A stretch of DNA of 64,000 nucleotides from Thalassotalea euphylliae (GTDB lineage: Bacteria > Pseudomonadota > Gammaproteobacteria > Enterobacterales > Alteromonadaceae): contig NZ_QUOV01000001.1 in NCBI RefSeq assembly GCF_003390395.1, positions 1,550,001 through 1,614,000 on the forward strand, given 5' to 3'. The first letter of the stretch is position 1; every line of letters begins with the position of its first letter. Below are positions 1 through 64,000 of this stretch, piece after piece. The notes below the pieces were generated by a model. That model was not told the DNA's origin. It saw only the letters and a list, made by a program, of their open reading frames with translations, and did not search any database. Both the position numbers and the translations under genes were made by a program.

Positions 1-2
1 CT

Positions 3-317
3 ACTGAACTGAGATTAGACAACAACTATGACGTTGCAATGCCAGAAGAGGTACTAGAGCTTATTATTTTTAACCTGTTTAATAATGTAGTTCATCACGG
101 CAAAGCAGAGGGAACAAACGTTATTTGGCATGTAGAGGCCAAAAACAAACGACTTGTTTTTTCAAATTTAGCGGCAGAGCAACCTGAATATCAGCTGCAA
201 GAGCAGCATTTTGGGGTTGGATTAGCCTTAGTATCACGCCTTACCAAACGCTTCTCGTTAGTCGCTTCTTATCAAACTAATCAAAACAAATTCAGCGCTA
301 TTATCTCTCTGGTTTAG
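3..317 (+). CDS. C-terminal part of a histidine-kinase-like ATPase (partial)
   Basis: The reading frame is open from the left edge of the window (first full codon at base 3), so the N-terminus lies outside. The visible ~104 residues look like the GHKL ATP-binding domain of a sensor kinase. An N-box-like NLFNNVVHHG is followed by a G2-like FGVGLALVSRLTKRF, the loop that closes over ATP. The protein ends soon after this, so no receiver or HPt domain follows. It probably phosphorylates a response regulator encoded upstream, but neither the sensor part nor the partner is visible. An anti-sigma-factor kinase of the same fold cannot be excluded. Confidence 0.6.
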   Translation, partial: TELRLDNNYDVAMPEEVLELIIFNLFNNVVHHGKAEGTNVIWHVEAKNKRLVFSNLAAEQPEYQLQEQHFGVGLALVSRLTKRFSLVASYQTNQNKFSAIISLV

Positions 318-474
318 TTTTGGCTTAGCCCAGTTTACTTTCAATTTACCTTTAGTCGTTAAGCTAACAAACGTAGTTAACTCTTCTATGAATGTTAAGA
401 CTTATCTACTTAAGTTGGCTGTAGATATTGCCAAATATTGCAGCTGGGCGTTTAAACACATTTATAGGTAAATT

Positions 475-855
475 ATGGAAGCATTAACGGTGCATGATGC
501 AGTGCAACTAATCAGGCTAAATGAGGATGCAATTTCAACCCAGTTTCAAGTTTGGCTAACCATTACGTTTTCAACCATAGTCGCAACGTTTGCTGGCAGG
601 AGTTTATTGACAAGGAAGACCAAATGGTTAGTAACGTTACTTTATCTATTAGCTTCAATGGCAACGCTCTCTTCTAGTATTTATTTAGCGGAAAGCAATG
701 CGCGAATAGTCAGCACAGTTGAAGGACTAAGTAGTTTGTTTTCACCACCAATATTTGCTGGCACAGCTTACTTGTTGCTTTTTATCGCGGGCATAACGAC
801 AACCGTTTACTTTATTCATATGAAAATAGGTGAATTGCTACAAGCTCCTACTTAA
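475..855 (+). CDS. Small hypothetical inner-membrane protein
   Basis: A 126-residue protein not recognised as a named family. About three hydrophobic segments are visible: roughly residues 27-48 (beginning VWLTITFSTI), 58-80 and 93-117 (containing AYLLLFIAGI). They are joined by short loops with basic RKTK and RIVS stretches, and the first ~25 residues are hydrophilic. It stands alone between the kinase end and fadR, more than 150 bp from either, and no terminator or clear promoter was identified. Function unknown. Coding is supported mainly by the uninterrupted length and the membrane-protein composition. Confidence 0.55.
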   Translation: MEALTVHDAVQLIRLNEDAISTQFQVWLTITFSTIVATFAGRSLLTRKTKWLVTLLYLLASMATLSSSIYLAESNARIVSTVEGLSSLFSPPIFAGTAYLLLFIAGITTTVYFIHMKIGELLQAPT

Positions 856-1051
856 TGAATGGTATTGAGTAGGGTATTGGCTGGCATAGAAGCGAAGTTG
901 TTAGTTTCTCCATACTAAGTTAGATCACGCTAGGTTGATATTAACGAGATTAATTCAACTTATACTCGCTATCAAAATTGGGCTGTCAAAATTGCAACCC
1001 ACCGTGAATCGCCATTCTAAGCGGCGCTCGCCACACACTAGCTGATAACTT

Positions 1052-1068
1052 AACTGGTTGTACAAGTT
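1052..1068. promoter_or_regulatory. Candidate FadR operator upstream of fadR
   Basis: The sequence AACTGGTTGTACAAGTT resembles the 17-bp FadR operator (consensus AACTGGTCNGACCNGTT): both outer halves match, and the mismatches lie in the centre. A second weaker half-site, CTGGTACAATCAG, follows at 1075-1087. The site is about 60 bp before the fadR start codon, so autoregulation is plausible. Binding is inference. Confidence 0.35.
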
Positions 1069-1127
1069 GGATGTTCTGGTACAATCAGTCTGAATTAAAG
1101 AAGCAGGCAATTGAGGCTAAGAAAAAA

Positions 1128-1838
1128 ATGGTAATAAAAGCACAGAGTCCAGCAGGTTTTGCAGAGCAGTACATTGTTGAATCTATCTGGAATGGTGGCT
1201 TTCCTCCAGGCTCAATTTTACCCGCAGAGCGCGAACTTTCTGAACTTATTGGTGTTACTCGTACAACTTTACGAGAAGTGTTACAGCGATTAGCACGCGA
1301 TGGCTGGCTAACGATTAAGCACGGTAAACCAACAAGAGTAAATAACTTCTGGGAAACATCTAGCCTTAACATTCTTGAAACCTTAGCACAGCTTGATCAC
1401 GAAGGTATTCCAGAGCTAGTTGATAACTTAATGTCAGCGCGCACTAATATTAGCGCAATTTATGTGCGTGGTGCGATTAAGAACAATCCTGAAAAAACCA
1501 TTGAGCTATTAGAAGCATACAAAGAAGTTGAAGATGACGGTGAAAAGTTTGCTGACTTCGATTATCGACTTAACAAAGAGCTGGTAATGGCGTCGGGCAA
1601 CTCTATTTACTTGCTGATCTTAAATGGCTTCAGAGGGCTGTATTCTCGCTTGGGTGGCTTATATTTCCAACACCCAAGAGGTCGAGAAATTTCTCGTGGC
1701 TACTACCAGCGTTTAATCGATTTAGCTAAGGCAGGCAAATTTGACGAATCAGTATTTGCGGTGCGTAAATACGGTGTTGAATCTGGCCAATTATGGCTTG
1801 AATTGAAAGATGAAGTGTTAAAAGAACTCGCTGAATAA
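1128..1838 (+). CDS. fadR: Fatty-acid metabolism regulator FadR (GntR family)
   Basis: FadR is a dimeric acyl-CoA-sensing regulator that represses fatty-acid degradation (fad) genes and activates unsaturated fatty-acid synthesis genes. The N-terminal winged helix is almost identical to E. coli FadR, from [13 protein letters not shown] through [20 protein letters not shown] (recognition helix) to [13 protein letters not shown] at the domain junction. The C-terminal acyl-CoA-binding helical domain follows. I chose the ATG at 1128 rather than the in-frame ATG at 1071: it reproduces the E. coli N-terminus, gives 236 residues (E. coli 239), and has a GAGG ribosome site at 1113-1116. The gene is monocistronic and closed by a strong terminator. 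A FadR-like palindrome upstream suggests autoregulation. Confidence 0.95.
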
Positions 1839-1860
1839 AACGCATTAGTTCCAATAAAAA

Positions 1861-1895
1861 AACGGGTAAAGGCTTAGCCTTTACCCGTTTTTTTT
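1861..1895 (+). terminator. Intrinsic terminator of fadR
   Basis: A perfect 13-bp stem (AACGGGTAAAGGC with its complement at 1877-1889) closes a 3-base loop and runs into eight or more T residues. Confidence 0.9.
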
Positions 1896-2060
1896 ATGGG
1901 CAAATGTAAATAAATATTTCATTGTGATAAGTGGTTGGTTAATGGTGATAAACGGTGTTTATTTATGGGTATAGTACCTCTAAAGTTTAATGGAATGACT
2001 AAAATATCAACGATGAGCTAAGCTGTTAAAGGACTCTGTTGATTTAGTAAAGGAATGAAC

Positions 2061-2888
2061 ATGACTAAAAGAATCACCATTTTTGGCGCAGCATTTGTGC
2101 TTATACAATTTCTCGGTGGTAGTGCGCTTGCAGAGAAAATAGACGAGTGCAATACCGATACGTGTATCAACTACTTCGAACAATACAGAAAGGCCGCCAA
2201 GCGCGGACACTCACTGGCGATGCTGACGTTAGGTCAGTTTTATCATCATGGTTATGGCACACCTAAAAACGAAAAAATGGCGTTAAAGTTTTTCAAAAAA
2301 GCTGCCCGTGCTGGTTATACATCAGCACAATTTAAAGCTGGTTATATTTATATGACTAGCAAGGACTTGCAAGATCTAGATAAAGCTCAAGATTACCTAG
2401 AAAAAGCAGCAAAATATGAGTATGACGGTGCCGACTTCCTCTTAGGTATGATGTACTTAGATGAAAAATATGGCGTTCAAGACTTGGCTAAAGCTGACAA
2501 TCATTTCGCCAATGCTTATCAAAGAAAACACGAGCAACTACCTAATGTGGTGAAGTTTATTAATGCCAAATATGAGTCGCCGGATAAAGCCTTTCCTGAA
2601 CTTTACAGTTTGTTGAATCAAAAGCCGCTCGTGACCAATGAAAATGGTGAATTGGCGTGGTATGACGATGGTGTAGAGGTTATCACCATTACTTCTCCGC
2701 CTTTACAAACAACGTTTAATCGACAGTTGGTCACTTTTCGCAAAGCCATTAAATCAACAGGTACTCGCTTTAAAGGCAAAACCTGTGTCGAGCGCTTGAC
2801 CTGCTTGCAACGTGCAGAGATTGCCGACGCAACTGATTTTAGGCACCTATTTTTAGATGGTTTTAGCGGAAATGCTTATGCCCAATAG
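2061..2888 (+). CDS. Exported Sel1-repeat (TPR-like) protein, copy A
   Basis: A secreted protein with a signal peptide (MTKRITIFGAAFVLIQFLGG, cleavage after SALA) and several Sel1-like repeats over roughly residues 45-150. The repeats show the A-x-x-x-LG-x-x-Y-x-x-G pattern, for example AMLTLGQFYHHGYGTP and SAQFKAGYIYM. The C-terminal ~120 residues are not recognised. They carry a cysteine pair (TCVERLTC) matching the N-terminal pair CNTDTC, so disulfides in the periplasm are likely. I start at the ATG at 2061 because AGGA (2051-2054) sits six bases upstream; the ATG at 2055 would touch it. It is followed 86 bp on by a close paralog. Sel1 proteins usually serve as protein-interaction scaffolds; the specific role is unknown. 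Confidence 0.8.
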   Translation: MTKRITIFGAAFVLIQFLGGSALAEKIDECNTDTCINYFEQYRKAAKRGHSLAMLTLGQFYHHGYGTPKNEKMALKFFKKAARAGYTSAQFKAGYIYMTSKDLQDLDKAQDYLEKAAKYEYDGADFLLGMMYLDEKYGVQDLAKADNHFANAYQRKHEQLPNVVKFINAKYESPDKAFPELYSLLNQKPLVTNENGELAWYDDGVEVITITSPPLQTTFNRQLVTFRKAIKSTGTRFKGKTCVERLTCLQRAEIADATDFRHLFLDGFSGNAYAQ

Positions 2889-2974
2889 TAAACACCTAAA
2901 CCTGCTTTAAAATGTTTACTTAAGAGCGTGCAGGAACATATAACTTTAAATTGTTAATCAAGGATAGGCATAAA

Positions 2975-3805
2975 ATGATAAAACACTCTTTCTTTATTGG
3001 CACACTGGTCGCCATTATGATGCTTGGCTCAACGTCGGCATTTGCAGAAAAAATAGATGAATGTAATACAGACTCTTGTATAAATTACTTCAAGCAATAC
3101 AAAAAGGCTGCTAAACGAGGGCATTCGCTGGCAATGCTAACGTTAGGGCAATTTTATCACCACGGCTATGGTACGCCTAAAAATGAAAAAATGGCGTTAA
3201 AGTACTTTAAAAAGGCTGCTCGTGCTGGTTATACCTCGGCGCAATTTAAAGCGGGTTACATTTTTATGACCAGTAAGGAATTGCAAGATATTGATGACGC
3301 TCAAGACTATCTTGAAAAAGCCGCTAAGTATGAATACGACGGTGCAGACTTTTTACTCGGTATGATGTTCTTAGATGAAAAATATGGCGTGCAGGACCTT
3401 GCCCTTGCCGATGAACATTTCGCTAAATCATACGCTCGCAAGTATGAGCAAATCCCGAATGTTATTAAATTTATTACTGCTAAGTACGAAACACCAGAAA
3501 AGGCCTTTCCAAAGCTTTATGCCAAGATGAACGAAAAACCGTTGGTGGCTAAAAAAGATGGTGAACTCGCTTGGTATGACGATAACATCGAAATTATTAC
3601 CATCACTTCTCCTCCGCTACAAACTACCTTCAATAAGCAATTGATGACCTTTAGGCAAGGAATTAAAGCGACAGGAACGCGCTTTAAAGGGAAGACTTGT
3701 GCTGAGCGCTTAACTTGTATGCAACGTGCAGATATCGCCGATTCAACAGATTTTGCTAACCTATTCTTACAAGGCTTTACTGGCAAAGAAGTCAACGGTG
3801 GTTAA
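2975..3805 (+). CDS. Exported Sel1-repeat protein, copy B (tandem paralog)
   Basis: A close paralog of the preceding gene: long runs are identical, including AAKRGHSLAMLTLGQFYHHG and the motif pairs CNTDSC and TCAERLTC. The signal peptides (here MIKHSFFIGTLVAIMMLGST, ending SAFA) and the extreme C-termini differ. Sel1 repeats occupy about residues 45-150. I choose the ATG at 2975, which has AAGGA at 2960-2964, over an in-frame TTG at 2951. The clear conservation of all four cysteines and of the C-terminal domain indicates that both copies are under selection. Most substitutions in shared stretches look synonymous, so the duplication is not very recent. Function unknown. Confidence 0.8.
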   Translation: MIKHSFFIGTLVAIMMLGSTSAFAEKIDECNTDSCINYFKQYKKAAKRGHSLAMLTLGQFYHHGYGTPKNEKMALKYFKKAARAGYTSAQFKAGYIFMTSKELQDIDDAQDYLEKAAKYEYDGADFLLGMMFLDEKYGVQDLALADEHFAKSYARKYEQIPNVIKFITAKYETPEKAFPKLYAKMNEKPLVAKKDGELAWYDDNIEIITITSPPLQTTFNKQLMTFRQGIKATGTRFKGKTCAERLTCMQRADIADSTDFANLFLQGFTGKEVNGG

Positions 3806-4112
3806 TGTTAACCGACGAAGAATAGCGCATCGCAGTCTAATGGTGCTGCGATGCATCGATTTTGCGTGGTAATTTGAATTAGCGTTAATTTGCTCATTTG
3901 CGTTAACAGTGACTAAAAGGTTTGGAGTCACTTTGCTAGTGATGGTGTTGAAGGGCTTTCTGATTACTCCTTTTTATTCGTCAGCTATAGCAGAGTAGGT
4001 AACGGCGGCGGCAATGGTCGATTGTAAAACGATCTTTGTTTAGCAAGCCCTTCTTTGTTTAGAAATCTCTTTTTAGGCGTGTTTTAGGGGATTAGGCCCT
4101 TAGGTATTGGTT
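3806..4112. other. Convergent intergenic region with one hairpin
   Basis: This gap separates the second Sel1 gene from spoVR, which reads toward it. It contains a perfect 9-bp hairpin (GCATCGCAG at 3827-3835 paired with 3846-3854). The hairpin has no T-tract on the plus side, so it may be a weak or Rho-assisted end. No other structure or small gene was seen. Confidence 0.4.
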
Positions 4113-5624
4113 TTATGTTTCATCTTCTTGCGCTAGTGGGCAACTCGCTAGCGCTATTTCATCACCAAACTCATCTTCTTGTACCAGCTTAACGTCGAAT
4201 TGCCATAAGTAATGCAAATGTTTAAGCACCTCATCTTTTGAGTCACCAAGTGGTACTTTGTTGTATGGCGTATGCTTTAACGTCAGTGAACGATCGCCAT
4301 TAACATTGGCGTCTACAATCTGAATATTGGCCTCTAGATTACTTAAATTGTATTGGTTAGATAGTGTGGAGCGAATTTGCTGATAGCCAATATCGTTGTG
4401 TATTGCGCCAACTTCAATGTAATTAAATTTGTCGTTGTCATGAATATGGAATAGCTTAAAATCACGAATGATTTTCGGTGAAAGAAACTGGCTAATAAAA
4501 CTTTCGTCTTTAAAGTTTTGCATAGCAAAATGCACAGTTTCAAGCCAGTTAGTGCCTGCTATATCAGGAAACCAACGTTTGTCTTCTGCTGTTGGATTTT
4601 CACATATTCGACGGATATCCATAAACATATTAAACCCTAATGCATAGGGGTTAATGCCAGAGTAATAGGGGCTATTGTATTCTGGTTGCGCAACAACGTT
4701 GGTGTGACTATGCAAGAACTCCAACATAAATTTGTCGCTTAGCAAGCCCTCATCATACAAATGATTCAGTATGGTGTAGTGCCAAAAACAAGCCCAACCT
4801 TCATTCATTACTTGAGTTTGCTTTTGCGGGTAAAAGTACTGAGATATTTTGCGAACAATTCGGACAATCTCTCGTTGCCATGGCTGGAGCAAGGGGGCAT
4901 TTTTCTCGATGAAATACAAAATGTTTTCCTGCGGTTCACTTGGAAAACGGGTTTTGTTTTTTTGTTTTTCCGTTGATTGAGTTGGCAGGGTGCGCCACAA
5001 GTCATTCACTTGTGATTGCAAGTAAGCTTCTCGCTCTTCTTGGCGCTTTAATTCTTCATCTAACGATATCTTTTGTGGGCGTTTGTAGCGATCAACACCG
5101 TGATTCATGAGCGCATGGCAGGCATCCAATGTAGCTTCAACGTCATCAATGCCATATTTGTGCTCACATTTGGCAACGTAATTTTTTGCAAAGAGTAAGT
5201 AGTCGATAATTGAACTTGCATCTGTCCATGATTTAAACAGGTAATTTCCTTTGAAAAATGAGTTATGCCCATAACAAGCATGCGCCATGACAAGTGCCTG
5301 CATGGTCATGGTGTTTTCTTCCATTAAATAGGAAATACAGGGATCTGAGTTGATGACAATTTCATAAGCTAAACCCATTTGACCGCGCTTGTAGGTGCGC
5401 TCTGTTTGGATAAATTTTTTGCCAAAGGTCCAATGGTTGTAGCCAATAGGCATACCAACGCTAGCGTAAGCGTCCATCATTTGCTCGGCAGTAATCACTT
5501 CAATTTGGTTGGGGTAAGTGTCGAGTTGGTAATATTCGGCAACGCGGGCAATTTCCGCTTGATATTGTTCGAGCTTTTCAAATGTCCAATCTGGGCTGTC
5601 GTCTAATGGCTTGCGTGTAGTCAT
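4113..5624 (-). CDS. spoVR: SpoVR family protein (YcgB-like)
   Basis: A 503-residue SpoVR/YcgB-family protein (E. coli YcgB is 510 residues). Family hallmarks include the start DDSPDWTFEKLE, the GYNHWTFGKKF and ARACYGHN-like AHACYGHNSFFKG segments, and MNEGWACFWHYTILNHLYDEG in the middle. The family is widely co-transcribed with prkA and yeaH, as here (last gene of the run, 38 bp after yeaH), and is linked to stationary-phase and nitrogen-starvation responses in enterobacteria. Its biochemical activity is not established. No signal peptide or membrane segment is seen, so it is cytosolic. Start ATG at 5624 with an AGGAG-like site upstream (AAGGAGCGTT on the minus strand). Confidence 0.93.
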   Translation of the reverse strand: MTTRKPLDDSPDWTFEKLEQYQAEIARVAEYYQLDTYPNQIEVITAEQMMDAYASVGMPIGYNHWTFGKKFIQTERTYKRGQMGLAYEIVINSDPCISYLMEENTMTMQALVMAHACYGHNSFFKGNYLFKSWTDASSIIDYLLFAKNYVAKCEHKYGIDDVEATLDACHALMNHGVDRYKRPQKISLDEELKRQEEREAYLQSQVNDLWRTLPTQSTEKQKNKTRFPSEPQENILYFIEKNAPLLQPWQREIVRIVRKISQYFYPQKQTQVMNEGWACFWHYTILNHLYDEGLLSDKFMLEFLHSHTNVVAQPEYNSPYYSGINPYALGFNMFMDIRRICENPTAEDKRWFPDIAGTNWLETVHFAMQNFKDESFISQFLSPKIIRDFKLFHIHDNDKFNYIEVGAIHNDIGYQQIRSTLSNQYNLSNLEANIQIVDANVNGDRSLTLKHTPYNKVPLGDSKDEVLKHLHYLWQFDVKLVQEDEFGDEIALASCPLAQEDET

Positions 5625-5662
5625 AACGCTCCTTAATCACTTTATTGCGGCGTTGAGTTTGG

Positions 5663-6940
5663 TTATGCGGCAGATTTTTCGTCTTTTTTGAACAGCTCTC
5701 TAAATACTGGGTAAATATCTTCAACTGACTTTATATGGCGCATGGCAAAATAACTACATTGACTAGCCACTTCTTGATATTGGTGCCACAAGGTTTGATG
5801 AGCACGTTGCGTGATTTCGATATAACTAAAATAACGAGATTTAGGTAAAATTTTATTCATCAATAACTGTTTACACAGGGGTGAATCGTCGGCCCAGTTA
5901 TCGCCATCTGATGCTTGCGCACCATAAATATTCCAATCGTTTGCGCTGTATCTGTCTTGTATAATTTCAGTCATCAGTTCAAGTGCGCTCGAGGCGATAG
6001 TGCCACCGGTTTCCTGTGAGTAGAAAAACTCTTGTTCGTCTACTTCTTTCGCTTGGGTGTGATGACGTATGTAAACAACATCAATCTCTTTGTAGGTTCG
6101 CGTTAAAAAGAGATAAAGCAAAATATAAAACCGTTTAGCGATGTCTTTCGTGGCTTGATCCATAGAACCGGAGACATCCATTAAGCAGAACATAACCGCC
6201 TTTGATGTTGGAACGGCTTGTTTTGCATAGTTGCGATAACGTAAATCAAAGGTGTCAATAAAAGGTACTTTACTGATTTTCTCTTTTAATTCGCTTATTT
6301 GCTGCTTGAGCGCCTTTTCTTCTTGAATATGATCGTGTGGGTCGGCCTCGAGCTTAGCAAGCGCCGCTTGACACTCTTTGAGCTCGCGGCGTTTATTTGA
6401 TGTCATGGCGATTCGACGAGCAATAGACCCTTGTAGTGATTTAACTATATCAATATTTGCTGGCACACCTTCAGCACAGAAGCCACTGCGCACCGTTTTA
6501 TATTCAACTAACTTGTCTAGTTGATTCTTTTCAAGGTTAGGTAGTGCTAAGTCTTCGAACAGTAAATCGAGGTATTCATCTTTGGAGATGGAGAAGACAA
6601 AATCGTCTTCCCCCTCGCCAGAGTTACTCGCATTTCCATTACCTGAGCCTTGGCCTGCACCTTGTGGTGGTCGATTAATGCGATCGCCGGGCGTAAATTG
6701 ATCATTACCGGGATGAACACGGTCGCGAATACCACCATTGCCTTGGTGAAATATCGGTTCGCTTAAGTCTTTTTTAGGAATAGTAATGCTTTCGCCACTA
6801 TCAACGTCAGTGACACCGCGCTTATTAATGGCATCGGAAACCGACTTTTTGATCTGGCTTTTATAGCGTCGAATAAAACGTTGGCGGTTAACCGTACTTT
6901 TATTCTTACTATTTAATCGTCTGTCAATAAAGTTCGCCAT
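5663..6940 (-). CDS. yeaH: YeaH/DUF444 family von Willebrand A-like protein
   Basis: A 425-residue DUF444 protein. The N-terminus is basic ([19 protein letters not shown]), followed by a glycine/asparagine-rich linker at about residues 92-110. A von Willebrand A-like domain begins around residue 247 with the MIDAS motif D255-V-S-G-S259 ([14 protein letters not shown]), expected to bind a divalent metal. It is the middle gene of prkA-yeaH-spoVR. The three conserved neighbours are thought to act in one stress-responsive kinase pathway, though the role of YeaH itself is unproven. Gaps to its neighbours are 37-38 bp, consistent with one transcript. Confidence 0.93.
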
Positions 6941-6977
6941 ACTGCAACTCCTTAACGGCCTAGCTGTTTCATCTTCG

Positions 6978-8912
6978 CTAAGACGACTTTCTTACGCGCA
7001 AATACCATTCAGATAACAGTCGCACTTGCTTCTTGGTGTAGCCTTTGCTCATCATACGTTCGACAAAATCGTCGTGTTTCTGTTGATCGTCAGTTGAAGT
7101 TTTGGTGTTAAATGAAATAACCGGTAGCAAGTCTTCCGTATTTGAGAACATTTTCTTCTCAATGACGGTGCGTAGCTTTTCGTAACTTGTCCAATTAGGG
7201 TTTTTACCGTTGTTGTTCGCTTTTGCGCGCAATACAAAATTAACGATTTCATTACGAAAGTCTTTGGGGTTGCTAATGCCTGCCGGCTTTTCGATTTTTT
7301 CTAATTCGTTATTCAATGCCTCTCGGTCAAATAGTTGGCCTGTTTCAGCATCGCGATATTCTTGGTCTTGAATCCAGAAATCGGCATAGGTGACATAGCG
7401 GTCAAATATGTTTTGACCATATTCTGAATACGACTCTAAATATGCCGTTTGTATTTCTTTACCAATAAACTCGATGTACTTCGGTGTTAAGTAACCTTTG
7501 ATAAATTCTAAGTAACGCTCTTGGGTTTCTTTGGGAAGTTGTTCCCGCTCTACCTGCTGTTCGAGTACATAAAACAGGTGCACAGGGTTGGCAGCCACTT
7601 CTAAATGATCGAAGTTAAACACACGCGATAGAATCTTAAAGGCGAAGCGGGTTGATAACCCTGACATACCCTCATCAATACCCGCATAGTCGCGATACTC
7701 TTGGTAAGATTTAGCTTTAGGATCGGTGTCTTTTAGGCTCTCGCCATCATAAACTCGCATTTTTGAATAAATGCTTGAATTATCAGGCTCTTTCAAGCGT
7801 GATAACACTGAGAATTGCGCTAGGGTTTCTAATGTGTCTGGTGCGCATTGTGCCTCTTTTAACTCACTGTTTTCAATTAGTTTCCTGTAAATTTTAACTT
7901 CTTCAGAAATACGCATACAGTAAGGCACTTTTACAATATAAACGCGGTCGAGAAACGCTTCATTGTTTTTATTGTTTCTAAAAGTCTGCCATTCGCTTTC
8001 ATTGGAATGCGCTAGAATCATACCGCTAAAAGGTAGCGCCGATAATCCTTCAGTTGGGTTGTAATTACCTTCTTGTGTTGCGGTTAGTAGCGGGTGTAGC
8101 ACTTTAATTGGTGCTTTAAACATCTCAACAAATTCCATCACCCCCTGATTAGCGCGGCACAGCGCGCCTGAGTAGCTGTATGCATCTGGGTCATTCTGAG
8201 CAAAATGCTCTAATTGGCGGATATCGACTTTACCTACCAATGCCGAAATATCTTGGTTGTTATCATCCCCTGGTTCAGTTTTCGCAATGGCGATTTGATC
8301 CAAGATAGACGGGTATACTTTAACGACTTTAAATTGGGCAATATCGCCTTTAAATTCGTGCAGACGTTTAGCTGCCCATGGTGAAATAATAGACGTTAAA
8401 TAACGGGCTGGAATGCCGTATTCTTCTTGTAAAATTTTGCCATCGGCGTCAGGGCTAAATAAGCAAAAAGGGTGATCGTTAACTGGGCTGCGTTCACCAT
8501 TAGCGCTTAATACGTATATGGGCTCTTGCTGCATTAGCGCCTTCAGCTTTTCTGCTAATGATGATTTACCGCCACCAACGGGGCCAAGCAAGTAAAGAAT
8601 TTGCTTTTGCTCTTCTAAGCCTTGTGCAGCGTGTTTTAGGTAGGAAACAATTTGCTCTATGGCATCTTCCATACCATAGAAATCTTTGAATGCGGGGTAA
8701 CGAGCAATAACACGATTAGAAAATATCCGGCTGAGCGTGGGCTCAGTGGAAGTATCAATCATTTCTGGCTCGCCAATGGCGCTGAGTAAGCGTTCTGCAC
8801 TGCTGGCATAGGCCATTTTGTCTGAACGACAAATATTGAGAAATTCTTGCAGAGAAAATTCTTCTTGCTGCGCCTGTTCATAGCGAGATTGGTAGTGCGT
8901 GAAAATGCTCAT
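6978..8912 (-). CDS. prkA: PrkA family serine protein kinase / AAA+ ATPase (YeaG)
   Basis: A 644-residue PrkA/YeaG protein of usual family length. An N-terminal AAA+ domain has a Walker A motif (GPVGGGKSS, residues 110-118). A C-terminal PrkA kinase-like domain carries the family segment [15 protein letters not shown] and ends in a helical region rich in KK and RVRKSS. In E. coli, YeaG with YeaH supports adaptation to sustained nitrogen starvation; in Bacillus, PrkA acts in sporulation, where an ATP-dependent protease activity has also been reported. It is the first gene of the operon and is preceded by a 257-bp gap from sodB that should hold the operon promoter. That promoter was not confidently located. 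Confidence 0.95.
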
Positions 8913-9076
8913 AACTGTCTCCCATACCTAAATTAAGGCAACAATAATTAAGACCGACAAAACAGGGGATATATTTATAAGCTTAGTTGGATTTTAGATT
9001 TCGGCGAAAAAAACTCACAGTTTTTTGTAATTTTCTTTGCTCACTAAGTGTATTTAAGACGCTGAATTTGCGGCAT

Positions 9077-9102
9077 AAAAAAAGCCGACAATGTCGGCTT
9101 TC
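9077..9102 (-). terminator. Intrinsic terminator of sodB
   Basis: On the minus strand AAAGCCGACATTGTCGGCTTT forms a near-perfect hairpin followed by T residues, about 70 bp beyond the sodB stop codon. Confidence 0.8.
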
Positions 9103-9169
9103 GATAAATATTGTATGCTAGTTTAGCTACGCTTGGTGGCTAAACCAAGATCAACTTACACAGGGTCAA

Positions 9170-9751
9170 TTAAGCAAAGTTTGCTGAAGCAAATTCCCAG
9201 TTGATTAACGCCCAGAATGCTTCTAGGTAGCTAGGACGTAAGTTGCGGTAGTCGATGTAGTAAGCGTGTTCCCATAAATCAACAGTCATTAGTGGAGTTA
9301 CGCCGTCTTCAGTTAATGGTGTTGCCGCATTTGAAGTGTTAACAATGTCTACACCACCATCAGCTGTTTTAACTAACCAAGTCCAGCTTGAGCCGAAGTT
9401 GTTTACTGCTTTGTCGTTGAATGCCGCTTTGAATTCTTCAAAAGAACCGAATTTAGCGTTAATTGCGTCAGCTAGTGCACCTGTTGGTTCACCGCCACCG
9501 TTCGGGCTTAAGCTGTTCCAGTAGAAAGTGTGGTTCCAGATTTGTGCAGCGTTGTTAAATACACCGCCTTCTGAAGACTTAACGATTTCTTCTAGAGATT
9601 TACCCGCAAAGTCAGTACCTTCAATTAAGCCGTTTAATTTAACTACGTAAGTGTTGTGATGCTTACCGTAGTGGAACTCTAAAGTTTCTTGTGAAATATG
9701 AGGTGCTAATGCGTCCATTGCATACGGTAAAGCTGGTAATTCAATAGCCAT
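9170..9751 (-). CDS. sodB: Superoxide dismutase [Fe] SodB
   Basis: A cytosolic iron superoxide dismutase of 193 residues, converting superoxide to oxygen and hydrogen peroxide. The metal-ligand regions are all present: the first histidine in [10 protein letters not shown], the second in [11 protein letters not shown], and the aspartate/histidine pair in [17 protein letters not shown]. The [11 protein letters not shown] context and the length fit the Fe-type rather than Mn-type enzymes, although metal use cannot be proved from sequence. Start ATG at 9751 has a GGAGA site eight bases upstream. It is monocistronic with its own terminator. Its divergent neighbour across a 292-bp gap is grxD, another oxidative-stress/iron gene; no Fur box was convincing in that gap. 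Confidence 0.96.
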
Positions 9752-10043
9752 GTTATTCTCCAGAAATTTATATTGATTAGAAAATTTTATTCTTAAACAA
9801 ACTCATCTATAGGTTTGTTTTTCTGAAAAACCTAGTAAAATACTCAGGTTTTTTGAAGCCACGCATAGTGTACCGAAATTTATAGGTATTGCTAGCGCTA
9901 TTATCAAGGCTTTAACGCTATAAAATAGATGATTTTTATTTGTTGGTAGGTTGGTGTTGAAAATATCGTTAACTGCCCATATCAATCATTGTTATCGCAT
10001 AGTTATGTGCATAGTCAACGCGTAGTTATCACAAGAGGTTATT

Positions 10044-10382
10044 ATGGAAACGATTGAACGCATTAAACAGCAAATTGCTGAGAACTCTATTTTACTTTAC
10101 ATGAAGGGTTCGCCAAAACTACCAAGCTGTGGTTTCTCAGCGCAAGCGGCTCAAGCGCTAATGTCTTGTGGTGAAAAATTCGCTTTTGTTGATATTTTAC
10201 AAAATCCAGATATTCGTGCTGAACTTCCACAATATGCTGATTGGCCAACATTCCCTCAACTATGGGTTGAAGGCGAGCTAATTGGCGGTTGTGACATTAT
10301 TCTAGAAATGTTCCAACAGGGTGAGCTGCAAACCGTTATTAAAGAAGCTGCGGCGAAAATGAACACCGAAGAAAACTCATAG
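10044..10382 (+). CDS. grxD: Monothiol glutaredoxin Grx4
   Basis: A 112-residue monothiol glutaredoxin with the active-site CGFS motif (PSCGFSAQAAQAL). It also has the glutathione-binding TFPQLWVEGELIGGCD segment typical of GrxD. Proteins of this family bind a glutathione-coordinated [2Fe-2S] cluster as homodimers or with BolA and deliver clusters to iron-sulfur proteins. Cytosolic. The ATG at 10044 is preceded by AAGAGG, a good ribosome site. It shares a bidirectional terminator with the convergent rnt gene; the same sodB-grxD-rnt order is common in gammaproteobacteria. Confidence 0.95.
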   Translation: METIERIKQQIAENSILLYMKGSPKLPSCGFSAQAAQALMSCGEKFAFVDILQNPDIRAELPQYADWPTFPQLWVEGELIGGCDIILEMFQQGELQTVIKEAAAKMNTEENS

Positions 10383-10414
10383 TATTTTCTTGTTGTATTA
10401 ATAGTTTCTAAACA

Positions 10415-10452
10415 GAAAAAAGCCCGATTGACACGCTCAATCGGGCTTTTTT
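10415..10452. terminator. Bidirectional terminator between grxD and rnt
   Basis: AAAAAAGCCCGATTGA pairs with TCAATCGGGCTTTTTT across a 5-base loop. It has T-runs on both strands, serving both convergent genes. Confidence 0.92.
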
Positions 10453-10503
10453 ATTATTATCTGTTCTTTTATTGTGTGCTGAATATTACTTTACATCAAT
10501 TCG

Positions 10504-11163
10504 TCAGCCTAATGGCCAGCCGCCTAAACTACGCCACTTGTTAACAATTGTGCAGAACAGCTCCGCTGTTTTTTCTGTATCGTACAGGGCTGAATGGGCT
10601 TCGCTGTTGTCAAAATCAATTTGTGCTGCTTCACACGCTTTTGCTAACACGGTTTGCCCAAAGGCAAGGCCAGATAACGTGGTGGTATCAAAGCTTACAA
10701 ACGGGTGAAACGGACTGCGTTTAATATTGCAACGTTCCACTGCTGCATTAAGAAAACCTAAATCAAAGGCGGCATTGTGGGCAACCATCACAGCGCGCTG
10801 GCAACCAGCTGCCTTCATTTTCTTTCTAACTAATTTAAATATTTCTTTGAGTGCATGCGCTTCTTGGACATTACCGCGCAGTGGGTGAGTAGGGTCAATA
10901 CCAGTAAAAGCCAGTGCTGATGGCTCCAAGTTTGCACCTTCGAACGGCTCAATGTTAAAACATATGCTTTCGTCGATACTCAGTTCACCAGTGTTTTCAT
11001 CAAGAGATAATACGCTGGCTGCAATTTCTAATAGGGCATCTGTTTTGGCATTAAAACCAGCGGTTTCAACATCAATAACAACAGGGAAATAACCGCGAAA
11101 CCGTTGAGCAAAAAGTGATTTTTCAGTGGTGGGTTCGGCATTAGTGTTTACAACGTCTGACAT
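10504..11163 (-). CDS. rnt: Ribonuclease T
   Basis: RNase T is a dimeric DEDD-family 3'-5' exoribonuclease that trims the CCA end region of tRNA and matures 5S and 23S rRNA 3' ends. The protein is 219 residues. ExoI is the DVET sequence in [11 protein letters not shown], ExoII is [12 protein letters not shown], and ExoIII is [16 protein letters not shown], so all catalytic acids and the general-base histidine are present. It ends at the grxD-shared terminator and its start faces motY across a 152-bp promoter region. The rnt-motY adjacency is also known in vibrios. Confidence 0.95.
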
Positions 11164-11255
11164 GCTTTTTTTGATCTAGCCTAAATTGCGAGGCATTATC
11201 GCAAAAAATCATGTTAATCTCGACATTAGCAATTTAAAAATGCGCGAATTATCGC

Positions 11256-11282
11256 TAAAGTTAGTGAAATAAATGCCGATAA
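11256..11282 (+). promoter_or_regulatory. Sigma-28 (FliA) promoter of motY
   Basis: TAAAGTTA (11256-11263), an 11-bp spacer, then GCCGATAA (11275-11282). This is an almost exact match to the flagellar sigma-28 consensus (TAAAGTTT, N11, GCCGATAA) with the canonical spacing. It lies 33 bp before the motY start codon. Confidence 0.88.
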
Positions 11283-11315
11283 AAACCTGTCGGATAAAGA
11301 ATGTAAGTTCCTGTT

Positions 11316-12311
11316 ATGAATAATTTGTTGCTTTCCACGCTAGGCAAGGTTTCGCAAAAGATGTCATTTTTCAAATTAGATACAAGTTGTCGTTTAAGTT
11401 GTTGTTTGAGTAAAGTAGGTCAAAAGCTAGGTACAATTATGGGTACTAGCCTTGCTGTGGCTTCCATTTTAACAGCAAGTACTGCTAATGCTGGTGTTCG
11501 TCAATATACTGCATCTTTGGAAAATTCACACTGGCAGGTTACCAATAATTCTCGATTAAATTGTACGTTATCGCACAACATTCCCAATTACGGCGAAGCT
11601 AAATTTGTCAGTAAAGCAAACCGCAATAATAACATGCTGTTTGAACTTGATATGCTGCGTTTGCCAGATAACTACTCGCTTGCTGAGGTAAGATCTGTCG
11701 CGCCGAATTATCGCCCTGGCATGAACAGCTACACTATCGCTGATATGAAGCTATACAAGCAGTTTTCACCGAGTTTAGATAAGAAAGTTGCGTGGACTAT
11801 GCTAAGCGAACTTGAGCAGGGCATGAATCCAACGTTTTACTACAACGATTGGTATAGTGACAACGACAAAATATCTGTTGGTTTATCCAATGCGCGTTTT
11901 ATGCGTGCTTACAAAGAATTTGTTGGCTGTGTTGGCAACTTATTAAATTATAGCTTCGACGATATTTCGTATACCGTACTTAATTATCAATCAAACAGTG
12001 ACAAGTTTACTAAAGCATCAGAGCGCAGAATGGCGATGATCTCACAGTACTTAAAACTAGACACTGAGTTAGAACTGGTGTTGATTGATGCGTATTCAGA
12101 CAGCTACGGTGGCCGTTGGAATAACTTAGAGTTATCAAAACGCCGTGCGAACAAAATTCGCGAATATTTTGTAAAAAACGGCATTGATACAAGCCGTATC
12201 GAAGCCAAAGGCTATGGTGAAAAGCGCCATATTGCATCAAATGAAACTATCTTGGGTCGCGGCCAGAACCGTCGTGTGGTTATTCACATGGAAAAGCCGA
12301 TCGAATTCTAA
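11316..12311 (+). CDS. motY: Sodium-driven flagellar motor protein MotY
   Basis: MotY forms the periplasmic T-ring around the basal body and helps assemble the sodium-driven PomA/PomB stator. The N-terminal domain has the MotY signatures HWQVTNNSRLNCTLSHNIPN (conserved cysteine) and YGEAKF. The C-terminal ~110 residues are an OmpA-type peptidoglycan-binding domain (ELSKRRANKIREYF, GYGEKRH, NRRVVIHME). The call is supported by the sigma-28 promoter just upstream and the divergent rnt gene. The 331-residue reading starts at 11316, right after the promoter. A downstream ATG at 11439 would give a protein of 290 residues, near the ~293 of Vibrio MotY, but with a signal peptide lacking basic residues. 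The start is therefore uncertain. Confidence 0.88.
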   Translation: MNNLLLSTLGKVSQKMSFFKLDTSCRLSCCLSKVGQKLGTIMGTSLAVASILTASTANAGVRQYTASLENSHWQVTNNSRLNCTLSHNIPNYGEAKFVSKANRNNNMLFELDMLRLPDNYSLAEVRSVAPNYRPGMNSYTIADMKLYKQFSPSLDKKVAWTMLSELEQGMNPTFYYNDWYSDNDKISVGLSNARFMRAYKEFVGCVGNLLNYSFDDISYTVLNYQSNSDKFTKASERRMAMISQYLKLDTELELVLIDAYSDSYGGRWNNLELSKRRANKIREYFVKNGIDTSRIEAKGYGEKRHIASNETILGRGQNRRVVIHMEKPIEF

Positions 12312-12336
12312 TAGCATATACTGCTAACAAATATTG

Positions 12337-12379
12337 AATATGGCTGTAGGTTAGGGTTAACTTACAGCCATATTTTTTT
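12337..12379 (+). terminator. Intrinsic terminator of motY
   Basis: A 12-bp stem (AATATGGCTGTA with its complement at 12364-12375), extended by a GTTA/TAAC inner pairing, is followed by a run of seven T. Confidence 0.85.
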
Positions 12380-12405
12380 GTCTCCTTCATTCACGAGAAA
12401 AACTA

Positions 12406-14247
12406 ATGAAAAGAATAATAACGGCATTAGTGTTTTGTGCTGGGCTGGTTGGCAGCGCATTTGCACAAACGAAAGATGCCTATACCTACGCAAATTATGA
12501 TCAAGTAATAACTACACATACCTACCTAGATTTGGCCATTGATTTTGACAACAAGGCGTTAAAAGGATTTGCCGAGCTAGATTTAAAGTGGTTAGTCGAT
12601 AACAAGCAGCCAATTTATTTAGATACGCGCGACTTGATTATTCATCGCGTGATGGCAAAGGGCACGGGTGGTGCTTGGCAAAAAGCTGACTATACACTGG
12701 CACCTCGCGACAAGGTTTTGGGCAGCAAATTAACGGTCAATGCGCGTATTAAAGCTGACAAACTCAGAATCTATTACGAATCGACCGCCAAGGCTTCAGG
12801 TTTACAATGGCTAACGCCAGCGCAAACTGCGGGCAAAAAACTGCCATTTATGTTTAGCCAAAACCAAGCAATTCACGCTCGTTCTTGGATCCCGGTGCAA
12901 GACACGCCAAGTGTTCGTATGACATACACAGCACGTATTTCAACGCCTGATAACGTATTGGCAGTGATGAGTGCCAATAATGATCCAGACACTAAGCGCG
13001 ATGGCGACTATTTCTTCGATATGCCACAAGCGGTACCGCCATACTTAATTGCGATTGCAGCAGGCGATTTGGTGTTCAAACCAATGAGTGACATTACCGG
13101 TATTTACGCCGAGCCTAGCTTAGTAGACTCTGCGGTTGCCGAATTTGATGACACCCAAGCTATGATTGATGCAACGGAAGCAATGTATGGTGAATACCGT
13201 TGGGGCCGTTACGATTTACTAATTTTGCCACCTAGCTTCCCGTTTGGTGGCATGGAAAATCCGAGACTATCTTTTATCACTCCAACCGTTATTGCTGGTG
13301 ATAAAAGTTTGGTCAACTTAATCGCCCACGAGTTAGCACATTCTTGGTCAGGTAATTTAGTGACGAACGAAAGCTGGCGCGATTTATGGTTAAACGAAGG
13401 TTTTACCAGCTATGTTGAAAACCGCATCATGGAGCGCGTGTTTGGTCGAGATCGCGCTGTAATGGAGCAGTCGTTAGACGCGCAAGGCTTAAGCTATGAA
13501 ATCGCAGAATTAGCGCCGGGTGATACGCAGTTATACATTGATTTAGTGGGTCGAGACCCAGACGATGCGTTCTCTGGTGTACCGTACACGAAAGGTCAAT
13601 TATTCCTGATTTACCTAGAGCAAAAATTTGGCCGTGAAATATTTGATAAGTTTGTACGCAAGTATTTTGACGACCATGCTTTCCAACCGCTAGGCACTGC
13701 AGCATTCGTTAAATACATTGACTCTGAGCTATTAGCAAAGCACCCAGGTATTGTTTCTCAAGAAGAGATTAACGAATGGATTTTTGAGCAAGGGCTACCA
13801 AGCTACGTGCCAAAGCCTAAATCTAATGCATTTACCATCATTGATACGCAAATTAATGACTTCATTACTGGAACATTGTCAGTAGACGCACTACCAACAA
13901 CTGAGTGGACTGTGCATCAATGGCTGCATTTCATTAATAACCTTCCGTTAACCATCAGCCAAGTGCAAATGCAAGCATTAGATAAGCAGTTCAACCTAAC
14001 CAATAGCACTAATGCTGAAAAAGCTCACGCTTGGTATTTATTAGCGCTGCGCACTGGCTACGATGCCGTATTCCCCGCAATGGAAAAATATTTAGTGGGC
14101 ATTGGTCGTCGCAAATTAATTGTGCCACTTTATAAAAAGTTAGCAGAAACCGAGCAAGGTAAAGCGTGGGCAACACGTGTTTATCAGCAAGCTCGCCCAG
14201 GCTACCATCCATTGGCCCAAGGTACAGTTGATACAATCTTAAAGTAA
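12406..14247 (+). CDS. Exported M1 family metallo-aminopeptidase (cold-active ColAP-like)
   Basis: A 613-residue zinc aminopeptidase of the leukotriene-A4-hydrolase-like M1 branch. The signal peptide is [20 protein letters not shown]. The substrate-anchoring GGMENP lies at residues 281-286. The zinc site is HELAH (308-312) followed by the glutamate at ~331 in WLNEGF. The C-terminal ~140 residues form the helical domain of this branch (ending [15 protein letters not shown]). Size and layout resemble the cold-active aminopeptidase described from Colwellia psychrerythraea, which fits the inferred host; that comparison is from memory. It removes N-terminal residues from peptides, probably in the periplasm for nutrient use. 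It is monocistronic, 94 bp after motY and with its own terminator. Confidence 0.9.
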
Positions 14248-14269
14248 AAATTACTACTTGCTACTAGCT

Positions 14270-14312
14270 AAAACCGCCACCTATGAGCTAACTCGAGTGG
14301 CGGTTTTGTTTT
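14270..14312 (+). terminator. Intrinsic terminator of the M1 peptidase gene
   Basis: AAAACCGCCAC at 14270-14280 pairs with GTGGCGGTTTT at 14297-14307. The tract GTTTTTC follows. Confidence 0.8.
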
Positions 14313-14371
14313 TCTGGACTAAAATTCTTGTTGTAAATGGATTACATCAACAACAATAAGGATATTAGTTT

Positions 14372-15172
14372 ATGAAAACACAAGCTTTTCTGCTTGGACT
14401 TTGGTGTGTCATTTGTGCCTTAACAGCAACCTCTGCCTCGGCCACATTAATTGGACGAGACCTATCTAACCAAGCCTCGGTAGGCCTAATTAGCTATCAA
14501 AATGCATTTACAGATGCATTTGGCTCATCAAGTGATGGTACTCAAATTTATCGCCGAGGAGCAGGCTCAATACCACTTGTTTTCTTAGATGATTCATTGG
14601 CCTCAGCCAACGATAGTTTAGGCATAATTAAAGCTGCAGACACTGCGCCATTTTTTGGCCTAGTTGATACCACTAATCCCGATAATCTGAGTGGCGATGT
14701 TAATGCTATTTGGCAGTTTGATATTAATGGTTTTAATCAGTTAAGTTTGGCAATTGATATTGCCGCAATGGGAGATTTTGAACCAAGTGATATTTTCTCG
14801 ATCGAATATCAATTAGATGGTGGTGCTTGGCAGTTAATGCTTTCCGGTACTGCTGACAATGCAGGTCAGCAGACTTATCAATTGGAAAATGGTAATACGA
14901 CGACGTTGGACGATCCTATGGCTGTCAGCGGCGTTAACCTAACCAATAGTTTTACATCATTTAGCCAAATGATTGTTAACACTGGAAGCACGCTTGGGAT
15001 AAGAATTTCTGCTAATACCAATGGTGGCACTGAAGCAATTGCGTTTAGGAACATTACGGTCAATGGTACAGCACTATCAGCATCGCCTGTTGAGGTGCCA
15101 GAGCCAAGCTATTTAGCTGCGGGCATACTATTACTCATGTCGGTTTCACGAATAAGACAATTAAAGCCTTAA
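14372..15172 (+). CDS. PEP-CTERM sorting-domain protein
   Basis: A 266-residue exported protein. It has a signal peptide (KTQAFLLGLWCVICALTA, ending SASA), a beta-rich acidic middle and a C-terminal PEP-CTERM-like tail. The tail consists of the VEVPEPS motif, a hydrophobic stretch (YLAAGILLLMSV) and a basic end (RIRQLKP). In known systems such tails are cleaved by an exosortase, releasing the protein to the surface or exopolysaccharide matrix. No exosortase or EPS gene lies in this window, so the enzyme must be elsewhere if the tail is functional. The body is not recognised. Ribosome site AAGGATAT precedes the ATG. Confidence 0.75.
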   Translation: MKTQAFLLGLWCVICALTATSASATLIGRDLSNQASVGLISYQNAFTDAFGSSSDGTQIYRRGAGSIPLVFLDDSLASANDSLGIIKAADTAPFFGLVDTTNPDNLSGDVNAIWQFDINGFNQLSLAIDIAAMGDFEPSDIFSIEYQLDGGAWQLMLSGTADNAGQQTYQLENGNTTTLDDPMAVSGVNLTNSFTSFSQMIVNTGSTLGIRISANTNGGTEAIAFRNITVNGTALSASPVEVPEPSYLAAGILLLMSVSRIRQLKP

Positions 15173-15214
15173 AGTAAGAGGCGAGAATATAAGAGTCGAG
15201 AAGAGTATAACAAG

Positions 15215-15245
15215 AGCGCGCTAATTAGTGAATTAGTAGCGCGCT
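15215..15245. other. GC-rich hairpin between convergent genes
   Basis: AGCGCGCTA (15215-15223) pairs with TAGCGCGCT (15237-15245). Neither side has a T-run, so it is a weak terminator candidate at best. It lies between the PEP-CTERM gene and miaE, which converge. Confidence 0.4.
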
Positions 15246-15321
15246 GCGCTGTTAGCTTTTTGCTGTGCTTGGTGTTTTGCCAAGCTATTAGGAATTAACT
15301 TGTTCGTAACCGAGGTTGATT

Positions 15322-16098
15322 TTACGCCGGCACACCACTATGGAATTTAAAATCAGTATCTGGCGACGAAATTAATTCAGCTTCAATTTCACCAAAGAAC
15401 TTAATTCGCTCTTCTACTTTATCTTCATTACCTTCGCCAGCGATTTGTTTAGCAAGTGCTAAATAGTCTTGGTAGTGGCGTGCTTCACTTCTTAATAGCG
15501 AGATATAGAAGTCGCTAAGTCGCTTATCCACGTGTGGCGCTAGTGCTGCAAATCGTTCGCATGAACGCGCTTCGATATAGGCACCAATAATGAGCTTATC
15601 GATTAACGTGTCTGGCTCATAAGTTTTCACATTGCGGATTAGTCCTTTAGCATAGCGAGCAGGCGTAATGCTTCGGTATTCAATATTGTATTCGTCCATG
15701 ATTTCTAGCACTTGATAGAAGTGATGTAACTCTTCTTTAATCAGTAACACCATTTTATCGATCAAATCCTGACCATAAGGCGAATTAGATTTAGGCAGCA
15801 CTGATTTAGATAATTTGTTTTTATCGGCGAGTTCGCGCCAATCGCCTTCTTTTTTATAAATTAAGCGTTCAAATGGTTCTAACCACTTGAGCAAAGCGTC
15901 GCCGCTTTCTTTATCTACGGCATACTTGCGAATTAAGTACATCGCTTGCTGACCTGCTTTTAACTCACAAACCAGATGATCCAGTAACACCATCGGTAAG
16001 TTTTCGGGCTTTTTCGCGGCTTCGATCCACGCTTGAGGTGTTGAGCACTGTAAAAACTGGTTTATTGGTTCAAGTAATGCTTGGTGTTCAGCTTGCAT
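15322..16098 (-). CDS. miaE: tRNA-(ms2io6A37) hydroxylase MiaE
   Basis: A 258-residue ferritin-like non-haem diiron monooxygenase that hydroxylates the isopentenyl group of ms2i6A at position 37 of tRNA. Iron ligands of the four-helix bundle are visible as glutamates and histidines in VLLIKEELHHFYQVLEIM (first ExxH) and in YIEARSCERFAAL followed by LRSEARHYQDYLALA (second pair). Cytosolic and apparently monocistronic. MiaE occurs in many aerobic gammaproteobacteria but not in E. coli. Start ATG at 16098 agrees with the family N-terminus; the ribosome site is weak (AGAG). Confidence 0.9.
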   Translation of the reverse strand: MQAEHQALLEPINQFLQCSTPQAWIEAAKKPENLPMVLLDHLVCELKAGQQAMYLIRKYAVDKESGDALLKWLEPFERLIYKKEGDWRELADKNKLSKSVLPKSNSPYGQDLIDKMVLLIKEELHHFYQVLEIMDEYNIEYRSITPARYAKGLIRNVKTYEPDTLIDKLIIGAYIEARSCERFAALAPHVDKRLSDFYISLLRSEARHYQDYLALAKQIAGEGNEDKVEERIKFFGEIEAELISSPDTDFKFHSGVPA

Positions 16099-16362
16099 AG
16101 AGAGTAATTCGTTGTTTGATCAGATAACAAAAGAGGCGGCATTTTACCTTGTTGGCTGCCAATAAAAAATGATCTGTGTCGTTTTTAGTTAAACGGCCTC
16201 AGGTAAAGGAGCATAGTTAAAGAGCCGTAGTAAGTCTGGTTTAGCTATCACGCTTGATTTTCTTCAAAGCATAAGTGTTTATATTTTCTTGCTAGGCGTT
16301 TAAAAAGTTGGCTATTATCAATAGCTAACAATATAACGATAATAATGATATAGGGAAGTCAG

Positions 16363-18258
16363 ATGCGTACCTTTATTTTCACTGCCTGTGCTGTCGCCGT
16401 ATTGGCAGCTTGCCAACCAAGTAATAACACTGGTGAAAGCACAAATGCTCAAGCCAACGCTCAAAATGCTGCAGAAAACCCATCTAGTATTGCTCAGTCG
16501 GTTATGACGGAGTCTGAAAAGCTAAATATATGGTTCGATGAAAAATACGAACAGCAGTTACAAATGAACCCGCTAATGATGACCTTCCTTGGCCGCAAAG
16601 ATCGCTATGACGAATTTAATGCCATGACTCGTGAAGAAGAACAAGCTTTATTGGATTGGCAAGCGGCGAGTGTGAATGAACTAAAGGGGAAGTTTAATTA
16701 CGAAAAATTAGACGATGACGCAAAAGAGTCTTATGACTTATGGCTTTATCAATATCAGCAAGCAAAAGAAGCGGCTGAATTCCCGAAAAACGGTTATGTC
16801 TTTACTCAAATGAATGGTGCACAAGCGTTTTTAACCCAATTTATGATTAACTTTCATAAAGTTGAAGACGTTAGTGACATGCAAGCATACAACAAACGCA
16901 TTGTTGGCTTATCAAGCGCATTAACAAGTTTACTTTCGCGTGCCAAAGAGCATGCTGAATATGGTGTTAGACCTCCAAAGTTTGCCTACCAAGGTGTGAT
17001 TGAACAATCAAAAAACGTGATCACGGGGCTACCTTTTAGCGATGATGAAAACGCACAAGATGCGCCTCTTTGGGCTGATGCAAAAGCAAAAGTAAAGGCG
17101 TTGACCGAAGCGGGTAAGCTCGATGAAACACAAGCAGCAGAGTTACTTGCGCAAACCAAAGCCGTGCTCGTTAATGACTACTTACCTGCTTACCAAGCCC
17201 TAGTTGCTTGGTTTGAAAAAGATATCGTTAATGCTGATGAAATTGCTACCGGTGTGGCGAAACAGCCAAATGGCGTTGATTTTTATAATATGCGCCTCAA
17301 GCATTCCACCACCACAGACTTAACCGCAGAAGAGATCCATGCACTTGGCTTAGCTGAGGTTGAGCGTTTAATTGGTGAAATGAAAGCGATTAAAGAAAAG
17401 GTTGGATTTGAAGGGGATTTACAAGCCTTTTTCCAGTTTATTAAAACGGATGATCAATTCTTTTACCCAAATAGCGATGAAGGCCGCCAAGGTTATATTA
17501 CCGACTCCGAAGCGTATTTAGACTACATTAAAGGCCAATTGCCGAATTATTTTGGTATTTTGCCCAAAGCTGATTTAGTGGTAAAACGTGTTGAACCTTT
17601 TAGAGAGCAAGATGGCGCTGCTCAGCATTACTTCCCGGGCACCGCTGACGGCTCTCGTCCCGGTGTTTACTACGCTCACCTTTCAGACATGCGCTCTATG
17701 CCAAAAAATGAAATGGAAGCCATTGCCTATCACGAAGGTAACCCTGGTCACCATATGCAAATTTCGATAGCAAAAGAGTTAACCGGTATTCCAAAATTCC
17801 GCACTAATGCGCAGTTTACCGCTTATGTAGAAGGTTGGGCACTATACTCTGAGCTGTTAGCGAAAGAGATGGGTGCTTATGAAAATGATTATTCTGATTT
17901 TGGCCGCTTGATTACTGAGATTTGGCGCGCGGTAAGGTTAGTGGTAGATACAGGTTTGCATGCCAAGGGTTGGACAGAGCAACAAGCGATTGATTACTTT
18001 AAAGCGAATTCTCCTGTTGCTGAAGATGCGGTGACTTCAGAGGTGCGTCGTTACCTTGTTTGGCCGGGACAAGCGACAGCCTACAAAATTGGCATGTTAG
18101 AGATTCTAAAGCTGCGTGAATATGCCAAAGAGTCGCTAAAAGAGCGTTTTGACATCAAAGGCTTCCACGATACGGTACTTGGCGGCGGCGCGATGCCACT
18201 GCCGCTATTGGAAAAACGCGTTAAACGTTGGGTAAATAACGTGAAGCTAAAAGGCTAG
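16363..18258 (+). CDS. DUF885 family lipoprotein, putative metallo-carboxypeptidase-like enzyme
   Basis: A 631-residue DUF885 protein, probably a zinc peptidase. The lipoprotein signal ends in the lipobox LAAC at residue 16, so the protein should be membrane-anchored. The lipid cysteine is followed by a low-complexity Asn/Ala/Ser linker to residue ~45. The catalytic-like signature is YHEGNPGHHMQ starting at residue 456: an HE pair at 457-458 and a GHH cluster. A downstream acidic helix (YVEGWALYSELLAKEMG) probably supplies a further ligand. Family members are weakly characterised, and substrate preference here is unknown. It is preceded by a GGGAAG ribosome site. No operon partner; the next gene is convergent. 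Confidence 0.82.
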   Translation: MRTFIFTACAVAVLAACQPSNNTGESTNAQANAQNAAENPSSIAQSVMTESEKLNIWFDEKYEQQLQMNPLMMTFLGRKDRYDEFNAMTREEEQALLDWQAASVNELKGKFNYEKLDDDAKESYDLWLYQYQQAKEAAEFPKNGYVFTQMNGAQAFLTQFMINFHKVEDVSDMQAYNKRIVGLSSALTSLLSRAKEHAEYGVRPPKFAYQGVIEQSKNVITGLPFSDDENAQDAPLWADAKAKVKALTEAGKLDETQAAELLAQTKAVLVNDYLPAYQALVAWFEKDIVNADEIATGVAKQPNGVDFYNMRLKHSTTTDLTAEEIHALGLAEVERLIGEMKAIKEKVGFEGDLQAFFQFIKTDDQFFYPNSDEGRQGYITDSEAYLDYIKGQLPNYFGILPKADLVVKRVEPFREQDGAAQHYFPGTADGSRPGVYYAHLSDMRSMPKNEMEAIAYHEGNPGHHMQISIAKELTGIPKFRTNAQFTAYVEGWALYSELLAKEMGAYENDYSDFGRLITEIWRAVRLVVDTGLHAKGWTEQQAIDYFKANSPVAEDAVTSEVRRYLVWPGQATAYKIGMLEILKLREYAKESLKERFDIKGFHDTVLGGGAMPLPLLEKRVKRWVNNVKLKG

Positions 18259-18274
18259 TTTATTAGCGATTAAT

Positions 18275-18330
18275 AGCCCGCAAGTTGTTATTACAAATAC
18301 AGTTTTGGCAATGCGCGGGCTTTTGTCTTT
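18275..18330 (+). terminator. Probable terminator after the DUF885 gene
   Basis: AGCCCGC (18275-18281) pairs with GCGGGCT (18315-18321) across a long loop, followed by TTTTGTCTTTT. The long loop lowers confidence. Confidence 0.5.
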
Positions 18331-18373
18331 TATCAGTGCTTAACTACTTGCTGTTCAACAGTTAACTGTTCAA

Positions 18374-19126
18374 CTATTTGCGGTCAAATGGCTGGTTTAG
18401 TAACTCGTACCCTTGTGGGGTAAACTTAAGCCATGAACCTTGGTCGTACCAATCACCCAATACAACACGCGTGCGTGCCACATTCTCGCTGGTAAAGTGG
18501 TGCACATCAGGACGATGGGTATGGCCGTGGATCATTAAATCAACCTGCATATCTGCCATTACGCGTTCAACTTCTTGTTGAGTGACATCCATAATATCTT
18601 GAGATTTCATCGCAGTGGAAGCGGCACTTTTCTTCCGATAATTTTCAGCAATGCGCTTACGTAAAAACAAGGGCAAGTTTTTCATAATGCCTTGCCACCA
18701 CCAACTGCGTGATTTCTTTCGAAACGCTTGGTAAGCAAGATCGCGAGTACATAAGGTATCGCCATGCAAAATAATTAACTCTTGCCGGTAAAGTGAAATC
18801 TTTTCAACATCCGGCAGCAGTGTCATACCACTGCGTTTAGCAAATGCTTTGCCCAATAAAAAATCGCGATTGCCTTGGATAAAGAATATTTTAGTTTGTG
18901 TACTAAGTGTTTTCAGCGCGTTTGCTATCGTTTCAACAAAAGGGCTATCGTCATCGTCACCGAGCCAATACTCGAATAAGTCACCTAAAATAAACAGCTT
19001 TTCAGCCTTCGGTGCTTGGTTTTGTAAAAACGATAAAAAACAAGCGGTAATATCTGGCCTGTTATCGGCGAGGTGCAAGTCAGCAATAAAGTAGCTGACG
19101 GGGGAGGTGGTGTTTGAACTGCTCAT
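18374..19126 (-). CDS. lpxH: UDP-2,3-diacylglucosamine diphosphatase LpxH
   Basis: LpxH hydrolyses UDP-2,3-diacylglucosamine to lipid X and UMP, the fourth step of lipid A synthesis, at the cytoplasmic face of the inner membrane. The 250-residue protein has the full calcineurin-type metallophosphoesterase set: DLHL near the start (FIADLHLAD), GDLFEYWLGDD, GNRDFLL, LHGDTLC and HGHTHRPDVH. It lies 62 bp after ppiB on the same strand, the same ppiB-lpxH order as in E. coli, so co-transcription is likely. The protein starts MSSSNTTSPVSYFIADLH, slightly longer at the N-terminus than the E. coli enzyme. Confidence 0.95.
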   Translation of the reverse strand: MSSSNTTSPVSYFIADLHLADNRPDITACFLSFLQNQAPKAEKLFILGDLFEYWLGDDDDSPFVETIANALKTLSTQTKIFFIQGNRDFLLGKAFAKRSGMTLLPDVEKISLYRQELIILHGDTLCTRDLAYQAFRKKSRSWWWQGIMKNLPLFLRKRIAENYRKKSAASTAMKSQDIMDVTQQEVERVMADMQVDLMIHGHTHRPDVHHFTSENVARTRVVLGDWYDQGSWLKFTPQGYELLNQPFDRK

Positions 19127-19188
19127 GTAAAGTAAAAAGTGGCTAAGTGTTTAACTTAACCACTCTCATCTGTACTTAAACTATCGAA

Positions 19189-19680
19189 TTATTCTACGAT
19201 GGTTTCTTCAACGATGATTTCATCTTTTGGCACATCATCGTGGAAGCCAAAGCGACCTGTTTCAACTGTCGTCATTTTATCAACCACTTCCATGCCTTCA
19301 ACGACTTCACCAAATACACAGTAGCCCCAGCCTTGAATGTCTTCACTCTTAAAGTCTAAGAAGCCGTTGTCAACTAAGTTGATAAAGTACTGAGCAGACG
19401 CTGAATGTGGATCTTGCGTACGTGCCATTGCTAATGTGCCACGCTTATTGCTCAGGCCATTATTTGCTTCGTTTTGAATTGGCTCGCGCGTTGTTTTTTC
19501 GTCCATACCAGAAGCGAAACCACCGCCTTGCGCCATAAAGCCTTTAATTACACGGTGAAAAATAGTGCCATTGTAGAAACCGTCTTCAGCGTATTGTTGG
19601 AAATTTTTTGCGGTAACAGGAGCGTTGTCAAAGTCTAATTTGATTTTGATATCGCCTAAATTTGTTTTAAAAGTAATCAT
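19189..19680 (-). CDS. ppiB: Cytosolic peptidyl-prolyl cis-trans isomerase B (cyclophilin)
   Basis: A 163-residue cyclophilin without signal peptide, hence the cytosolic PpiB type. It catalyses proline isomerisation. Active-site segments are [13 protein letters not shown] (catalytic arginine), [19 protein letters not shown] and [13 protein letters not shown]. It is the first gene of a ppiB-lpxH unit and is divergent from cysS, the same ppiB/cysS divergent arrangement as in E. coli. The 205-bp gap between the two start codons must hold both promoters. Confidence 0.95.
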
Positions 19681-19885
19681 GAATTTATCCTGTTTTAAAA
19701 GTGTTGGCAGATTGTAGCGTAATTAATTCGCTTTTTCTCGTTTTGTCTAAGCTAGGCTGTGGTTTGACTATAAATGATACGTTACAATGGCGCGCTGGGC
19801 TGAAGCACGATGAATTGAAAAGCTTGCTTCTTGCCACCAAGGTTATGTTTATTAATTTGTTTGTACTAAAGGAAACCAAAACACA

Positions 19886-21274
19886 ATGTTGCAAATATAC
19901 AACACCCTAACTCGACAAAAAGAAGTGTTTAAACCTATTGAAGCCAACAAGGTGGGGTTATACGTTTGTGGTGTTACCGTTTACGACTTGTGTCATATAG
20001 GCCACGCTAGAACCTATATTGGCTTTGACAACATTGTTCGTTACTTAAGGTTTTCTGGTTACGATGTTAATTACGTACGCAATATCACTGACGTTGAAGA
20101 TAAAATCATCAAGCGCGCGAATGAAAGTGGCGAGCAACCGCTAGAGCTAGTCGAGCGTAATATTGCAGAAATGTATCAAGACTTTGATGCCTTAAATTTA
20201 CTGCGCCCAGATATCGAACCACGTGTTACTACGCACATGAACGAAATTATCGAGATGATCGACACACTTGTTGCCAAAAAACACGCTTACGTAGCTGACA
20301 GTGGTGATGTGTTGTTCGATGTTTCAAGTTTTAAAGATTACGGTAAATTAAGTGGTCAAAATTTAGAACAGTTGCAAGCGGGTTCACGCGTAGATGTTGA
20401 TGAAACCAAGAACAACCCACTAGATTTCGTGTTGTGGAAGTCGGCAAAACCTGGCGAGCCATACTGGGAATCACCTTGGGGTAACGGTCGCCCGGGCTGG
20501 CACATTGAATGTTCTGCAATGAATGCGAAAGAGCTTGGTCACCATTTTGATATTCACGGTGGCGGCTCTGACTTGTCTTTCCCACATCATGAAAATGAAG
20601 TGGCACAAAGCTGCTGTGCATTAGACACACCTTATGTGAACTACTGGATTCACACGGGGATGGTACAAGTGGACCAAGAGAAAATGTCTAAGTCACTGGG
20701 CAACTTTTTTACCATTCGTGAAGTATTGGAAAAGTACGATACGGAAACCACGCGCTTTTTCTTAACTTCTGGTCAATACCGTAGCCAGTTAAATTACTCG
20801 ACGGAAAATCTTGATCAAGCAAGAGCTTCTATTGAGCGAATTTACACTGCGTTACGTGATGTTGATGTACCAGTAGAATTTGTGCTTGATAAAGCACATC
20901 CCCAAGTTGCTGAGTTCTGTGCGGCGATGGATGACGACTTTAACACGCCACAAGCGATTGCTGTGTTATTTGAGTTGGCAAAGCAGTTAAACGTTGCCAA
21001 GCAACAGGGTGAGCAATCACTCGCAGTAGAGCTTGCTGGAACGCTAAAAGGCTTAGGTGGCTTAATTGGCATTTTACAGCTAGAACCTGCTGAGTTTTTA
21101 CAAGGTGGTGGTGATAGTGACGAAGTTGCTGAAATTGAAGCTTTGATCGCTCAACGTAACCAAGCGCGTGCAGATAAGAACTGGGCGCTTGCAGATGAAG
21201 CACGCGATAAGCTCAAAGCCATGAATATTGTGCTAGAAGATAGCGCTGGTAAAACGACTTGGCGCAAGGCTTAA
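19886..21274 (+). CDS. cysS: Cysteinyl-tRNA synthetase
   Basis: A class I aminoacyl-tRNA synthetase of 462 residues, charging tRNA-Cys. HIGH is present as CHIGHART near residue 36 and KMSKS at about residue 267 ([10 protein letters not shown]). Zinc ligands are the cysteine in YVCGVTVYD, the cysteine in WHIECSAMN and the His/Glu in [12 protein letters not shown]. The C-terminal anticodon-binding part ends in a typical K-x-x-DEARD stretch ([13 protein letters not shown]). The ribosome site AAAGGAAA precedes the ATG at 19886. It is monocistronic and ends at a bidirectional terminator. Confidence 0.97.
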
Positions 21275-21326
21275 CAAAAGCAAACTATTAGCTTTTGCGA
21301 AAGTAGCTATTGCCAGAGGCAGAAAC

Positions 21327-21370
21327 TAAAAAAGCCGCAATTACTCAAATGAGTAATTGCGGCTTTTTAT
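21327..21370. terminator. Bidirectional terminator between cysS and the acidic exported protein gene
   Basis: AAAAAGCCGCAATTACTC pairs with GAGTAATTGCGGCTTTTT around a 4-base loop, with T-runs in both directions. Confidence 0.92.
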
Positions 21371-21417
21371 TGTCCGTGTATTCGTGCTTTAACTTGTTAG
21401 CTATGGATAGGTTAAAG

Positions 21418-22119
21418 CTACAGTGCTGCACTCTCTTGCAGTACATCGACTTGGCGACGATTATCTTGCTCTGAAATCACCACACGCGTCGCCACATCTT
21501 GCAGGTAAAAGGTAACGTTTAAACGACCACGCTTGCGTTCTTGTTCAACTGGCTCACCATAGTTTTCGCTGTAAAAAGCGATAATTTCGTCTTCGCTAGC
21601 CATCGTAAAAAAATTCACTACAGCAGGTAGTTCATCGATAAACTCGGCAAAGACTTTTGCATCGGATAGCACTGGAATAAAAACATCGCCCTCTTCAGGG
21701 GTAGGGCGGACAAAATTGTAAGGTGTATCGTCTACAGAACTATCAATATTGGCTTCTGCAGCTTGAACGTCACTCGACAGGTCATCTAAGGTGGTTGATA
21801 AATCTGTTTGTTCTTCGTCACTGAACACTTCAGTGGGCATTTCAGCTACTGAGGGTTCAAATTCATCTGTTACCTCAGTTGCTACTTCAGTCGTTTCTTC
21901 AGTAGGAGGCACAGAGCTATCAGATGGAGCTTCTTGCTCTTTTGATGCTTGCGCTAAATCAATCATTTTTTCTTCAACGGCTTGTGGCTCGTTTGCTACC
22001 TTCTCTACAGGTGTTTCTGTAGTTTGTAGCTCCGTAGAATTTGCATCCGTGTTTTGCGCGCTAGCCCAAGTCAGAGGACATATTGCTAACAAGGCGCCAA
22101 CGGTTAATTTAGCTTTCAT
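21418..22119 (-). CDS. Acidic exported protein of unknown function
   Basis: Not recognised. A 233-residue protein with a signal peptide (MKAKLTVGALLAICPLTWAS, then AQ). A very acidic, low-complexity segment rich in Glu/Thr/Val/Ser follows (about residues 25-130). A compact ordered C-terminus of ~100 residues begins at PYNFVRPTPEEGDVF. That C-terminal part contains FIDELPAVVNFFTMASEDEI, FYSENYGEP and RLNVTFYLQD, and probably is the functional domain. I start at the ATG at 22119 because GGAG sits nine bases upstream and the signal peptide begins there; ATG and GTG codons at 22134 and 22137 are in frame. It is followed by a terminator shared with cysS. Probably periplasmic. Confidence 0.65.
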   Translation of the reverse strand: MKAKLTVGALLAICPLTWASAQNTDANSTELQTTETPVEKVANEPQAVEEKMIDLAQASKEQEAPSDSSVPPTEETTEVATEVTDEFEPSVAEMPTEVFSDEEQTDLSTTLDDLSSDVQAAEANIDSSVDDTPYNFVRPTPEEGDVFIPVLSDAKVFAEFIDELPAVVNFFTMASEDEIIAFYSENYGEPVEQERKRGRLNVTFYLQDVATRVVISEQDNRRQVDVLQESAAL

Positions 22120-22229
22120 CAAAAATTGCTCCATCACTTTTATTTAACTGTAAAAGTTAGCGATATACGGGTCAACCTTTTTGGGCAAAATAGCTGAAAT
22201 GAAAAAGAATTCTCGTTGCGAGCTCGCTT

Positions 22230-22985
22230 TTATATTTGCGTGTCACGGGTGTTAACTTGCGCTTTCATCGCTTGTTTGTGGTGATCAACCCATAGTGCGG
22301 TGGCACCGCAAATTGCCACTGGCATGACAATTAAATTAACAAAAGGGATCATTGAAAACAGCGCAGTTGTTATGCCGAAACTGTAGCTTTGACCTTTATG
22401 CTCATTAAGACGGCCACGCATTAATTCGAAGTTAATTTTGTGATTATCGAATGGGTAGTCTAAGTATTGAACCGCCATCATCCATGAAACAAACAAAAAC
22501 CAAATAATTTGCCCAATGAGTGGCAGTACCCACATGATAATAAAAAAGCCAATAGCGCGTGGCAGATAATAACGCAATTTGCACCACTCTCGGCTGAGCG
22601 TTCGGGGAATGTCTTTAAACACATCTGATAGGCCACCGCTGTTATCTTGCTGCCCCGTTAATTTTGCTTCTACTTTTTCGGCGAGCAGGCCATTAAAAGG
22701 TGCTGCGAGCCAGTTAGCAATAGCGCTAAAAATAAAGGAAAAGCCGATTAAAATCGCGACAACAGCAACTGGCCACACCATATACTCTAGCCAAGCTAAC
22801 GCCTCTGGTAGCCAGCCTAATAATTGTGAGATGTAATCATTGAGTTGCAGCAGTAGCCAATAAAAAGTAATCCCAAAAATGACCAAGTTAACGGCTAGTG
22901 GAATTAATACAAAACGCCTTAACCCTTTGGAGTTAATTAAGTTAAAACCTTGAAAAAAATAGCCGGAACCGCTGTTTGCTAACAT
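22230..22985 (-). CDS. cysZ: Sulfate transporter CysZ
   Basis: A 251-residue CysZ/EI24-type inner-membrane protein that supplies sulfate for cysteine synthesis. It starts with the family motif SGSGYFFQGFNLINSKGLRRF. Several hydrophobic helices follow (LIPLAVNLVIFGITFYWLL, YMVWPVAVVAILIGFSFIF, GFFIIMWVLPLIGQIIWFLF). The late segment LNEHKGQSYSFGITTALFSMIPFVN is strongly conserved. It is divergent from smc; in E. coli the order cysZ-zipA-ligA is the same except for the absence of smc. No signal peptide. Start ATG at 22985. Confidence 0.92.
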   Translation of the reverse strand: MLANSGSGYFFQGFNLINSKGLRRFVLIPLAVNLVIFGITFYWLLLQLNDYISQLLGWLPEALAWLEYMVWPVAVVAILIGFSFIFSAIANWLAAPFNGLLAEKVEAKLTGQQDNSGGLSDVFKDIPRTLSREWCKLRYYLPRAIGFFIIMWVLPLIGQIIWFLFVSWMMAVQYLDYPFDNHKINFELMRGRLNEHKGQSYSFGITTALFSMIPFVNLIVMPVAICGATALWVDHHKQAMKAQVNTRDTQI

Positions 22986-23179
22986 ATGTGCCTTTGATGT
23001 GTCATACGGGCAAAGTGCCGCAGTGATAAATGTGATATTTCCGATTATAAGAAAATTTCATTGCGAGCCAAGGGCTAAGACCACCTTTAAGCGCAATTAG
23101 GTGTGACAAAGTATGACAAAATTTGATAAATTGCACCTATAACAAGAACAACTCGGCATCGCCTTAATTTCACCCAGAT

Positions 23180-26100
23180 ATGCGTTTAAAACAAATCAAA
23201 CTTGCTGGTTTTAAATCGTTTGTCGATGTCACAAAAGTTCCTTTTCCTCATCAAATGACTGCGATCGTTGGCCCTAACGGTTGTGGTAAATCAAATATTA
23301 TCGACGCTGTACGTTGGGTGCTTGGCGAAAGCTCTGCGAAAAACCTGCGTGGCGATGCGATGACTGACGTCATTTTTAATGGCTCCGCTGAGCGAAAGCC
23401 TATAGGGCAGGCGAGTGTTGAACTCATTTTCGAAACACAGGGCGAAGGCACGCAGGACCTACTCACCAATAATTTTCACTTGGCGGCTAATCTTGCAGAG
23501 CGAAATGAAGTAGCGATCAGACGTACGGTAAATCGCGATGGCCAAAATCTTTACTACCTAAATGGCAGTAAGTGTCGAAAAAAAGACATTACCGACGTGT
23601 TTCTTGGCTCTGGTCTTGGTCCAAAAAGCTACGCAATTATTGAACAGGGCATGATTTCTCGGCTGATCGAGTCAAAACCTCAAGAGTTGCGCGTTTTTGT
23701 GGAAGAAGCCGCAGGCGTTTCAAAATACAAGGAGCGCCGCCGTGAAACCGAACTAAAACTCGGCCATACCAGTGATAATTTGTCACGCCTTGCCGATATC
23801 AGTCAAGAGATTGGCATTCACCTTAATGTGTTAGATCAGCAAGCGCAGCAAGCAGGCCAATATCGCAAGCTAAAAGCACAAGAACGTGAACTGAAATCGA
23901 TTATTGCAACGGTAAAATATCAATCGGCACAAAAGCAGTTAGATAAGCTCAATACCGTGATTGCTGAGTTAAACCTGCACATGGCAGAGGCGAAAAACGC
24001 ACTAAGTGAACAGAAATTTGCCCTGTCCAAACAAGAACAAGCGATAGAGCAGGATTACAAAACGTTGAGCGACGCTCAACATACGTTAACCAGTACAAAT
24101 CAAGAGCACAGTCGTTACCAGCAAGAACTTGCCACCGCTCAGCATTTATTGAGTAACAATGAAAAGCAAGTCGCCCGTTATTTGCAAAAGCAGCAAGATA
24201 TTGTCGCCAAAAGCGAGCAGTATCATCAAGAAATTGCTCGCTGGCAGGAAAAACTAGCGGCACTTGCCCCACAAACATTAGCGGCAGAGCAAGCACTTGT
24301 GAGCGCTAAAGCTGAGCTGTTGAGCCTTGAACAGCAAGTGGCATCACAAGAACAGCTTGTGCAAACGCAAAGCCGAGAGCGCCTAGCCGCCCAAGAGCAG
24401 CGTTTGGCGCAGCAAGAAGCTCAACTGGCGGGCCAAGAACTATTGGCTAAGTTAACTGCTCAGCTAGAAGCAAAGCAATTGCAATTCAAAGAGCTTAGTG
24501 AACAGCCAGTAGCAGACCTGAGCGCGCTAACAGATAAAATTCAGCGATTAAAAGACGAAATTACTATCGGCCAAGCTGAACTAAACGCGCAAGCCGAAAG
24601 TAACAACCAGCTTGAACAAGATATCAAACAAGCAGAGTTAGCCTTAGCTGACAACACGCAATTGCAATTGTCTTTCAACCTGCAATTGGCACAATTAACC
24701 AAGCAACTTGCGGTAAAAGAAGAGTGGCAAAGTGAATGTGAGCACTGGCTTACGGCGCAAGGCATTACTAAATTTAATAGTTATCGCGAGGCGATTTCAG
24801 TTGATAAAAATTGGCAGGCCGCTATAGACAAAGTACTCGGCCAATGGTTGGACGCTTATTTACTTAGCGCTAATGACTACCAGCTTATATCATCTAATAT
24901 TTCGAATACGCTAGAGAGGGGCGTAGGCGATTCTCATAGCGATTCTAAAAACAATTCTCAGAACAGTTCTCAAAATAATGAGCATAAAGCTGCTGAGCGG
25001 TTTTGGTTAATTAACCAAGAAAACCTCGACCAACATGCCAATATTGGCAGTTTAGCCAGTAAAGTAACGACTCAACTTGGGTTTGTGTCTTTGCTCAACC
25101 AAGTTAAAGTCGCAGAAGATGAAGCCTCGCTACAAGCCATGTTGGCATCAGTGGATACGCTAACAGATGAGCAATACATCATTAGTGCTGACGGCACCTT
25201 GTGGTCAAGGGCGATATTGTCAAAGGGGCGAGCATCACAAGGCATTAACCGTTTAGCCTTGCAGTGTGAGTATGATGAGCTTAACCAGCAAATAGCTGAG
25301 CTATCGCCAATTGTTGATGAGCAGTCAGAAAAGCTGAAACAGCTAAAAGATCAGCAACAGTCTCTTGCACAGCAAAATACCGTGATTGCTAATCAGCTTG
25401 CTGAGCAAAAATTAGCGCTACAAAAAGTGCAAAGCGAGTATGATTTTGCTCAATCACAAATTGAACAGCGAAATCGTCAGTTAGCTCAGCTTTCTCAAGA
25501 GCTGACTGCGCTAACGCTAGAACAACAAAGTGCTATTTCAACAATAGAGCAGAGCAAAGCAGGACAAGCTACTGAAGCGCTAAGCGTTGAGGCTATCGAG
25601 CAAAGTGAACAAGCTTTACGGACGCTGCAAGAGCAGCTAGCTGCACTAGTTGCGCAAAAACATGCGAAGCAACAAGCACTCAATGATGCGCAGCAACAAT
25701 TGCAGCAGTTACAGCTTCAACACCAACAACACTCGTTAAGCCTTCGACAAAGCGAATTGCAATTGGCTCACACCAGTGAGCAGCGCCATAGTACGGATGA
25801 TCAATTAAGTCATTATCAACAAGAATTGGCACAATTGCCCAAAACGGCAACGCTTGAGCAACAAGTCGTTGCTGCCAACGAAAGTGTTGAAAAAGCCAAG
25901 GTAAAACTTGCCAGTGCTGAATTGCAACTGGATGAAAGCAAGGCTAAGAAGTCCCAGCTAGCGCAGCAAATTGCCCAATTGGAGACAAAAGTTAATCAGC
26001 ACAACGATACGGCTCATCAACAAGCGTTGAAAAAAGAGCAACTCGTTTTTGAATTAAACGCTGCAAAAGAGTCACTCAGCGAGTTGAAAGAGCTTAATCA

Positions 26101-26800
26101 ACAGCAAGTGTTTGGTGAGCCAACAGGTTCAGTGGCTAGTTATCAGCAACAGCTAAAACAAGTGCAACGCCAGCTTGGAGAGCTTGGAGCGGTTAATTTA
26201 GCAGCGATTGATGAGTTTCAACTGCAACAAACGCGAAAAAATCAAATAGATTTACAAATTGAGGATTTAACTCAAGCAGTTGCCACGTTAGAATCTGCAA
26301 TAGCAAAGATTGATAAAGAAAGTCGGCAGAAGTTTAAAACCACTTTTGAGCAGATTAACCAAGGGTTTTCTGCACTTTTCCCGAAAGTGTTTGGCGGCGG
26401 GCAAGCCTATTTGGCATTAACGTCAGATGATTTGCTTGATACTGGCGTGACCATTATGGCGCGTCCTCCTGGCAAAAAAAATAGTACAATTCATTTGCTC
26501 TCAGGTGGAGAAAAGGCGCTAACGGCATTATCATTAGTGTTCGCCATTTTCCGACTGACACCAGCACCATTTTGTATGCTGGATGAAGTAGACGCACCGC
26601 TAGATGACGCCAATGTTGAGCGTTTTTGTAATCTGGTTGGTGAAATGTCTAAAACTGTGCAATTTATATATATCAGTCATAATAAAATCGCGATGGAGAT
26701 GGCTTCTCATCTTACGGGGGTAACCATGATGGAACCCGGTGTGTCTCGCATGGTCTCAGTAGACATAGATGAAGCAATCGCCATGGCAGAAGTATCATAA
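23180..26800 (+). CDS. smc: Chromosome segregation/condensation ATPase SMC
   Basis: A 1206-residue structural-maintenance-of-chromosomes protein. The Walker A motif is at residues 31-38 (GPNGCGKS). Long Gln/Glu/Ala-rich coiled coils run at about 170-500 and 700-1010, around a central hinge (~520-690). The C-terminal signature LLSGGEKALTALSLVFAIF and the Walker B segment FCMLDEVDAPLDD complete the ATPase head. With ScpA/ScpB it loads on DNA and compacts the chromosome. The hinge holds an Asn/Ser-rich insert near residues 580-600 (DSKNNSQNSSQNN). Using SMC instead of MukBEF, and its position before zipA-ligA, is typical of Alteromonadales and pseudomonads. No obvious ribosome site; ATG at 23180 gives the canonical MRLKQIKLAGFKSF start. 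Confidence 0.96.
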   Translation: MRLKQIKLAGFKSFVDVTKVPFPHQMTAIVGPNGCGKSNIIDAVRWVLGESSAKNLRGDAMTDVIFNGSAERKPIGQASVELIFETQGEGTQDLLTNNFHLAANLAERNEVAIRRTVNRDGQNLYYLNGSKCRKKDITDVFLGSGLGPKSYAIIEQGMISRLIESKPQELRVFVEEAAGVSKYKERRRETELKLGHTSDNLSRLADISQEIGIHLNVLDQQAQQAGQYRKLKAQERELKSIIATVKYQSAQKQLDKLNTVIAELNLHMAEAKNALSEQKFALSKQEQAIEQDYKTLSDAQHTLTSTNQEHSRYQQELATAQHLLSNNEKQVARYLQKQQDIVAKSEQYHQEIARWQEKLAALAPQTLAAEQALVSAKAELLSLEQQVASQEQLVQTQSRERLAAQEQRLAQQEAQLAGQELLAKLTAQLEAKQLQFKELSEQPVADLSALTDKIQRLKDEITIGQAELNAQAESNNQLEQDIKQAELALADNTQLQLSFNLQLAQLTKQLAVKEEWQSECEHWLTAQGITKFNSYREAISVDKNWQAAIDKVLGQWLDAYLLSANDYQLISSNISNTLERGVGDSHSDSKNNSQNSSQNNEHKAAERFWLINQENLDQHANIGSLASKVTTQLGFVSLLNQVKVAEDEASLQAMLASVDTLTDEQYIISADGTLWSRAILSKGRASQGINRLALQCEYDELNQQIAELSPIVDEQSEKLKQLKDQQQSLAQQNTVIANQLAEQKLALQKVQSEYDFAQSQIEQRNRQLAQLSQELTALTLEQQSAISTIEQSKAGQATEALSVEAIEQSEQALRTLQEQLAALVAQKHAKQQALNDAQQQLQQLQLQHQQHSLSLRQSELQLAHTSEQRHSTDDQLSHYQQELAQLPKTATLEQQVVAANESVEKAKVKLASAELQLDESKAKKSQLAQQIAQLETKVNQHNDTAHQQALKKEQLVFELNAAKESLSELKELNQQQVFGEPTGSVASYQQQLKQVQRQLGELGAVNLAAIDEFQLQQTRKNQIDLQIEDLTQAVATLESAIAKIDKESRQKFKTTFEQINQGFSALFPKVFGGGQAYLALTSDDLLDTGVTIMARPPGKKNSTIHLLSGGEKALTALSLVFAIFRLTPAPFCMLDEVDAPLDDANVERFCNLVGEMSKTVQFIYISHNKIAMEMASHLTGVTMMEPGVSRMVSVDIDEAIAMAEVS

Positions 26801-26812
26801 TAAACAGGCTCG

Positions 26813-27883
26813 ATGATGGAAGATAATTTTCGAAACGCATTAATCATTATCAGTGCAATTGTAATTGCCGCCATTTTTATCCACGGTTTGTGGACTATTC
26901 GCAAAAACAAAAATCCGTATAAGTTAAAAACAAGTGATACCAAAGTTGAGCCGATGTCGCGCGACTTTGATGGCAAAGGGTTCGATCAAGATGGCGTAAG
27001 CGAGGCGAGAGTTGTTGCCGATTCCGCGCTTACTGGCGAAATTGAGCACCCGCCAGCAGATGAAGAAATTCCTAATCACCCCGCGCCTGCACCGGCATAC
27101 AATGATGAACCTTTGCCGGTGGATATTGCTGAACAAACTGTTGCTCCTGAGTTGCCAGAGGAAGAAAAAGCAGCACCAGCGGCCGAAGAGCTGGTTCTAG
27201 AATCTGAGCCTAGCGTTTACCAAACTCCGGTCACTCAAGCTAAGCCGAAAGTTGCTACACCTGCTTCTGCTGCCAATGCTGTAAAAGCACCTAGCGGTGC
27301 GGCGCTCAAGAAAAATCAAATTGAGCTGAATTTTGATGACAGTATTGACACTACAGATGCTAGTGACCGCAAAGAGCCAACCTTTGGCGCTCAGCCAAGT
27401 GATGATGTTGAAGCTTCTGACAATGCGCCAACGCTCGAGCAACCAGAGATTGAAACAGAAGTTATTGTGTTATCTGTGGTTATGTCGCAAGGACAATTAA
27501 TGTCTGGTGCGGCGTTATTACCAAGCCTGCTAACCCTGGGCATGAAGTACGGTGATATGAATATTTTCCATCGCCATCAAGACAGTGCTGGCAACGGCAA
27601 AGTTACCTTTAGCCTAGCGAATATGATGAATCCTGGCACCTTTGATTTAGACAATATGGAAAACTTTAATACGCAAGGGGTCAGCATGTTTATGACCTTG
27701 CCGAATGCAGGTGATCCATTTGAAGTATTTGAACAAATGTTAGCGGCTGCTAAACAGCTTGCACAAGAGTTTAATGGTCAGATCCTTGATGACAAGCGCA
27801 GCGCGATGACCAAGCAAACTGAACAGCATTACTTGAGCAAAATCAGAGAGTTCGATCGCAAACAACGTATTGCGCAAAGTTAA
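26813..27883 (+). CDS. zipA: Cell division protein ZipA
   Basis: ZipA anchors FtsZ to the inner membrane at the division septum. The 356-residue protein has the expected architecture. An N-terminal membrane helix (ALIIISAIVIAAIFIHGLW) is followed by a short basic stretch and a long acidic, proline/alanine/glutamate-rich linker (about residues 60-215). The C-terminal FtsZ-binding domain runs from ~217 onward (VIVLSVVMSQGQLMSGAALL, VSMFMTLPNAGDPFEVFEQM). It starts 12 bp after smc and is followed by a terminator, so smc-zipA are likely co-transcribed. Two adjacent ATG codons (26813, 26816) could serve as start. Confidence 0.94.
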   Translation: MMEDNFRNALIIISAIVIAAIFIHGLWTIRKNKNPYKLKTSDTKVEPMSRDFDGKGFDQDGVSEARVVADSALTGEIEHPPADEEIPNHPAPAPAYNDEPLPVDIAEQTVAPELPEEEKAAPAAEELVLESEPSVYQTPVTQAKPKVATPASAANAVKAPSGAALKKNQIELNFDDSIDTTDASDRKEPTFGAQPSDDVEASDNAPTLEQPEIETEVIVLSVVMSQGQLMSGAALLPSLLTLGMKYGDMNIFHRHQDSAGNGKVTFSLANMMNPGTFDLDNMENFNTQGVSMFMTLPNAGDPFEVFEQMLAAAKQLAQEFNGQILDDKRSAMTKQTEQHYLSKIREFDRKQRIAQS

Positions 27884-27901
27884 TATAATGAGTTAGTAGA
27901 T

Positions 27902-30006
<2,105 letters not shown>

Positions 30007-30008
30007 TA

Positions 30009-30344
30009 GTGCAAGCGCAGTTAATAGAATTGGCGGGTCAGTTAGGTCAGTGGTTTAGACCGTATCAAGGGCAATGTGCAATGGCGATCATTGCGACATT
30101 GTTGGTACTATTTGGTGGTGAAATTTCTCAATCGATTCGCCAGCTTATTAAAAATCAGCACTTAGTGGTACGCACGTTAATTTTTGTTCTAGTTTGTGCG
30201 TTTGGTTATGGTGCCGCAACTGTATGGCTAAGTGGATTGTTAGCTGAGTTATTGGCGCAAATTTCTGATCTATACCTAGTACCGGTTGTGGTATCTGTGT
30301 TTGTTGGACTAGGCATGTACGCACAAAAACAGCGGCATATATAG
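30009..30344 (+). CDS. DUF3392-like small inner-membrane protein
   Basis: A 111-residue hydrophobic protein with about three membrane helices: residues ~21-37 (AMAIIATLLVLFGGEIS), ~52-75 (VRTLIFVLVCAFGYGAATVW) and ~88-105 (YLVPVVVSVFVGLGMYA). It begins with a GTG two bases after the ligA stop, so it is translationally coupled to ligA. The sequence resembles the DUF3392 family, which is often placed behind ligA in marine gammaproteobacteria; this is from memory and no function is known. Its amphipathic loop GGEISQSIRQLIKNQHL is the most hydrophilic part. Confidence 0.7.
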   Translation: MQAQLIELAGQLGQWFRPYQGQCAMAIIATLLVLFGGEISQSIRQLIKNQHLVVRTLIFVLVCAFGYGAATVWLSGLLAELLAQISDLYLVPVVVSVFVGLGMYAQKQRHI

Positions 30345-30420
30345 GTGTTATACACAATAGTTGAGCCCTAACGTAAAATAAAAATACTGGGCTAACGACA
30401 ACAGCAAAGCGAAGAGAATA

Positions 30421-30990
30421 ATGAATGTAAAAGCGATAGGTATTTTAGTTGTTTTATGGGGTTCAACAATGGTGAGCAGCGCTATGGCTGACCAGCATAA
30501 GCTAAACATAAGTGAGGACGCTTTGGTTAAATCAATTGCTGTCACCGCTAGCGAACTAAGTGATAGTGCGGGTTTAAGTTACGTTGGTGGCATAGTTCAA
30601 CAAGACATTATCGCTGGCTATTTGCAGCAGTTACAGGCTATTGAAACTGATGCTTTTAAAACACTCAGAGCTGGCCAAGCCAACCGCGACCATGGCAAGT
30701 TTCACGTCACCTTAATTAATCCTTATGAGATCAAAGAGGTTAGTGAGCAGCAAGTTAACGCGTTATTAGCCAGTGGTCGTCAAATTAAGTTTCAGGTGAA
30801 AGGGTTAGGGCGTGTCATAAAAGACCAAGGGAAAGCGTATTTTGTGGTACTTAGTTCGGAGCAAGCAGATGACTTACGTAAGGCATTTGGCCTAGCGCCA
30901 AAAGACTTTCACATTACCTTGGGCTTCTCGCCATCAGACATTTATGGGGTTAGTAAAGACGAAAGCACGCTTGTTAAAGTTTCGCCCTAG
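30421..30990 (+). CDS. Exported 2H-phosphoesterase-like protein
   Basis: A 189-residue protein with a signal peptide (MNVKAIGILVVLWGSTMVSS, cleavage near AMA). It carries two histidine motifs, H95-V-T-L in KFHVTLINP and H164-I-T-L in DFHITLGFSPSD. Paired HxTx motifs about 70 residues apart are the hallmark of the 2H phosphoesterase superfamily (LigT/ThpR, CPDase, AKAP7-like), which act on 2',3'-cyclic or 2'-5'-linked nucleotides. Those relatives are mostly cytosolic, so a signal peptide is unusual. Activity and substrate are inference. It stands alone, 76 bp after the DUF3392-like gene and 97 bp before an M48 lipoprotein. Confidence 0.7.
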   Translation: MNVKAIGILVVLWGSTMVSSAMADQHKLNISEDALVKSIAVTASELSDSAGLSYVGGIVQQDIIAGYLQQLQAIETDAFKTLRAGQANRDHGKFHVTLINPYEIKEVSEQQVNALLASGRQIKFQVKGLGRVIKDQGKAYFVVLSSEQADDLRKAFGLAPKDFHITLGFSPSDIYGVSKDESTLVKVSP

Positions 30991-31087
30991 TCAACATTGC
31001 ACCTTAGTAAGTTGTTTAAGCTAGTGAATACCCCCACAACAATACACAATAAAAAACAAATGATAACGTTAGGTAGAAGGAATTCAT

Positions 31088-31873
31088 ATGAAACGTAGTT
31101 TGGCAGTAGTCGCATTGGCCTTGTTCATTAATGCTTGTTCTACATCGTCAACGGGACGCCAGCAGATCACCTTATTTTCCGCTGGCGAGCTTAATAAAAT
31201 GGGCGCATCTTCGTTTGAGCAGTTAAAAGAAAAAGAGAAAATCTACCAAGATAGCAAAACTAATCAATATGTTCGCTGTATTTCTGACGACATTATTCAA
31301 CAATTGCCAGGCCAGCCTAAGGCAAGTGATTGGGAAGTGGTGGTATTTGACTCTGAGCAAGTGAATGCTTTTGCGCTACCGGGGGGCAAAATAGGTGTTT
31401 ACACTGGCATTTTAAAGGTTGCTGAAACGCCTGCACAGTTAGCAGCCATTATTGGTCATGAGGTTGCCCATGTTATTGAGCAGCACTCTAATGAACGTAT
31501 GTCTTCAGGCCAATTGGCACAAATTGGCTTGCAAGCTGCTGACGCAGCACTGGCTAGCCAAAATGTGCAAAATCGAAATGCATGGATGGCTGGGTTAGGT
31601 TTGGGGTTACAGTATGGCGTGTTAATGCCTTATGGACGCACGCATGAGTCAGAGGCTGATATTGTTGGTCAAAAATTAATGGCCAAAGCTGGCTATGATC
31701 CACAGGCAGCTATTCAGCTATGGCGCAATATGGCAAAGGTGAGCAAGGGCGCTCCGCCAGAGTTTTTATCAACTCACCCATCAAGCGATACACGAATTCG
31801 TCAGTTAACCAATAATTTGCCTAATGTTAATGGCGACTACCAAGCATCTGTTAAAGGGCAATGTCGCCGTTAG
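31088..31873 (+). CDS. M48 family metalloprotease lipoprotein (LoiP/YggG-like)
   Basis: A 261-residue zinc endopeptidase anchored by a lipid. The lipobox (FINAC) places the cysteine at residue 17. The zinc site is HEVAH at 124-128, and the third ligand glutamate lies in THESEADIVGQKLMAKAGYD. The ending of the catalytic domain (FLSTHPSSDTRIRQL) is typical of outer-membrane M48 peptidases such as LoiP and BepA, which degrade misfolded envelope proteins. There is no TPR domain, so it is closer to LoiP than to BepA. AAGGAATTC precedes the ATG, a good ribosome site. It is monocistronic, with a weak hairpin downstream. Confidence 0.9.
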   Translation: MKRSLAVVALALFINACSTSSTGRQQITLFSAGELNKMGASSFEQLKEKEKIYQDSKTNQYVRCISDDIIQQLPGQPKASDWEVVVFDSEQVNAFALPGGKIGVYTGILKVAETPAQLAAIIGHEVAHVIEQHSNERMSSGQLAQIGLQAADAALASQNVQNRNAWMAGLGLGLQYGVLMPYGRTHESEADIVGQKLMAKAGYDPQAAIQLWRNMAKVSKGAPPEFLSTHPSSDTRIRQLTNNLPNVNGDYQASVKGQCRR

Positions 31874-32226
31874 TACGCTTTATTGGCCTGTATTGGTCTT
31901 AGTTGGTTTTTAGCCCAGTATTGATTCTGCTGGGCTTAATTCGCTAATAACATCAGGCTGAAAAAGTATGATTGCACAGCGTTAGCTGTAGATTTTGTTG
32001 TGAGCTTTCTTGTCATTGTCTTGGTAAATACTGGGCTAAATGACGAATCGAAGTATTATTTTTAACTCACAAACGCTACCAACTAACATAAATAGCTCAG
32101 TAACTTAGCCTGCATATTAACTGCCAACATGTTGGCTATAAACTTGATCTAGATCAAAATCTCTGTTCATAAAATCAATCATCTATTATAATGCGCGACG
32201 TTTTTAACCTGTGTAGGAAGTAGAAG
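31874..32226. other. Intergenic region with a terminator-like hairpin, inverted repeats and an FNR-type site
   Basis: After the M48 gene AGCCCAG (31912-31918) and CTGGGCT (31929-31935) can form a weak terminator. A perfect 14-bp inverted repeat (31909-31922 and 32027-32040) frames 132 bp. The right part holds the FNR-type palindrome and a TATAAT hexamer (32187-32192) ahead of the small gene at 32227. No other gene was seen. Confidence 0.5.
32144..32157. promoter_or_regulatory. Perfect FNR/ANR-type palindrome
   Basis: TTGATCTAGATCAA matches the FNR consensus TTGAT-N4-ATCAA in every defined base and is a perfect 14-bp palindrome. Its centre lies about 37 bp before the TATAAT hexamer at 32187-32192. 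That would put it near -48 relative to the expected start, half a turn off the usual -41.5 for activation. Oxygen-dependent control of the following gene is inferred, but its direction is unclear. Confidence 0.65.
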
Positions 32227-32349
32227 ATGTCTCACAACGAGAATTTCAAAGATAGTGCGTCAAAGCGTCATTTGTTTTTAGCTCTAGTTGCCCTAGTTTC
32301 AATGCCTTTATTACCTATGCTAATGGGCTGGTACACTTACCTAGCTTAA
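32227..32349 (+). CDS. Small (40-residue) membrane protein
   Basis: A short gene encoding a 40-residue protein. It has a hydrophilic N-terminal half starting MSHNENFKDSASKRH, then a single hydrophobic helix (LFLALVALVSMPLLPMLMG) and the end WYTYLA. Support comes from a good ribosome site (AGGAAG at 32214-32219) and a TATAAT-type promoter 35 bp upstream. A perfect FNR-type palindrome lies before that. The family is not recognised. The layout resembles accessory subunits of respiratory complexes (NapE/TorE or CydX size class), but no sequence match is claimed. A receiver-domain gene starts 29 bp later and could be co-transcribed. Confidence 0.65.
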   Translation: MSHNENFKDSASKRHLFLALVALVSMPLLPMLMGWYTYLA

Positions 32350-32378
32350 TAGGTTCTGCTGGATCACAGCATATCTCG

Positions 32379-32756
32379 ATGAACATTTTAGTGGTAGATG
32401 ATAATGCTGCCGTATTGGCACAAATCAATTGCTTGCTCGCTGGCCGTGGGCACCATGTGACCAATGCGAAAAATGGCTTAGATGGTTATAAAAAATACCA
32501 AGAACAGCCTTTTGATTTGCTTATTATCGACCACTTAATGCCATTAATGGATGGTGTTAAGCTGCTAAAAAACATCAGTCAAGACGAGCACTTGATCCCT
32601 ATCATTTTTATGACCACCCAAGGTCGTGAGTCAATGAAGCATTTAATCGAACAATCGCTTTGTGATTGTATTCTCGACAAGCCCATTGATGATGTTAAAT
32701 TCCTAACATTAATCGCCCAACTGAACAAGCAAAATACTCGCGTCGCCTCTCTGTAA
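32379..32756 (+). CDS. Single-domain response regulator (CheY-like receiver)
   Basis: A 125-residue stand-alone receiver. The acidic pair D7-D8 (VVDDNAAV), the phospho-acceptor D51 in LLIIDHLMPLMDG, the switch threonine in IFMTTQG and the conserved lysine in ILDKPIDD are all present. It is therefore expected to be phosphorylated by a histidine kinase. It has no output domain, so it signals by protein contact or within a phosphorelay. No kinase is adjacent. It sits between the small FNR-linked membrane protein and apt. The ribosome site is weak. Partner and target unknown. Confidence 0.85.
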   Translation: MNILVVDDNAAVLAQINCLLAGRGHHVTNAKNGLDGYKKYQEQPFDLLIIDHLMPLMDGVKLLKNISQDEHLIPIIFMTTQGRESMKHLIEQSLCDCILDKPIDDVKFLTLIAQLNKQNTRVASL

Positions 32757-32811
32757 AAATTGTTTAAATTCATTTATCCTTAACCTCCAAGATTAAGACT
32801 CAAATGAAGCA

Positions 32812-33357
32812 ATGACAGAATCAGATATTTCACTTTTAAAAAGTGCCATTCACACCATCGAAGATTACCCAAAACCAGGCATTATGTTTCGTGATGTCAC
32901 GGGGATTTTAGAGAACCACCAAGCTTTTTCGTTAACAATTGAACTGCTTAAAAATAAATATGCAGACCAAGGGATTACCAAAATAGTTGGTACGGAAGCA
33001 AGAGGCTTCTTATTCGGTGCGCCATTAGCTTTAGCATTAGGCGTTGGCTTTGTGCCAGTGCGTAAACCAGGCAAACTACCTCGCGAAACCTTCGCACAAG
33101 ACTACGAATTAGAATACGGTACTGATACCTTAGAAATTCATCAAGACGCTTTACTACCAGAAGACAAAGTACTGATTGTTGATGACTTGTTAGCAACTGG
33201 CGGCACTATTGAAGCAACTACCGCGTTAATTCGTCGCGTAGGCGCAACAACACAAGATGCTGCGTTCGTTATTTCATTACCTGACTTAGGTGGTGAAGAA
33301 AAGCTAGCTGCGCTTGGCTTGAACATTACTACGCTAATTCAGTACGAAGGCGAATAA
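32812..33357 (+). CDS. apt: Adenine phosphoribosyltransferase
   Basis: Apt salvages adenine: adenine plus PRPP gives AMP and pyrophosphate. The 181-residue cytosolic enzyme has the usual length. Motifs: FRDVTGILE near the start, the base-contact [14 protein letters not shown], the flexible-loop [21 protein letters not shown], and the PRPP-binding [13 protein letters not shown]. It precedes dnaX by six bases, reproducing the apt-dnaX-ybaB order of E. coli, so it probably shares a transcript with them. Confidence 0.96.
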
Positions 33358-33363
33358 TACCCA

Positions 33364-35610
33364 ATGAGCTATCAAGTGCTGGCGCGCAAGTGGCGCCCAA
33401 AAACCTTTGCTGAGTTGATGGGACAAGAGCACGTTGTTTCTGTGCTTGTTAATGCAATTAGCCAGCAACGCTTACACCACGCGTACTTATTTACCGGTAC
33501 GCGCGGTGTTGGTAAAACCACGATAGCTCGAATTTTTGCTAAGAGTTTAAACTGTGAGCAAGGGGTTAGCACTGAACCTTGTGGCAAGTGTGATACTTGC
33601 TTAGACATCGACCAAGGGCGCTTTGTTGATTTATTGGAAATTGACGCAGCTTCGCGAACAAAGGTTGATGATACGCGCGAAATTTTAGACAACGTGCAAT
33701 ATGCGCCAACACGTGGTCGTTACAAAGTGTATTTGATTGATGAAGTGCATATGCTGTCGAGAAGCAGTTTTAATGCGCTGCTTAAAACACTTGAAGAGCC
33801 GCCTGAACACGTTAAATTTATTCTCGCCACAACGGATCCACAAAAACTACCTGTAACCGTGTTATCGCGTTGTTTACAGTTCCATTTAAAAGCCTTGTCT
33901 GTTGCGCAAATTGAACAGCAACTAGAGAAGATTCTCAACGCCGAACAAGTGACATTCGAAGCTGAAAGCTTAAATGTGCTAGCGAAAGCCGCTCGCGGCA
34001 GTATGCGTGATTCACTGAGTTTGACAGATCAAGCCATTGCTCAAGGGCAAGGCCATATCAGTGTTGATAATTTGCAGCACATGCTGGGCGGTGTGGATCA
34101 GCATTGGCCGTATAAAATCGTTATCGCCTTGGTCAAGCAAGATACCAGTGGATTGATGGCGTTGTCGCAAGAAATTGCCGCTTATGCGCCGAGTTACCAG
34201 CGCTTGCATGCTGAGTTGTTGCAGTTGTTGCACAATGTGGCGATGTACCAAATTACCGAGCAACATTTTGATCTTTCTTCAGAGCACAGCAAGCTGATCA
34301 AAAAATTTGCTGGTGCGATGTCTGCACAAGATATTCAGCTGTATTACCAACTCGTGCTTAATGGTAGAAAAGACTTACCTTATGCAGGAGATGAACAAGC
34401 TGCATTTGATATGACTTTGTTGAGGCTATTAGCCTTTAAGCCGATGGCAGGTGTCGATATTGCTGCACCAGCTATTAGCATGGAGCAAAATACTTCAGCA
34501 CAAAATACTTCAGCACAGAACAAAGCCGAAAGCTACGCAGAGAAAGACACCACTGTAACAGACTTTGATGAAGTCACCCTACCTGAGACACAAGTTACCC
34601 AGACTGCTCAGGTGGCTCAAGCGACTAAGGTGGCTCAAGAGAATGAGCAAGAAACGACAACTCATCCTGAATCTATTTCAGTCGCAGCAGGCGACAGCAG
34701 TGCCAATCAAACACAGGCCGAAATAAACGGCATAATAAAGGATGAAATACAGGCTGAAGAGGTAAGTGAGCAGCAACTTGCTCAAGAGTTGCAGGCAATA
34801 GAGCAACAAGCTCAGTCACAAACAGCAAATATACAAAACGCACAGTTGCAAGAGCCGCAATTTAAGGAAGCGGTTGTTAATCAGGCGACATTCGAAACTA
34901 CTGCAGATGCAACAGCGAACATTACGCAAAATGTTGCTCAAGATGTGTTGCCCGAAGCAAGTCAGCCTGCAACAGAAACAGCCCAAACTTCTTCAGAAGA
35001 TGGTTTGTTAAGTGCGAGTGTGGAATCGGCATTAGCGACTCGAAATATGCTTCGAAGCCGTAAGAAAAAGCTGGAGAGCAAGTCGGTAAAAAAGCCTGAC
35101 GACGCGACTGAGCGTCAGACTCTTGCAGCACAAGCTAAGCCCAAACCTGATGTTCCTGCACCTGAAACTATACCAGAGCAGGGATTCGCGATAGAGCAGG
35201 TTGATCCCTCAATAATCAAAAAAGCGAACCAGGTCGATAAATGGGCGAATATGATTGACGCTATGGCGCTCAATGGCCGTTTACGAATTTTGGCTCAGCA
35301 GTCAGTTATTGGCAAAGCAACCACTGACAATCATCTGGTACTAGAATTAAACCAGTCAGCTAAGCATTTGATCACTGATTCGGCATTAACCCAGCTGCGC
35401 AGCTTTGTGTCTGAGCATTTTAGTCAGCCAATGCAGGTTGATTTGGTTGTAGTAGACGAAACTATTGACGATCCGCTGCAGATTCAAAGTCAAATCAATG
35501 ACAAACGATATGATTACGCTAAGCAAGTACTAGCCTCTGACCCTATCGTTAACTATTTACAAACAAACTTTCAAGCGGTGCTCGATGAGTCGAGTATCGT
35601 GGCAAGATAG
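33364..35610 (+). CDS. dnaX: DNA polymerase III tau subunit (with gamma by frameshifting)
   Basis: DnaX is the ATPase of the clamp loader; full-length tau also binds the polymerase core and DnaB helicase. Domain I has Walker A (GTRGVGKTT), a zinc module (CGKCDTC), Walker B-like IDEVHML and the sensor LATTDPQKLPVTVLSRC. Domain III ends near residue 370. A long acidic, Gln/Ala/Thr-rich linker (about 370-580) precedes the tau-specific C-terminus. Tau is 748 residues, longer than in E. coli (643), mainly through the linker. The linker includes a tandem 15-bp repeat encoding QNTSA twice. A slippery heptamer with stimulators (see the separate entry) should yield a gamma form of 578 residues. Confidence 0.96.
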   Translation: MSYQVLARKWRPKTFAELMGQEHVVSVLVNAISQQRLHHAYLFTGTRGVGKTTIARIFAKSLNCEQGVSTEPCGKCDTCLDIDQGRFVDLLEIDAASRTKVDDTREILDNVQYAPTRGRYKVYLIDEVHMLSRSSFNALLKTLEEPPEHVKFILATTDPQKLPVTVLSRCLQFHLKALSVAQIEQQLEKILNAEQVTFEAESLNVLAKAARGSMRDSLSLTDQAIAQGQGHISVDNLQHMLGGVDQHWPYKIVIALVKQDTSGLMALSQEIAAYAPSYQRLHAELLQLLHNVAMYQITEQHFDLSSEHSKLIKKFAGAMSAQDIQLYYQLVLNGRKDLPYAGDEQAAFDMTLLRLLAFKPMAGVDIAAPAISMEQNTSAQNTSAQNKAESYAEKDTTVTDFDEVTLPETQVTQTAQVAQATKVAQENEQETTTHPESISVAAGDSSANQTQAEINGIIKDEIQAEEVSEQQLAQELQAIEQQAQSQTANIQNAQLQEPQFKEAVVNQATFETTADATANITQNVAQDVLPEASQPATETAQTSSEDGLLSASVESALATRNMLRSRKKKLESKSVKKPDDATERQTLAAQAKPKPDVPAPETIPEQGFAIEQVDPSIIKKANQVDKWANMIDAMALNGRLRILAQQSVIGKATTDNHLVLELNQSAKHLITDSALTQLRSFVSEHFSQPMQVDLVVVDETIDDPLQIQSQINDKRYDYAKQVLASDPIVNYLQTNFQAVLDESSIVAR
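35073..35118 (+). promoter_or_regulatory. Programmed -1 frameshift signal in dnaX
   Basis: The in-frame heptamer A-AAA-AAG (35088-35094) is the strongest known E. coli slippery sequence. A -1 shift gives one alanine codon (GCC) and then TGA at 35097-35099. A Shine-Dalgarno-like GGAG lies 11 bases upstream (35073-35076). A stem CTGACG/CGTCAG (35096-35101 and 35113-35118) lies directly downstream. These are the same three elements as in E. coli dnaX. Confidence 0.85.
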
Positions 35611-35712
35611 TGCAAGCATCGATCAACAAAACCACTTGGTAAACCCTAATTCCCTTGAATTGTTTACCAAGAGTCACTATCTTTGGCAACAACTACGTAT
35701 TGGAGACATATT

Positions 35713-36039
35713 ATGATGAAAGGTGGCATGGGCAACTTAATGAAGCAAGCCCAGCAAATGCAAGCAAAAATGCAAAAAGCACAAGAAGAACTGGCAAATA
35801 TGGAAGTTGTTGGTGAATCTGGCGCAGGTATGGTTAAAGTAACCATGACGGGCTCTCACAGTGTACGCCGTGTTGAAATTGACGAGAGTTTAATGGAAGA
35901 CGACAAAGACATGGTTGAAGACCTTGTTGCTGCTGCATTTAACGATGCTGTACGTCGCGTAGAAGAGCAAAACAAATCTAAAATGGCAGACCTTACTGGT
36001 GGTATGCAGATGCCTCCAGGCTTTAAAATGCCGTTCTAA
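35713..36039 (+). CDS. ybaB: Nucleoid-associated protein YbaB
   Basis: A 108-residue YbaB/EbfC family protein, a dimeric nucleoid-associated DNA-binding protein. The N-terminal helix ([20 protein letters not shown]), the core [21 protein letters not shown] and the C-terminal [12 protein letters not shown] match E. coli YbaB closely. I start at the ATG at 35713, which has GGAG eight bases upstream; an earlier in-frame ATG at 35683 has no ribosome site and adds a non-homologous extension. It follows dnaX by 102 bp. The usual next gene, recR, is absent: a terminator follows. Confidence 0.95.
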
Positions 36040-36055
36040 AAGAGAACCCCATAAA

Positions 36056-36082
36056 AGTAGCGCCTTGCGGCGCTATTTTTTT
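36056..36082 (+). terminator. Terminator of apt-dnaX-ybaB
   Basis: TAGCGCC and GGCGCTA pair around the tetraloop TTGC and are followed by seven T. Confidence 0.88.
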
Positions 36083-36129
36083 ATCTGCGAATTACTTTGC
36101 TCAAGAATTATGGGTCAATCTAGCAGACA

Positions 36130-36157
36130 CAAAAAAGCCCGAATTAAATCGGGCTTA
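36130..36157 (-). terminator. Terminator of the dicarboxylate symporter gene
   Basis: On the minus strand AAGCCCGA pairs with TCGGGCTT across a 6-base loop, then TTTTTTG. It lies 80 bp beyond the symporter stop. Confidence 0.82.
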
Positions 36158-36236
36158 ATCATATTTCTGGCTTAACCGTCTTTCTGGTTTAACCATAGCT
36201 TAGTATTGATTGGCTAATACAACATAGTGCTGACAA

Positions 36237-37574
36237 TTAGTCTTTTAAGTGATGAAAGTCGATATTCTCAATATCTTTTCCAGCATCTAAGTTGTGGTAA
36301 GTATCTGATTCGAATTGTCCTTCAGATTTACCTACAACAAGCGATACCATGCTATCACCCGTTACATTAACCGCCGTACGTGTCATATCTAGTAGTCGGT
36401 CAACACCGATTATCAATGCAATGCCTTCTACAGGTAACCCAACTTGCTCTAGCACCATAGCTAACATAATTAAGCCAACGCCTGGCACACCCGCCGTACC
36501 AATAGACGCTAATGTTGCTGTTAGTACGACCATAAGGTAATCAACGAGTGTTAAGTCTTGGTTAAACACTTGCGCAATAAATACCGTGGCAACACCTTGC
36601 ATAATTGCAGTGCCGTCCATATTAATGGTGGCGCCAAGCGGCACAGTAAATGAAGCGATAGAGTTTTTTACCCCCATCTTTTTCGTTGCTGTTTCAAGTG
36701 TAATAGGAATTGTGGCATTACTGCTTGATGTAGAGAAAGCAAAGATAGCGGCTTCGCGCATTTTCTTAAGGAAAATAACAGGGTTTAAGCCAGTAAATGC
36801 TTTCAGCAAAACAGGGTAGGTAAGTAAACCGTGAATCACTAGGGCGAAGAATACGACTAAAAAGTAAACAATTAAATTGCCAAAGGTTTCGATAGACAAG
36901 TCGGTAAACAGACCTGCTAATAAACAGAATACACCGTATGGCGCGATGTTCATTAGAATGGTCACAAGGCGCATAATAACAACATTTAAGTCTTCAAAAA
37001 TACCTGCAATACGCTCACCCGCTTGGCCTGAAAGGGCTATCGCAATACCAAATAGCAATGCGAAAACGATCACTTGCAGCATGTTACCTTCGGCAAAGGC
37101 CGCAAACGGATTGCTGGGGAACATGTTGATAATGGTTTGTGCAAGCGATGGCGCCTCACGACTGGCGAAGGTGGTATCTGCTGCCATATTAACCCCTTCA
37201 CCTGGGCTAATAACCATGGCTAAGGTCATCGCGAAGCTAATCGCGATTGCTGTAGTAATAAGATAAAGGCCAACGGCCTTACCCCCTATTTTTCCAAGCT
37301 TAGAGGTGTCCTTTAATGAGCAAGTACCGCAAATTAGCGATACAAATACCAAGGGCACAACCAGCATTTGTAAGCTGGCAATAAAGATTTTACCGACAAC
37401 TTCAAAAATACCATCCACTAAAAAGGCGCGAAGTGAAAAATCAAAAAGGCCGAGTGGAATAACAAAATCTTTGCCGTTGGGCATTAACCATTGCAACAGG
37501 GCGCCAAGTAAAATGCCTGAAACCATTGCGGTAACAATGCGGCGCGTTAGATTTGAACTTTGATCTGACGACAT
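36237..37574 (-). CDS. Dicarboxylate/amino acid:cation symporter (DAACS family)
   Basis: A 445-residue secondary transporter of the GltP/GltT/DctA family that couples uptake of glutamate, aspartate or C4-dicarboxylates to sodium or protons. Family motifs: the serine-rich hairpin STSSSNATIPITLETATKKM, the unwound helix ATINMDGTAIMQGVATVFIA, and GVPGVGLIMLAMVLEQVGLP before the substrate-binding DRLLDMTRTAVNVTGD segment. The aspartate and arginine in that last motif are typical of amino-acid-binding members, though the substrate cannot be fixed. I use the ATG at 37574; an in-frame TTG at 37592 would add six residues. It is monocistronic, convergent with ybaB. Confidence 0.9.
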   Translation of the reverse strand: MSSDQSSNLTRRIVTAMVSGILLGALLQWLMPNGKDFVIPLGLFDFSLRAFLVDGIFEVVGKIFIASLQMLVVPLVFVSLICGTCSLKDTSKLGKIGGKAVGLYLITTAIAISFAMTLAMVISPGEGVNMAADTTFASREAPSLAQTIINMFPSNPFAAFAEGNMLQVIVFALLFGIAIALSGQAGERIAGIFEDLNVVIMRLVTILMNIAPYGVFCLLAGLFTDLSIETFGNLIVYFLVVFFALVIHGLLTYPVLLKAFTGLNPVIFLKKMREAAIFAFSTSSSNATIPITLETATKKMGVKNSIASFTVPLGATINMDGTAIMQGVATVFIAQVFNQDLTLVDYLMVVLTATLASIGTAGVPGVGLIMLAMVLEQVGLPVEGIALIIGVDRLLDMTRTAVNVTGDSMVSLVVGKSEGQFESDTYHNLDAGKDIENIDFHHLKD

Positions 37575-37759
37575 GGTATCGAATACAACCAATTATTGTT
37601 ATAGAAATTTGGCTGTAAGAGTAACAGTTAAATTTAATTGAAAAAACTAAATTAATTGCTTAACTGCTCTGGCTTTTTGCATTTAGGTAGTGACCTTTTC
37701 GATCTTTATCAGTTAAGATGGGATAGATCTATAATAAAAATGTACATGGAGATGACAGT

Positions 37760-40027
37760 ATGGAGCTGTTTCGACGCTTAAGTTTTGCCATGGCGCTATT
37801 GACCTTGGTAGGTTGTGGCGGTGGTGATGGTGGTCTAAGTTCAGAAGGTAACTCAGATCCTGATAATGGGGTCGGAAATCAAACGACTCCTATTGTGATA
37901 AGCCTTGCCCTTGATAACGATATTGTCTCTGCTGCAGCGCCAATTGCACTAACGGCAACTGTGACGCAAGATAACCAACCGGTTCCAAATAAACTCGTTT
38001 CTTTTATTGTCAGTGAAGCAACGCTAGCTTCATTTAGTCCAGAAAATGGTGCCGCATCTACTAATGCAGAAGGTATTGCGACCATACAGGTTGTTGTGGG
38101 AACACTTGCTGGTGCTGGCACAATCACCGCGTCTGTATTAAATGATGATGATTCCCAATCAACAGCAGACATAGTGTTCACTAGCCAAGGCGATAGTATT
38201 GGCAACGAAGGACCTGAAGTAACTAGTTTAACTTTGTTTGCCGACAGTCCTCAGATAGCGTCAAGCGGCGCGGGGGAAGTACAATTAACAGCCCTCGTTA
38301 AAGACAGTCGAAACAATTTGGTTGAAGGTGCGACGGTAAGCTTTGAAGTATCATCGGGCGAATTAGAAGTTGAAAAAGCAGAAACAGAAACCGATGGTCT
38401 TGCATCAGCTAAACTAACAACGCGAAATCCTGAAAATAGACTCGTTACAATAACAGCTTCAAGTGGCAACATAACTGATAGCGTACTGGTTCAAGTTGTT
38501 GGTACGGCCATTCAACTTAACGGCTCATCTGCATTAGCAATTAACGACTCTACCGATTATGTTCTAAATCTTAGAGACAGTGACGGCAATGGTATTGCTA
38601 ACCAAGTGGTTGATTTGTCAGTGGCAAATGGTTCATCTGCACAAATCGATATACCGTCAATGGTGACAACAGACTTTACCGGACAGGCTATATTTACCGC
38701 TACTGGTTTATCTGGCGGTACAAATTCAATTGTTGCAGCGGCACTAGGTGCGACTGAAAGCTTACAAGTTTCAGTGCAATCAGATTCATTTTTATTTACA
38801 GCCTTCGATAATAACAATGGTTCAGTTGTTAATCCGAGCAATGCCTTAGCCCCTGATGTTGGACTGTCAAAATCGGCTGATATAACGTTAACTTGGTTAG
38901 ATAACGGCACACCTGTTGCTGACGGCACAAGAGTTGATTTTACCAGCACTCGTGGAACGCTCTCAGCATTAAGTGGCACTACAGTCAATGGCCAAGTATC
39001 TGTTAGTGTGCAAGCAGACAATGCAGGCCCTGCTGTTGTTACTTTTACTGGCGGTTCAGGTGATACGGCACTAAGCAATCAAATCTCATTTGAGTTTGTT
39101 GCTGAAACGGTTGAAACGGTTGTAGCGCAAGCGTCTCCAGCCTCGGTAGAGCCAAATGGCGAGACTTCAGTTATCTCAGTCACACTGCGCGACCCTAATG
39201 ATAACTTGGTTAAAGGTAAGCTAGTTGACTTCACGTTGGACGACACCAATGGTGGCTCAATTTTCCCTGCTAGTGCAATTACCGATAGCAACGGCAGTGC
39301 TTCAACGGTATACACATCAAACGCGGTTTCTTCGCAAGAAGGAGTCTCGGTTACTGCAACCGTTAGAGATCAGCAAGACAAAGCTGACACAGTTAATTTA
39401 ACGGTTGCAGGGCGTGAGTTGTTCTTAACCTTAGGTACAGGTAACAATATCGAAGAATTAGATATTACTACCTATAACAAGCAGTACACGGTTTTTGCGA
39501 CAGACGCAGACTCTACGCCAGTTGATAATGTGACTTTAACTGTTACGGCAATTCCAGTCCGTTATTACAAAGGCTATTGGGCTCAATTATTTGACGAGTC
39601 AGGTAGTTTTGTTTCTTGGGTAACAACAGGCCGTCAACCTACTGAGGATGATCCAACCTTAACCTCGCCAATTTCGTGTATAAATGAAGATCGCAATCTC
39701 AACGGTATCTTGGACCCAGGTGAAGATACCAACGGTGACGGTATCTTAACACCGGGCAATATTGCAGCGGCGACAGGGCAAGTTACAACTGACGACCAAG
39801 GCCGAGCATTAATTGATGTGCTCTATCCACAAACTTATGGTTCGTGGGTTGATATTGAATTAGCAGTAACTACCCGAGTAACAGGTACAGAAAGCAGAGA
39901 ATTCACCATCTATACCTTACCGACATCTGCCGAAGATTTAACTGAAGAAGATGTCGTGCCACCAACGCAAAATGTTGGACTTAAAGGACCGTTTGGTGGT
40001 GTACAGAGCTGCTTTACCGACCAATAG
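37760..40027 (+). CDS. Ig-like-repeat surface lipoprotein
   Basis: A 755-residue lipoprotein. The lipobox LVGC gives an acylated cysteine at residue 20, followed by a Gly/Asp-rich tether. About five bacterial Ig-like domains (invasin/Big type, ~100 residues each) follow, with repeated patterns such as VTQDNQPVPNKLVSF, VKDSRNNLVEGATVSFEV, LRDSDGNGIANQVVDLSV and LRDPNDNLVKGKLVDFTL. Near residue 643 a calcium-loop-like stretch appears (DRNLNGILDPGEDTNGDG). The C-terminal ~180 residues are unlike the repeats. Such proteins are usually exposed on the outer membrane and act in adhesion or matrix binding. The role here is unknown. GGAGATGACAG precedes the ATG. It is monocistronic with its own terminator. 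Confidence 0.85.
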   Translation: MELFRRLSFAMALLTLVGCGGGDGGLSSEGNSDPDNGVGNQTTPIVISLALDNDIVSAAAPIALTATVTQDNQPVPNKLVSFIVSEATLASFSPENGAASTNAEGIATIQVVVGTLAGAGTITASVLNDDDSQSTADIVFTSQGDSIGNEGPEVTSLTLFADSPQIASSGAGEVQLTALVKDSRNNLVEGATVSFEVSSGELEVEKAETETDGLASAKLTTRNPENRLVTITASSGNITDSVLVQVVGTAIQLNGSSALAINDSTDYVLNLRDSDGNGIANQVVDLSVANGSSAQIDIPSMVTTDFTGQAIFTATGLSGGTNSIVAAALGATESLQVSVQSDSFLFTAFDNNNGSVVNPSNALAPDVGLSKSADITLTWLDNGTPVADGTRVDFTSTRGTLSALSGTTVNGQVSVSVQADNAGPAVVTFTGGSGDTALSNQISFEFVAETVETVVAQASPASVEPNGETSVISVTLRDPNDNLVKGKLVDFTLDDTNGGSIFPASAITDSNGSASTVYTSNAVSSQEGVSVTATVRDQQDKADTVNLTVAGRELFLTLGTGNNIEELDITTYNKQYTVFATDADSTPVDNVTLTVTAIPVRYYKGYWAQLFDESGSFVSWVTTGRQPTEDDPTLTSPISCINEDRNLNGILDPGEDTNGDGILTPGNIAAATGQVTTDDQGRALIDVLYPQTYGSWVDIELAVTTRVTGTESREFTIYTLPTSAEDLTEEDVVPPTQNVGLKGPFGGVQSCFTDQ

Positions 40028-40048
40028 TGAATACTTTTGATTGAAGTT

Positions 40049-40074
40049 AAAGCCCCAATAGGGGCTTTTCTTTT
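40049..40074 (+). terminator. Terminator of the Ig-repeat lipoprotein gene
   Basis: AAAGCCCC and GGGGCTTT pair around AATA and are followed by TCTTTT. Confidence 0.8.
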
Positions 40075-40225
40075 GATTAACACTACGAATTTAATTAACA
40101 CGACGAAAACTTTCTACTATCCAAGCTTAGTAATTTTAAAACTTATTGTTTGCTAAATTAGTACTTTAATTTATCGGTAAGCTTCTATAACTACACTTAA
40201 TAACAAACTACAATCAGCAACAACC

Positions 40226-40253
40226 TTGCTAAATTACTTAGTCTCTGTATAAT
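40226..40253 (+). promoter_or_regulatory. Probable promoter of csdA/deaD
   Basis: TTGCTA (40226-40231) and TATAAT (40248-40253) with a 16-bp spacer, followed by GCGCGCC. It would start a leader of about 200 nt before the helicase ATG. Confidence 0.5.
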
Positions 40254-40260
40254 GCGCGCC

Positions 40261-40457
40261 TCAATCTTTACTGCATTCGCTATTAACGATAACTAGCGCA
40301 GAAAATTGGTAGAGATTCCAAATTTCGTAGGGGTTATATCCGCCCAATAGACTTGCCTTGTTCAGCGAAAACGCTGTCCTTTCGAATGTGCCTCAAGTCT
40401 TCTTGGTGGTTTCCTCAAAGTTGTATCGCAGGACTTCCTGCCAAGAGATAAAAAATT
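40261..40457 (+). promoter_or_regulatory. Long structured 5' leader of csdA/deaD
   Basis: About 200 untranslated bases lie between the predicted start and the ATG. They contain small hairpins (AGCG-AAAA-CGCT at 40364-40375; GCAGGA-CT-TCCTGC at 40428-40441) and no other gene. The second hairpin lies close to the ribosome site (CAAGAGA). Long leaders are a known feature of cold-inducible mRNAs, including E. coli csdA; a similar function here is inference. Confidence 0.45.
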
Positions 40458-42227
40458 ATGAGTGAACAGAACAATGCCGTAACTGGCTTTGATGCGTTAG
40501 GCTTGCCTGAAAATATTCTTTCAGCCTTAAATAAGCTTGGTTTTGAATCAGCTACGGCTATTCAAGCCCAAACTATTCCGCCACTTTTAGATGGTCGTGA
40601 TGTACTTGGTGAAGCACAAACAGGTACGGGTAAAACAGCAGCATTTAGTTTGCCTGCACTTGCTGCCATTGACCCAAGTATTCGCAAACCACAATTAATG
40701 GTGCTTGCGCCTACTCGTGAGTTAGCAATCCAAGTGGCTGAGGCAATTGAATCGTTCTCTGCCAATATTAAAGGCTTGCGTGTTGCCACCCTATATGGTG
40801 GTCAATCATATGGTCCTCAATTCCAACAATTAGAGCGCGGCGCGCAAGTTGTTGTTGGTACACCGGGTCGTTTAATGGATCACTTACGTCGCAAGAGCCT
40901 AAAACTTAACGAGCTTAAGCTTTGTGTGTTAGACGAAGCTGATGAAATGCTTAACATGGGTTTCCTAGAAGACATTGAGTGGATCCTAGAGCATTTAAAC
41001 GATGATACGCAAATGGCGTTGTTCTCTGCGACAATGCCACCAGCAATCCGTAAAGTGGCTAATCGTTTCTTAACTGATCCTGAGCACGTAAAAATTGCGG
41101 CAGTGAAAAAAGCGAAAGCAAATATTGAGCAGTTCGCATGGAAAGTGAGTGGTATTAACAAACTAACTGCACTAGAGCGTATCGCTGAAACCTTTGATTA
41201 CGATGCCATGATTATTTTTGTGCGCACCCGTAATGACACCGTTGAAGTAGCTGAAAAACTTGAGCGTCAAGGTTATCCTGCAGTAGCGTTAAATGGTGAT
41301 ATGAACCAAGCACAGCGTGAACGCACGGTTGATCAAATTAAAAATGGCCATTCGTCTATTTTAATCGCGACAGATGTGGTTGCTCGTGGTCTAGATATTC
41401 CTCGTATCGACTTAGTGATTAACTACGATTTACCGGGTGATAATGAATCATACGTTCACCGTATTGGTCGTACCGGACGTGCTGGTCGCAGTGGTACCGC
41501 AATTTCTTTTGTTCGTCCAAGAGAAATGTACCAATTACGTCATTACGAGCGTTTAACTTCTGGCGTGATCAATCCATTTGAACTACCTAGCATTCAAGAA
41601 ATTGGTAAAGCACGTATCGAAAAAACTCAACAACAATTGTTAGAAGTTATTGCGTCGAAAGAGCTTGACGGTATGCGCGCTATTATCGAGCAGATGGCAG
41701 ATACATCAGAAGTTTCAATGACTGATTTAGCTGCAGCATTGCTTTACTTAAAGCAACTAAAACAACCGCTTCAGCCAAAAGAAGATCCAAAACCTCGTCG
41801 TGAATTTGACCGTAACGATCGCAATGACCGTGGCCGTGATGGGCGTCGTCGCGATATGCGTGATGGTCGAGGTCAACGAGGTGAGCGCGATGGTCGCGGT
41901 GAACGTGCTCCGCGCAAAGCAAAACCAGTACGTAATGATATTGACTGGCAAACTTACCGCCTAGAGGTAGGTAAAGAGCACGGTGCTAAGCCGGGTGATA
42001 TCGTTGGTGCCATCGCTAATGAGATTTCATTGGATAGCAGCTACATTGGTGCAATTAACTTGCATGAGCGTCACAGCTTTGTACAACTACCAAAAGGTAT
42101 GCCAACGGCATCATTTAAGCAATTAAAGCGTGTTCGCATTCGCCGCCAAGCGTTAGAAATCTCGGTTGCTGATGCGCCAGTTGTCACTGAACGTCCAAAA
42201 CGTCGTGAGCGTCGCAACAACGGCTAA
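40458..42227 (+). CDS. deaD: Cold-shock DEAD-box RNA helicase CsdA/DeaD
   Basis: A 589-residue ATP-dependent RNA helicase of the CsdA/DeaD type, which aids 50S ribosome assembly and mRNA decay at low temperature. Motifs: Q motif (GFESATAIQAQTIP), Walker A (AQTGTGKT, residues 53-60), PTRELAIQ, DEADEML, SAT, and the motif VI region HRIGRTGRAGR. A central basic Arg/Asp/Gly-rich linker (around RRDMRDGRGQRGERDGR) precedes a DbpA-type RNA-binding domain (GKEHGAKPGDIVGAIANE) and a basic tail. The unusually long leader before the gene fits cold-shock control. It is monocistronic with its own terminator. Confidence 0.95.
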   Translation: MSEQNNAVTGFDALGLPENILSALNKLGFESATAIQAQTIPPLLDGRDVLGEAQTGTGKTAAFSLPALAAIDPSIRKPQLMVLAPTRELAIQVAEAIESFSANIKGLRVATLYGGQSYGPQFQQLERGAQVVVGTPGRLMDHLRRKSLKLNELKLCVLDEADEMLNMGFLEDIEWILEHLNDDTQMALFSATMPPAIRKVANRFLTDPEHVKIAAVKKAKANIEQFAWKVSGINKLTALERIAETFDYDAMIIFVRTRNDTVEVAEKLERQGYPAVALNGDMNQAQRERTVDQIKNGHSSILIATDVVARGLDIPRIDLVINYDLPGDNESYVHRIGRTGRAGRSGTAISFVRPREMYQLRHYERLTSGVINPFELPSIQEIGKARIEKTQQQLLEVIASKELDGMRAIIEQMADTSEVSMTDLAAALLYLKQLKQPLQPKEDPKPRREFDRNDRNDRGRDGRRRDMRDGRGQRGERDGRGERAPRKAKPVRNDIDWQTYRLEVGKEHGAKPGDIVGAIANEISLDSSYIGAINLHERHSFVQLPKGMPTASFKQLKRVRIRRQALEISVADAPVVTERPKRRERRNNG

Positions 42228-42271
42228 TTAAGATTAAAGCTTCATATGTAGCTTTACACAACAAAATAATC

Positions 42272-42310
42272 AAAAAGGTGCTGCTAGCTAGGCTAGAGCG
42301 CCTTTTTTAA
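42272..42310 (+). terminator. Terminator of csdA/deaD
   Basis: AAAAAGGTGCT pairs with AGCGCCTTTTT (one G-T pair), with an inner CTAGC/GCTAG pairing, ending in a T-run. Confidence 0.75.
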
Positions 42311-42334
42311 TGCTTTTCTGTCACGTTCAGCAAT

Positions 42335-42547
42335 AATACCAATTTCAATAAATACTTGCCCATTCTGGCTGGTTATTACACTCATTAACTGCGTTGTTAT
42401 TTTTGAAATTAGAACAACTAGTTACTTAAAAATAATGCCTTGCCTACATGGATGTAGTTACTTAGGTTTTGCTGGGAGCATAAAACCTGTGTTTCTGAGC
42501 GTTTTTCCTGCGCCATAATTGATCAACTAATTAATTCAATTGGTATA
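42335..42547. repeat. MITE-like palindromic element (about 210 bp)
   Basis: The ends are imperfect inverted repeats of some 35-40 bp beginning ATACCAATT (left end 42336; complement at 42538-42546). The interior holds further hairpins, such as CTACATGGATGTAG (42444-42457), and no coding sequence. A 13-mer, AATGCCTTGCCTA (42434-42446), is shared with the palindromic element near 54 kb. This is typical of small non-autonomous elements scattered in Alteromonadales genomes. Confidence 0.6.
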
Positions 42548-42661
42548 AAAATCCTGCCTTTGCTAATGCGATTTAAGCCATCTTAAACGCTCGTTTGTTT
42601 ACTTTCTTCAGTTAACTTATTTGTTCACTACCCAAGCCTAATCGGGTACTAAACATATTTG

Positions 42662-42679
42662 TGTAACCCTAACTTTACA
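42662..42679. promoter_or_regulatory. TyrR/PhhR-type operator upstream of hppD
   Basis: TGTAAC-CCTAAC-TTTACA matches the TyrR box TGTAAA-N6-TTTACA in 11 of 12 defined bases. It lies 172 bp before the hppD start. TyrR/PhhR regulators control aromatic amino acid genes, so the site fits the tyrosine-catabolic gene downstream. Binding is not shown. Confidence 0.65.
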
Positions 42680-42703
42680 GTGTCGCTACAGAGCCTATCA
42701 AGG

Positions 42704-42729
42704 CTGGCTAGATGTTAGCCAGTTTTTTT
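42704..42729 (+). terminator. Orphan terminator / possible attenuator before hppD
   Basis: CTGGCTA pairs with TAGCCAG around a short loop and is followed by seven T. No gene lies directly upstream, so it ends either a short RNA or the leader of hppD. Confidence 0.6.
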
Positions 42730-42851
42730 GCAAAACAGACGTATCACATGATTTACATCGCCAGATTTCGCTTAGCTACTGGCTATCTTCTCACCAGAGT
42801 TTTTCCATGAATAATAAAAGGAAAGGTACAACAGGTCACAGAGAGATAATA

Positions 42852-43895
42852 ATGAATGACGTTGCTAACCCACTAAAATTGTGTGGTATTGAATTTACAG
42901 AATACGCGACACCTGACAGCGATTTTATGGAAAAAGCGTTTTACGGTTTTGGCTTCTCGAAAACCAAAAAGTTTAAAGGGCGTGATATCGACTACTTTAA
43001 TCAAAACGATATCCATTTTTTACTGAACAATGAACAGTCGGGTTTTTCTAAAGAGTTTGCGAAAAGTCATGGGCCTGCAATTTGTTCTATGGGGTGGCGA
43101 GTAGAAGACGCTGAATTCGCGTTTGAACAAGCAATTAAACGTGGTGCTAAATCAGCAGAAAATGCCGCGAACAAGCTGCCATACCCTGCTATTTATGGCA
43201 TTGGCGACAGCTTGATTTACTTTATTGATCGCTTTGGCTTAGGCGGCTCAATTTACCAGCAAGATTTTGAAGATCATCCAGAGCCCGTTGAAGTTGAAGA
43301 CAAAGGCTTTAAAGCGGTTGATCACTTAACCAATAATGTTTACCAAGGGACAATGGAAAAGTGGGCGAACTTTTACAAAGAGGTATTTGGCTTTACGGAA
43401 GTACGTTACTTCGACATTAAAGGCGAGAAAACGGCACTTGTCTCTTACGCCTTACAATCGCCTTGCGGTAATTTTTCAATCCCTATAAACGAAGGTAAGG
43501 GTACTAATAACAATCAAATCGATGAATACTTGGATGAGTATAATGGCCCTGGCGTACAACACTTAGCGTTTATTACCGATGATTTGGTGAGCTCGTTAGA
43601 TAAAATAGATAGCGATATTATTGATACCTTGAATATTGTGCCTGAATATTACGATGATGTGTTTAAGCGCATTCCTTGGGTAAAAGAAGATCATAAACGT
43701 ATTCGTCAGCACCAGATTTTGGTGGACAGCCAAAAAGAAAATTCATATTTATTGCAAATATTCACCAAAAATATTTTTGGCCCAATTTTTATCGAAATGA
43801 TTCAACGAGTTGATGATAAAGGCTTTGGTGAAGGTAACTTTACTGCACTATTTAAATCGATTGAGTTAAACCAAATGGAGCGAGGCGTGCTATAG
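42852..43895 (+). CDS. hppD: 4-Hydroxyphenylpyruvate dioxygenase
   Basis: A 347-residue Fe(II)-dependent dioxygenase that converts 4-hydroxyphenylpyruvate to homogentisate in tyrosine and phenylalanine catabolism. The C-terminal vicinal-oxygen-chelate domain supplies the iron ligands H158 (VDHLTNNV), H237 (GVQHLAFIT) and E315 (FIEMIQR). The C-terminal family signature GFGEGNFTALFKSIELNQM is intact. I start at the ATG at 42852 (MNDVANPLKLCGIEFTEYA), preceded by GAGAGATAAT; an in-frame ATG at 42807 adds a non-homologous stretch. The gene stands alone; homogentisate dioxygenase is not in the window. A TyrR-type box upstream suggests induction by aromatic amino acids. The related hydroxymandelate synthase is less likely given the context. 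Confidence 0.93.
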   Translation: MNDVANPLKLCGIEFTEYATPDSDFMEKAFYGFGFSKTKKFKGRDIDYFNQNDIHFLLNNEQSGFSKEFAKSHGPAICSMGWRVEDAEFAFEQAIKRGAKSAENAANKLPYPAIYGIGDSLIYFIDRFGLGGSIYQQDFEDHPEPVEVEDKGFKAVDHLTNNVYQGTMEKWANFYKEVFGFTEVRYFDIKGEKTALVSYALQSPCGNFSIPINEGKGTNNNQIDEYLDEYNGPGVQHLAFITDDLVSSLDKIDSDIIDTLNIVPEYYDDVFKRIPWVKEDHKRIRQHQILVDSQKENSYLLQIFTKNIFGPIFIEMIQRVDDKGFGEGNFTALFKSIELNQMERGVL

Positions 43896-44463
43896 CTGTT
43901 TTCAGCTGACCCTTTCCAAATCTACAAAAGCTGGCGATGCCAGCTTTTTCTTTTTTATAGCTAGTCTTAGCAACTCACTTCACTATTAAATTAGTCGTAA
44001 TATCTAAACTTGCTGTTAATTTTTAGTGATACATTTAGCCACTTTTTACGTTATTTCAACTGTGGCGTTTTAAAAATTGAAATCTAACTTAAACGTTAAG
44101 AAACCTTAATTGGCTGGCACTTGGATAATGTTTGTTGGTTTTCTGGTTAGAAATCTTACTGATTCAATTTTATTATCAATCGCCTCTTAAGTTTTTCGGC
44201 AAAGTCGATTATGATGCGCGAAAACTGGTGGATATTATAGCTAAATAAGGCATTTACATAGGTCAAGTTGAATAAATGCTTGTCACCTTGCATATTTATG
44301 GATATATCTACTAATAATTATTTACACGATATTTAAGACAAACTTTATCTGCCTCGCGTCAAAGTTAGTCCAGTTGTAGCTCGCACACATCTTAACTTTT
44401 TCGACGGCGTTAAATCGCTTATACATAAAAATGTCGGCTGTCTAAGCAGGAATTAAAGAACAT
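43896..44463. other. hppD-topA intergenic region
   Basis: It begins with the hppD terminator (43926-43956). About 500 AT-rich bases follow, without a supported gene. A possible topA promoter is TATGAT at 44210-44215 followed by GCGCG, with only a weak -35 (TTAAGT, 44187-44192). That would give a leader of roughly 240 nt. AGGAATTAAAG precedes the topA ATG. Confidence 0.4.
43926..43956 (+). terminator. Terminator of hppD
   Basis: AAAGCTGGC and GCCAGCTTT pair around GAT and are followed by TTCTTTTTT. Confidence 0.88.
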
Positions 44464-47148
44464 ATGGCAAAATCATTGGTAATTGTCGAATCACCAGCCA
44501 AAGCAAAGACAATTAACAAATATCTTGGTAAAGACTTCGTGGTTAAATCGAGTGTCGGTCATGTACGTGACTTGCCTACGGGCAGTACCGGGAAAAAAGT
44601 CGCTACTAAGCCAGCGGCCGAAGTACGAAAAATGTCGCCTGAGGCCAAGGCTAAATACAAAGCCAAGCGTGACCGCCAAGCATTGGTTAATCGCATGGGT
44701 ATCGACCCAGAAAAAGACTGGCAAGCGTCTTATCATATCTTGCCAGGTAAAGAAAAAGTGGTCAGTGAATTAACTAAACTAGCCGACAAAGCTGACACCA
44801 TCTACCTCGCAACCGATTTGGATAGAGAGGGAGAGGCAATCGCGTGGCACTTAAAAGAGATCATCGGTGGTGACGATGATAAGTTTAAACGCGTGGTATT
44901 TAATGAAATTACAGAAAATGCCATTCAACAGGCGTTTGCTACGCCTGGTGAGTTAAGTATGCCGGGCGTTAACGCTCAGCAAGCGCGCCGTTTCTTAGAT
45001 CGTGTGGTCGGCTTTATGGTGAGCCCACTTCTGTGGAAGAAGGTCGCTAGAGGCTTGTCAGCAGGTCGTGTGCAATCAGTCGCAGTAAAGCTTGTGGTTG
45101 AGCGAGAGCGTGAAATCAAAGCCTTTATTCCGGAAGAGTTTTGGGAAGTTAGTGCTGACACAACCACAGCTGATGGCACGGCATTAACCCTAGCGGTTAC
45201 CCATGAAAAGGGTAAAGCGTTTAAACCAACCAATGAAACACAAACCATGGCGGCAGTTGCGCTACTTCAAAAAGCGCAGTTTGCGGTTGCTAAACGCGAA
45301 GATAAACCATCGAAAAGCTCGCCTTCAGCGCCATTTATTACTTCAACATTGCAGCAAGCAGCGAGTACTAAACTAGGCTATGGTGTTAAGCGCACGATGG
45401 GCTTAGCGCAGCGTTTGTATGAATTAGGTCACATCACCTATATGCGTACCGATTCAACCAACTTAAGTGCTGATGCGGTGAAGATGGCGCGTGATTTTAT
45501 TGCCGATGAATTTGGTGCTGATTACTTACCTGAAAAACCAAAAGTTTACGGTAGTAAAGGTAATGCGCAAGAAGCGCATGAGGCAATCCGTCCATCGAAC
45601 GTGAAATTAGAAGCAGCATTGTTAAACGGTGTTGATGCTGATGCGAAACGCTTATATGAATTAATTTGGCGCCAGTTTGTGGCTTGTCAAATGACAGCTG
45701 CACGTTACGACGTAACAACCTTAACCATAGGCGCTGGTGATTTTGACCTTAAAGCAAAAGGCCGCGTAATGCGATTTGACGGTTGGACAAGAGTTCACCC
45801 GCAGCTTAACAAAGGTGATGATAAGCATCTACCAGATTTGGCGGTAGGGGATACGGTTAATCTTGATAAGCTAGACCCAACGCAGCACTTCACAAAACCG
45901 GTTGCACGATTTGGTGAAGCGTCACTGGTAAAAGAGCTGGAAAAACGTTCTATCGGTCGCCCATCGACATACGCATCGATTATTTCCACCATTCAAGATC
46001 GTGGTTATGTGCGCTTAGAGAAAAAACGTTTCTACGCTGAAAAAATGGGTGAAATCGTCACTGATAGCTTGTCAGAAAGTTTTGAAAATCTGATGAGCTA
46101 TAACTTCACTGCGAACATGGAGCAAGAGCTTGATGATATCGCAGAAGGCTCAGCGCAATGGAAAGCTGTGCTTAACGAGTTTTATGCCAACTTCAAAGGC
46201 CAGTTAGAAAATGCTGATAAGCCATCAGAAGAAGGTGGTATGCGCAGCAACGAACCGGTACTGACAGATATTGATTGCCCAACCTGTGCTCGCAAAATGG
46301 GTATTCGCACGGCATCTACCGGTGTATTCTTAGGCTGCTCTGGCTACTCATTACCTCCAAAAGAACGTTGTACCACCACCATGAACCTTATTCCAGGTGA
46401 AGAAGCGGTAAGCGTGCTGGTGGAAGATGAGGAAACTGAAGCGCTACGTGCGATGCATCGCTGTCCAAAATGTTCAACGGCGATGGACAGTTACTTAATC
46501 GATGAAAAGCGCAAACTGCATGTTTGTGGTAATAACCCTGTCTGTGATGGCTACGAGCTAGAGCAGGGCGATTTCAAGATTAAAGGCTATGATGGCCCAG
46601 TGTTAGAGTGCGACCGCTGTAGCTCGGATATGGAGCTTAAATCAGGGCGCTTCGGTAAGTATTTCGACTGCACTAACAGTGAGTGTAAAAATACCCGTAA
46701 GTTGTTAGCTAACGGTGAAGCAGCGCCACCGAAAGAAGATCCGGTGCAGTTACCCGAGCTTCCGTGTGAAAAGTCTGAAGCGCACTTCGTGCTTCGTGAT
46801 GGTGCAGCGGGTATTTTCCTTGCAGCGAGCACTTTCCCGAAATCGCGTGAAACACGTGCTCCTAAAGTGGCTGAATTAAAGCGCTTTAGAGATAGAATTT
46901 CATCTAAGTTCTATTACTTAGCAGATGCGCCAGAGCAAGATCCAGAGGGCAACCAAGCCATTGTTCGCTTTAGTCGTAAAACGAAAGAACAGTATGTAAT
47001 GACTGAGGTCGAAGGTAAAGCGACTGGCTGGGTGGCTAAGTATGTTGATGGCAAATGGCAGGAAGAGCAGACTAAGAAAACCGCTGCGAAAAAAGCCCCC
47101 GCTAAAAAGGCAGCAACTAAAAAAGCGCCTGCTAAGAAAAAAGCTTAA
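44464..47148 (+). CDS. topA: DNA topoisomerase I
   Basis: A type IA topoisomerase of 894 residues that relaxes negative supercoils. The Toprim domain begins at [18 protein letters not shown] and has the acidic triad region [15 protein letters not shown]. The nucleophilic tyrosine lies in [13 protein letters not shown]. The gate region follows ([20 protein letters not shown]). Four-cysteine zinc ribbons begin at [16 protein letters not shown] and CDRCSSDM. The tail is a basic Lys/Ala repeat ([20 protein letters not shown]), a common nonspecific DNA-binding extension. It is monocistronic with its own terminator. Confidence 0.97.
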
Positions 47149-47175
47149 TATCGACAAGCTTCTTGAATTTGACAA

Positions 47176-47205
47176 TAAAAACGGCCTCAATTGAGGCCGT
47201 TTTTG
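47176..47205 (+). terminator. Terminator of topA
   Basis: AAAACGGCCTCAA pairs with TTGAGGCCGTTTT as a nearly perfect palindrome ending in five T. Confidence 0.87.
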
Positions 47206-47322
47206 ATCGTAGACATAAGTCACAAAATAATCATTAATCGTTTACTGCAAACAACTTGGTGAAATAAAACTATTAACGGTTATTTTATCTAGAGCTTTTG
47301 TTAAAAAGCTAATTTCCAGACA

Positions 47323-47363
47323 CAAAAAAGCCGCGCCAAGCATTTGCTTGAGCGCGGCTTTTA
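47323..47363 (-). terminator. Terminator of prs
   Basis: On the minus strand AAAAGCCGCGC pairs with GCGCGGCTTTT, with an inner CAAGCAAATGCTTG helix, and ends in a run of six T. Confidence 0.88.
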
Positions 47364-47385
47364 ACGTCTTTAATGTTTACTGCTG

Positions 47386-48336
47386 TTAAGCTTCAAACAT
47401 TGCAGAAATAGATTCTTCGTTGCTTACACGGCGAATAGCTTCAGATAGCATACCGCTCAACGTTAGTTGCTTCACACGGTCGCCTAACGCTTTAATTTCA
47501 TCTGATAATGGAATTGAGTCAGTCACAATGACTTCATCAATCACAGATTCTCGTAGGTTCTGCGCTGCATTTCCAGAAAGTACAGGGTGTGTTGCATAAG
47601 CGTAAACATTTTTCGCACCGTGATCTTTAAGTGCAGCAGCAGCTTTCGCTAATGTGCCACCAGTATCAATCATGTCGTCAACGATAATACAGTCACGGCC
47701 TTCCACATCACCGATAATGTGCATTACTTGTGCAACGTTGGCTTTCGGACGACGTTTATCGATAATCGCTAAATCAGCGTCATCAAGTAATTTTGCTACT
47801 GCGCGAGCACGTACAACACCGCCGATATCAGGTGAAACCACTACTGGGTTTTCTAAGTTGCGGGTTTTCATGTCTTCTAACAAGATAGGTGTACCGAATA
47901 CGTTATCTACTGGTACATCGAAGAAGCCTTGAATTTGCTCTGCGTGTAGGTCAACAGTTAGGACACGGTCAACACCAACGCTTGAAAGGAAGTCTGCTAC
48001 TACTTTAGCGGTAATTGGTACACGAGCACTGCGTACACGACGGTCTTGGCGAGCGTAGCCGAAGTATGGCATAACAGCGGTGATACGACCTGCAGAAGCG
48101 CGGCGCAGGGCATCAACCATGACAATCAATTCCATTAGGTTATTGTTAGTCGGTGCACAGGTTGATTGGATGATAAACACATCGGCACCACGAACATTTT
48201 CAGTGATTTCAACACTGATTTCCCCGTCACTAAAACTACCTACTTTCGCTTCACCTAAACCGATATATAAGCGATCGGCAATTTTTTTAGCCAGTTCAGG
48301 GGTGGCGTTACCCGCAAAGATCTTCATGTCAGGCAC
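47386..48336 (-). CDS. prs: Ribose-phosphate pyrophosphokinase
   Basis: Prs makes PRPP from ribose 5-phosphate and ATP, the precursor for purines, pyrimidines, NAD, histidine and tryptophan. The 316-residue protein begins [20 protein letters not shown], as in E. coli. The ATP loop (YARQDRR), the catalytic [11 protein letters not shown] and the PRPP-binding [12 protein letters not shown] are present. The start codon is GTG at 48336, as in E. coli prs, with GAGGA upstream. It is the last gene of lolB-ispE-prs, 93 bp after ispE, and ends at a strong terminator. Confidence 0.97.
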
Positions 48337-48429
48337 TGTAAGTTCCTCAGAAGCTTATGACATTAAACGTAAACACTGATAGCCAGCGTGATTTAACTAT
48401 CAGCAAACTATTCATATTTCGCCAGTTAA

Positions 48430-49293
48430 TTAACCCAGATTTTTGCGCAGTGTTTCTAACGCAGAATGGGTAGGCGATTGGTTGACACCTTTAGCGACAA
48501 ACGACTCAATGTTGTTAGGCAGTTGAGCTTGAATATCGCAAGCCTCTTGCTCACTGGTACAAGTGGTAAAAATGCATGCCCCTGTACCCGTCATTCGAGA
48601 CGGCGCGTATTCTAACAATGTCGCCAACAGCTTGGCAACCTCAGGGTAGTGTTTTGTTACCACCACTTCGCAATCATTTTGACGGTGATCAGTGTTTAGC
48701 TCAAAAGCCGAAATTTTCTTAGTATTTCTAGGTAAATCATCACTTTGGAATACTTCTTGAGTGGAAATGTGCACTTCGGGCTTACTCACCAGGTACCAGC
48801 ACTCTGCAGGCGCTGCAGGTACTAATTGTTCGCCAACACCTTCCGCAAAGGCAGCAAAGCCGCGCACAAAAATTGGCACATCAGCCCCTAGCGACAAGCC
48901 CAACTCAGCAAGTTTTTCTAGGGGCAAATTAAGCTGCCAAAGCTCATTCAATGCCAATAAAATAGTCGCGGCATTTGACGAGCCGCCGCCCAAACCGCCA
49001 CCCATAGGTAGCACTTTGTTGATGGCAATATTGATTCCTAAACTATTACTTTTTACCCGCTCAAGAATTTTAGCGGCTTTAACAATTAGGTTATCTGCTT
49101 CGGCGACACCTTCAATTGGTGTCGCTAGGGTAATTTTATTATCGTCAGTTAGCGTAAGTGAAATGGTGTCGCTGTAGTCGAGAAACTGAAATAAGGTTTG
49201 CAGTTCGTGATACCCATCTGGTCTGCGACCGTTAACGTGTAAAAATAAATTAAGCTTGGCCGGAGAAGGTAATGTGTAGGTTGTATTTATCAT
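48430..49293 (-). CDS. ispE: 4-Diphosphocytidyl-2-C-methyl-D-erythritol kinase
   Basis: IspE phosphorylates CDP-methylerythritol in the MEP route to isoprenoid precursors. The 287-residue GHMP kinase has the N-terminal substrate site [20 protein letters not shown], the glycine-rich ATP loop [15 protein letters not shown] and the C-terminal [10 protein letters not shown] loop. It sits between lolB and prs on the same strand, the same order as in E. coli. Cytosolic. Start ATG at 49293. Confidence 0.95.
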
Positions 49294-49401
49294 TTAACGG
49301 GGGGCTTTAGTTCGTAGTTAGAAGTTAATACTGAGTTTGGCTTTCATTCACTGAAGTGAGCCGCTTAGCGGATTGATCATGGAAAAGCTCTAGCTGCACA
49401 A

Positions 49402-50010
49402 TCAAATTTGCCATTGTCTTATTGCCAGCTTAATGGTTAAGCCTTGCTGTTTAATTAATATGCTAGTTGGCAGTTGTACGCCTTGAAATTCTTGGTAGCG
49501 ACTGTATTGCACTCGCCATTGCTGATTATTGTAATAGCTAGTGATGGTTGCAGGTAATTGGCTTTCAGCCGATAAGCTTATTTCATCGCTGTCTGAATAA
49601 GGTACGGCCTTGATCCAATGTGTCAACGCATCGCTGGGAAAAGTAAGGCCAGTAAGTTGCCAAATAAGCTGGTCAAGATTTCGGGTTTGATAATCTTTGC
49701 CATCAATCGTTAGTTGATGTGAACCGTTAACGCTCTCAAGTGACATCACATTGATGCCTAAATAAGTGGTTAAATTAAGCGATTGGTTATCTTCACCGTG
49801 CTGCCAAAAAATACTGGCCTTTTCACGTTTACTTGGCTGAATAAAGGCAATTTGTCCTTTTATTTGCCAGTCATTAATACTGCTTAGTAGCTCTGTGCGA
49901 TCTGTGCTTGGATCATAGTTTTGTTGTTTGCCAAAGCTACCTAGCTGGGCGCAACCCCCAAGCATTAGCGTTAAGCACATTATTAACCCCATTAACAACT
50001 GGCTGTTCAT
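49402..50010 (-). CDS. lolB: Outer-membrane lipoprotein insertion protein LolB
   Basis: LolB is itself an outer-membrane lipoprotein that receives lipoproteins from LolA and inserts them. From the ATG at 50010 the protein is 202 residues (E. coli 207). A hydrophobic leader ends in the lipobox LGGC, so the lipid cysteine is residue 20. The body has the expected segments WQIKGQIAFIQPSKREKASI and WQHGEDNQSLNLTTYLGINV. The start is uncertain: the leader from 50010 lacks a basic residue, and an upstream TTG at 50025 would supply a lysine and has AGAG ahead of it. Position next to ispE and divergent from hemA is the standard gammaproteobacterial arrangement. Confidence 0.88.
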   Translation of the reverse strand: MNSQLLMGLIMCLTLMLGGCAQLGSFGKQQNYDPSTDRTELLSSINDWQIKGQIAFIQPSKREKASIFWQHGEDNQSLNLTTYLGINVMSLESVNGSHQLTIDGKDYQTRNLDQLIWQLTGLTFPSDALTHWIKAVPYSDSDEISLSAESQLPATITSYYNNQQWRVQYSRYQEFQGVQLPTSILIKQQGLTIKLAIRQWQI

Positions 50011-50567
50011 CGTCTTAGCTATCAATAGCTCTATATCTAATGGCAGTGTTACTGGCGAATATTGGCGAGACATAACTGGAGGCTTACCTATCTGCAAAGC
50101 TTGTTTCATGAAATGTATAAGTGGCTAAAGCAAAATTGTACTTAAGCGAGATGGTAGCGCAAATAGCTAGCAACTAACACCAATGAATTAGCGTTTACAA
50201 AGCTAAGCGAATTAACTCGATACTTAATGAATAAGAATGAGGTTAGTTCTTATTGTTAAATCACATTTAATTTAGTGGTGATTTCACAAACAACATCACC
50301 GTTAACTTAACTGATTATTCGTTTTTTTCGATAGTTATATTTAAATATAGTGTTGGTTAGCCACTTTCAATCACGAGCAATTTTCCGTAAAATTAGCGCC
50401 AAATTTTTTCTGGGTATTTTTCCTATACTTAAGTTAGTTCACTTTGCAGCCAGCGCTTACTTGGCTGAACCTTTTGAACTTAGCTAAGTAAAGAAAAACT
50501 CTCGCTTACCCAATATTTGGTGCGAAACGCCAAATTTACATTCTGCGTTAGGCTGAAATTACGAAAT
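50011..50567. other. Divergent lolB-hemA promoter region
   Basis: No supported gene is seen in this AT-rich gap. A probable hemA promoter is TTTCAA (50365-50370) and TAAAAT (50388-50393) with a 17-bp spacer, followed by TAGCGCC. It would give a leader of about 170 nt. An in-frame upstream ATG-less extension of hemA (from 50517) is not conserved. The lolB promoter was not located. Confidence 0.4.
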
Positions 50568-51839
50568 ATGTCCATAGTTGCTGTTGGTATCAATCATAAA
50601 ACTGCACCCGTGTCGGTTCGAGAGAAAATCTCGTTCAACCCCGACCAATTAAGCTCAGCTTTGCAAGAGATGCTGGCGCAAGTGGAATGTAATGAAGCAG
50701 CAATATTATCGACCTGTAACCGCACTGAACTTTATCTGGTTCAAGACGCTAGCCTAGAAGCAACGCAAGCAAAGGTCGTTAGCTGGCTAGAGCAATACCA
50801 CAATATTCCTGCTAGTGCGATTATTCCAAGCCTATATTGGCATACCGACAAACAAGCCGTAAACCACATGATGCGTGTCGCGTGTGGCTTAGATTCGTTA
50901 GTCTTGGGTGAACCACAAATTCTCGGCCAAATGAAACAAGCTTACTCGCAAGCAAAAGCCGCGGGTTCAATGGCCTTGGTTATGGATCGGTTATTCCAAA
51001 GGACTTTTGGTGTTGCCAAACAAGTGCGCACTGAAACTGAAATTGGCGAAAGCGCGGTTTCAGTAGCTTTTGCAGCCGTAAACCTTGCAAAACATATTTT
51101 TGCCAGCCTGAAAAATGCGCGTGTACTGCTTGTCGGTGCAGGCGAAACCATAGAGCTGGTTGCTAAGCATTTATACGACAATAATGTTGGTAGCATCACG
51201 GTGGCGAATCGCACGATTTCTCGTGCGGAAAATATGGCGAAGCAGATTGGCGCCGATGTCATCACCCTAGCGCAAATTCCTGACTACTTGGCCAAAGCCG
51301 ATATTGTCATTAGCTCAACCGGCAGTACCTTACCTATTATCGGAAAAGGTATGGTGGAAAGCGCTCTAGAACAGCGTAAGCATCAACCTATTTTTATGGT
51401 CGACTTAGCCGTACCGCGTGATATCGAAGAGCAAGTATCCGATTTAGAGGATGTCTTCTTATACACAGTTGATGACTTGCAGGGCATTATCGCGAAAAAT
51501 ATTGAAAACCGCCGTAAAGCCGCAGTGCAAGCGGAAGGTATCGTGACTGAGCAATCGGGCGTGTTTATGTCATGGTTGCGCGGTTTAAATACTCAAGATG
51601 CGGTGTTAAGTTATCGCCAGCAATGTATGGCTGAGCGTGACGTGTTGTTAGAAAAGGCGCTTTCGCAGCTTAATAACAATAAAAACCCAGAAGCGGTAGT
51701 GGCAGAGCTCGCCACTAAGCTGACAAACAAATTAATGCATGCGCCAACCAGTGCACTGCAATCTGCTGCTCAAGGCGGCGAACTCGATAAACTCATTTAT
51801 TTACGCGACATTTTTGATTTGGATAAGCCAAATAACTAA
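50568..51839 (+). CDS. hemA: Glutamyl-tRNA reductase
   Basis: HemA reduces glutamyl-tRNA with NADPH to glutamate-1-semialdehyde, the first committed step of tetrapyrrole (haem) synthesis. The 423-residue protein starts MSIVAVGINHKTAPVSVREK. The catalytic cysteine is C50 in ILSTCNRTELY. The NADPH-binding domain has VLLVGAGETIELVAKHLYD, and MVDLAVPRDIEEQV is the conserved core. I start at the ATG at 50568, since the longer frame from 50517 adds residues not found in the family. It heads the hemA-prfA-prmC unit, with 33 bp to prfA. Confidence 0.96.
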   Translation: MSIVAVGINHKTAPVSVREKISFNPDQLSSALQEMLAQVECNEAAILSTCNRTELYLVQDASLEATQAKVVSWLEQYHNIPASAIIPSLYWHTDKQAVNHMMRVACGLDSLVLGEPQILGQMKQAYSQAKAAGSMALVMDRLFQRTFGVAKQVRTETEIGESAVSVAFAAVNLAKHIFASLKNARVLLVGAGETIELVAKHLYDNNVGSITVANRTISRAENMAKQIGADVITLAQIPDYLAKADIVISSTGSTLPIIGKGMVESALEQRKHQPIFMVDLAVPRDIEEQVSDLEDVFLYTVDDLQGIIAKNIENRRKAAVQAEGIVTEQSGVFMSWLRGLNTQDAVLSYRQQCMAERDVLLEKALSQLNNNKNPEAVVAELATKLTNKLMHAPTSALQSAAQGGELDKLIYLRDIFDLDKPNN

Positions 51840-51872
51840 ACTCTCGCGATATCAGAAAAGACAATTTACAAA

Positions 51873-52961
51873 ATGAAAGAATCCGTATACCGCAAGCTCG
51901 AAGGTTTAGTTGAGCGTTTTGAAGAAGTGCAGGCGCTATTGTCTGATCCTGAAACCATTGCTGATCAGGAAAAGTTCAAAGCCTTGTCAAAAGAGTTTTC
52001 TCAACTCGAAGGCACCACTAAGGTGTTCCAAACTTTCCAATCTGCTGAAGAAGATTTGGAAATGGCCAACGAAATGCTTAAAGACAGTGATCCAGATATG
52101 CGTGAAATGGCGCAAGAAGAGCACAAAGCAGCAAAAGCGGCGATTGAAGAGTTAGAGCAAGAGCTACAAATTCTATTACTGCCGAAAGATCCAAACGATG
52201 ATAACAACTGTTTCGTTGAGATTCGTGCTGGTGCTGGTGGTGATGAAGCTGCTATTTTCGCTGGTGATATTTTCCGCATGTACAGCCGATACGCTGAGAA
52301 AAAAGGCTGGAAAGTGGAGGTGATGAACATGAACGAAAGTGAGCAGGGTGGCTACAAAGAAATCATCGCAAAAATTAACGGCGAAGGTGTTTACGGCGAG
52401 ATGAAGTTCGAGTCAGGTGGTCACCGCGTACAACGTGTACCAGAAACTGAATCACAAGGCCGTGTTCATACCTCTGCTTGTACTGTCGTGGTAATGCCAG
52501 AAATTCCTGAATCTGAAGCGATTGAAATTAACAAGGCCGACTTAAAAGTAGATACCTTCCGCGCCTCTGGTGCTGGTGGTCAGCACGTTAACAAAACCGA
52601 CTCTGCGATTCGTATTACCCACATTCCAACCGGCTTAGTGGTGGAATGTCAAGACCAGCGTTCACAACATAAAAACCGCGCACAGGCCATGTCTGTGCTT
52701 CAAGCGCGTTTACAACAAGCGGAAGACGATAAGCGCCGCGCCGAAGAAGAGTCTTCACGTCGTAGCCTAGTCGCTAGTGGTGATCGCTCTGAACGTATTC
52801 GCACTTACAACTACCCACAAGGGCGTATGACAGACCACCGCATTAACTTAACGTTGTATCGCTTAAACGAAGTGATTGAAGGTAACTTACAGTTAGTGAT
52901 GGATCCAATCCTTCAAGAAAACCAAGCAGACTTATTAGCGTCACTTGCTGATCAAAACTAA
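51873..52961 (+). CDS. prfA: Peptide chain release factor 1
   Basis: RF1 reads UAA and UAG stop codons and triggers peptidyl-tRNA hydrolysis. The 362-residue protein carries the catalytic GGQ at residues 235-237 ([14 protein letters not shown]), whose glutamine is methylated by PrmC, encoded just downstream. The end of domain 3 ([20 protein letters not shown]) is typical of class I factors. The length and the C-terminal LLASLADQN match RF1, not RF2. It lies between hemA and prmC as in E. coli and is probably co-transcribed with both. Confidence 0.97.
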
Positions 52962-52972
52962 TCTGTCGAGTT

Positions 52973-53866
52973 TTGGTTTTGAACAGTGAAGTACTTCCTA
53001 CCATAGAAGTTGTTTTAGCATCAGCAAGCAAGCAGCTTGCTGATGTCTCTGACTCCCCCTTGCTTGATGCGAAAGTGCTACTTGCCGACGCACTTGAGCA
53101 AACCTTAACTTATCTTATTACTTGGCACGATAAGCCGCTCACCGAAGGTCAATTAAGCGCTTTTCAGCAAATGCTTGATAGACGTTTAGCAGGCGAGCCA
53201 ATTGCTTATATTGTGGGTGTTAAAGAGTTTTGGTCGCTGCCATTTTTTGTTGCACCTTCAACACTCATCCCACGCCCAGATACTGAGACCTTGATTGAGT
53301 TAGTACTTGCTAATCATCAGGTTAACCATTCGTCAAACCATGATAAAGATAACCTGCGACTATTAGACTTAGGCACAGGTACAGGTGCAATCGCCTTAGC
53401 ACTGGCCTCAGAAAATCCTAGCTGGCAAGTGCAAGCAGTTGACTTTAATCCTGATGCGATAAAACTGGCGCAGCGAAATGCTCAGCATTTAGCGTTAACC
53501 CAGGTTAAGATTTATCAGTCTGATTGGTTTAGCACGGTGAATGGGCAAAGCAACGAAGATAAGTTTGATATCATTGTGAGCAACCCACCGTATATAGATG
53601 AAGCTGATCCACATTTAGTAGCAGGCGATGTGAGATTTGAACCGAAATCCGCGCTGGTAGCTGATAATCAAGGGCTTGCTGATATTGAACATATCGTTTG
53701 TGAAGCGAAAAATTATCTAGCCAACGGCGGTGCTATATATCTTGAACACGGCTATCAGCAAGGAGCGGCAGTAAGAGATATTCTGACCGCTAACGGCTAT
53801 CAAAATGCACAGACCGAGCAAGACTTAGCTGGCAATGAACGCATAACTTGGGCATGCTTAGCTTAA
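52973..53866 (+). CDS. prmC: Release factor glutamine methyltransferase PrmC
   Basis: PrmC (HemK) methylates the GGQ glutamine of RF1 and RF2 using S-adenosylmethionine. The 297-residue frame contains the SAM-binding LLDLGTGTGAIALALA, the acidic VDFNPDAIKLAQRNA and the catalytic NPPY motif in IIVSNPPYIDEADPH. The substrate-binding IPRPDTETLIE is present too. The start is a non-ATG codon: TTG at 52973 or TTG at 52979, both after a CGAG site. A start with no ATG suggests low expression or coupling to prfA, which ends 11 bp earlier. The substrate gene prfA is directly adjacent. Confidence 0.94.
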   Translation: MVLNSEVLPTIEVVLASASKQLADVSDSPLLDAKVLLADALEQTLTYLITWHDKPLTEGQLSAFQQMLDRRLAGEPIAYIVGVKEFWSLPFFVAPSTLIPRPDTETLIELVLANHQVNHSSNHDKDNLRLLDLGTGTGAIALALASENPSWQVQAVDFNPDAIKLAQRNAQHLALTQVKIYQSDWFSTVNGQSNEDKFDIIVSNPPYIDEADPHLVAGDVRFEPKSALVADNQGLADIEHIVCEAKNYLANGGAIYLEHGYQQGAAVRDILTANGYQNAQTEQDLAGNERITWACLA

Positions 53867-54203
53867 TCAGGCTGAGTTAACAGCTTTGGCCTAATGTTAT
53901 ACCCATGCTACATCAAGAAGCTTGATTTCAGCGCTGTCACAGGGGCTCAATATCAAGGCGCAGCTTGCCGGAATGGTCATTCCCTTTCAATAAGCTGCAA
54001 CGCATAGAGTGAGTTCCTGTGAAGCGCCCAAAGGGTTGGTTTAAAAGCGATTTATGCTGCGTTATTGATTGTGACAAGGGAACGACCATTCTCTGTAATC
54101 AATGCCTTGCCTAAACCGCTTTTAATTCCAACTGAAACAAGCTCTTTGAAGTAGCATGGGTATATAACAATAATTTTCTAGGGCACATCATTAAGGTAGA
54201 AAT
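53867..54203. other. prmC-sirB2 intergenic region
   Basis: Nearly the whole gap is taken up by the palindromic element listed separately (53896-54168). The element interrupts the normally tight hemA-prfA-prmC-sirB2 run. About 35 bp remain before sirB2 and include AAGGTAGAAAT as its ribosome site. Confidence 0.6.
53896..54168. repeat. MITE-like long palindromic element (273 bp)
   Basis: The ends are inverted repeats: GTTATACCCATGCTAC at 53896 onward and its complement, with two extra bases, ending at 54168. The similarity continues inward for ~35 bp (CAAGAAGCTTGATTTCAG against its partner). Inner arms also pair: AATGGTCATTCCCTT and AAGGGAACGACCATT. The whole element can fold into one long imperfect hairpin. 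It shares AATGCCTTGCCTA (54101-54113) with the 42-kb element. No coding capacity. Confidence 0.7.
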
Positions 54204-54566
54204 ATGAAACACTTACACATGACGCTGGCAATTATCAGCGTAAGCTTTTTTACATTGCGCTTTTTCTGGTTACTGAAATCACCGCAGATGCTGGACAAAA
54301 AATGGGTGAAAATCTCTCCGCACGTCATTGATACGTTTTTACTCGGTATTGGTGTTGTGATGGCGGTAAAACTAGCATTAAATCCAACAGAGCAGTTGTG
54401 GTTGGCTGAAAAGCTGATGGCGATAGTCGCTTATATTTTTACTGGCATCTATGCCTTAAAATTCGCTCGCAATCGCACCATGCAAATTTTCGGCTATGTC
54501 GGTGCAATGGGCTGGGTTATGCTGGTCTTTAAAATCGCTCATACCAAAGAAACCTTCTTCTTTTAA
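54204..54566 (+). CDS. sirB2: SirB2 family inner-membrane protein
   Basis: A 120-residue SirB2/YchQ-type membrane protein. About four helices are visible: residues ~5-25 (HMTLAIISVSFFTLRFFWLL), ~43-62 (VIDTFLLGIGVVMAVKLAL), ~70-90 (KLMAIVAYIFTGIYALKFA) and ~95-112. The RFFWL and DTFLLGIGV segments are typical of the family. In E. coli the order is hemA-prfA-prmC-ychQ-ychA-kdsA; the same order is kept here apart from inserted elements. Its function is not established. It is followed by a hairpin with T-tract, so it may be expressed separately from sirB1. Confidence 0.85.
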   Translation: MKHLHMTLAIISVSFFTLRFFWLLKSPQMLDKKWVKISPHVIDTFLLGIGVVMAVKLALNPTEQLWLAEKLMAIVAYIFTGIYALKFARNRTMQIFGYVGAMGWVMLVFKIAHTKETFFF

Positions 54567-54605
54567 CTGTCTTTTTGACAGTTAACGTCTAGTAAATAAT
54601 CAGTT

Positions 54606-54636
54606 GGGCTGAACAATTTTATTCAGCCCTTTAATT
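54606..54636 (+). terminator. Probable terminator after sirB2
   Basis: GGGCTGAA (54606-54613) pairs with TTCAGCCC (54622-54629), followed by TTTAATTTA. An additional TTAACTGTC/GACAGTTAA hairpin lies just before it. Confidence 0.5.
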
Positions 54637-54695
54637 TATCGTTTTCCACCCCCATATTGTCCCTTTAGTTTTTATTGGGTCTAATTTTTCTTTTC

Positions 54696-55493
54696 ATGAA
54701 TGATTTGTTGTTGTCTGAAATAAATACCGAACGAGAAGACTTGCTGCGTGCAGTTATGCTTGTTGAAGAATTTATCTTTGAACATAAGTCATCGGTACTA
54801 CCTCTGATTGACGAAATGGTGGATTATTGCGAGCAAGAGCTGGCGGATATAGAAGAGCCGTTGGCACAAGCGGAGCATTTCATTAATTTGCTGTTTCTTG
54901 ATTTATTGTTTATTGAAACGAAAAGAAATAGCTGGCCTGTTGCCGCACTACAGCTGGAACAAGCGGTTGCGCATCGCGAAATTCATCCAGTGCTTAAAGC
55001 GGTGATATTTAAAACCATAGGTGAGCAATGCGGTTTTGAAATCGATCTGGTTTTTGTCCCGGAAAAAGTCATGTTAAGGCTGATTTGTGATCAGCAGTTT
55101 GCCATTATTTTCGATCCACTCAATGGCGAGTCACTCAACTGGGAAGAGTTAGATACTCGCCTAGACGAATTACCGCAAGAACCTTCAGAATATCTTGAAT
55201 CCATGGACACCAAAGCGGTGTTGGTGGAGTACCTTAGCGCGTTGAAAAATGCGCTAATTGACGCGCAACAATACACAGAAGCGCTGCGCTGTGTTGACGT
55301 ACTAATCACTTTAAAACCAGATGACCCATTCCAGCGTCGCGATCGCGGATTTTTGCTTCATCAACTCGATTGCTTTAAAGTGGCGTACGATGATTATCAA
55401 TATTTTGTAAATGAATGTCCGCAAGATCCAGCGGCCCAAATATTAAAAATACAATTAGATAATATAAAAATTTCCAATACAATTTTACATTAG
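54696..55493 (+). CDS. sirB1: SirB1 family protein (transglutaminase-like plus TPR)
   Basis: A 265-residue SirB1/YchA-type cytosolic protein. The N-terminal ~170 residues form the transglutaminase-like region (family-typical VIFKTIGEQCGFEIDLVFVP and IFDPLNGESLNWEELD). The catalytic-type cysteine triad is not obvious. A C-terminal TPR-like part follows (YTEALRCVDVLITLKPDDPF, RDRGFLLHQLDCFKVAYDD), ending ISNTILH much as in E. coli SirB1. I start at the ATG at 54696; a TTG at 54675 is in frame but adds only a hydrophobic stub. Its molecular role is unknown. It belongs to the conserved prfA-prmC-kdsA neighbourhood. Confidence 0.85.
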   Translation: MNDLLLSEINTEREDLLRAVMLVEEFIFEHKSSVLPLIDEMVDYCEQELADIEEPLAQAEHFINLLFLDLLFIETKRNSWPVAALQLEQAVAHREIHPVLKAVIFKTIGEQCGFEIDLVFVPEKVMLRLICDQQFAIIFDPLNGESLNWEELDTRLDELPQEPSEYLESMDTKAVLVEYLSALKNALIDAQQYTEALRCVDVLITLKPDDPFQRRDRGFLLHQLDCFKVAYDDYQYFVNECPQDPAAQILKIQLDNIKISNTILH

Positions 55494-55507
55494 TTCACGG
55501 AGCCTTA

Positions 55508-56755
55508 ATGACTCATAACCCATTAATCACTAACGATGCGGTGGTGCTCGGTTTGCTGACCTTGATTTTAGGTGCAGTATTCAAAACCGCGCATAGCAGC
55601 CACCCGTTTTGGCGCAAGTTTTACAAGTATGTACCAGCCTTATTGCTGTGCTACTTTATTCCTTCGCTACTTAACACGTTTGGTATCGTTGATGGCCATA
55701 GTTCCAATGTTTACTATGTTGCCTCTCGGTTTTTATTGCCAGCTTGTTTAATACTGCTCACCATAAGTATCGATATTAAATCTATTATTAATCTTGGCCC
55801 TAAAGCCTTAATTATGTTCTTAACAGGTACGCTAGGTATTGTCATTGGCGGCCCTATTGCCATTTTAATTATGAGCGCTGTTGTGCCGGATGCAATTGGT
55901 GGCCATGGACCTGATGCGGTATGGCGCGGTATGACAACTGTTGCGGGCAGCTGGATTGGCGGCAGTGCTAACCAAGCTTCAATGAAAGAGATGTTTGAGG
56001 TTGGTGGCGATATCTTCTCAGCGATGGTAACCGTTGATGTCATTGTTGCCAATTTATGGATGGCGGTTTTGTTGTTTATGACCGCTAAACACAAAGAAAT
56101 TGATGCTAGAACTGGTGCCGATACCTCGGCAATTGAAGAGCTAAAAGTTAAAGTAGAAGAGTACCAAGCGCAAAACAGCAAAACGCCGCAGTTAAATGAC
56201 TATATTCGTATGATTGCGATTGCCTTTACCATTACCGGTTTTGCGCATTTCTGTGCTGATTTTCTCGGCCCGTATTTTGGTGAAACCTTCCCTTGGGCAA
56301 AAGAGTTTAGCTTAAACAGTAAGTTCTTCTGGTTAATCGTTATTGCAACAACAATAGGTATTAGCTTGTCATTCACGCGCGTGCGTGAAATTGAAGCTTA
56401 TGGTGCTTCTAAAGTAGCGCAAAGCTTTATTTATATTTTGGTCGCGTCAATTGGCTTGCACATGAATGTACTTGCTATCGCTGAAACGCCAATTTACTTT
56501 GTGATTGGTGCGATTTGGATGACCATTCACGCAACACTGATGCTGACAGTAGCCAAGTTTATCAAAGCGCCACTCTTTTATATGGCTGTAGGTAGCCAAG
56601 CAAATGTTGGCGGCGCGGCTTCTGCGCCAGTGGTGGCTTCGGCATTCCACCCGTCACTTGCGCCAGTAGGCGTACTGCTTGCAGTACTGGGCTATGGTGT
56701 TGGTACTTATATGGCGTACATTTGTGGTTTGTTAATGCAAGCTGCTGCTGGTTAA
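55508..56755 (+). CDS. DUF819 family membrane permease-like protein
   Basis: A 415-residue integral membrane protein with ten or more helices, resembling the DUF819 family of putative transporters. Recognisable segments: SRFLLPACLILLTISIDIKS, the glycine-rich GTLGIVIGGPIAILIMSAV, TTVAGSWIGGSANQASMKEM and, near the end, SQANVGGAASAPVVASAFHP. The two Gly/Asn motifs are reminiscent of re-entrant substrate loops. Substrate unknown. A GGAG site precedes the ATG, which is 14 bp after sirB1, and kdsA follows 16 bp later, so it is embedded in that operon. E. coli has no such gene here. Confidence 0.8.
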   Translation: MTHNPLITNDAVVLGLLTLILGAVFKTAHSSHPFWRKFYKYVPALLLCYFIPSLLNTFGIVDGHSSNVYYVASRFLLPACLILLTISIDIKSIINLGPKALIMFLTGTLGIVIGGPIAILIMSAVVPDAIGGHGPDAVWRGMTTVAGSWIGGSANQASMKEMFEVGGDIFSAMVTVDVIVANLWMAVLLFMTAKHKEIDARTGADTSAIEELKVKVEEYQAQNSKTPQLNDYIRMIAIAFTITGFAHFCADFLGPYFGETFPWAKEFSLNSKFFWLIVIATTIGISLSFTRVREIEAYGASKVAQSFIYILVASIGLHMNVLAIAETPIYFVIGAIWMTIHATLMLTVAKFIKAPLFYMAVGSQANVGGAASAPVVASAFHPSLAPVGVLLAVLGYGVGTYMAYICGLLMQAAAG

Positions 56756-56762
56756 ATTTTAA

Positions 56763-57617
<855 letters not shown>

Positions 57618-57664
57618 ACCCCTCAATTTGCTTTTGTAGCATCCGTTGGTGCAAGCTAAAAAAT

Positions 57665-57701
57665 AAAAGCCACTTGTTGTTAATCAACCAGTGGCTTTTT
57701 T
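57665..57701 (+). terminator. Terminator of kdsA
   Basis: AAAAGCCACT pairs with AGTGGCTTTT, and the stem is extended by GTTG/CAAC. Six T follow. Confidence 0.85.
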
Positions 57702-57953
57702 GTTTGTCAGTTGTTTTTACGAAAGTTCTTTCTTGTGAAAAGTGTTTGTTCAGAATATTACGTATTGAAGAGATTGCTCTGATCTATTGAACTGAAGTAT
57801 CAATCGGCTTAGCGGAGTATTTTCAATAGCTATAGGCTCTATCGGTAAGCCAATACCAGAACCTAATTGAACCAGTATCTAATTGAACCATTACCCAATA
57901 GAGAAACTGCTTTATTTAACCCATTAACTTTATAAAGCTCTTGCGCCAATAAC

Positions 57954-57989
57954 AAAAAGGCTAACAAAGTTAATTTGTTAGCCTTTTTT
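57954..57989. terminator. Bidirectional terminator at the end of the bufferin cluster
   Basis: AAAAAGGCTAACAAA pairs with TTTGTTAGCCTTTTT around a 5-base loop. T-runs lie on both strands. It follows the doxX stop on the minus strand by about 20 bp. Confidence 0.88.
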
Positions 57990-58010
57990 CACTGTATATA
58001 GAATGAGTGT

Positions 58011-58454
58011 TTAGCTTATCTTTAACTTGTTATCGAGTGAGAATTTGCCACCGCCAAGCAACATTACAGCTGCTAGTGCTAATCCCCAAACAATATGCAT
58101 GTTAATAGCTGCTAATGAGATGTCTAAGTAGGCAATAACAGCAACTATATTTACAATGGTTAGACCTGCTGCAGCAAAGCGTGTAAGTAAACCCGCCGCG
58201 AGTAATACAGGTAATACTAACTCACCAATCGTTGCCATATAAGCGGCGACTTCATAGGATAAAAACGGCACAACATATTCATATTCAAACAGAAACAATG
58301 TTGATTCCCAGTCGTCAATTTTGCTTAAACCGGCTTTAAAGAAAATCCAGCCGATGTAAAGTCGAGCAAATGCCAAGGCTGGCGCTTGCAAGTAATCAAA
58401 CAAACCGAATAAAAAGTTGTAGTAGTCCCTTAGCAGGGTAATTTTGCTATTCAT
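58011..58454 (-). CDS. DoxX family membrane protein
   Basis: A 147-residue DoxX/DoxD-type inner-membrane protein with four helices: the first around APALAFARLYIGWIFFKAGL, then YMATIGELVLPVLLAAGLL, AAGLTIVNIVAVIAYLDI and MHIVWGLALAAVMLLGGG. The family signature RLYIGWIFFKAGLSKI and the GELVLPVLL helix are present. I use the ATG at 58454, with GAGGA six bases upstream. DoxX proteins commonly accompany DUF692/DUF2063 genes in bufferin clusters. Their role may be electron transfer or membrane redox support, but this is unproven. It is the last gene before the bidirectional terminator. Confidence 0.9.
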   Translation of the reverse strand: MNSKITLLRDYYNFLFGLFDYLQAPALAFARLYIGWIFFKAGLSKIDDWESTLFLFEYEYVVPFLSYEVAAYMATIGELVLPVLLAAGLLTRFAAAGLTIVNIVAVIAYLDISLAAINMHIVWGLALAAVMLLGGGKFSLDNKLKIS

Positions 58455-58545
58455 AATTTCCTCATTGTAAAATTTTGTTGATTTGCAGCGTGACGTCAAA
58501 ACTTAGTTAGCCTTGTATCACAGTGCGTTAAAGTTGTTGTGGTGA

Positions 58546-59481
58546 TTAACTTGTATTGCTGACAGCACTTGAGCCTTTGCTAACATCGCTGAGCTCATAA
58601 ATACCCAGCAATAATTGATGCTTAATGGCGTCGGCAAGCCAGTGCGATAAGTCAAATTCATCTAGGCTATGCTCATTGCCTTGCTCAGGGCTGCGCTCTG
58701 CTTGCGAATTGGGCGCTTCGATAGCGACGAGTGCTTCATTGATGGACGCAGACGAGCTGAACTTTTCATAGCCTAGATAATCGACGGCTGATAGCGATAG
58801 TGATTTCGCTTGGTAGCCAAGGCGATAAATGGCGAAATAATTTGTTTGCATCGGCTGTTCAAGCAAGGCACTGATCGCTTGGTTTATCGCTTTTTCAGTT
58901 ACTTGTTCGGCATCTTGCTCATTACCATGCTCTGCAGTGAGCAGAGAATGGAGCTCAGCAATCGGGAAAGGTGAATTTAGCAAGGCAAAACCCGGTGCAA
59001 AATTCATCTTTAAGTGTTGGCTATCGACTTTTTCAAGCAATGACAGACTGCCAAGTGCGAGTGCTTTGTCACCAGCGCGCTCTGCAATAAACATCGCATA
59101 CTCAAACTCGGCGAGATCGCCAAGGTAAGGTAACGCGCTTAATGCCGGTTCATTGGCTAAATAGCTGGCAAATTGCTCACCAATTAATGCCCAATCGGCA
59201 TTTGTTTTTAAGTGAGCTCGTAAGTAATGATTAACTGCGACATCAAAATTTTCTTCTAGCAAGGCTTTTACAGCAGGAAAACTGTTAGCAAGTGAGCGTT
59301 TGGCACTCGCTAAAAAATTGTTCTGATAAATCGTTAATCCAACGTTGTCGAAAGCTTCGCTAGCACCAGAATTAGCCGCTTTGTCTCCAGAATTTGGCTG
59401 CATAATTGCCGCCAATAGATCATTTTGATAGTGCGTTAATGCGCTGCTTGATGGTTTACTTGATGAGTTAGTTAATGACAT
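58546..59481 (-). CDS. bufC: BufC-like DUF2063 protein, partner of the DUF692 enzyme
   Basis: A 311-residue protein with an N-terminal DUF2063 domain (about residues 15-130). Typical elements are LTIYQNNFLASAKRSLANSF, FPAVKALLEENFDVAVNHYL and the following YLPYLGDLAEFEYA-like ALPYLGDLAEFEYAMFIAE. Proteins of this type form a complex with the DUF692 enzyme and are needed to modify the peptide substrate. The C-terminal ~150 residues are variable and rich in Ser/Glu/Ala. The start at 59481 overlaps the end of bufB by 10 bp, implying translational coupling. An upstream ATG at 59529 would lie deeper inside bufB and gives a less typical N-terminus. Confidence 0.87.
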   Translation of the reverse strand: MSLTNSSSKPSSSALTHYQNDLLAAIMQPNSGDKAANSGASEAFDNVGLTIYQNNFLASAKRSLANSFPAVKALLEENFDVAVNHYLRAHLKTNADWALIGEQFASYLANEPALSALPYLGDLAEFEYAMFIAERAGDKALALGSLSLLEKVDSQHLKMNFAPGFALLNSPFPIAELHSLLTAEHGNEQDAEQVTEKAINQAISALLEQPMQTNYFAIYRLGYQAKSLSLSAVDYLGYEKFSSSASINEALVAIEAPNSQAERSPEQGNEHSLDEFDLSHWLADAIKHQLLLGIYELSDVSKGSSAVSNTS

Positions 59482-60419
59482 GGCAGCACCTGCTTGGCAA
59501 TTTTTCTCGCTAACTGTGCTTGTTGGCATAACGTCTGCCAGTCAGGCAAGTCCATATCCCATTCAATCAAGGTTGGCACTGCACCAAAACGCGTTAATGC
59601 CGTTTCGTATAATCGCCAAACATCGCCAGACACTGGCTGACTATGGTCGTCAATCATTACGCCTGTTTCGCCAACTGGGCTGCATCCCGCCAAGTGAATT
59701 TCACCAATCACATGACTTGGAAACTCATATAACTGTGCCAAGGCAAGATCAACGGGTTTCGTTGCTTTGTCATGGGCACCATTTTGTTTCGAATTGGCAG
59801 CTTGAGTGTTTATTGCGTTAACCATTAAATTGTTTAAATCTAACAGCAAACGACAATCTGTTTGTCGGCAGAGCTCAATCAAGAACTCACTTTCACTCAT
59901 GGTCGAATTCGCTGGAGTGATATAAGCAGACAAGTTTTCTACGAGAATACGACGGCCAAGTTGTTGCTGAACTTTGTTTACATTCGCCACCATAACAGCC
60001 AGGCTTTCTTGATTAAATGGCACAGGCAGTAAATCACCAGCGTGTATCGTTAAATCGTTTAGTTGTCCCCAACTAAAACAAGCATGATCTGATACCAGTA
60101 TTGGCTGAACTTGTTCCACTAACTCACTAAAGCGCTTTAAGTGTGGTTCAGGTACTGGCTCGGTTGAACCTAGTCCAAGTGAAGTTGCGTGTAAGCTGAC
60201 CGCGTATTGCGCTTTGATATCGTTGAGAATCGCTTGAGTGATCCCTCCTTTTGCAAAGAAGTTTTCCACGTGAACTTCAACGAAATCAATATTAAAGGGG
60301 GAAGTCAGCGCGTCTTGATAATGAACATGACGCAAACCAACACCAATAAGAGGTAGTACTTGCGATTGCTCGCTGCTGATGCTTTTATGGTTTTGACGTT
60401 GTGTTAATTGATAAGACAT
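59472..60419 (-). CDS. bufB: BufB-like DUF692 multinuclear non-haem iron oxidative enzyme
   Basis: A 315-residue DUF692 (MNIO) TIM-barrel enzyme. Family segments: PLIGVGLRHVHYQDAL near the start, DFVEVHVENFF, AVSLHATSLGLGSTEP (metal-site histidine), LVSDHACFSWGQL, ILVENLSAYITP, LLLDLNNLMVN, GEIHLAGC and the late LIEWDMDLPDW. The His, Asp and Glu residues that bind two or three irons in known MNIO enzymes are thus visible. Characterised relatives oxidise cysteines of a precursor peptide to thiooxazole-type heterocycles. I use the ATG at 60419, preceded by GGAAGGA five bases upstream; an earlier in-frame ATG adds a non-homologous start. It follows bufA by 75 bp, with a small palindrome between. 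Confidence 0.9.
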   Translation of the reverse strand: MSYQLTQRQNHKSISSEQSQVLPLIGVGLRHVHYQDALTSPFNIDFVEVHVENFFAKGGITQAILNDIKAQYAVSLHATSLGLGSTEPVPEPHLKRFSELVEQVQPILVSDHACFSWGQLNDLTIHAGDLLPVPFNQESLAVMVANVNKVQQQLGRRILVENLSAYITPANSTMSESEFLIELCRQTDCRLLLDLNNLMVNAINTQAANSKQNGAHDKATKPVDLALAQLYEFPSHVIGEIHLAGCSPVGETGVMIDDHSQPVSGDVWRLYETALTRFGAVPTLIEWDMDLPDWQTLCQQAQLARKIAKQVLPCH

Positions 60420-60462
60420 CGCTTCCTTCCCAACATGATGAACTGTCTTAATTGAACCTTTT

Positions 60463-60474
60463 GGGTAGCTACCC
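60463..60474. other. Palindrome between bufA and bufB
   Basis: GGGTAGCTACCC is a perfect 12-bp palindrome in the 75-bp gap after the bufA stop. It could form a small RNA hairpin that stabilises the bufA part of the transcript or slows read-through into bufB. It has no T-run. Confidence 0.35.
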
Positions 60475-60494
60475 GAGGCAGCCACCTAGTTCGG

Positions 60495-60797
60495 CTAGCT
60501 GTTTTGCATCGCCTTAAATTTAGCTTTCGCTTCTTTACGTAGCATGCCACCTAATGACTCACAGCTACCTTTATTCACTAAGCGCCACTCGCCTGGATCA
60601 TTGTCAATGGTTGATTGACCTGCACAAGAGTGGGTACCTGCTAAGTTACCGCAGTCATTTTGGCCAGCAGGGCTAATGCCGTAGCAACGCTCTTTGGGAG
60701 CGCGTTTACGCTCGTTATCAGCAGCTTCAGCGCTGTTGATGACACCCATAGATACGACCGCTGCAAGTGCCGCTGAAAGTGCTAATTGATTTTTCAT
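60495..60797 (-). CDS. bufA: DUF2282 family bufferin-type metallophore precursor
   Basis: A 100-residue exported peptide precursor. The signal peptide (MKNQLALSAALAAVVSMGVI, cleavage after NSAEA) is followed by a short core with four cysteines: C38 (ERCYGISPAGQNDCG), C49, C58 (THSCAGQ) and C79 (NKGSCESLGGML). These patterns define DUF2282, a bufferin family. In such systems a DUF692 enzyme with its partner converts core cysteines to thiooxazoles, and the exported product binds copper. The adjacent bufB and bufC genes support this. A very good ribosome site (AGGAG) suggests high expression. Which cysteines are modified, and the metal bound, cannot be read from sequence. Confidence 0.88.
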   Translation of the reverse strand: MKNQLALSAALAAVVSMGVINSAEAADNERKRAPKERCYGISPAGQNDCGNLAGTHSCAGQSTIDNDPGEWRLVNKGSCESLGGMLRKEAKAKFKAMQNS

Positions 60798-60837
60798 AAA
60801 AAATCTCCTGTTAAACGTTAATGCTTAGGCTGAACGG

Positions 60838-61149
60838 CTAGGCGACAAGGTCGCGCAAAGCCTGTTCGTTCATTAGACCCGAGCTTTGGGTTTTTACTTC
60901 GCCATTTTCGATAACAATTATTGCGGGTATTGAGCGAATGCCGAATTTTTGTGCCAACATTGGCAGTTCATCTACATTTGCTTTAACACCAGTTGCTTCG
61001 ATGGCATCACCACTAAATACTTTTTCGAATACTGGCATCATGGCGCGACATGGCGCGCACCACGGTGCCCAGAAGTCAATTACGATTTTGTCATTGTTAG
61101 CGATTAACTCAGCAAAATGATCAATATCGGTTACTTCAATTGCCGCCAT
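60838..61149 (-). CDS. Thioredoxin family protein
   Basis: A 103-residue cytosolic thioredoxin. The active site is WCAPCR in FWAPWCAPCRAMMPVFEKVF, with the conserved cis-proline in FGIRSIPAIIVIENGE. The second active-site residue is Ala instead of the usual Gly, a common variant. There is no signal peptide, so it would act on cytosolic thiols, for example keeping precursor cysteines reduced before export. That role is an inference from its position: two bases after the YHS gene, with GAGGAC overlapping that gene's end, and 40 bp before bufA. Confidence 0.93.
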   Translation of the reverse strand: MAAIEVTDIDHFAELIANNDKIVIDFWAPWCAPCRAMMPVFEKVFSGDAIEATGVKANVDELPMLAQKFGIRSIPAIIVIENGEVKTQSSGLMNEQALRDLVA

Positions 61150-61151
61150 TA

Positions 61152-61628
61152 TTAGTCCTCTGCAAGCTCTTCTAATGTTTTATCTTTGATATCGCCCCAA
61201 ATATCGTCTGACTTATCAATGTTACCTTGCGTGTCTTGCACCCAACGGTTTTGAACATTTTTGTTTAGGTTAAGGTAAAGTTTGTTATCAACGATTTTCC
61301 AAGCTGTTGGATCAGTGTCGAATTTCTTCTCCATCGTCACACCGAAAGCACAGTAACCGCCGTACTGTGGAGCGTATTTATCCGGGTTTGCTCTAAACTT
61401 GTCGCGGTTAGACTCTGAGCTAAAGCGGTAGATGGCACCTTTATGAGTTGCAGTAAAGTTGATGTCACCTTCAACCGGCTTATTCATTGTGAAGTAAGCC
61501 ACTGGATCAAAACCTTTAATGGCTAAGTCGTTAGCATCTGCGTTCATCTCAACATCAGCAGCGAAGCTGAAGCTAGATGCTGCTAATAAAAGGCTGGCTG
61601 TAATTGATTTAAGTGCAAAGTTTTTCAT
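61152..61628 (-). CDS. Exported YHS-domain protein
   Basis: A 158-residue protein with a signal peptide (KNFALKSITASLLLAASSFS, ending SFA). A YHS domain runs from about residue 38 to 85: IKGFDPVAYF is the entry strand and GGYCAFGVTM carries the single conserved cysteine. YHS domains are small metal-binding modules also found in copper ATPases and oxygenase subunits. I start at the ATG at 61628, which has GAGGA upstream; longer in-frame starts reach into the promoter region and lack ribosome sites. It is the first gene of the minus-strand cluster, so its product probably acts with the bufferin in the periplasm. Confidence 0.87.
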   Translation of the reverse strand: MKNFALKSITASLLLAASSFSFAADVEMNADANDLAIKGFDPVAYFTMNKPVEGDINFTATHKGAIYRFSSESNRDKFRANPDKYAPQYGGYCAFGVTMEKKFDTDPTAWKIVDNKLYLNLNKNVQNRWVQDTQGNIDKSDDIWGDIKDKTLEELAED

Positions 61629-61726
61629 TTTGTATATCCTCATCATTTTAAATTCGATTGCAGCCAATTTGCTGCTGCGTCGTAGTGATGAAAATAGTAC
61701 TGCCGAAATGAAACGGCTTGGGCTAC

Positions 61727-61758
61727 AATCGTCCAAAAAATCGTGCAAATCGTCCAAA
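61727..61758. promoter_or_regulatory. Direct repeats, candidate AraC-family operator
   Basis: AATCGTCCAAA occurs at 61727-61737 and again at 61748-61758, 21 bp apart (two helical turns). A partial copy, AATCGTGCA, lies between them at 61739-61747. AraC-family proteins typically bind such direct repeats. The site lies ~50 bp before the araC-type gene and ~100 bp before the YHS gene. Confidence 0.55.
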
Positions 61759-61808
61759 CCTAAATGGTTTTAGATTAAGTGATTGAAAAAACTAGATAAA
61801 GTAAGTCA

Positions 61809-62651
61809 ATGGATCAACTATCACAAATTATTCAAGATTTTAGTATTCAAGCTGGGGTGTTTTACACTGGCCAATTGTGTGGTTTATCGGCGTTTGGCGA
61901 TGAAAACCATGTTGAAGGCCATATTCATATATTGCACAGCGGTACCTTAACTCTTGCTGATGCAGACGGCAGCGAGCAGTTACTTGATGAACCAAGTATT
62001 GTATTTTTCCCTCGGCCTAAACAGCATCGCTTGCGCGCAACTGAGTCTGACAATGCAGAGGTGATTTGTGCAACCGTGCAATATGGCATTGGCCAGCAAA
62101 GTCCACTAACCCAAGCATTACCAGAAGCAATCATTCTTCCCTTGCGTCAAGCAACAGCACTAAACGATAGCTTTGCGTGGATGGTGAACGAAGCTTTGTC
62201 AGACAATTTAGGCAAGCAAACTATTTTAAATCGCCTGATGGAAGTTTTTATAGTGTGCTTGTTAAGGCATTTAATTACTGAGCGTAAAATTGAGCAAGGT
62301 TTGCTTGCTGGTTTATCTCATCCGTTTTTATCTAAAGTAATTAGTGCTATGCACAACGAGCCTGCTCACCCTTGGGGACTAGATGAAATGGCTGAAGTGG
62401 CATTGATGTCGCGCTCTAAATTCTCTCCCTTGTTTAAGCAAGTATTAGGTGAAACACCAAACGATTATTTGACTCGCTGGCGAGTTTCATTGGCACAAAA
62501 GCATCTGCTAAGCGGTAAAAGTGTTGACCATTGTGCCCAACTTGTCGGTTATGAAAGCCCGTCAACATTATCACGCGCCTTTAACAAAACGTGTCAACTA
62601 TCGCCGAAAGCTTGGTTGAAAAAAGCCTTGGAAGAAGCGCAGCAAACCTAG
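61809..62651 (+). CDS. AraC family transcriptional regulator (cupin plus AraC HTH)
   Basis: A 280-residue regulator. The N-terminal ~110 residues form a cupin-like sensor (GDENHVEGHIHILHSGTL, then VFFPRPKQHRLRATESDNAE) with several histidines that could hold a metal. The C-terminal AraC/XylS domain has two helix-turn-helix units, LDEMAEVALMSRSKFSPLFK with LGETPNDYLTRWR, and VDHCAQLVGYESPSTLSRAF. The layout matches the cupin_6/AraC class that controls stress and redox genes. It is divergent from the YHS-thioredoxin-bufferin cluster, and direct repeats between them make it the likely regulator. Signal unknown; a metal or an oxidant is plausible. Confidence 0.9.
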   Translation: MDQLSQIIQDFSIQAGVFYTGQLCGLSAFGDENHVEGHIHILHSGTLTLADADGSEQLLDEPSIVFFPRPKQHRLRATESDNAEVICATVQYGIGQQSPLTQALPEAIILPLRQATALNDSFAWMVNEALSDNLGKQTILNRLMEVFIVCLLRHLITERKIEQGLLAGLSHPFLSKVISAMHNEPAHPWGLDEMAEVALMSRSKFSPLFKQVLGETPNDYLTRWRVSLAQKHLLSGKSVDHCAQLVGYESPSTLSRAFNKTCQLSPKAWLKKALEEAQQT

Positions 62652-62734
62652 TGTGAAAAATACTGTTGCACAACATTCCTTGCGTTAATTGTTAGTGCTG
62701 GAATATGCGAAATTAACTTCTTTAGTGAATTAAA

Positions 62735-63373
62735 ATGAACCTGATAGCGTGTCCAATTTTCAATAGCCTTTCTTCGTCAAGTATTAGTCTTGTTAAAGAG
62801 CAAGCCAGCACTTTTAGTGTGTCTGCCGGTACTCGTTTATTTGAAACAACAAATGAATGTCAAATGATGCCAATTGTCACCAGCGGTACAATAAGGGTGT
62901 TTTCGCAAAGTGATACGGGCCGAGAAATTACACTTTATCGCGTTAGCCCTGAGCAACTTTGTATCTTAACAATCAGTTGTTTACTTAGCGGCGATCGCTA
63001 TCCTGCTAGCAGTATTGCCGAAACAGAGGTGTCAGGTATTAGCGTACCTAAATCGCTTTTCTTAGAGTTGATGGCGAGTGAGCCGAGCTTTAGCGCACAA
63101 ATATTTCATACTTTTTCATATCGCATTACCCATTTAATGCAATTAGTGGATGCTGTCGCGTTTAAAAAATTAGACAAACGTTTAGCGCTCTACTTATTAG
63201 AGCAAGGCCCGGTTATTACTTGCTCACATCAGAAAATTGCTGATGAATTTGGGAGCGTTCGTGAAATCATCAGTCGTTTATTAAAACAGTTTGAAGACAA
63301 GGGAATAGTTGCCTTGTCGAGAAAACAAATACAGCTTATTGACCCAGATCAACTAAGGTTGTTTGTCGATTAG
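62735..63373 (+). CDS. Crp/Fnr family transcriptional regulator
   Basis: A 212-residue regulator. The N-terminal cyclic-nucleotide-binding-like barrel (FSVSAGTRLFETTNECQMMP, VFSQSDTGREITLYRVSPEQ) is followed by a dimerisation helix (FSYRITHLMQLVDAVAFKKL). A C-terminal winged helix follows, with recognition region SHQKIADEFGSVREIISRLL. It lacks the spaced cysteine cluster of classical FNR; three Cys residues (CILTISC and one near the start) could sense redox but are not the [4Fe-4S] pattern. A palindrome just after its stop suggests it controls the DUF2892 gene and perhaps itself. Monocistronic start with ATG at 62735. Confidence 0.9.
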   Translation: MNLIACPIFNSLSSSSISLVKEQASTFSVSAGTRLFETTNECQMMPIVTSGTIRVFSQSDTGREITLYRVSPEQLCILTISCLLSGDRYPASSIAETEVSGISVPKSLFLELMASEPSFSAQIFHTFSYRITHLMQLVDAVAFKKLDKRLALYLLEQGPVITCSHQKIADEFGSVREIISRLLKQFEDKGIVALSRKQIQLIDPDQLRLFVD

Positions 63374-63378
63374 CTTGT

Positions 63379-63392
63379 GTGACTTTAGTCAC
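63379..63392. promoter_or_regulatory. Crp/Fnr-type palindromic operator
   Basis: GTGACT-TT-AGTCAC has perfect 6-bp half-sites and is centred ~41 bp before the predicted start of the DUF2892 transcript (TATACT at 63414-63419). This is the usual class II position for Crp/Fnr activators. Confidence 0.6.
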
Positions 63393-63464
63393 TGAAACTA
63401 ATTTTTCCCGCCATATACTCGAAGCCAGCTTTTAAGAGTTTTTGGATAACAAGAGGAAAAATCA

Positions 63465-63653
63465 ATGACGTTAAATGTTGGCACGATCGATCGCATCTTA
63501 CGGGTTTTATTAGGTTCACTACTTATTATTTGGGTGATTATGGGCGGGCCTCTATGGGCTTGGCTTGGTGCTGTATTAGTGGCAACTGGCCTTATAAAAT
63601 TTTGCCCTGCGTATGCAATATTCGGTGTTAAAACCTGTAAAACCAAGGGATAA
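63465..63653 (+). CDS. DUF2892 small inner-membrane protein
   Basis: A 62-residue DUF2892 protein (the membrane part of YgaP-like proteins). The N-terminus NVGTIDRILRVLLGSLLIIW forms the first helix and WAWLGAVLVATGLIKFCPAY the second. It ends FGVKTCKTK, with two cysteines (FCP and KTC) in the family pattern. In YgaP this region anchors a rhodanese domain, absent here. AAGAGGAAAAAT is the ribosome site. It follows the Crp/Fnr-family gene, a recurrent pairing, and has its own operator and promoter. Function unknown, probably in sulfur or redox metabolism. Confidence 0.88.
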   Translation: MTLNVGTIDRILRVLLGSLLIIWVIMGGPLWAWLGAVLVATGLIKFCPAYAIFGVKTCKTKG

Positions 63654-63742
63654 AAACTTGAGCCTTGCTCGCGTTGCCTTGTGCTTTTGTTTAAAGACAC
63701 TGCTTAAAGGCAATAAGATAAGAGAGCAACGTTCAAGCTCAG

Positions 63743-64000
63743 TTAAACTTCAACTCGCATTTGCACTAGGCTTTTTTTAAAGCCTAGTTTTTCATAGGCC
63801 TTAATGGCGGGGGCGTTGTCGTTATAAACATCGAGCAGCACTTCAGTAATCCCTTGCTGTTTAGCCCAATCAAATAACGCTTTTATCACTTTTTGGCTAA
63901 TGCCTTGGCCGCGAAATTCAGGTTCTACATAAATAAAACCAATATAGCCGTGGTTTGTGTACTTGTGGTGAGCAGGCGAGGGTTTAACTTTAATGTAACC
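63743..64000 (-). CDS. GNAT family N-acetyltransferase (partial)
   Basis: The gene enters from beyond the right edge and its C-terminal 85 residues are visible; the N-terminus is outside the window. Motif A of the acetyl-CoA-binding fold is intact: EPEFRGQGISQKVIKALFDW contains the R-G-Q-G-I pyrophosphate loop. It is followed by GITEVLLDVYNDNAPAIKAY and the C-terminal EKLGFKK, typical of small GNAT enzymes. The acceptor substrate cannot be inferred. The upstream neighbour is a plus-strand DUF2892 gene ending 89 bp away, so the two genes converge. Confidence 0.85.
   Translation of the reverse strand, partial: GYIKVKPSPAHHKYTNHGYIGFIYVEPEFRGQGISQKVIKALFDWAKQQGITEVLLDVYNDNAPAIKAYEKLGFKKSLVQMRVEV

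Follow-up and report, generated by a model that had tools for sequence, protein, structure and literature searches.

Bufferins are known as copper buffers. Published accounts describe the conversion of their Cys residues to thiooxazoles and the binding of copper (PMC12452194; PMC12668002), and genes for DUF2282, MNIO, DUF2063 and DoxX proteins are treated as the bufferin core (PMC12452194). In Caulobacter vibrioides, the Buf1 operon CC3254-CC3257 consists of DUF2282, DUF692, DUF2063 and DoxX genes, with neither YHS nor thioredoxin gene as listed in PMC3511200; it is controlled by ECF sigma-F together with NrsF and is copper-induced (PMC8224329). The copper- or gold-responsive gig operons of Cupriavidus metallidurans and Legionella pneumophila hold the same four families and, as listed in PMC5413113, four genes only; for Legionella, an influence of RpoS and a yet-unnamed metal regulator were proposed there. 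A different kind of control is offered by E. coli RclR, an AraC-family activator divergent from its targets rclABC whose Cys21/Cys89 disulfide pair senses HOCl (PMC7464077), while RclA is described as handling copper plus HOCl (PMC7527725).

The locus reported here lies in a window of 64,000 nucleotides of Thalassotalea euphylliae DNA and reads, on the minus strand, bufA-bufB-bufC-doxX, with each of the four families scoring above its own Pfam gathering score. The Buf1 (DUF2282) precursor gene bufA (60495..60797; PF10048, 79.8 bits) is followed by bufB for the MNIO (DUF692) enzyme (59472..60419; PF05114, MbnB_TglH_ChrH, 280.4 bits), bufC for the DUF2063 partner (58546..59481; PF09836, 52.5 bits) and doxX (bufD) for a membrane protein (58011..58454; PF07681, 61.3 bits; HvfX-family model 55.3 bits, below its cut-off of 80). 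Since the core families are over cut-off, and the DUF2063 partner and DoxX genes that mark a Buf1 cluster are both present by Pfam, the original prediction was right to see here a bufferin-type (Buf1/DUF2282) RiPP cluster on one strand. Its view of the gene set as new-looking, however, has to be given up: precursor-MNIO-DUF2063-DoxX is the standard core, in the same order as in CC3254-CC3257 and with the four families of the gig operons. The core gene set is already known, and it is the extended form that is less usual, namely a YHS and a thioredoxin gene, both extra to the Caulobacter and gig operons, and an RclR-like AraC/Cupin_6 regulator with its promoter in place of sigma-F and NrsF. The two extra genes had gone unnamed even though the interval first described (58011..61628) contains them, its end at 61628 being the YHS start codon.

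Smaller features of the original prediction also held. The 10-bp overlap of bufB and bufC is there (BufB end 59472, BufC start 59481) if BufC begins at the second ATG, the first possible one being at 59529. The terminal hairpin is present 3' of doxX (57954..57988, minus strand) as a terminator-like 15-pair stem, T-rich on both strands, with an RNA fold of -18.0 kcal/mol, and goes unlisted in a consensus terminator scan that returned three other terminator-like sites vs 4.8 expected by chance.

First in the presumed operon comes the gene for a secreted YHS-domain protein (61152..61628, minus strand), which matches NCBIfam NF041384 (YHS_seleno_dom) at 160.5 bits (cut-off 70) over 110 of 113 model positions and Pfam YHS at 31.8 bits (cut-off 30.3). 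Its single Cys, Cys93 in GGYCA, is the Cys (or Sec) that follows GG-aromatic in this family, one member of which carries Sec in a GxU motif (PMC13188914); the GGYC/GGFC Cys is invariant both in YHS_seleno_dom and in the operon YHS proteins. In the parts of the literature available to us, no function is given for secreted YHS_seleno proteins. An Asp plus three-Cys copper site has been proposed for YHS/TRASH domains (PMC4626032) and, with one Cys, the operon YHS protein lacks such a site. The thioredoxin gene, which starts 2 bp after YHS (60838..61149, minus strand), encodes a cytosolic protein with a WCAPC motif, scores 97.4 bits against TIGR01068 (cut-off 96.8) and shows no signal peptide.

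Linkage of YHS to the bufferin genes proved to be a property of relatives as well. Among 122 BufB loci, 63 have YHS within 1.5 kb of bufA on the same strand, and all 63 fall into one 73-member BufB clade (SH-aLRT 99), as opposed to 0 of 49 loci outside it. The genome-search loci among these reach about 1.4 kb upstream of bufA (less than 900 bp in L013, L018, L022 and L055), so a more distant YHS gene would be missed. The tree leaves out L001, L002, L004, L005, L157, identical BufBs and BufBs shorter than 200 aa or below 250 bits, and keeps near-identical sequences. Locus L113, which has no BufA, was set aside separately. Thioredoxin lies within 700 bp of bufA at 37 of the 63 YHS-linked loci and is missing from that place in 26. 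When loci were fetched by similarity to this BufA and viewed up to 7 kb on each side, YHS occurred in 58/78 and an RclR-like AraC gene in 47/78. Across 369 genomes of the class, YHS was adjacent in only 3 of 97 DUF2282-bearing genomes (read by eye, one of the three being a broken, sub-threshold frame), and the YHS-bufferin link is therefore confined to one lineage. Conversely, two relatives hold the regulator, YHS and the operator sequence with no DUF2282 bufferin at the locus, and for this reason the YHS protein is not merely a part of the bufferin system.

Divergent from YHS runs the gene for the AraC-family regulator (61809..62651, plus strand; Pfam Cupin_6 84.5 bits, HTH_18 67.6 bits), an arrangement like that of RclR and rclABC, although the rcl genes (cupric reductase, RclB and a DUF417 protein) are set apart from YHS, Trx and Buf genes, a distinction made by name only. 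The regulator is 27.6% identical to E. coli RclR over 239 aa, and its Cys24 and Cys87 align with the redox cysteines Cys21 and Cys89 of RclR. Cys24 is kept in 34 and Cys87 in all of 37 divergent regulators (35 of the 37 copies being distinct), as are His40 and His73 of the cupin domain (37/37 each). Against the NCBIfam RclR model, it reaches 106.4 bits, well short of the cut-off of 400, which files it as a relative rather than as RclR and means that it may sense something else.

A conserved promoter sits between regulator and YHS, with its -10 box at a fixed distance from TGGACGAT half-sites. Motif search among relatives yielded a predicted operator (61728..61756, minus strand) in the form of a direct repeat of TGGACGAT with a 21-bp period (distal half-site 61756-61749, proximal 61735-61728, and a third, imperfect copy at 61747-61740), with a likelihood gain of 332.7 vs 60.7 and 68.1 for two shuffles that, like those used for the promoter matrix, preserve base content only. 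The predicted -10 hexamer TACTAT (61694..61699, minus strand) follows 28 bp after the proximal half-site; in 51 promoters aligned on the half-site, the T, A and T of TAnnnT occur in 42, 45 and 43. That alignment excluded 19 duplicate or near-duplicate loci, and 44 of the remaining 51 promoters trained the matrix, with seven left out; under leave-one-out, 43/44 training promoters pass. The 21-bp spacing is found in 25 of 63 de-duplicated upstreams, the next commonest spacings in 4 each. Above threshold are 48 of these 63 upstreams, 40 of which had entered the training, and the promoter is absent (below threshold) from 15; among the 23 outside training, mostly without clear half-sites, 8 pass. 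Before de-duplication the figures were 69/86 operon-YHS upstreams and 32 half-site pairs at 21 bp, counts in which duplicates remain, in some cases because one locus had been retrieved two times. By comparison, where bufA stands without YHS the matrix accepts 0 of 59 upstreams, and for other YHS genes it accepts 0 of 43; reversed upstreams score at most -4.1. Operator and regulator go together: the former occurs in 39 of the 42 regulator-bearing loci vs 4 of the 15 that lack the regulator, or 34/37 vs 4/15 after de-duplication, kinship being ignored in both comparisons. The E. coli rcl intergenic region, in contrast, has no TGGACGAT tandem.

In our opinion, the locus is probably an extended Buf1 bufferin operon that has become part of an envelope stress module controlled by thiol oxidants through the RclR-like AraC protein. 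Presumably, yhs-trx-bufA-bufB-bufC-doxX is read from one promoter and controlled by the divergent activator. If RclR is a guide, an oxidant (copper-driven perhaps, reactive chlorine or another thiol oxidant) would join Cys24 to Cys87, and the oxidised regulator would activate from the tandem TGGACGAT sites, predicted as they are from the comparison of relatives. By analogy with Caulobacter Buf1, BufB and BufC may then convert the central C49 and C58 of BufA to thiooxazoles in the cytoplasm and leave the outer pair, C38 and C79, for a disulfide, and the peptide could be exported by Sec to bind copper in the periplasm. There, the YHS protein may handle metal or an oxidised thiol via its single invariant Cys, and the loci without bufferin suggest that it acts independently of it. 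Thioredoxin might keep cytosolic thiols reduced, be it for the precursor Cys residues, for the MNIO reaction or for resetting the regulator; a reductant is required in a related reaction (PMC13419390). The gene set, the single clade and the promoter are the most secure parts of this reading; what induces the operon and what YHS does are the least secure.

A simpler option, which we regard as unlikely, sees an ordinary copper-responsive bufferin operon that carries YHS and thioredoxin along as passengers, with Cys24, His40, His73 and Cys87 allowing the AraC protein to sense copper, or the effects of copper, directly. The core order shared with copper-induced CC3254-57 would agree with it, and two conserved Cys and two His of the cupin domain would also suit a metal site. 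A passenger YHS gene, however, is hardly expected beside bufA across a whole clade (63/73), and the two loci that keep regulator, YHS and operator sequence without a DUF2282 bufferin speak against it, too.

Could YHS instead be a second substrate of BufB and BufC, its GGYCA Cys being turned into a thiooxazole? A signal-peptide-like N-terminus, the invariant Cys and a gene near the enzyme would be in line with this, and MNIOs may also modify proteins (PMC12452194). Yet that Cys is just as invariant in 28/28 YHS proteins away from bufferin genes, and genome G447 has an operon-type YHS gene where neither MNIO nor DUF2282 was found, which leaves the idea very improbable. What does distinguish the operon YHS subfamily are Gly96, Lys102, Asn122 and Gln126, fixed in 63/63 and in a minority of, or absent from, the 28 other YHS proteins, and, unlike other YHS_seleno_dom proteins, its company of RclR-like regulator and tandem promoter.

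As for the peptide itself, BufA begins with what looks, by eye and without a predictor, like a signal peptide, and has exactly the four cysteines foreseen in the original prediction (C38, C49, C58 and C79), in columns invariant in 122/122 relatives. BufB scores 294.1 bits against NCBIfam MNIO_BufB, just below the equivalog cut-off of 310, which is a curated naming threshold and no mechanistic feature. A DUF692 protein lacking its iron ligands would have refuted the original prediction, but at the sequence level the presumed ligands are there: His77, His112, Glu161, Asp194, Asn197, His242, Asp257, His259 and Glu286, which we take to form the metal site, lie in motifs common to solved MNIOs, and none of the nine is missing from more than one of 122 relatives. 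These motifs align with 3BWW, except that His242, near which the printed 3BWW alignment slips, aligns instead with 8HCI and 7DZ9. Thiooxazoles and copper binding are inferred for this BufA by likeness to described bufferins, as they were in the original prediction. That the locus no longer makes a modified metallophore and BufA is an unmodified Cys protein is hard to credit, for although one relative at least (L187) has bufA without bufB or bufC alongside (an MNIO being present at another bufferin locus of that genome), bufB and bufC here are open frames over cut-off with their metal-site motifs kept, and all four precursor Cys are retained.

To return to the extended, thiol-oxidant-controlled operon, its arrangement is common to many marine relatives, a hint that copper and oxidants may be countered together. 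More speculatively, and with considerable doubt on our side, bufferins might serve in oxidant as well as copper defence, with an RclR-type disulfide switch that in this marine lineage drives a joint periplasmic programme of secreted single-Cys YHS and thiooxazole peptide against copper plus reactive chlorine or other thiol oxidants. The YHS protein, working whether or not a bufferin is present, would then represent a novel class among envelope stress proteins. If the Cys-pair switch is true, a single promoter with its regulator would suffice to test directly what kind of stress marine bufferins respond to. Secreted YHS_seleno proteins, in turn, gain a genetic context, including natural cases having and lacking a bufferin.

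Structure-based searches said little on YHS. In a fold search with its predicted model (mean pLDDT 70.6, pTM 0.56), none of 40 matches reached E <= 0.001. Adenylate kinase 9, through its YHS-like repeats, and a sperm doublet chain of similar kind came first, followed by toluene monooxygenases, and these are uninformative on function. Sequence search of solved structures found just two weak matches for YHS, again to repeats of this kind, and with BufA a single chance-level one (E 0.84). No YHS-BufA fusion occurs among the 120 matches listed of 7989 YHS matches (8000 candidates scored).

Two neighbours of the regulator were considered as system parts and set aside: a Crp-like gene matched its own locus only among 113, and later also the near-identical G001 (L183), and a YgaP-TM gene matched 0/113 loci and later one place beside an unrelated YHS gene (L191). 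A wider regulon was likewise dropped. When up to 2 mismatches were allowed, the operator pattern matched twice in the own genome and its reversed control 7 times, so that only the perfect copy counts, and 61728..61756 is the only one. In 98 relatives, up to 1 mismatch gives 28 places in 23 genomes; seven are by coordinates the regulator-YHS locus (G000, G001, G005, G006, G007, G013 and G051), and the other 21 look like background because the reversed control gave comparable numbers of matches. As a separate observation, the E. coli rcl intergenic region carries a TGATATTT direct repeat at 20 bp.

Much of the original prediction is borne out by the gene layout. Genes for a DUF2282 precursor (bufA, 60797-60495), a DUF692 enzyme (bufB, 60419-59472), a DUF2063 partner (bufC, 59481-58546) and DoxX (58454-58011) lie together on the minus strand, all four over the Pfam gathering score, with a 10-bp bufB-bufC overlap and a hairpin at 57954-57988, and BufA has four Cys residues and, judged by eye, a signal peptide. 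Its description as a new-looking gene set does not hold, as the same four families are found in the gig operons (PMC5413113) and in Caulobacter CC3254-CC3257 (DUF2282-DUF692-DUF2063-DoxX), part of the sigma-F regulon (PMC3511200); the NA1000 locus is reported to have its DUF2282, DUF692 and DoxX genes raised by copper in all conditions and cell types tested (PMC8224329). These four genes are also the bufferin core according to PMC12452194, so the precursor-MNIO-DUF2063-DoxX core is not new. The same source gives further conserved genes in bufferin clusters at extremely low proportions, and the terms 'YHS', 'thioredoxin' and 'AraC' are absent from its main text. Upstream of bufA, within the interval and unnamed by the original prediction, are minus-strand genes for a secreted YHS protein (61628-61152) and a thioredoxin with a WCAPC motif and no signal peptide seen (61149-60838), so that the gaps from yhs through trx, bufA, bufB and bufC to doxX are 2, 40, 75, -10 and 91 bp. 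Divergent from yhs across 180 bp is an AraC-family gene with a Cupin_6 domain (start 61809). Among the matches listed, the closest named ones come from Thalassotalea, at 86% for BufA (T. algicola) and 76% for the YHS protein (T. euphylliae), which points to a Thalassotalea-like genome. Among matches listed from the main texts of open-licence papers, we found no description of a YHS-bufferin association and no paper pairing the YHS domain with any buf term. Downstream of the AraC gene lie genes for a Crp-family regulator and a YgaP-like membrane protein (62735-63373 and 63465-63653), which in the loci examined accompany no other bufferin cluster except that of a near-identical genome.

How widely this extended set occurs was gauged by clustering families over up to 7 kb either side of 78 loci fetched by similarity to the window BufA (L113, a locus without BufA, being omitted): BufA was present in 77, BufB and BufC in 75 each, DoxX in 67 (same strand in 57, opposite in 10), YHS in 58 and an RclR-like AraC gene in 47, with the thioredoxin cluster immediately upstream of bufA in 33. 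Because these loci were chosen by similarity, a broader set of 122 distinct BufBs was assembled from relatives and a class-wide sample, and here YHS adjoins bufA in 63. On a quick maximum likelihood tree with SH-aLRT as the only support, all 63 YHS-linked BufBs fall within one 73-member clade (SH-aLRT 99), of which 10 members miss YHS, and none of the 49 BufBs outside has it. Together with only 6 changes of the YHS label on this tree, versus about 41 in shuffles, this points to a probable single gain of the linkage followed by several losses. Among 98 relatives a YHS match lies within 2 kb of 19 of 43 DUF2282 places (two tables compared by eye); across 369 genomes of the class it lies near DUF2282 in only 3 of 97 DUF2282 genomes, one of them with a broken, sub-threshold YHS frame. 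Hence the linkage is a lineage trait, in agreement with PMC12452194. In one rearranged cluster (L075, Motiliproteus coralliicola), doxX and an RclR-like AraC gene in inverted orientation separate bufA from bufB. Alteromonas sediminis has three DUF2282 loci in one species (L086, L067, L095); L086 gives weak, fragmentary matches to BufB (42 bits) and BufC (55 bits) and may be a decayed copy.

Many upstream regions of yhs share a footprint. A motif search on 63 non-redundant upstreams out of 82 returned ATCGTCCAA plus flanks with a likelihood gain of 332.7, whereas two single-base shuffles reached 60.7 and 68.1. Half-site pairs exactly 21 bp apart occur in 25/63 de-duplicated upstreams, the next commonest spacings (20 and 41) in 4/63 each; with duplicates included, 32 pairs at 21 bp stand against 5 at the next spacing. 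In 51 promoters anchored on a half-site with at most one mismatch, a -10 box TAnnnT follows 28 bp past the proximal half-site (T 42/51, A 45/51, T 43/51). The window has predicted half-sites at 61756-61749 and 61735-61728 and a predicted -10 at 61699-61694, all on the minus strand. Between the two half-sites is a third, imperfect copy, ATCGTGCA (61740-61747), which is also present in close relatives at L030 and L185. Since this layout is that of an activator adjoining the -35 position, we infer that the regulator would activate yhs. A 65-bp promoter matrix (threshold 8), trained on 44 of these operon-YHS promoters, passes 69/86 operon-YHS upstreams (48/63 without duplicates), 0/59 upstreams of bufA without YHS and 0/43 upstreams of other YHS genes, the top shuffled score being 3.8. 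Left out one at a time, 43 of the 44 training promoters pass, but of the 23 de-duplicated upstreams outside training, which mostly have no clear half-sites, 8 do. Counted without correction for kinship, 39 of 57 long-flank YHS loci have both operator and regulator, 3 have the regulator only, 4 the operator only and 11 neither (34, 3, 4 and 11 in the 52 de-duplicated loci); L071 and L082, both from the operator-only group of four, are truncated by contig ends. The own genome has one perfect operator.

Alignment of the regulator to E. coli RclR (27.6% over 239 aa, E 1e-26) pairs Cys24, His40, His73 and Cys87 with RclR Cys21, His42, His75 and Cys89. Of 37 divergent regulators, 35 of them distinct, 34 retain Cys24 and all retain the other three residues. 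Its RclR-model score of 106.4 is far under the cut-off of 400, so to our minds it is, judged by alignment, an RclR relative with the sensor residues, and we do not claim RclR identity. RclR is activated by HOCl via a Cys21-Cys89 disulfide (PMC7464077), and RclA, which it targets, reduces copper(II) and protects against HOCl with copper (PMC7527725); by analogy, the regulator here would sense oxidant.

Judging from gene content, the YHS protein is more than a bufferin part, because two genomes have regulator and YHS without bufferin there. The first, of the same genus (G006), has regulator-YHS-thioredoxin without bufABC-doxX (L185), beside a 281-aa neighbour, presumably KdsA, that the window locus shares; both operator half-sites are retained, DUF2282 was not found in the genome and one MNIO lies elsewhere. 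The second (G447) has regulator and YHS with no bufferin genes within the 3.3 kb examined (L154), and neither MNIO nor DUF2282 was found in its 160-contig assembly; its upstream shows a single clear half-site, with one mismatch, and passes the matrix it helped train. That the Cys in GGYCA marks MNIO modification can be dismissed, since it is as invariant in YHS proteins outside the operon (28/28) as within (63/63). Nor does the operon protein have the Asp and three Cys of the YHS/TRASH copper site (PMC4626032). PMC13188914 lists one protein of the broader family as carrying selenocysteine in a GxU motif, which favours, by analogy, a redox or soft-metal role for the GGYCA Cys. The own genome has a second YHS_seleno protein with a lipoprotein-like N-terminus (L005:1405-1863, C1 ~2634 kb), without the promoter element and with no bufferin genes within the 3.3 kb examined.

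Sequence comparison thus brings out the gene set, its clade, the promoter footprint, the conserved sensor residues and YHS without bufferin. For the enzyme, the presumed iron ligands on which the original prediction depends are in place at sequence level: His77, His112, Glu161, Asp194, Asn197, His242, Asp257, His259 and Glu286 of BufB, which we take to be these ligands, are each conserved in 121 or more of the 122 relatives. Its motifs line up with those of the MNIO structure 3BWW, save that the printed alignment slips near His242, a residue that aligns with the corresponding motif of 8HCI and 7DZ9. BufA of the YHS-holding clade is distinct from other BufAs outside its Cys too, having Asn51-x-x-Gly-Thr-His-Ser before the third Cys (named letters fixed in 73/73) and a Lys/Arg-containing C-terminal tail. 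By analogy with Buf1 (PMC12452194), C49 and C58 would become thiooxazoles, C38 would form a disulfide with C79, and the product would bind copper. Among the putative roles of YHS and thioredoxin in the operon, that of thioredoxin may be envisaged from a related reaction in which reductant is required for the HvfA thiols and iron site (PMC13419390). Thioredoxin, however, stays beside YHS where bufA is gone (G006), which points to a role at least partly in regulator resetting or general thiol care.

A second bufferin cluster in the own genome (L002:739-3132, C1 ~585 kb) has a Buf2 precursor, MNIO and DUF2063; this precursor (BufA2-family, 136.9 bits) has an N-terminus resembling that of a lipoprotein, and two halves that each repeat six Cys. 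In another genome (G003), one locus (L187) reads YHS-thioredoxin-BufA-DoxX with BufB and BufC not adjoining; the sole MNIO found in this genome belongs to a different bufferin locus and may act on the precursors of both.
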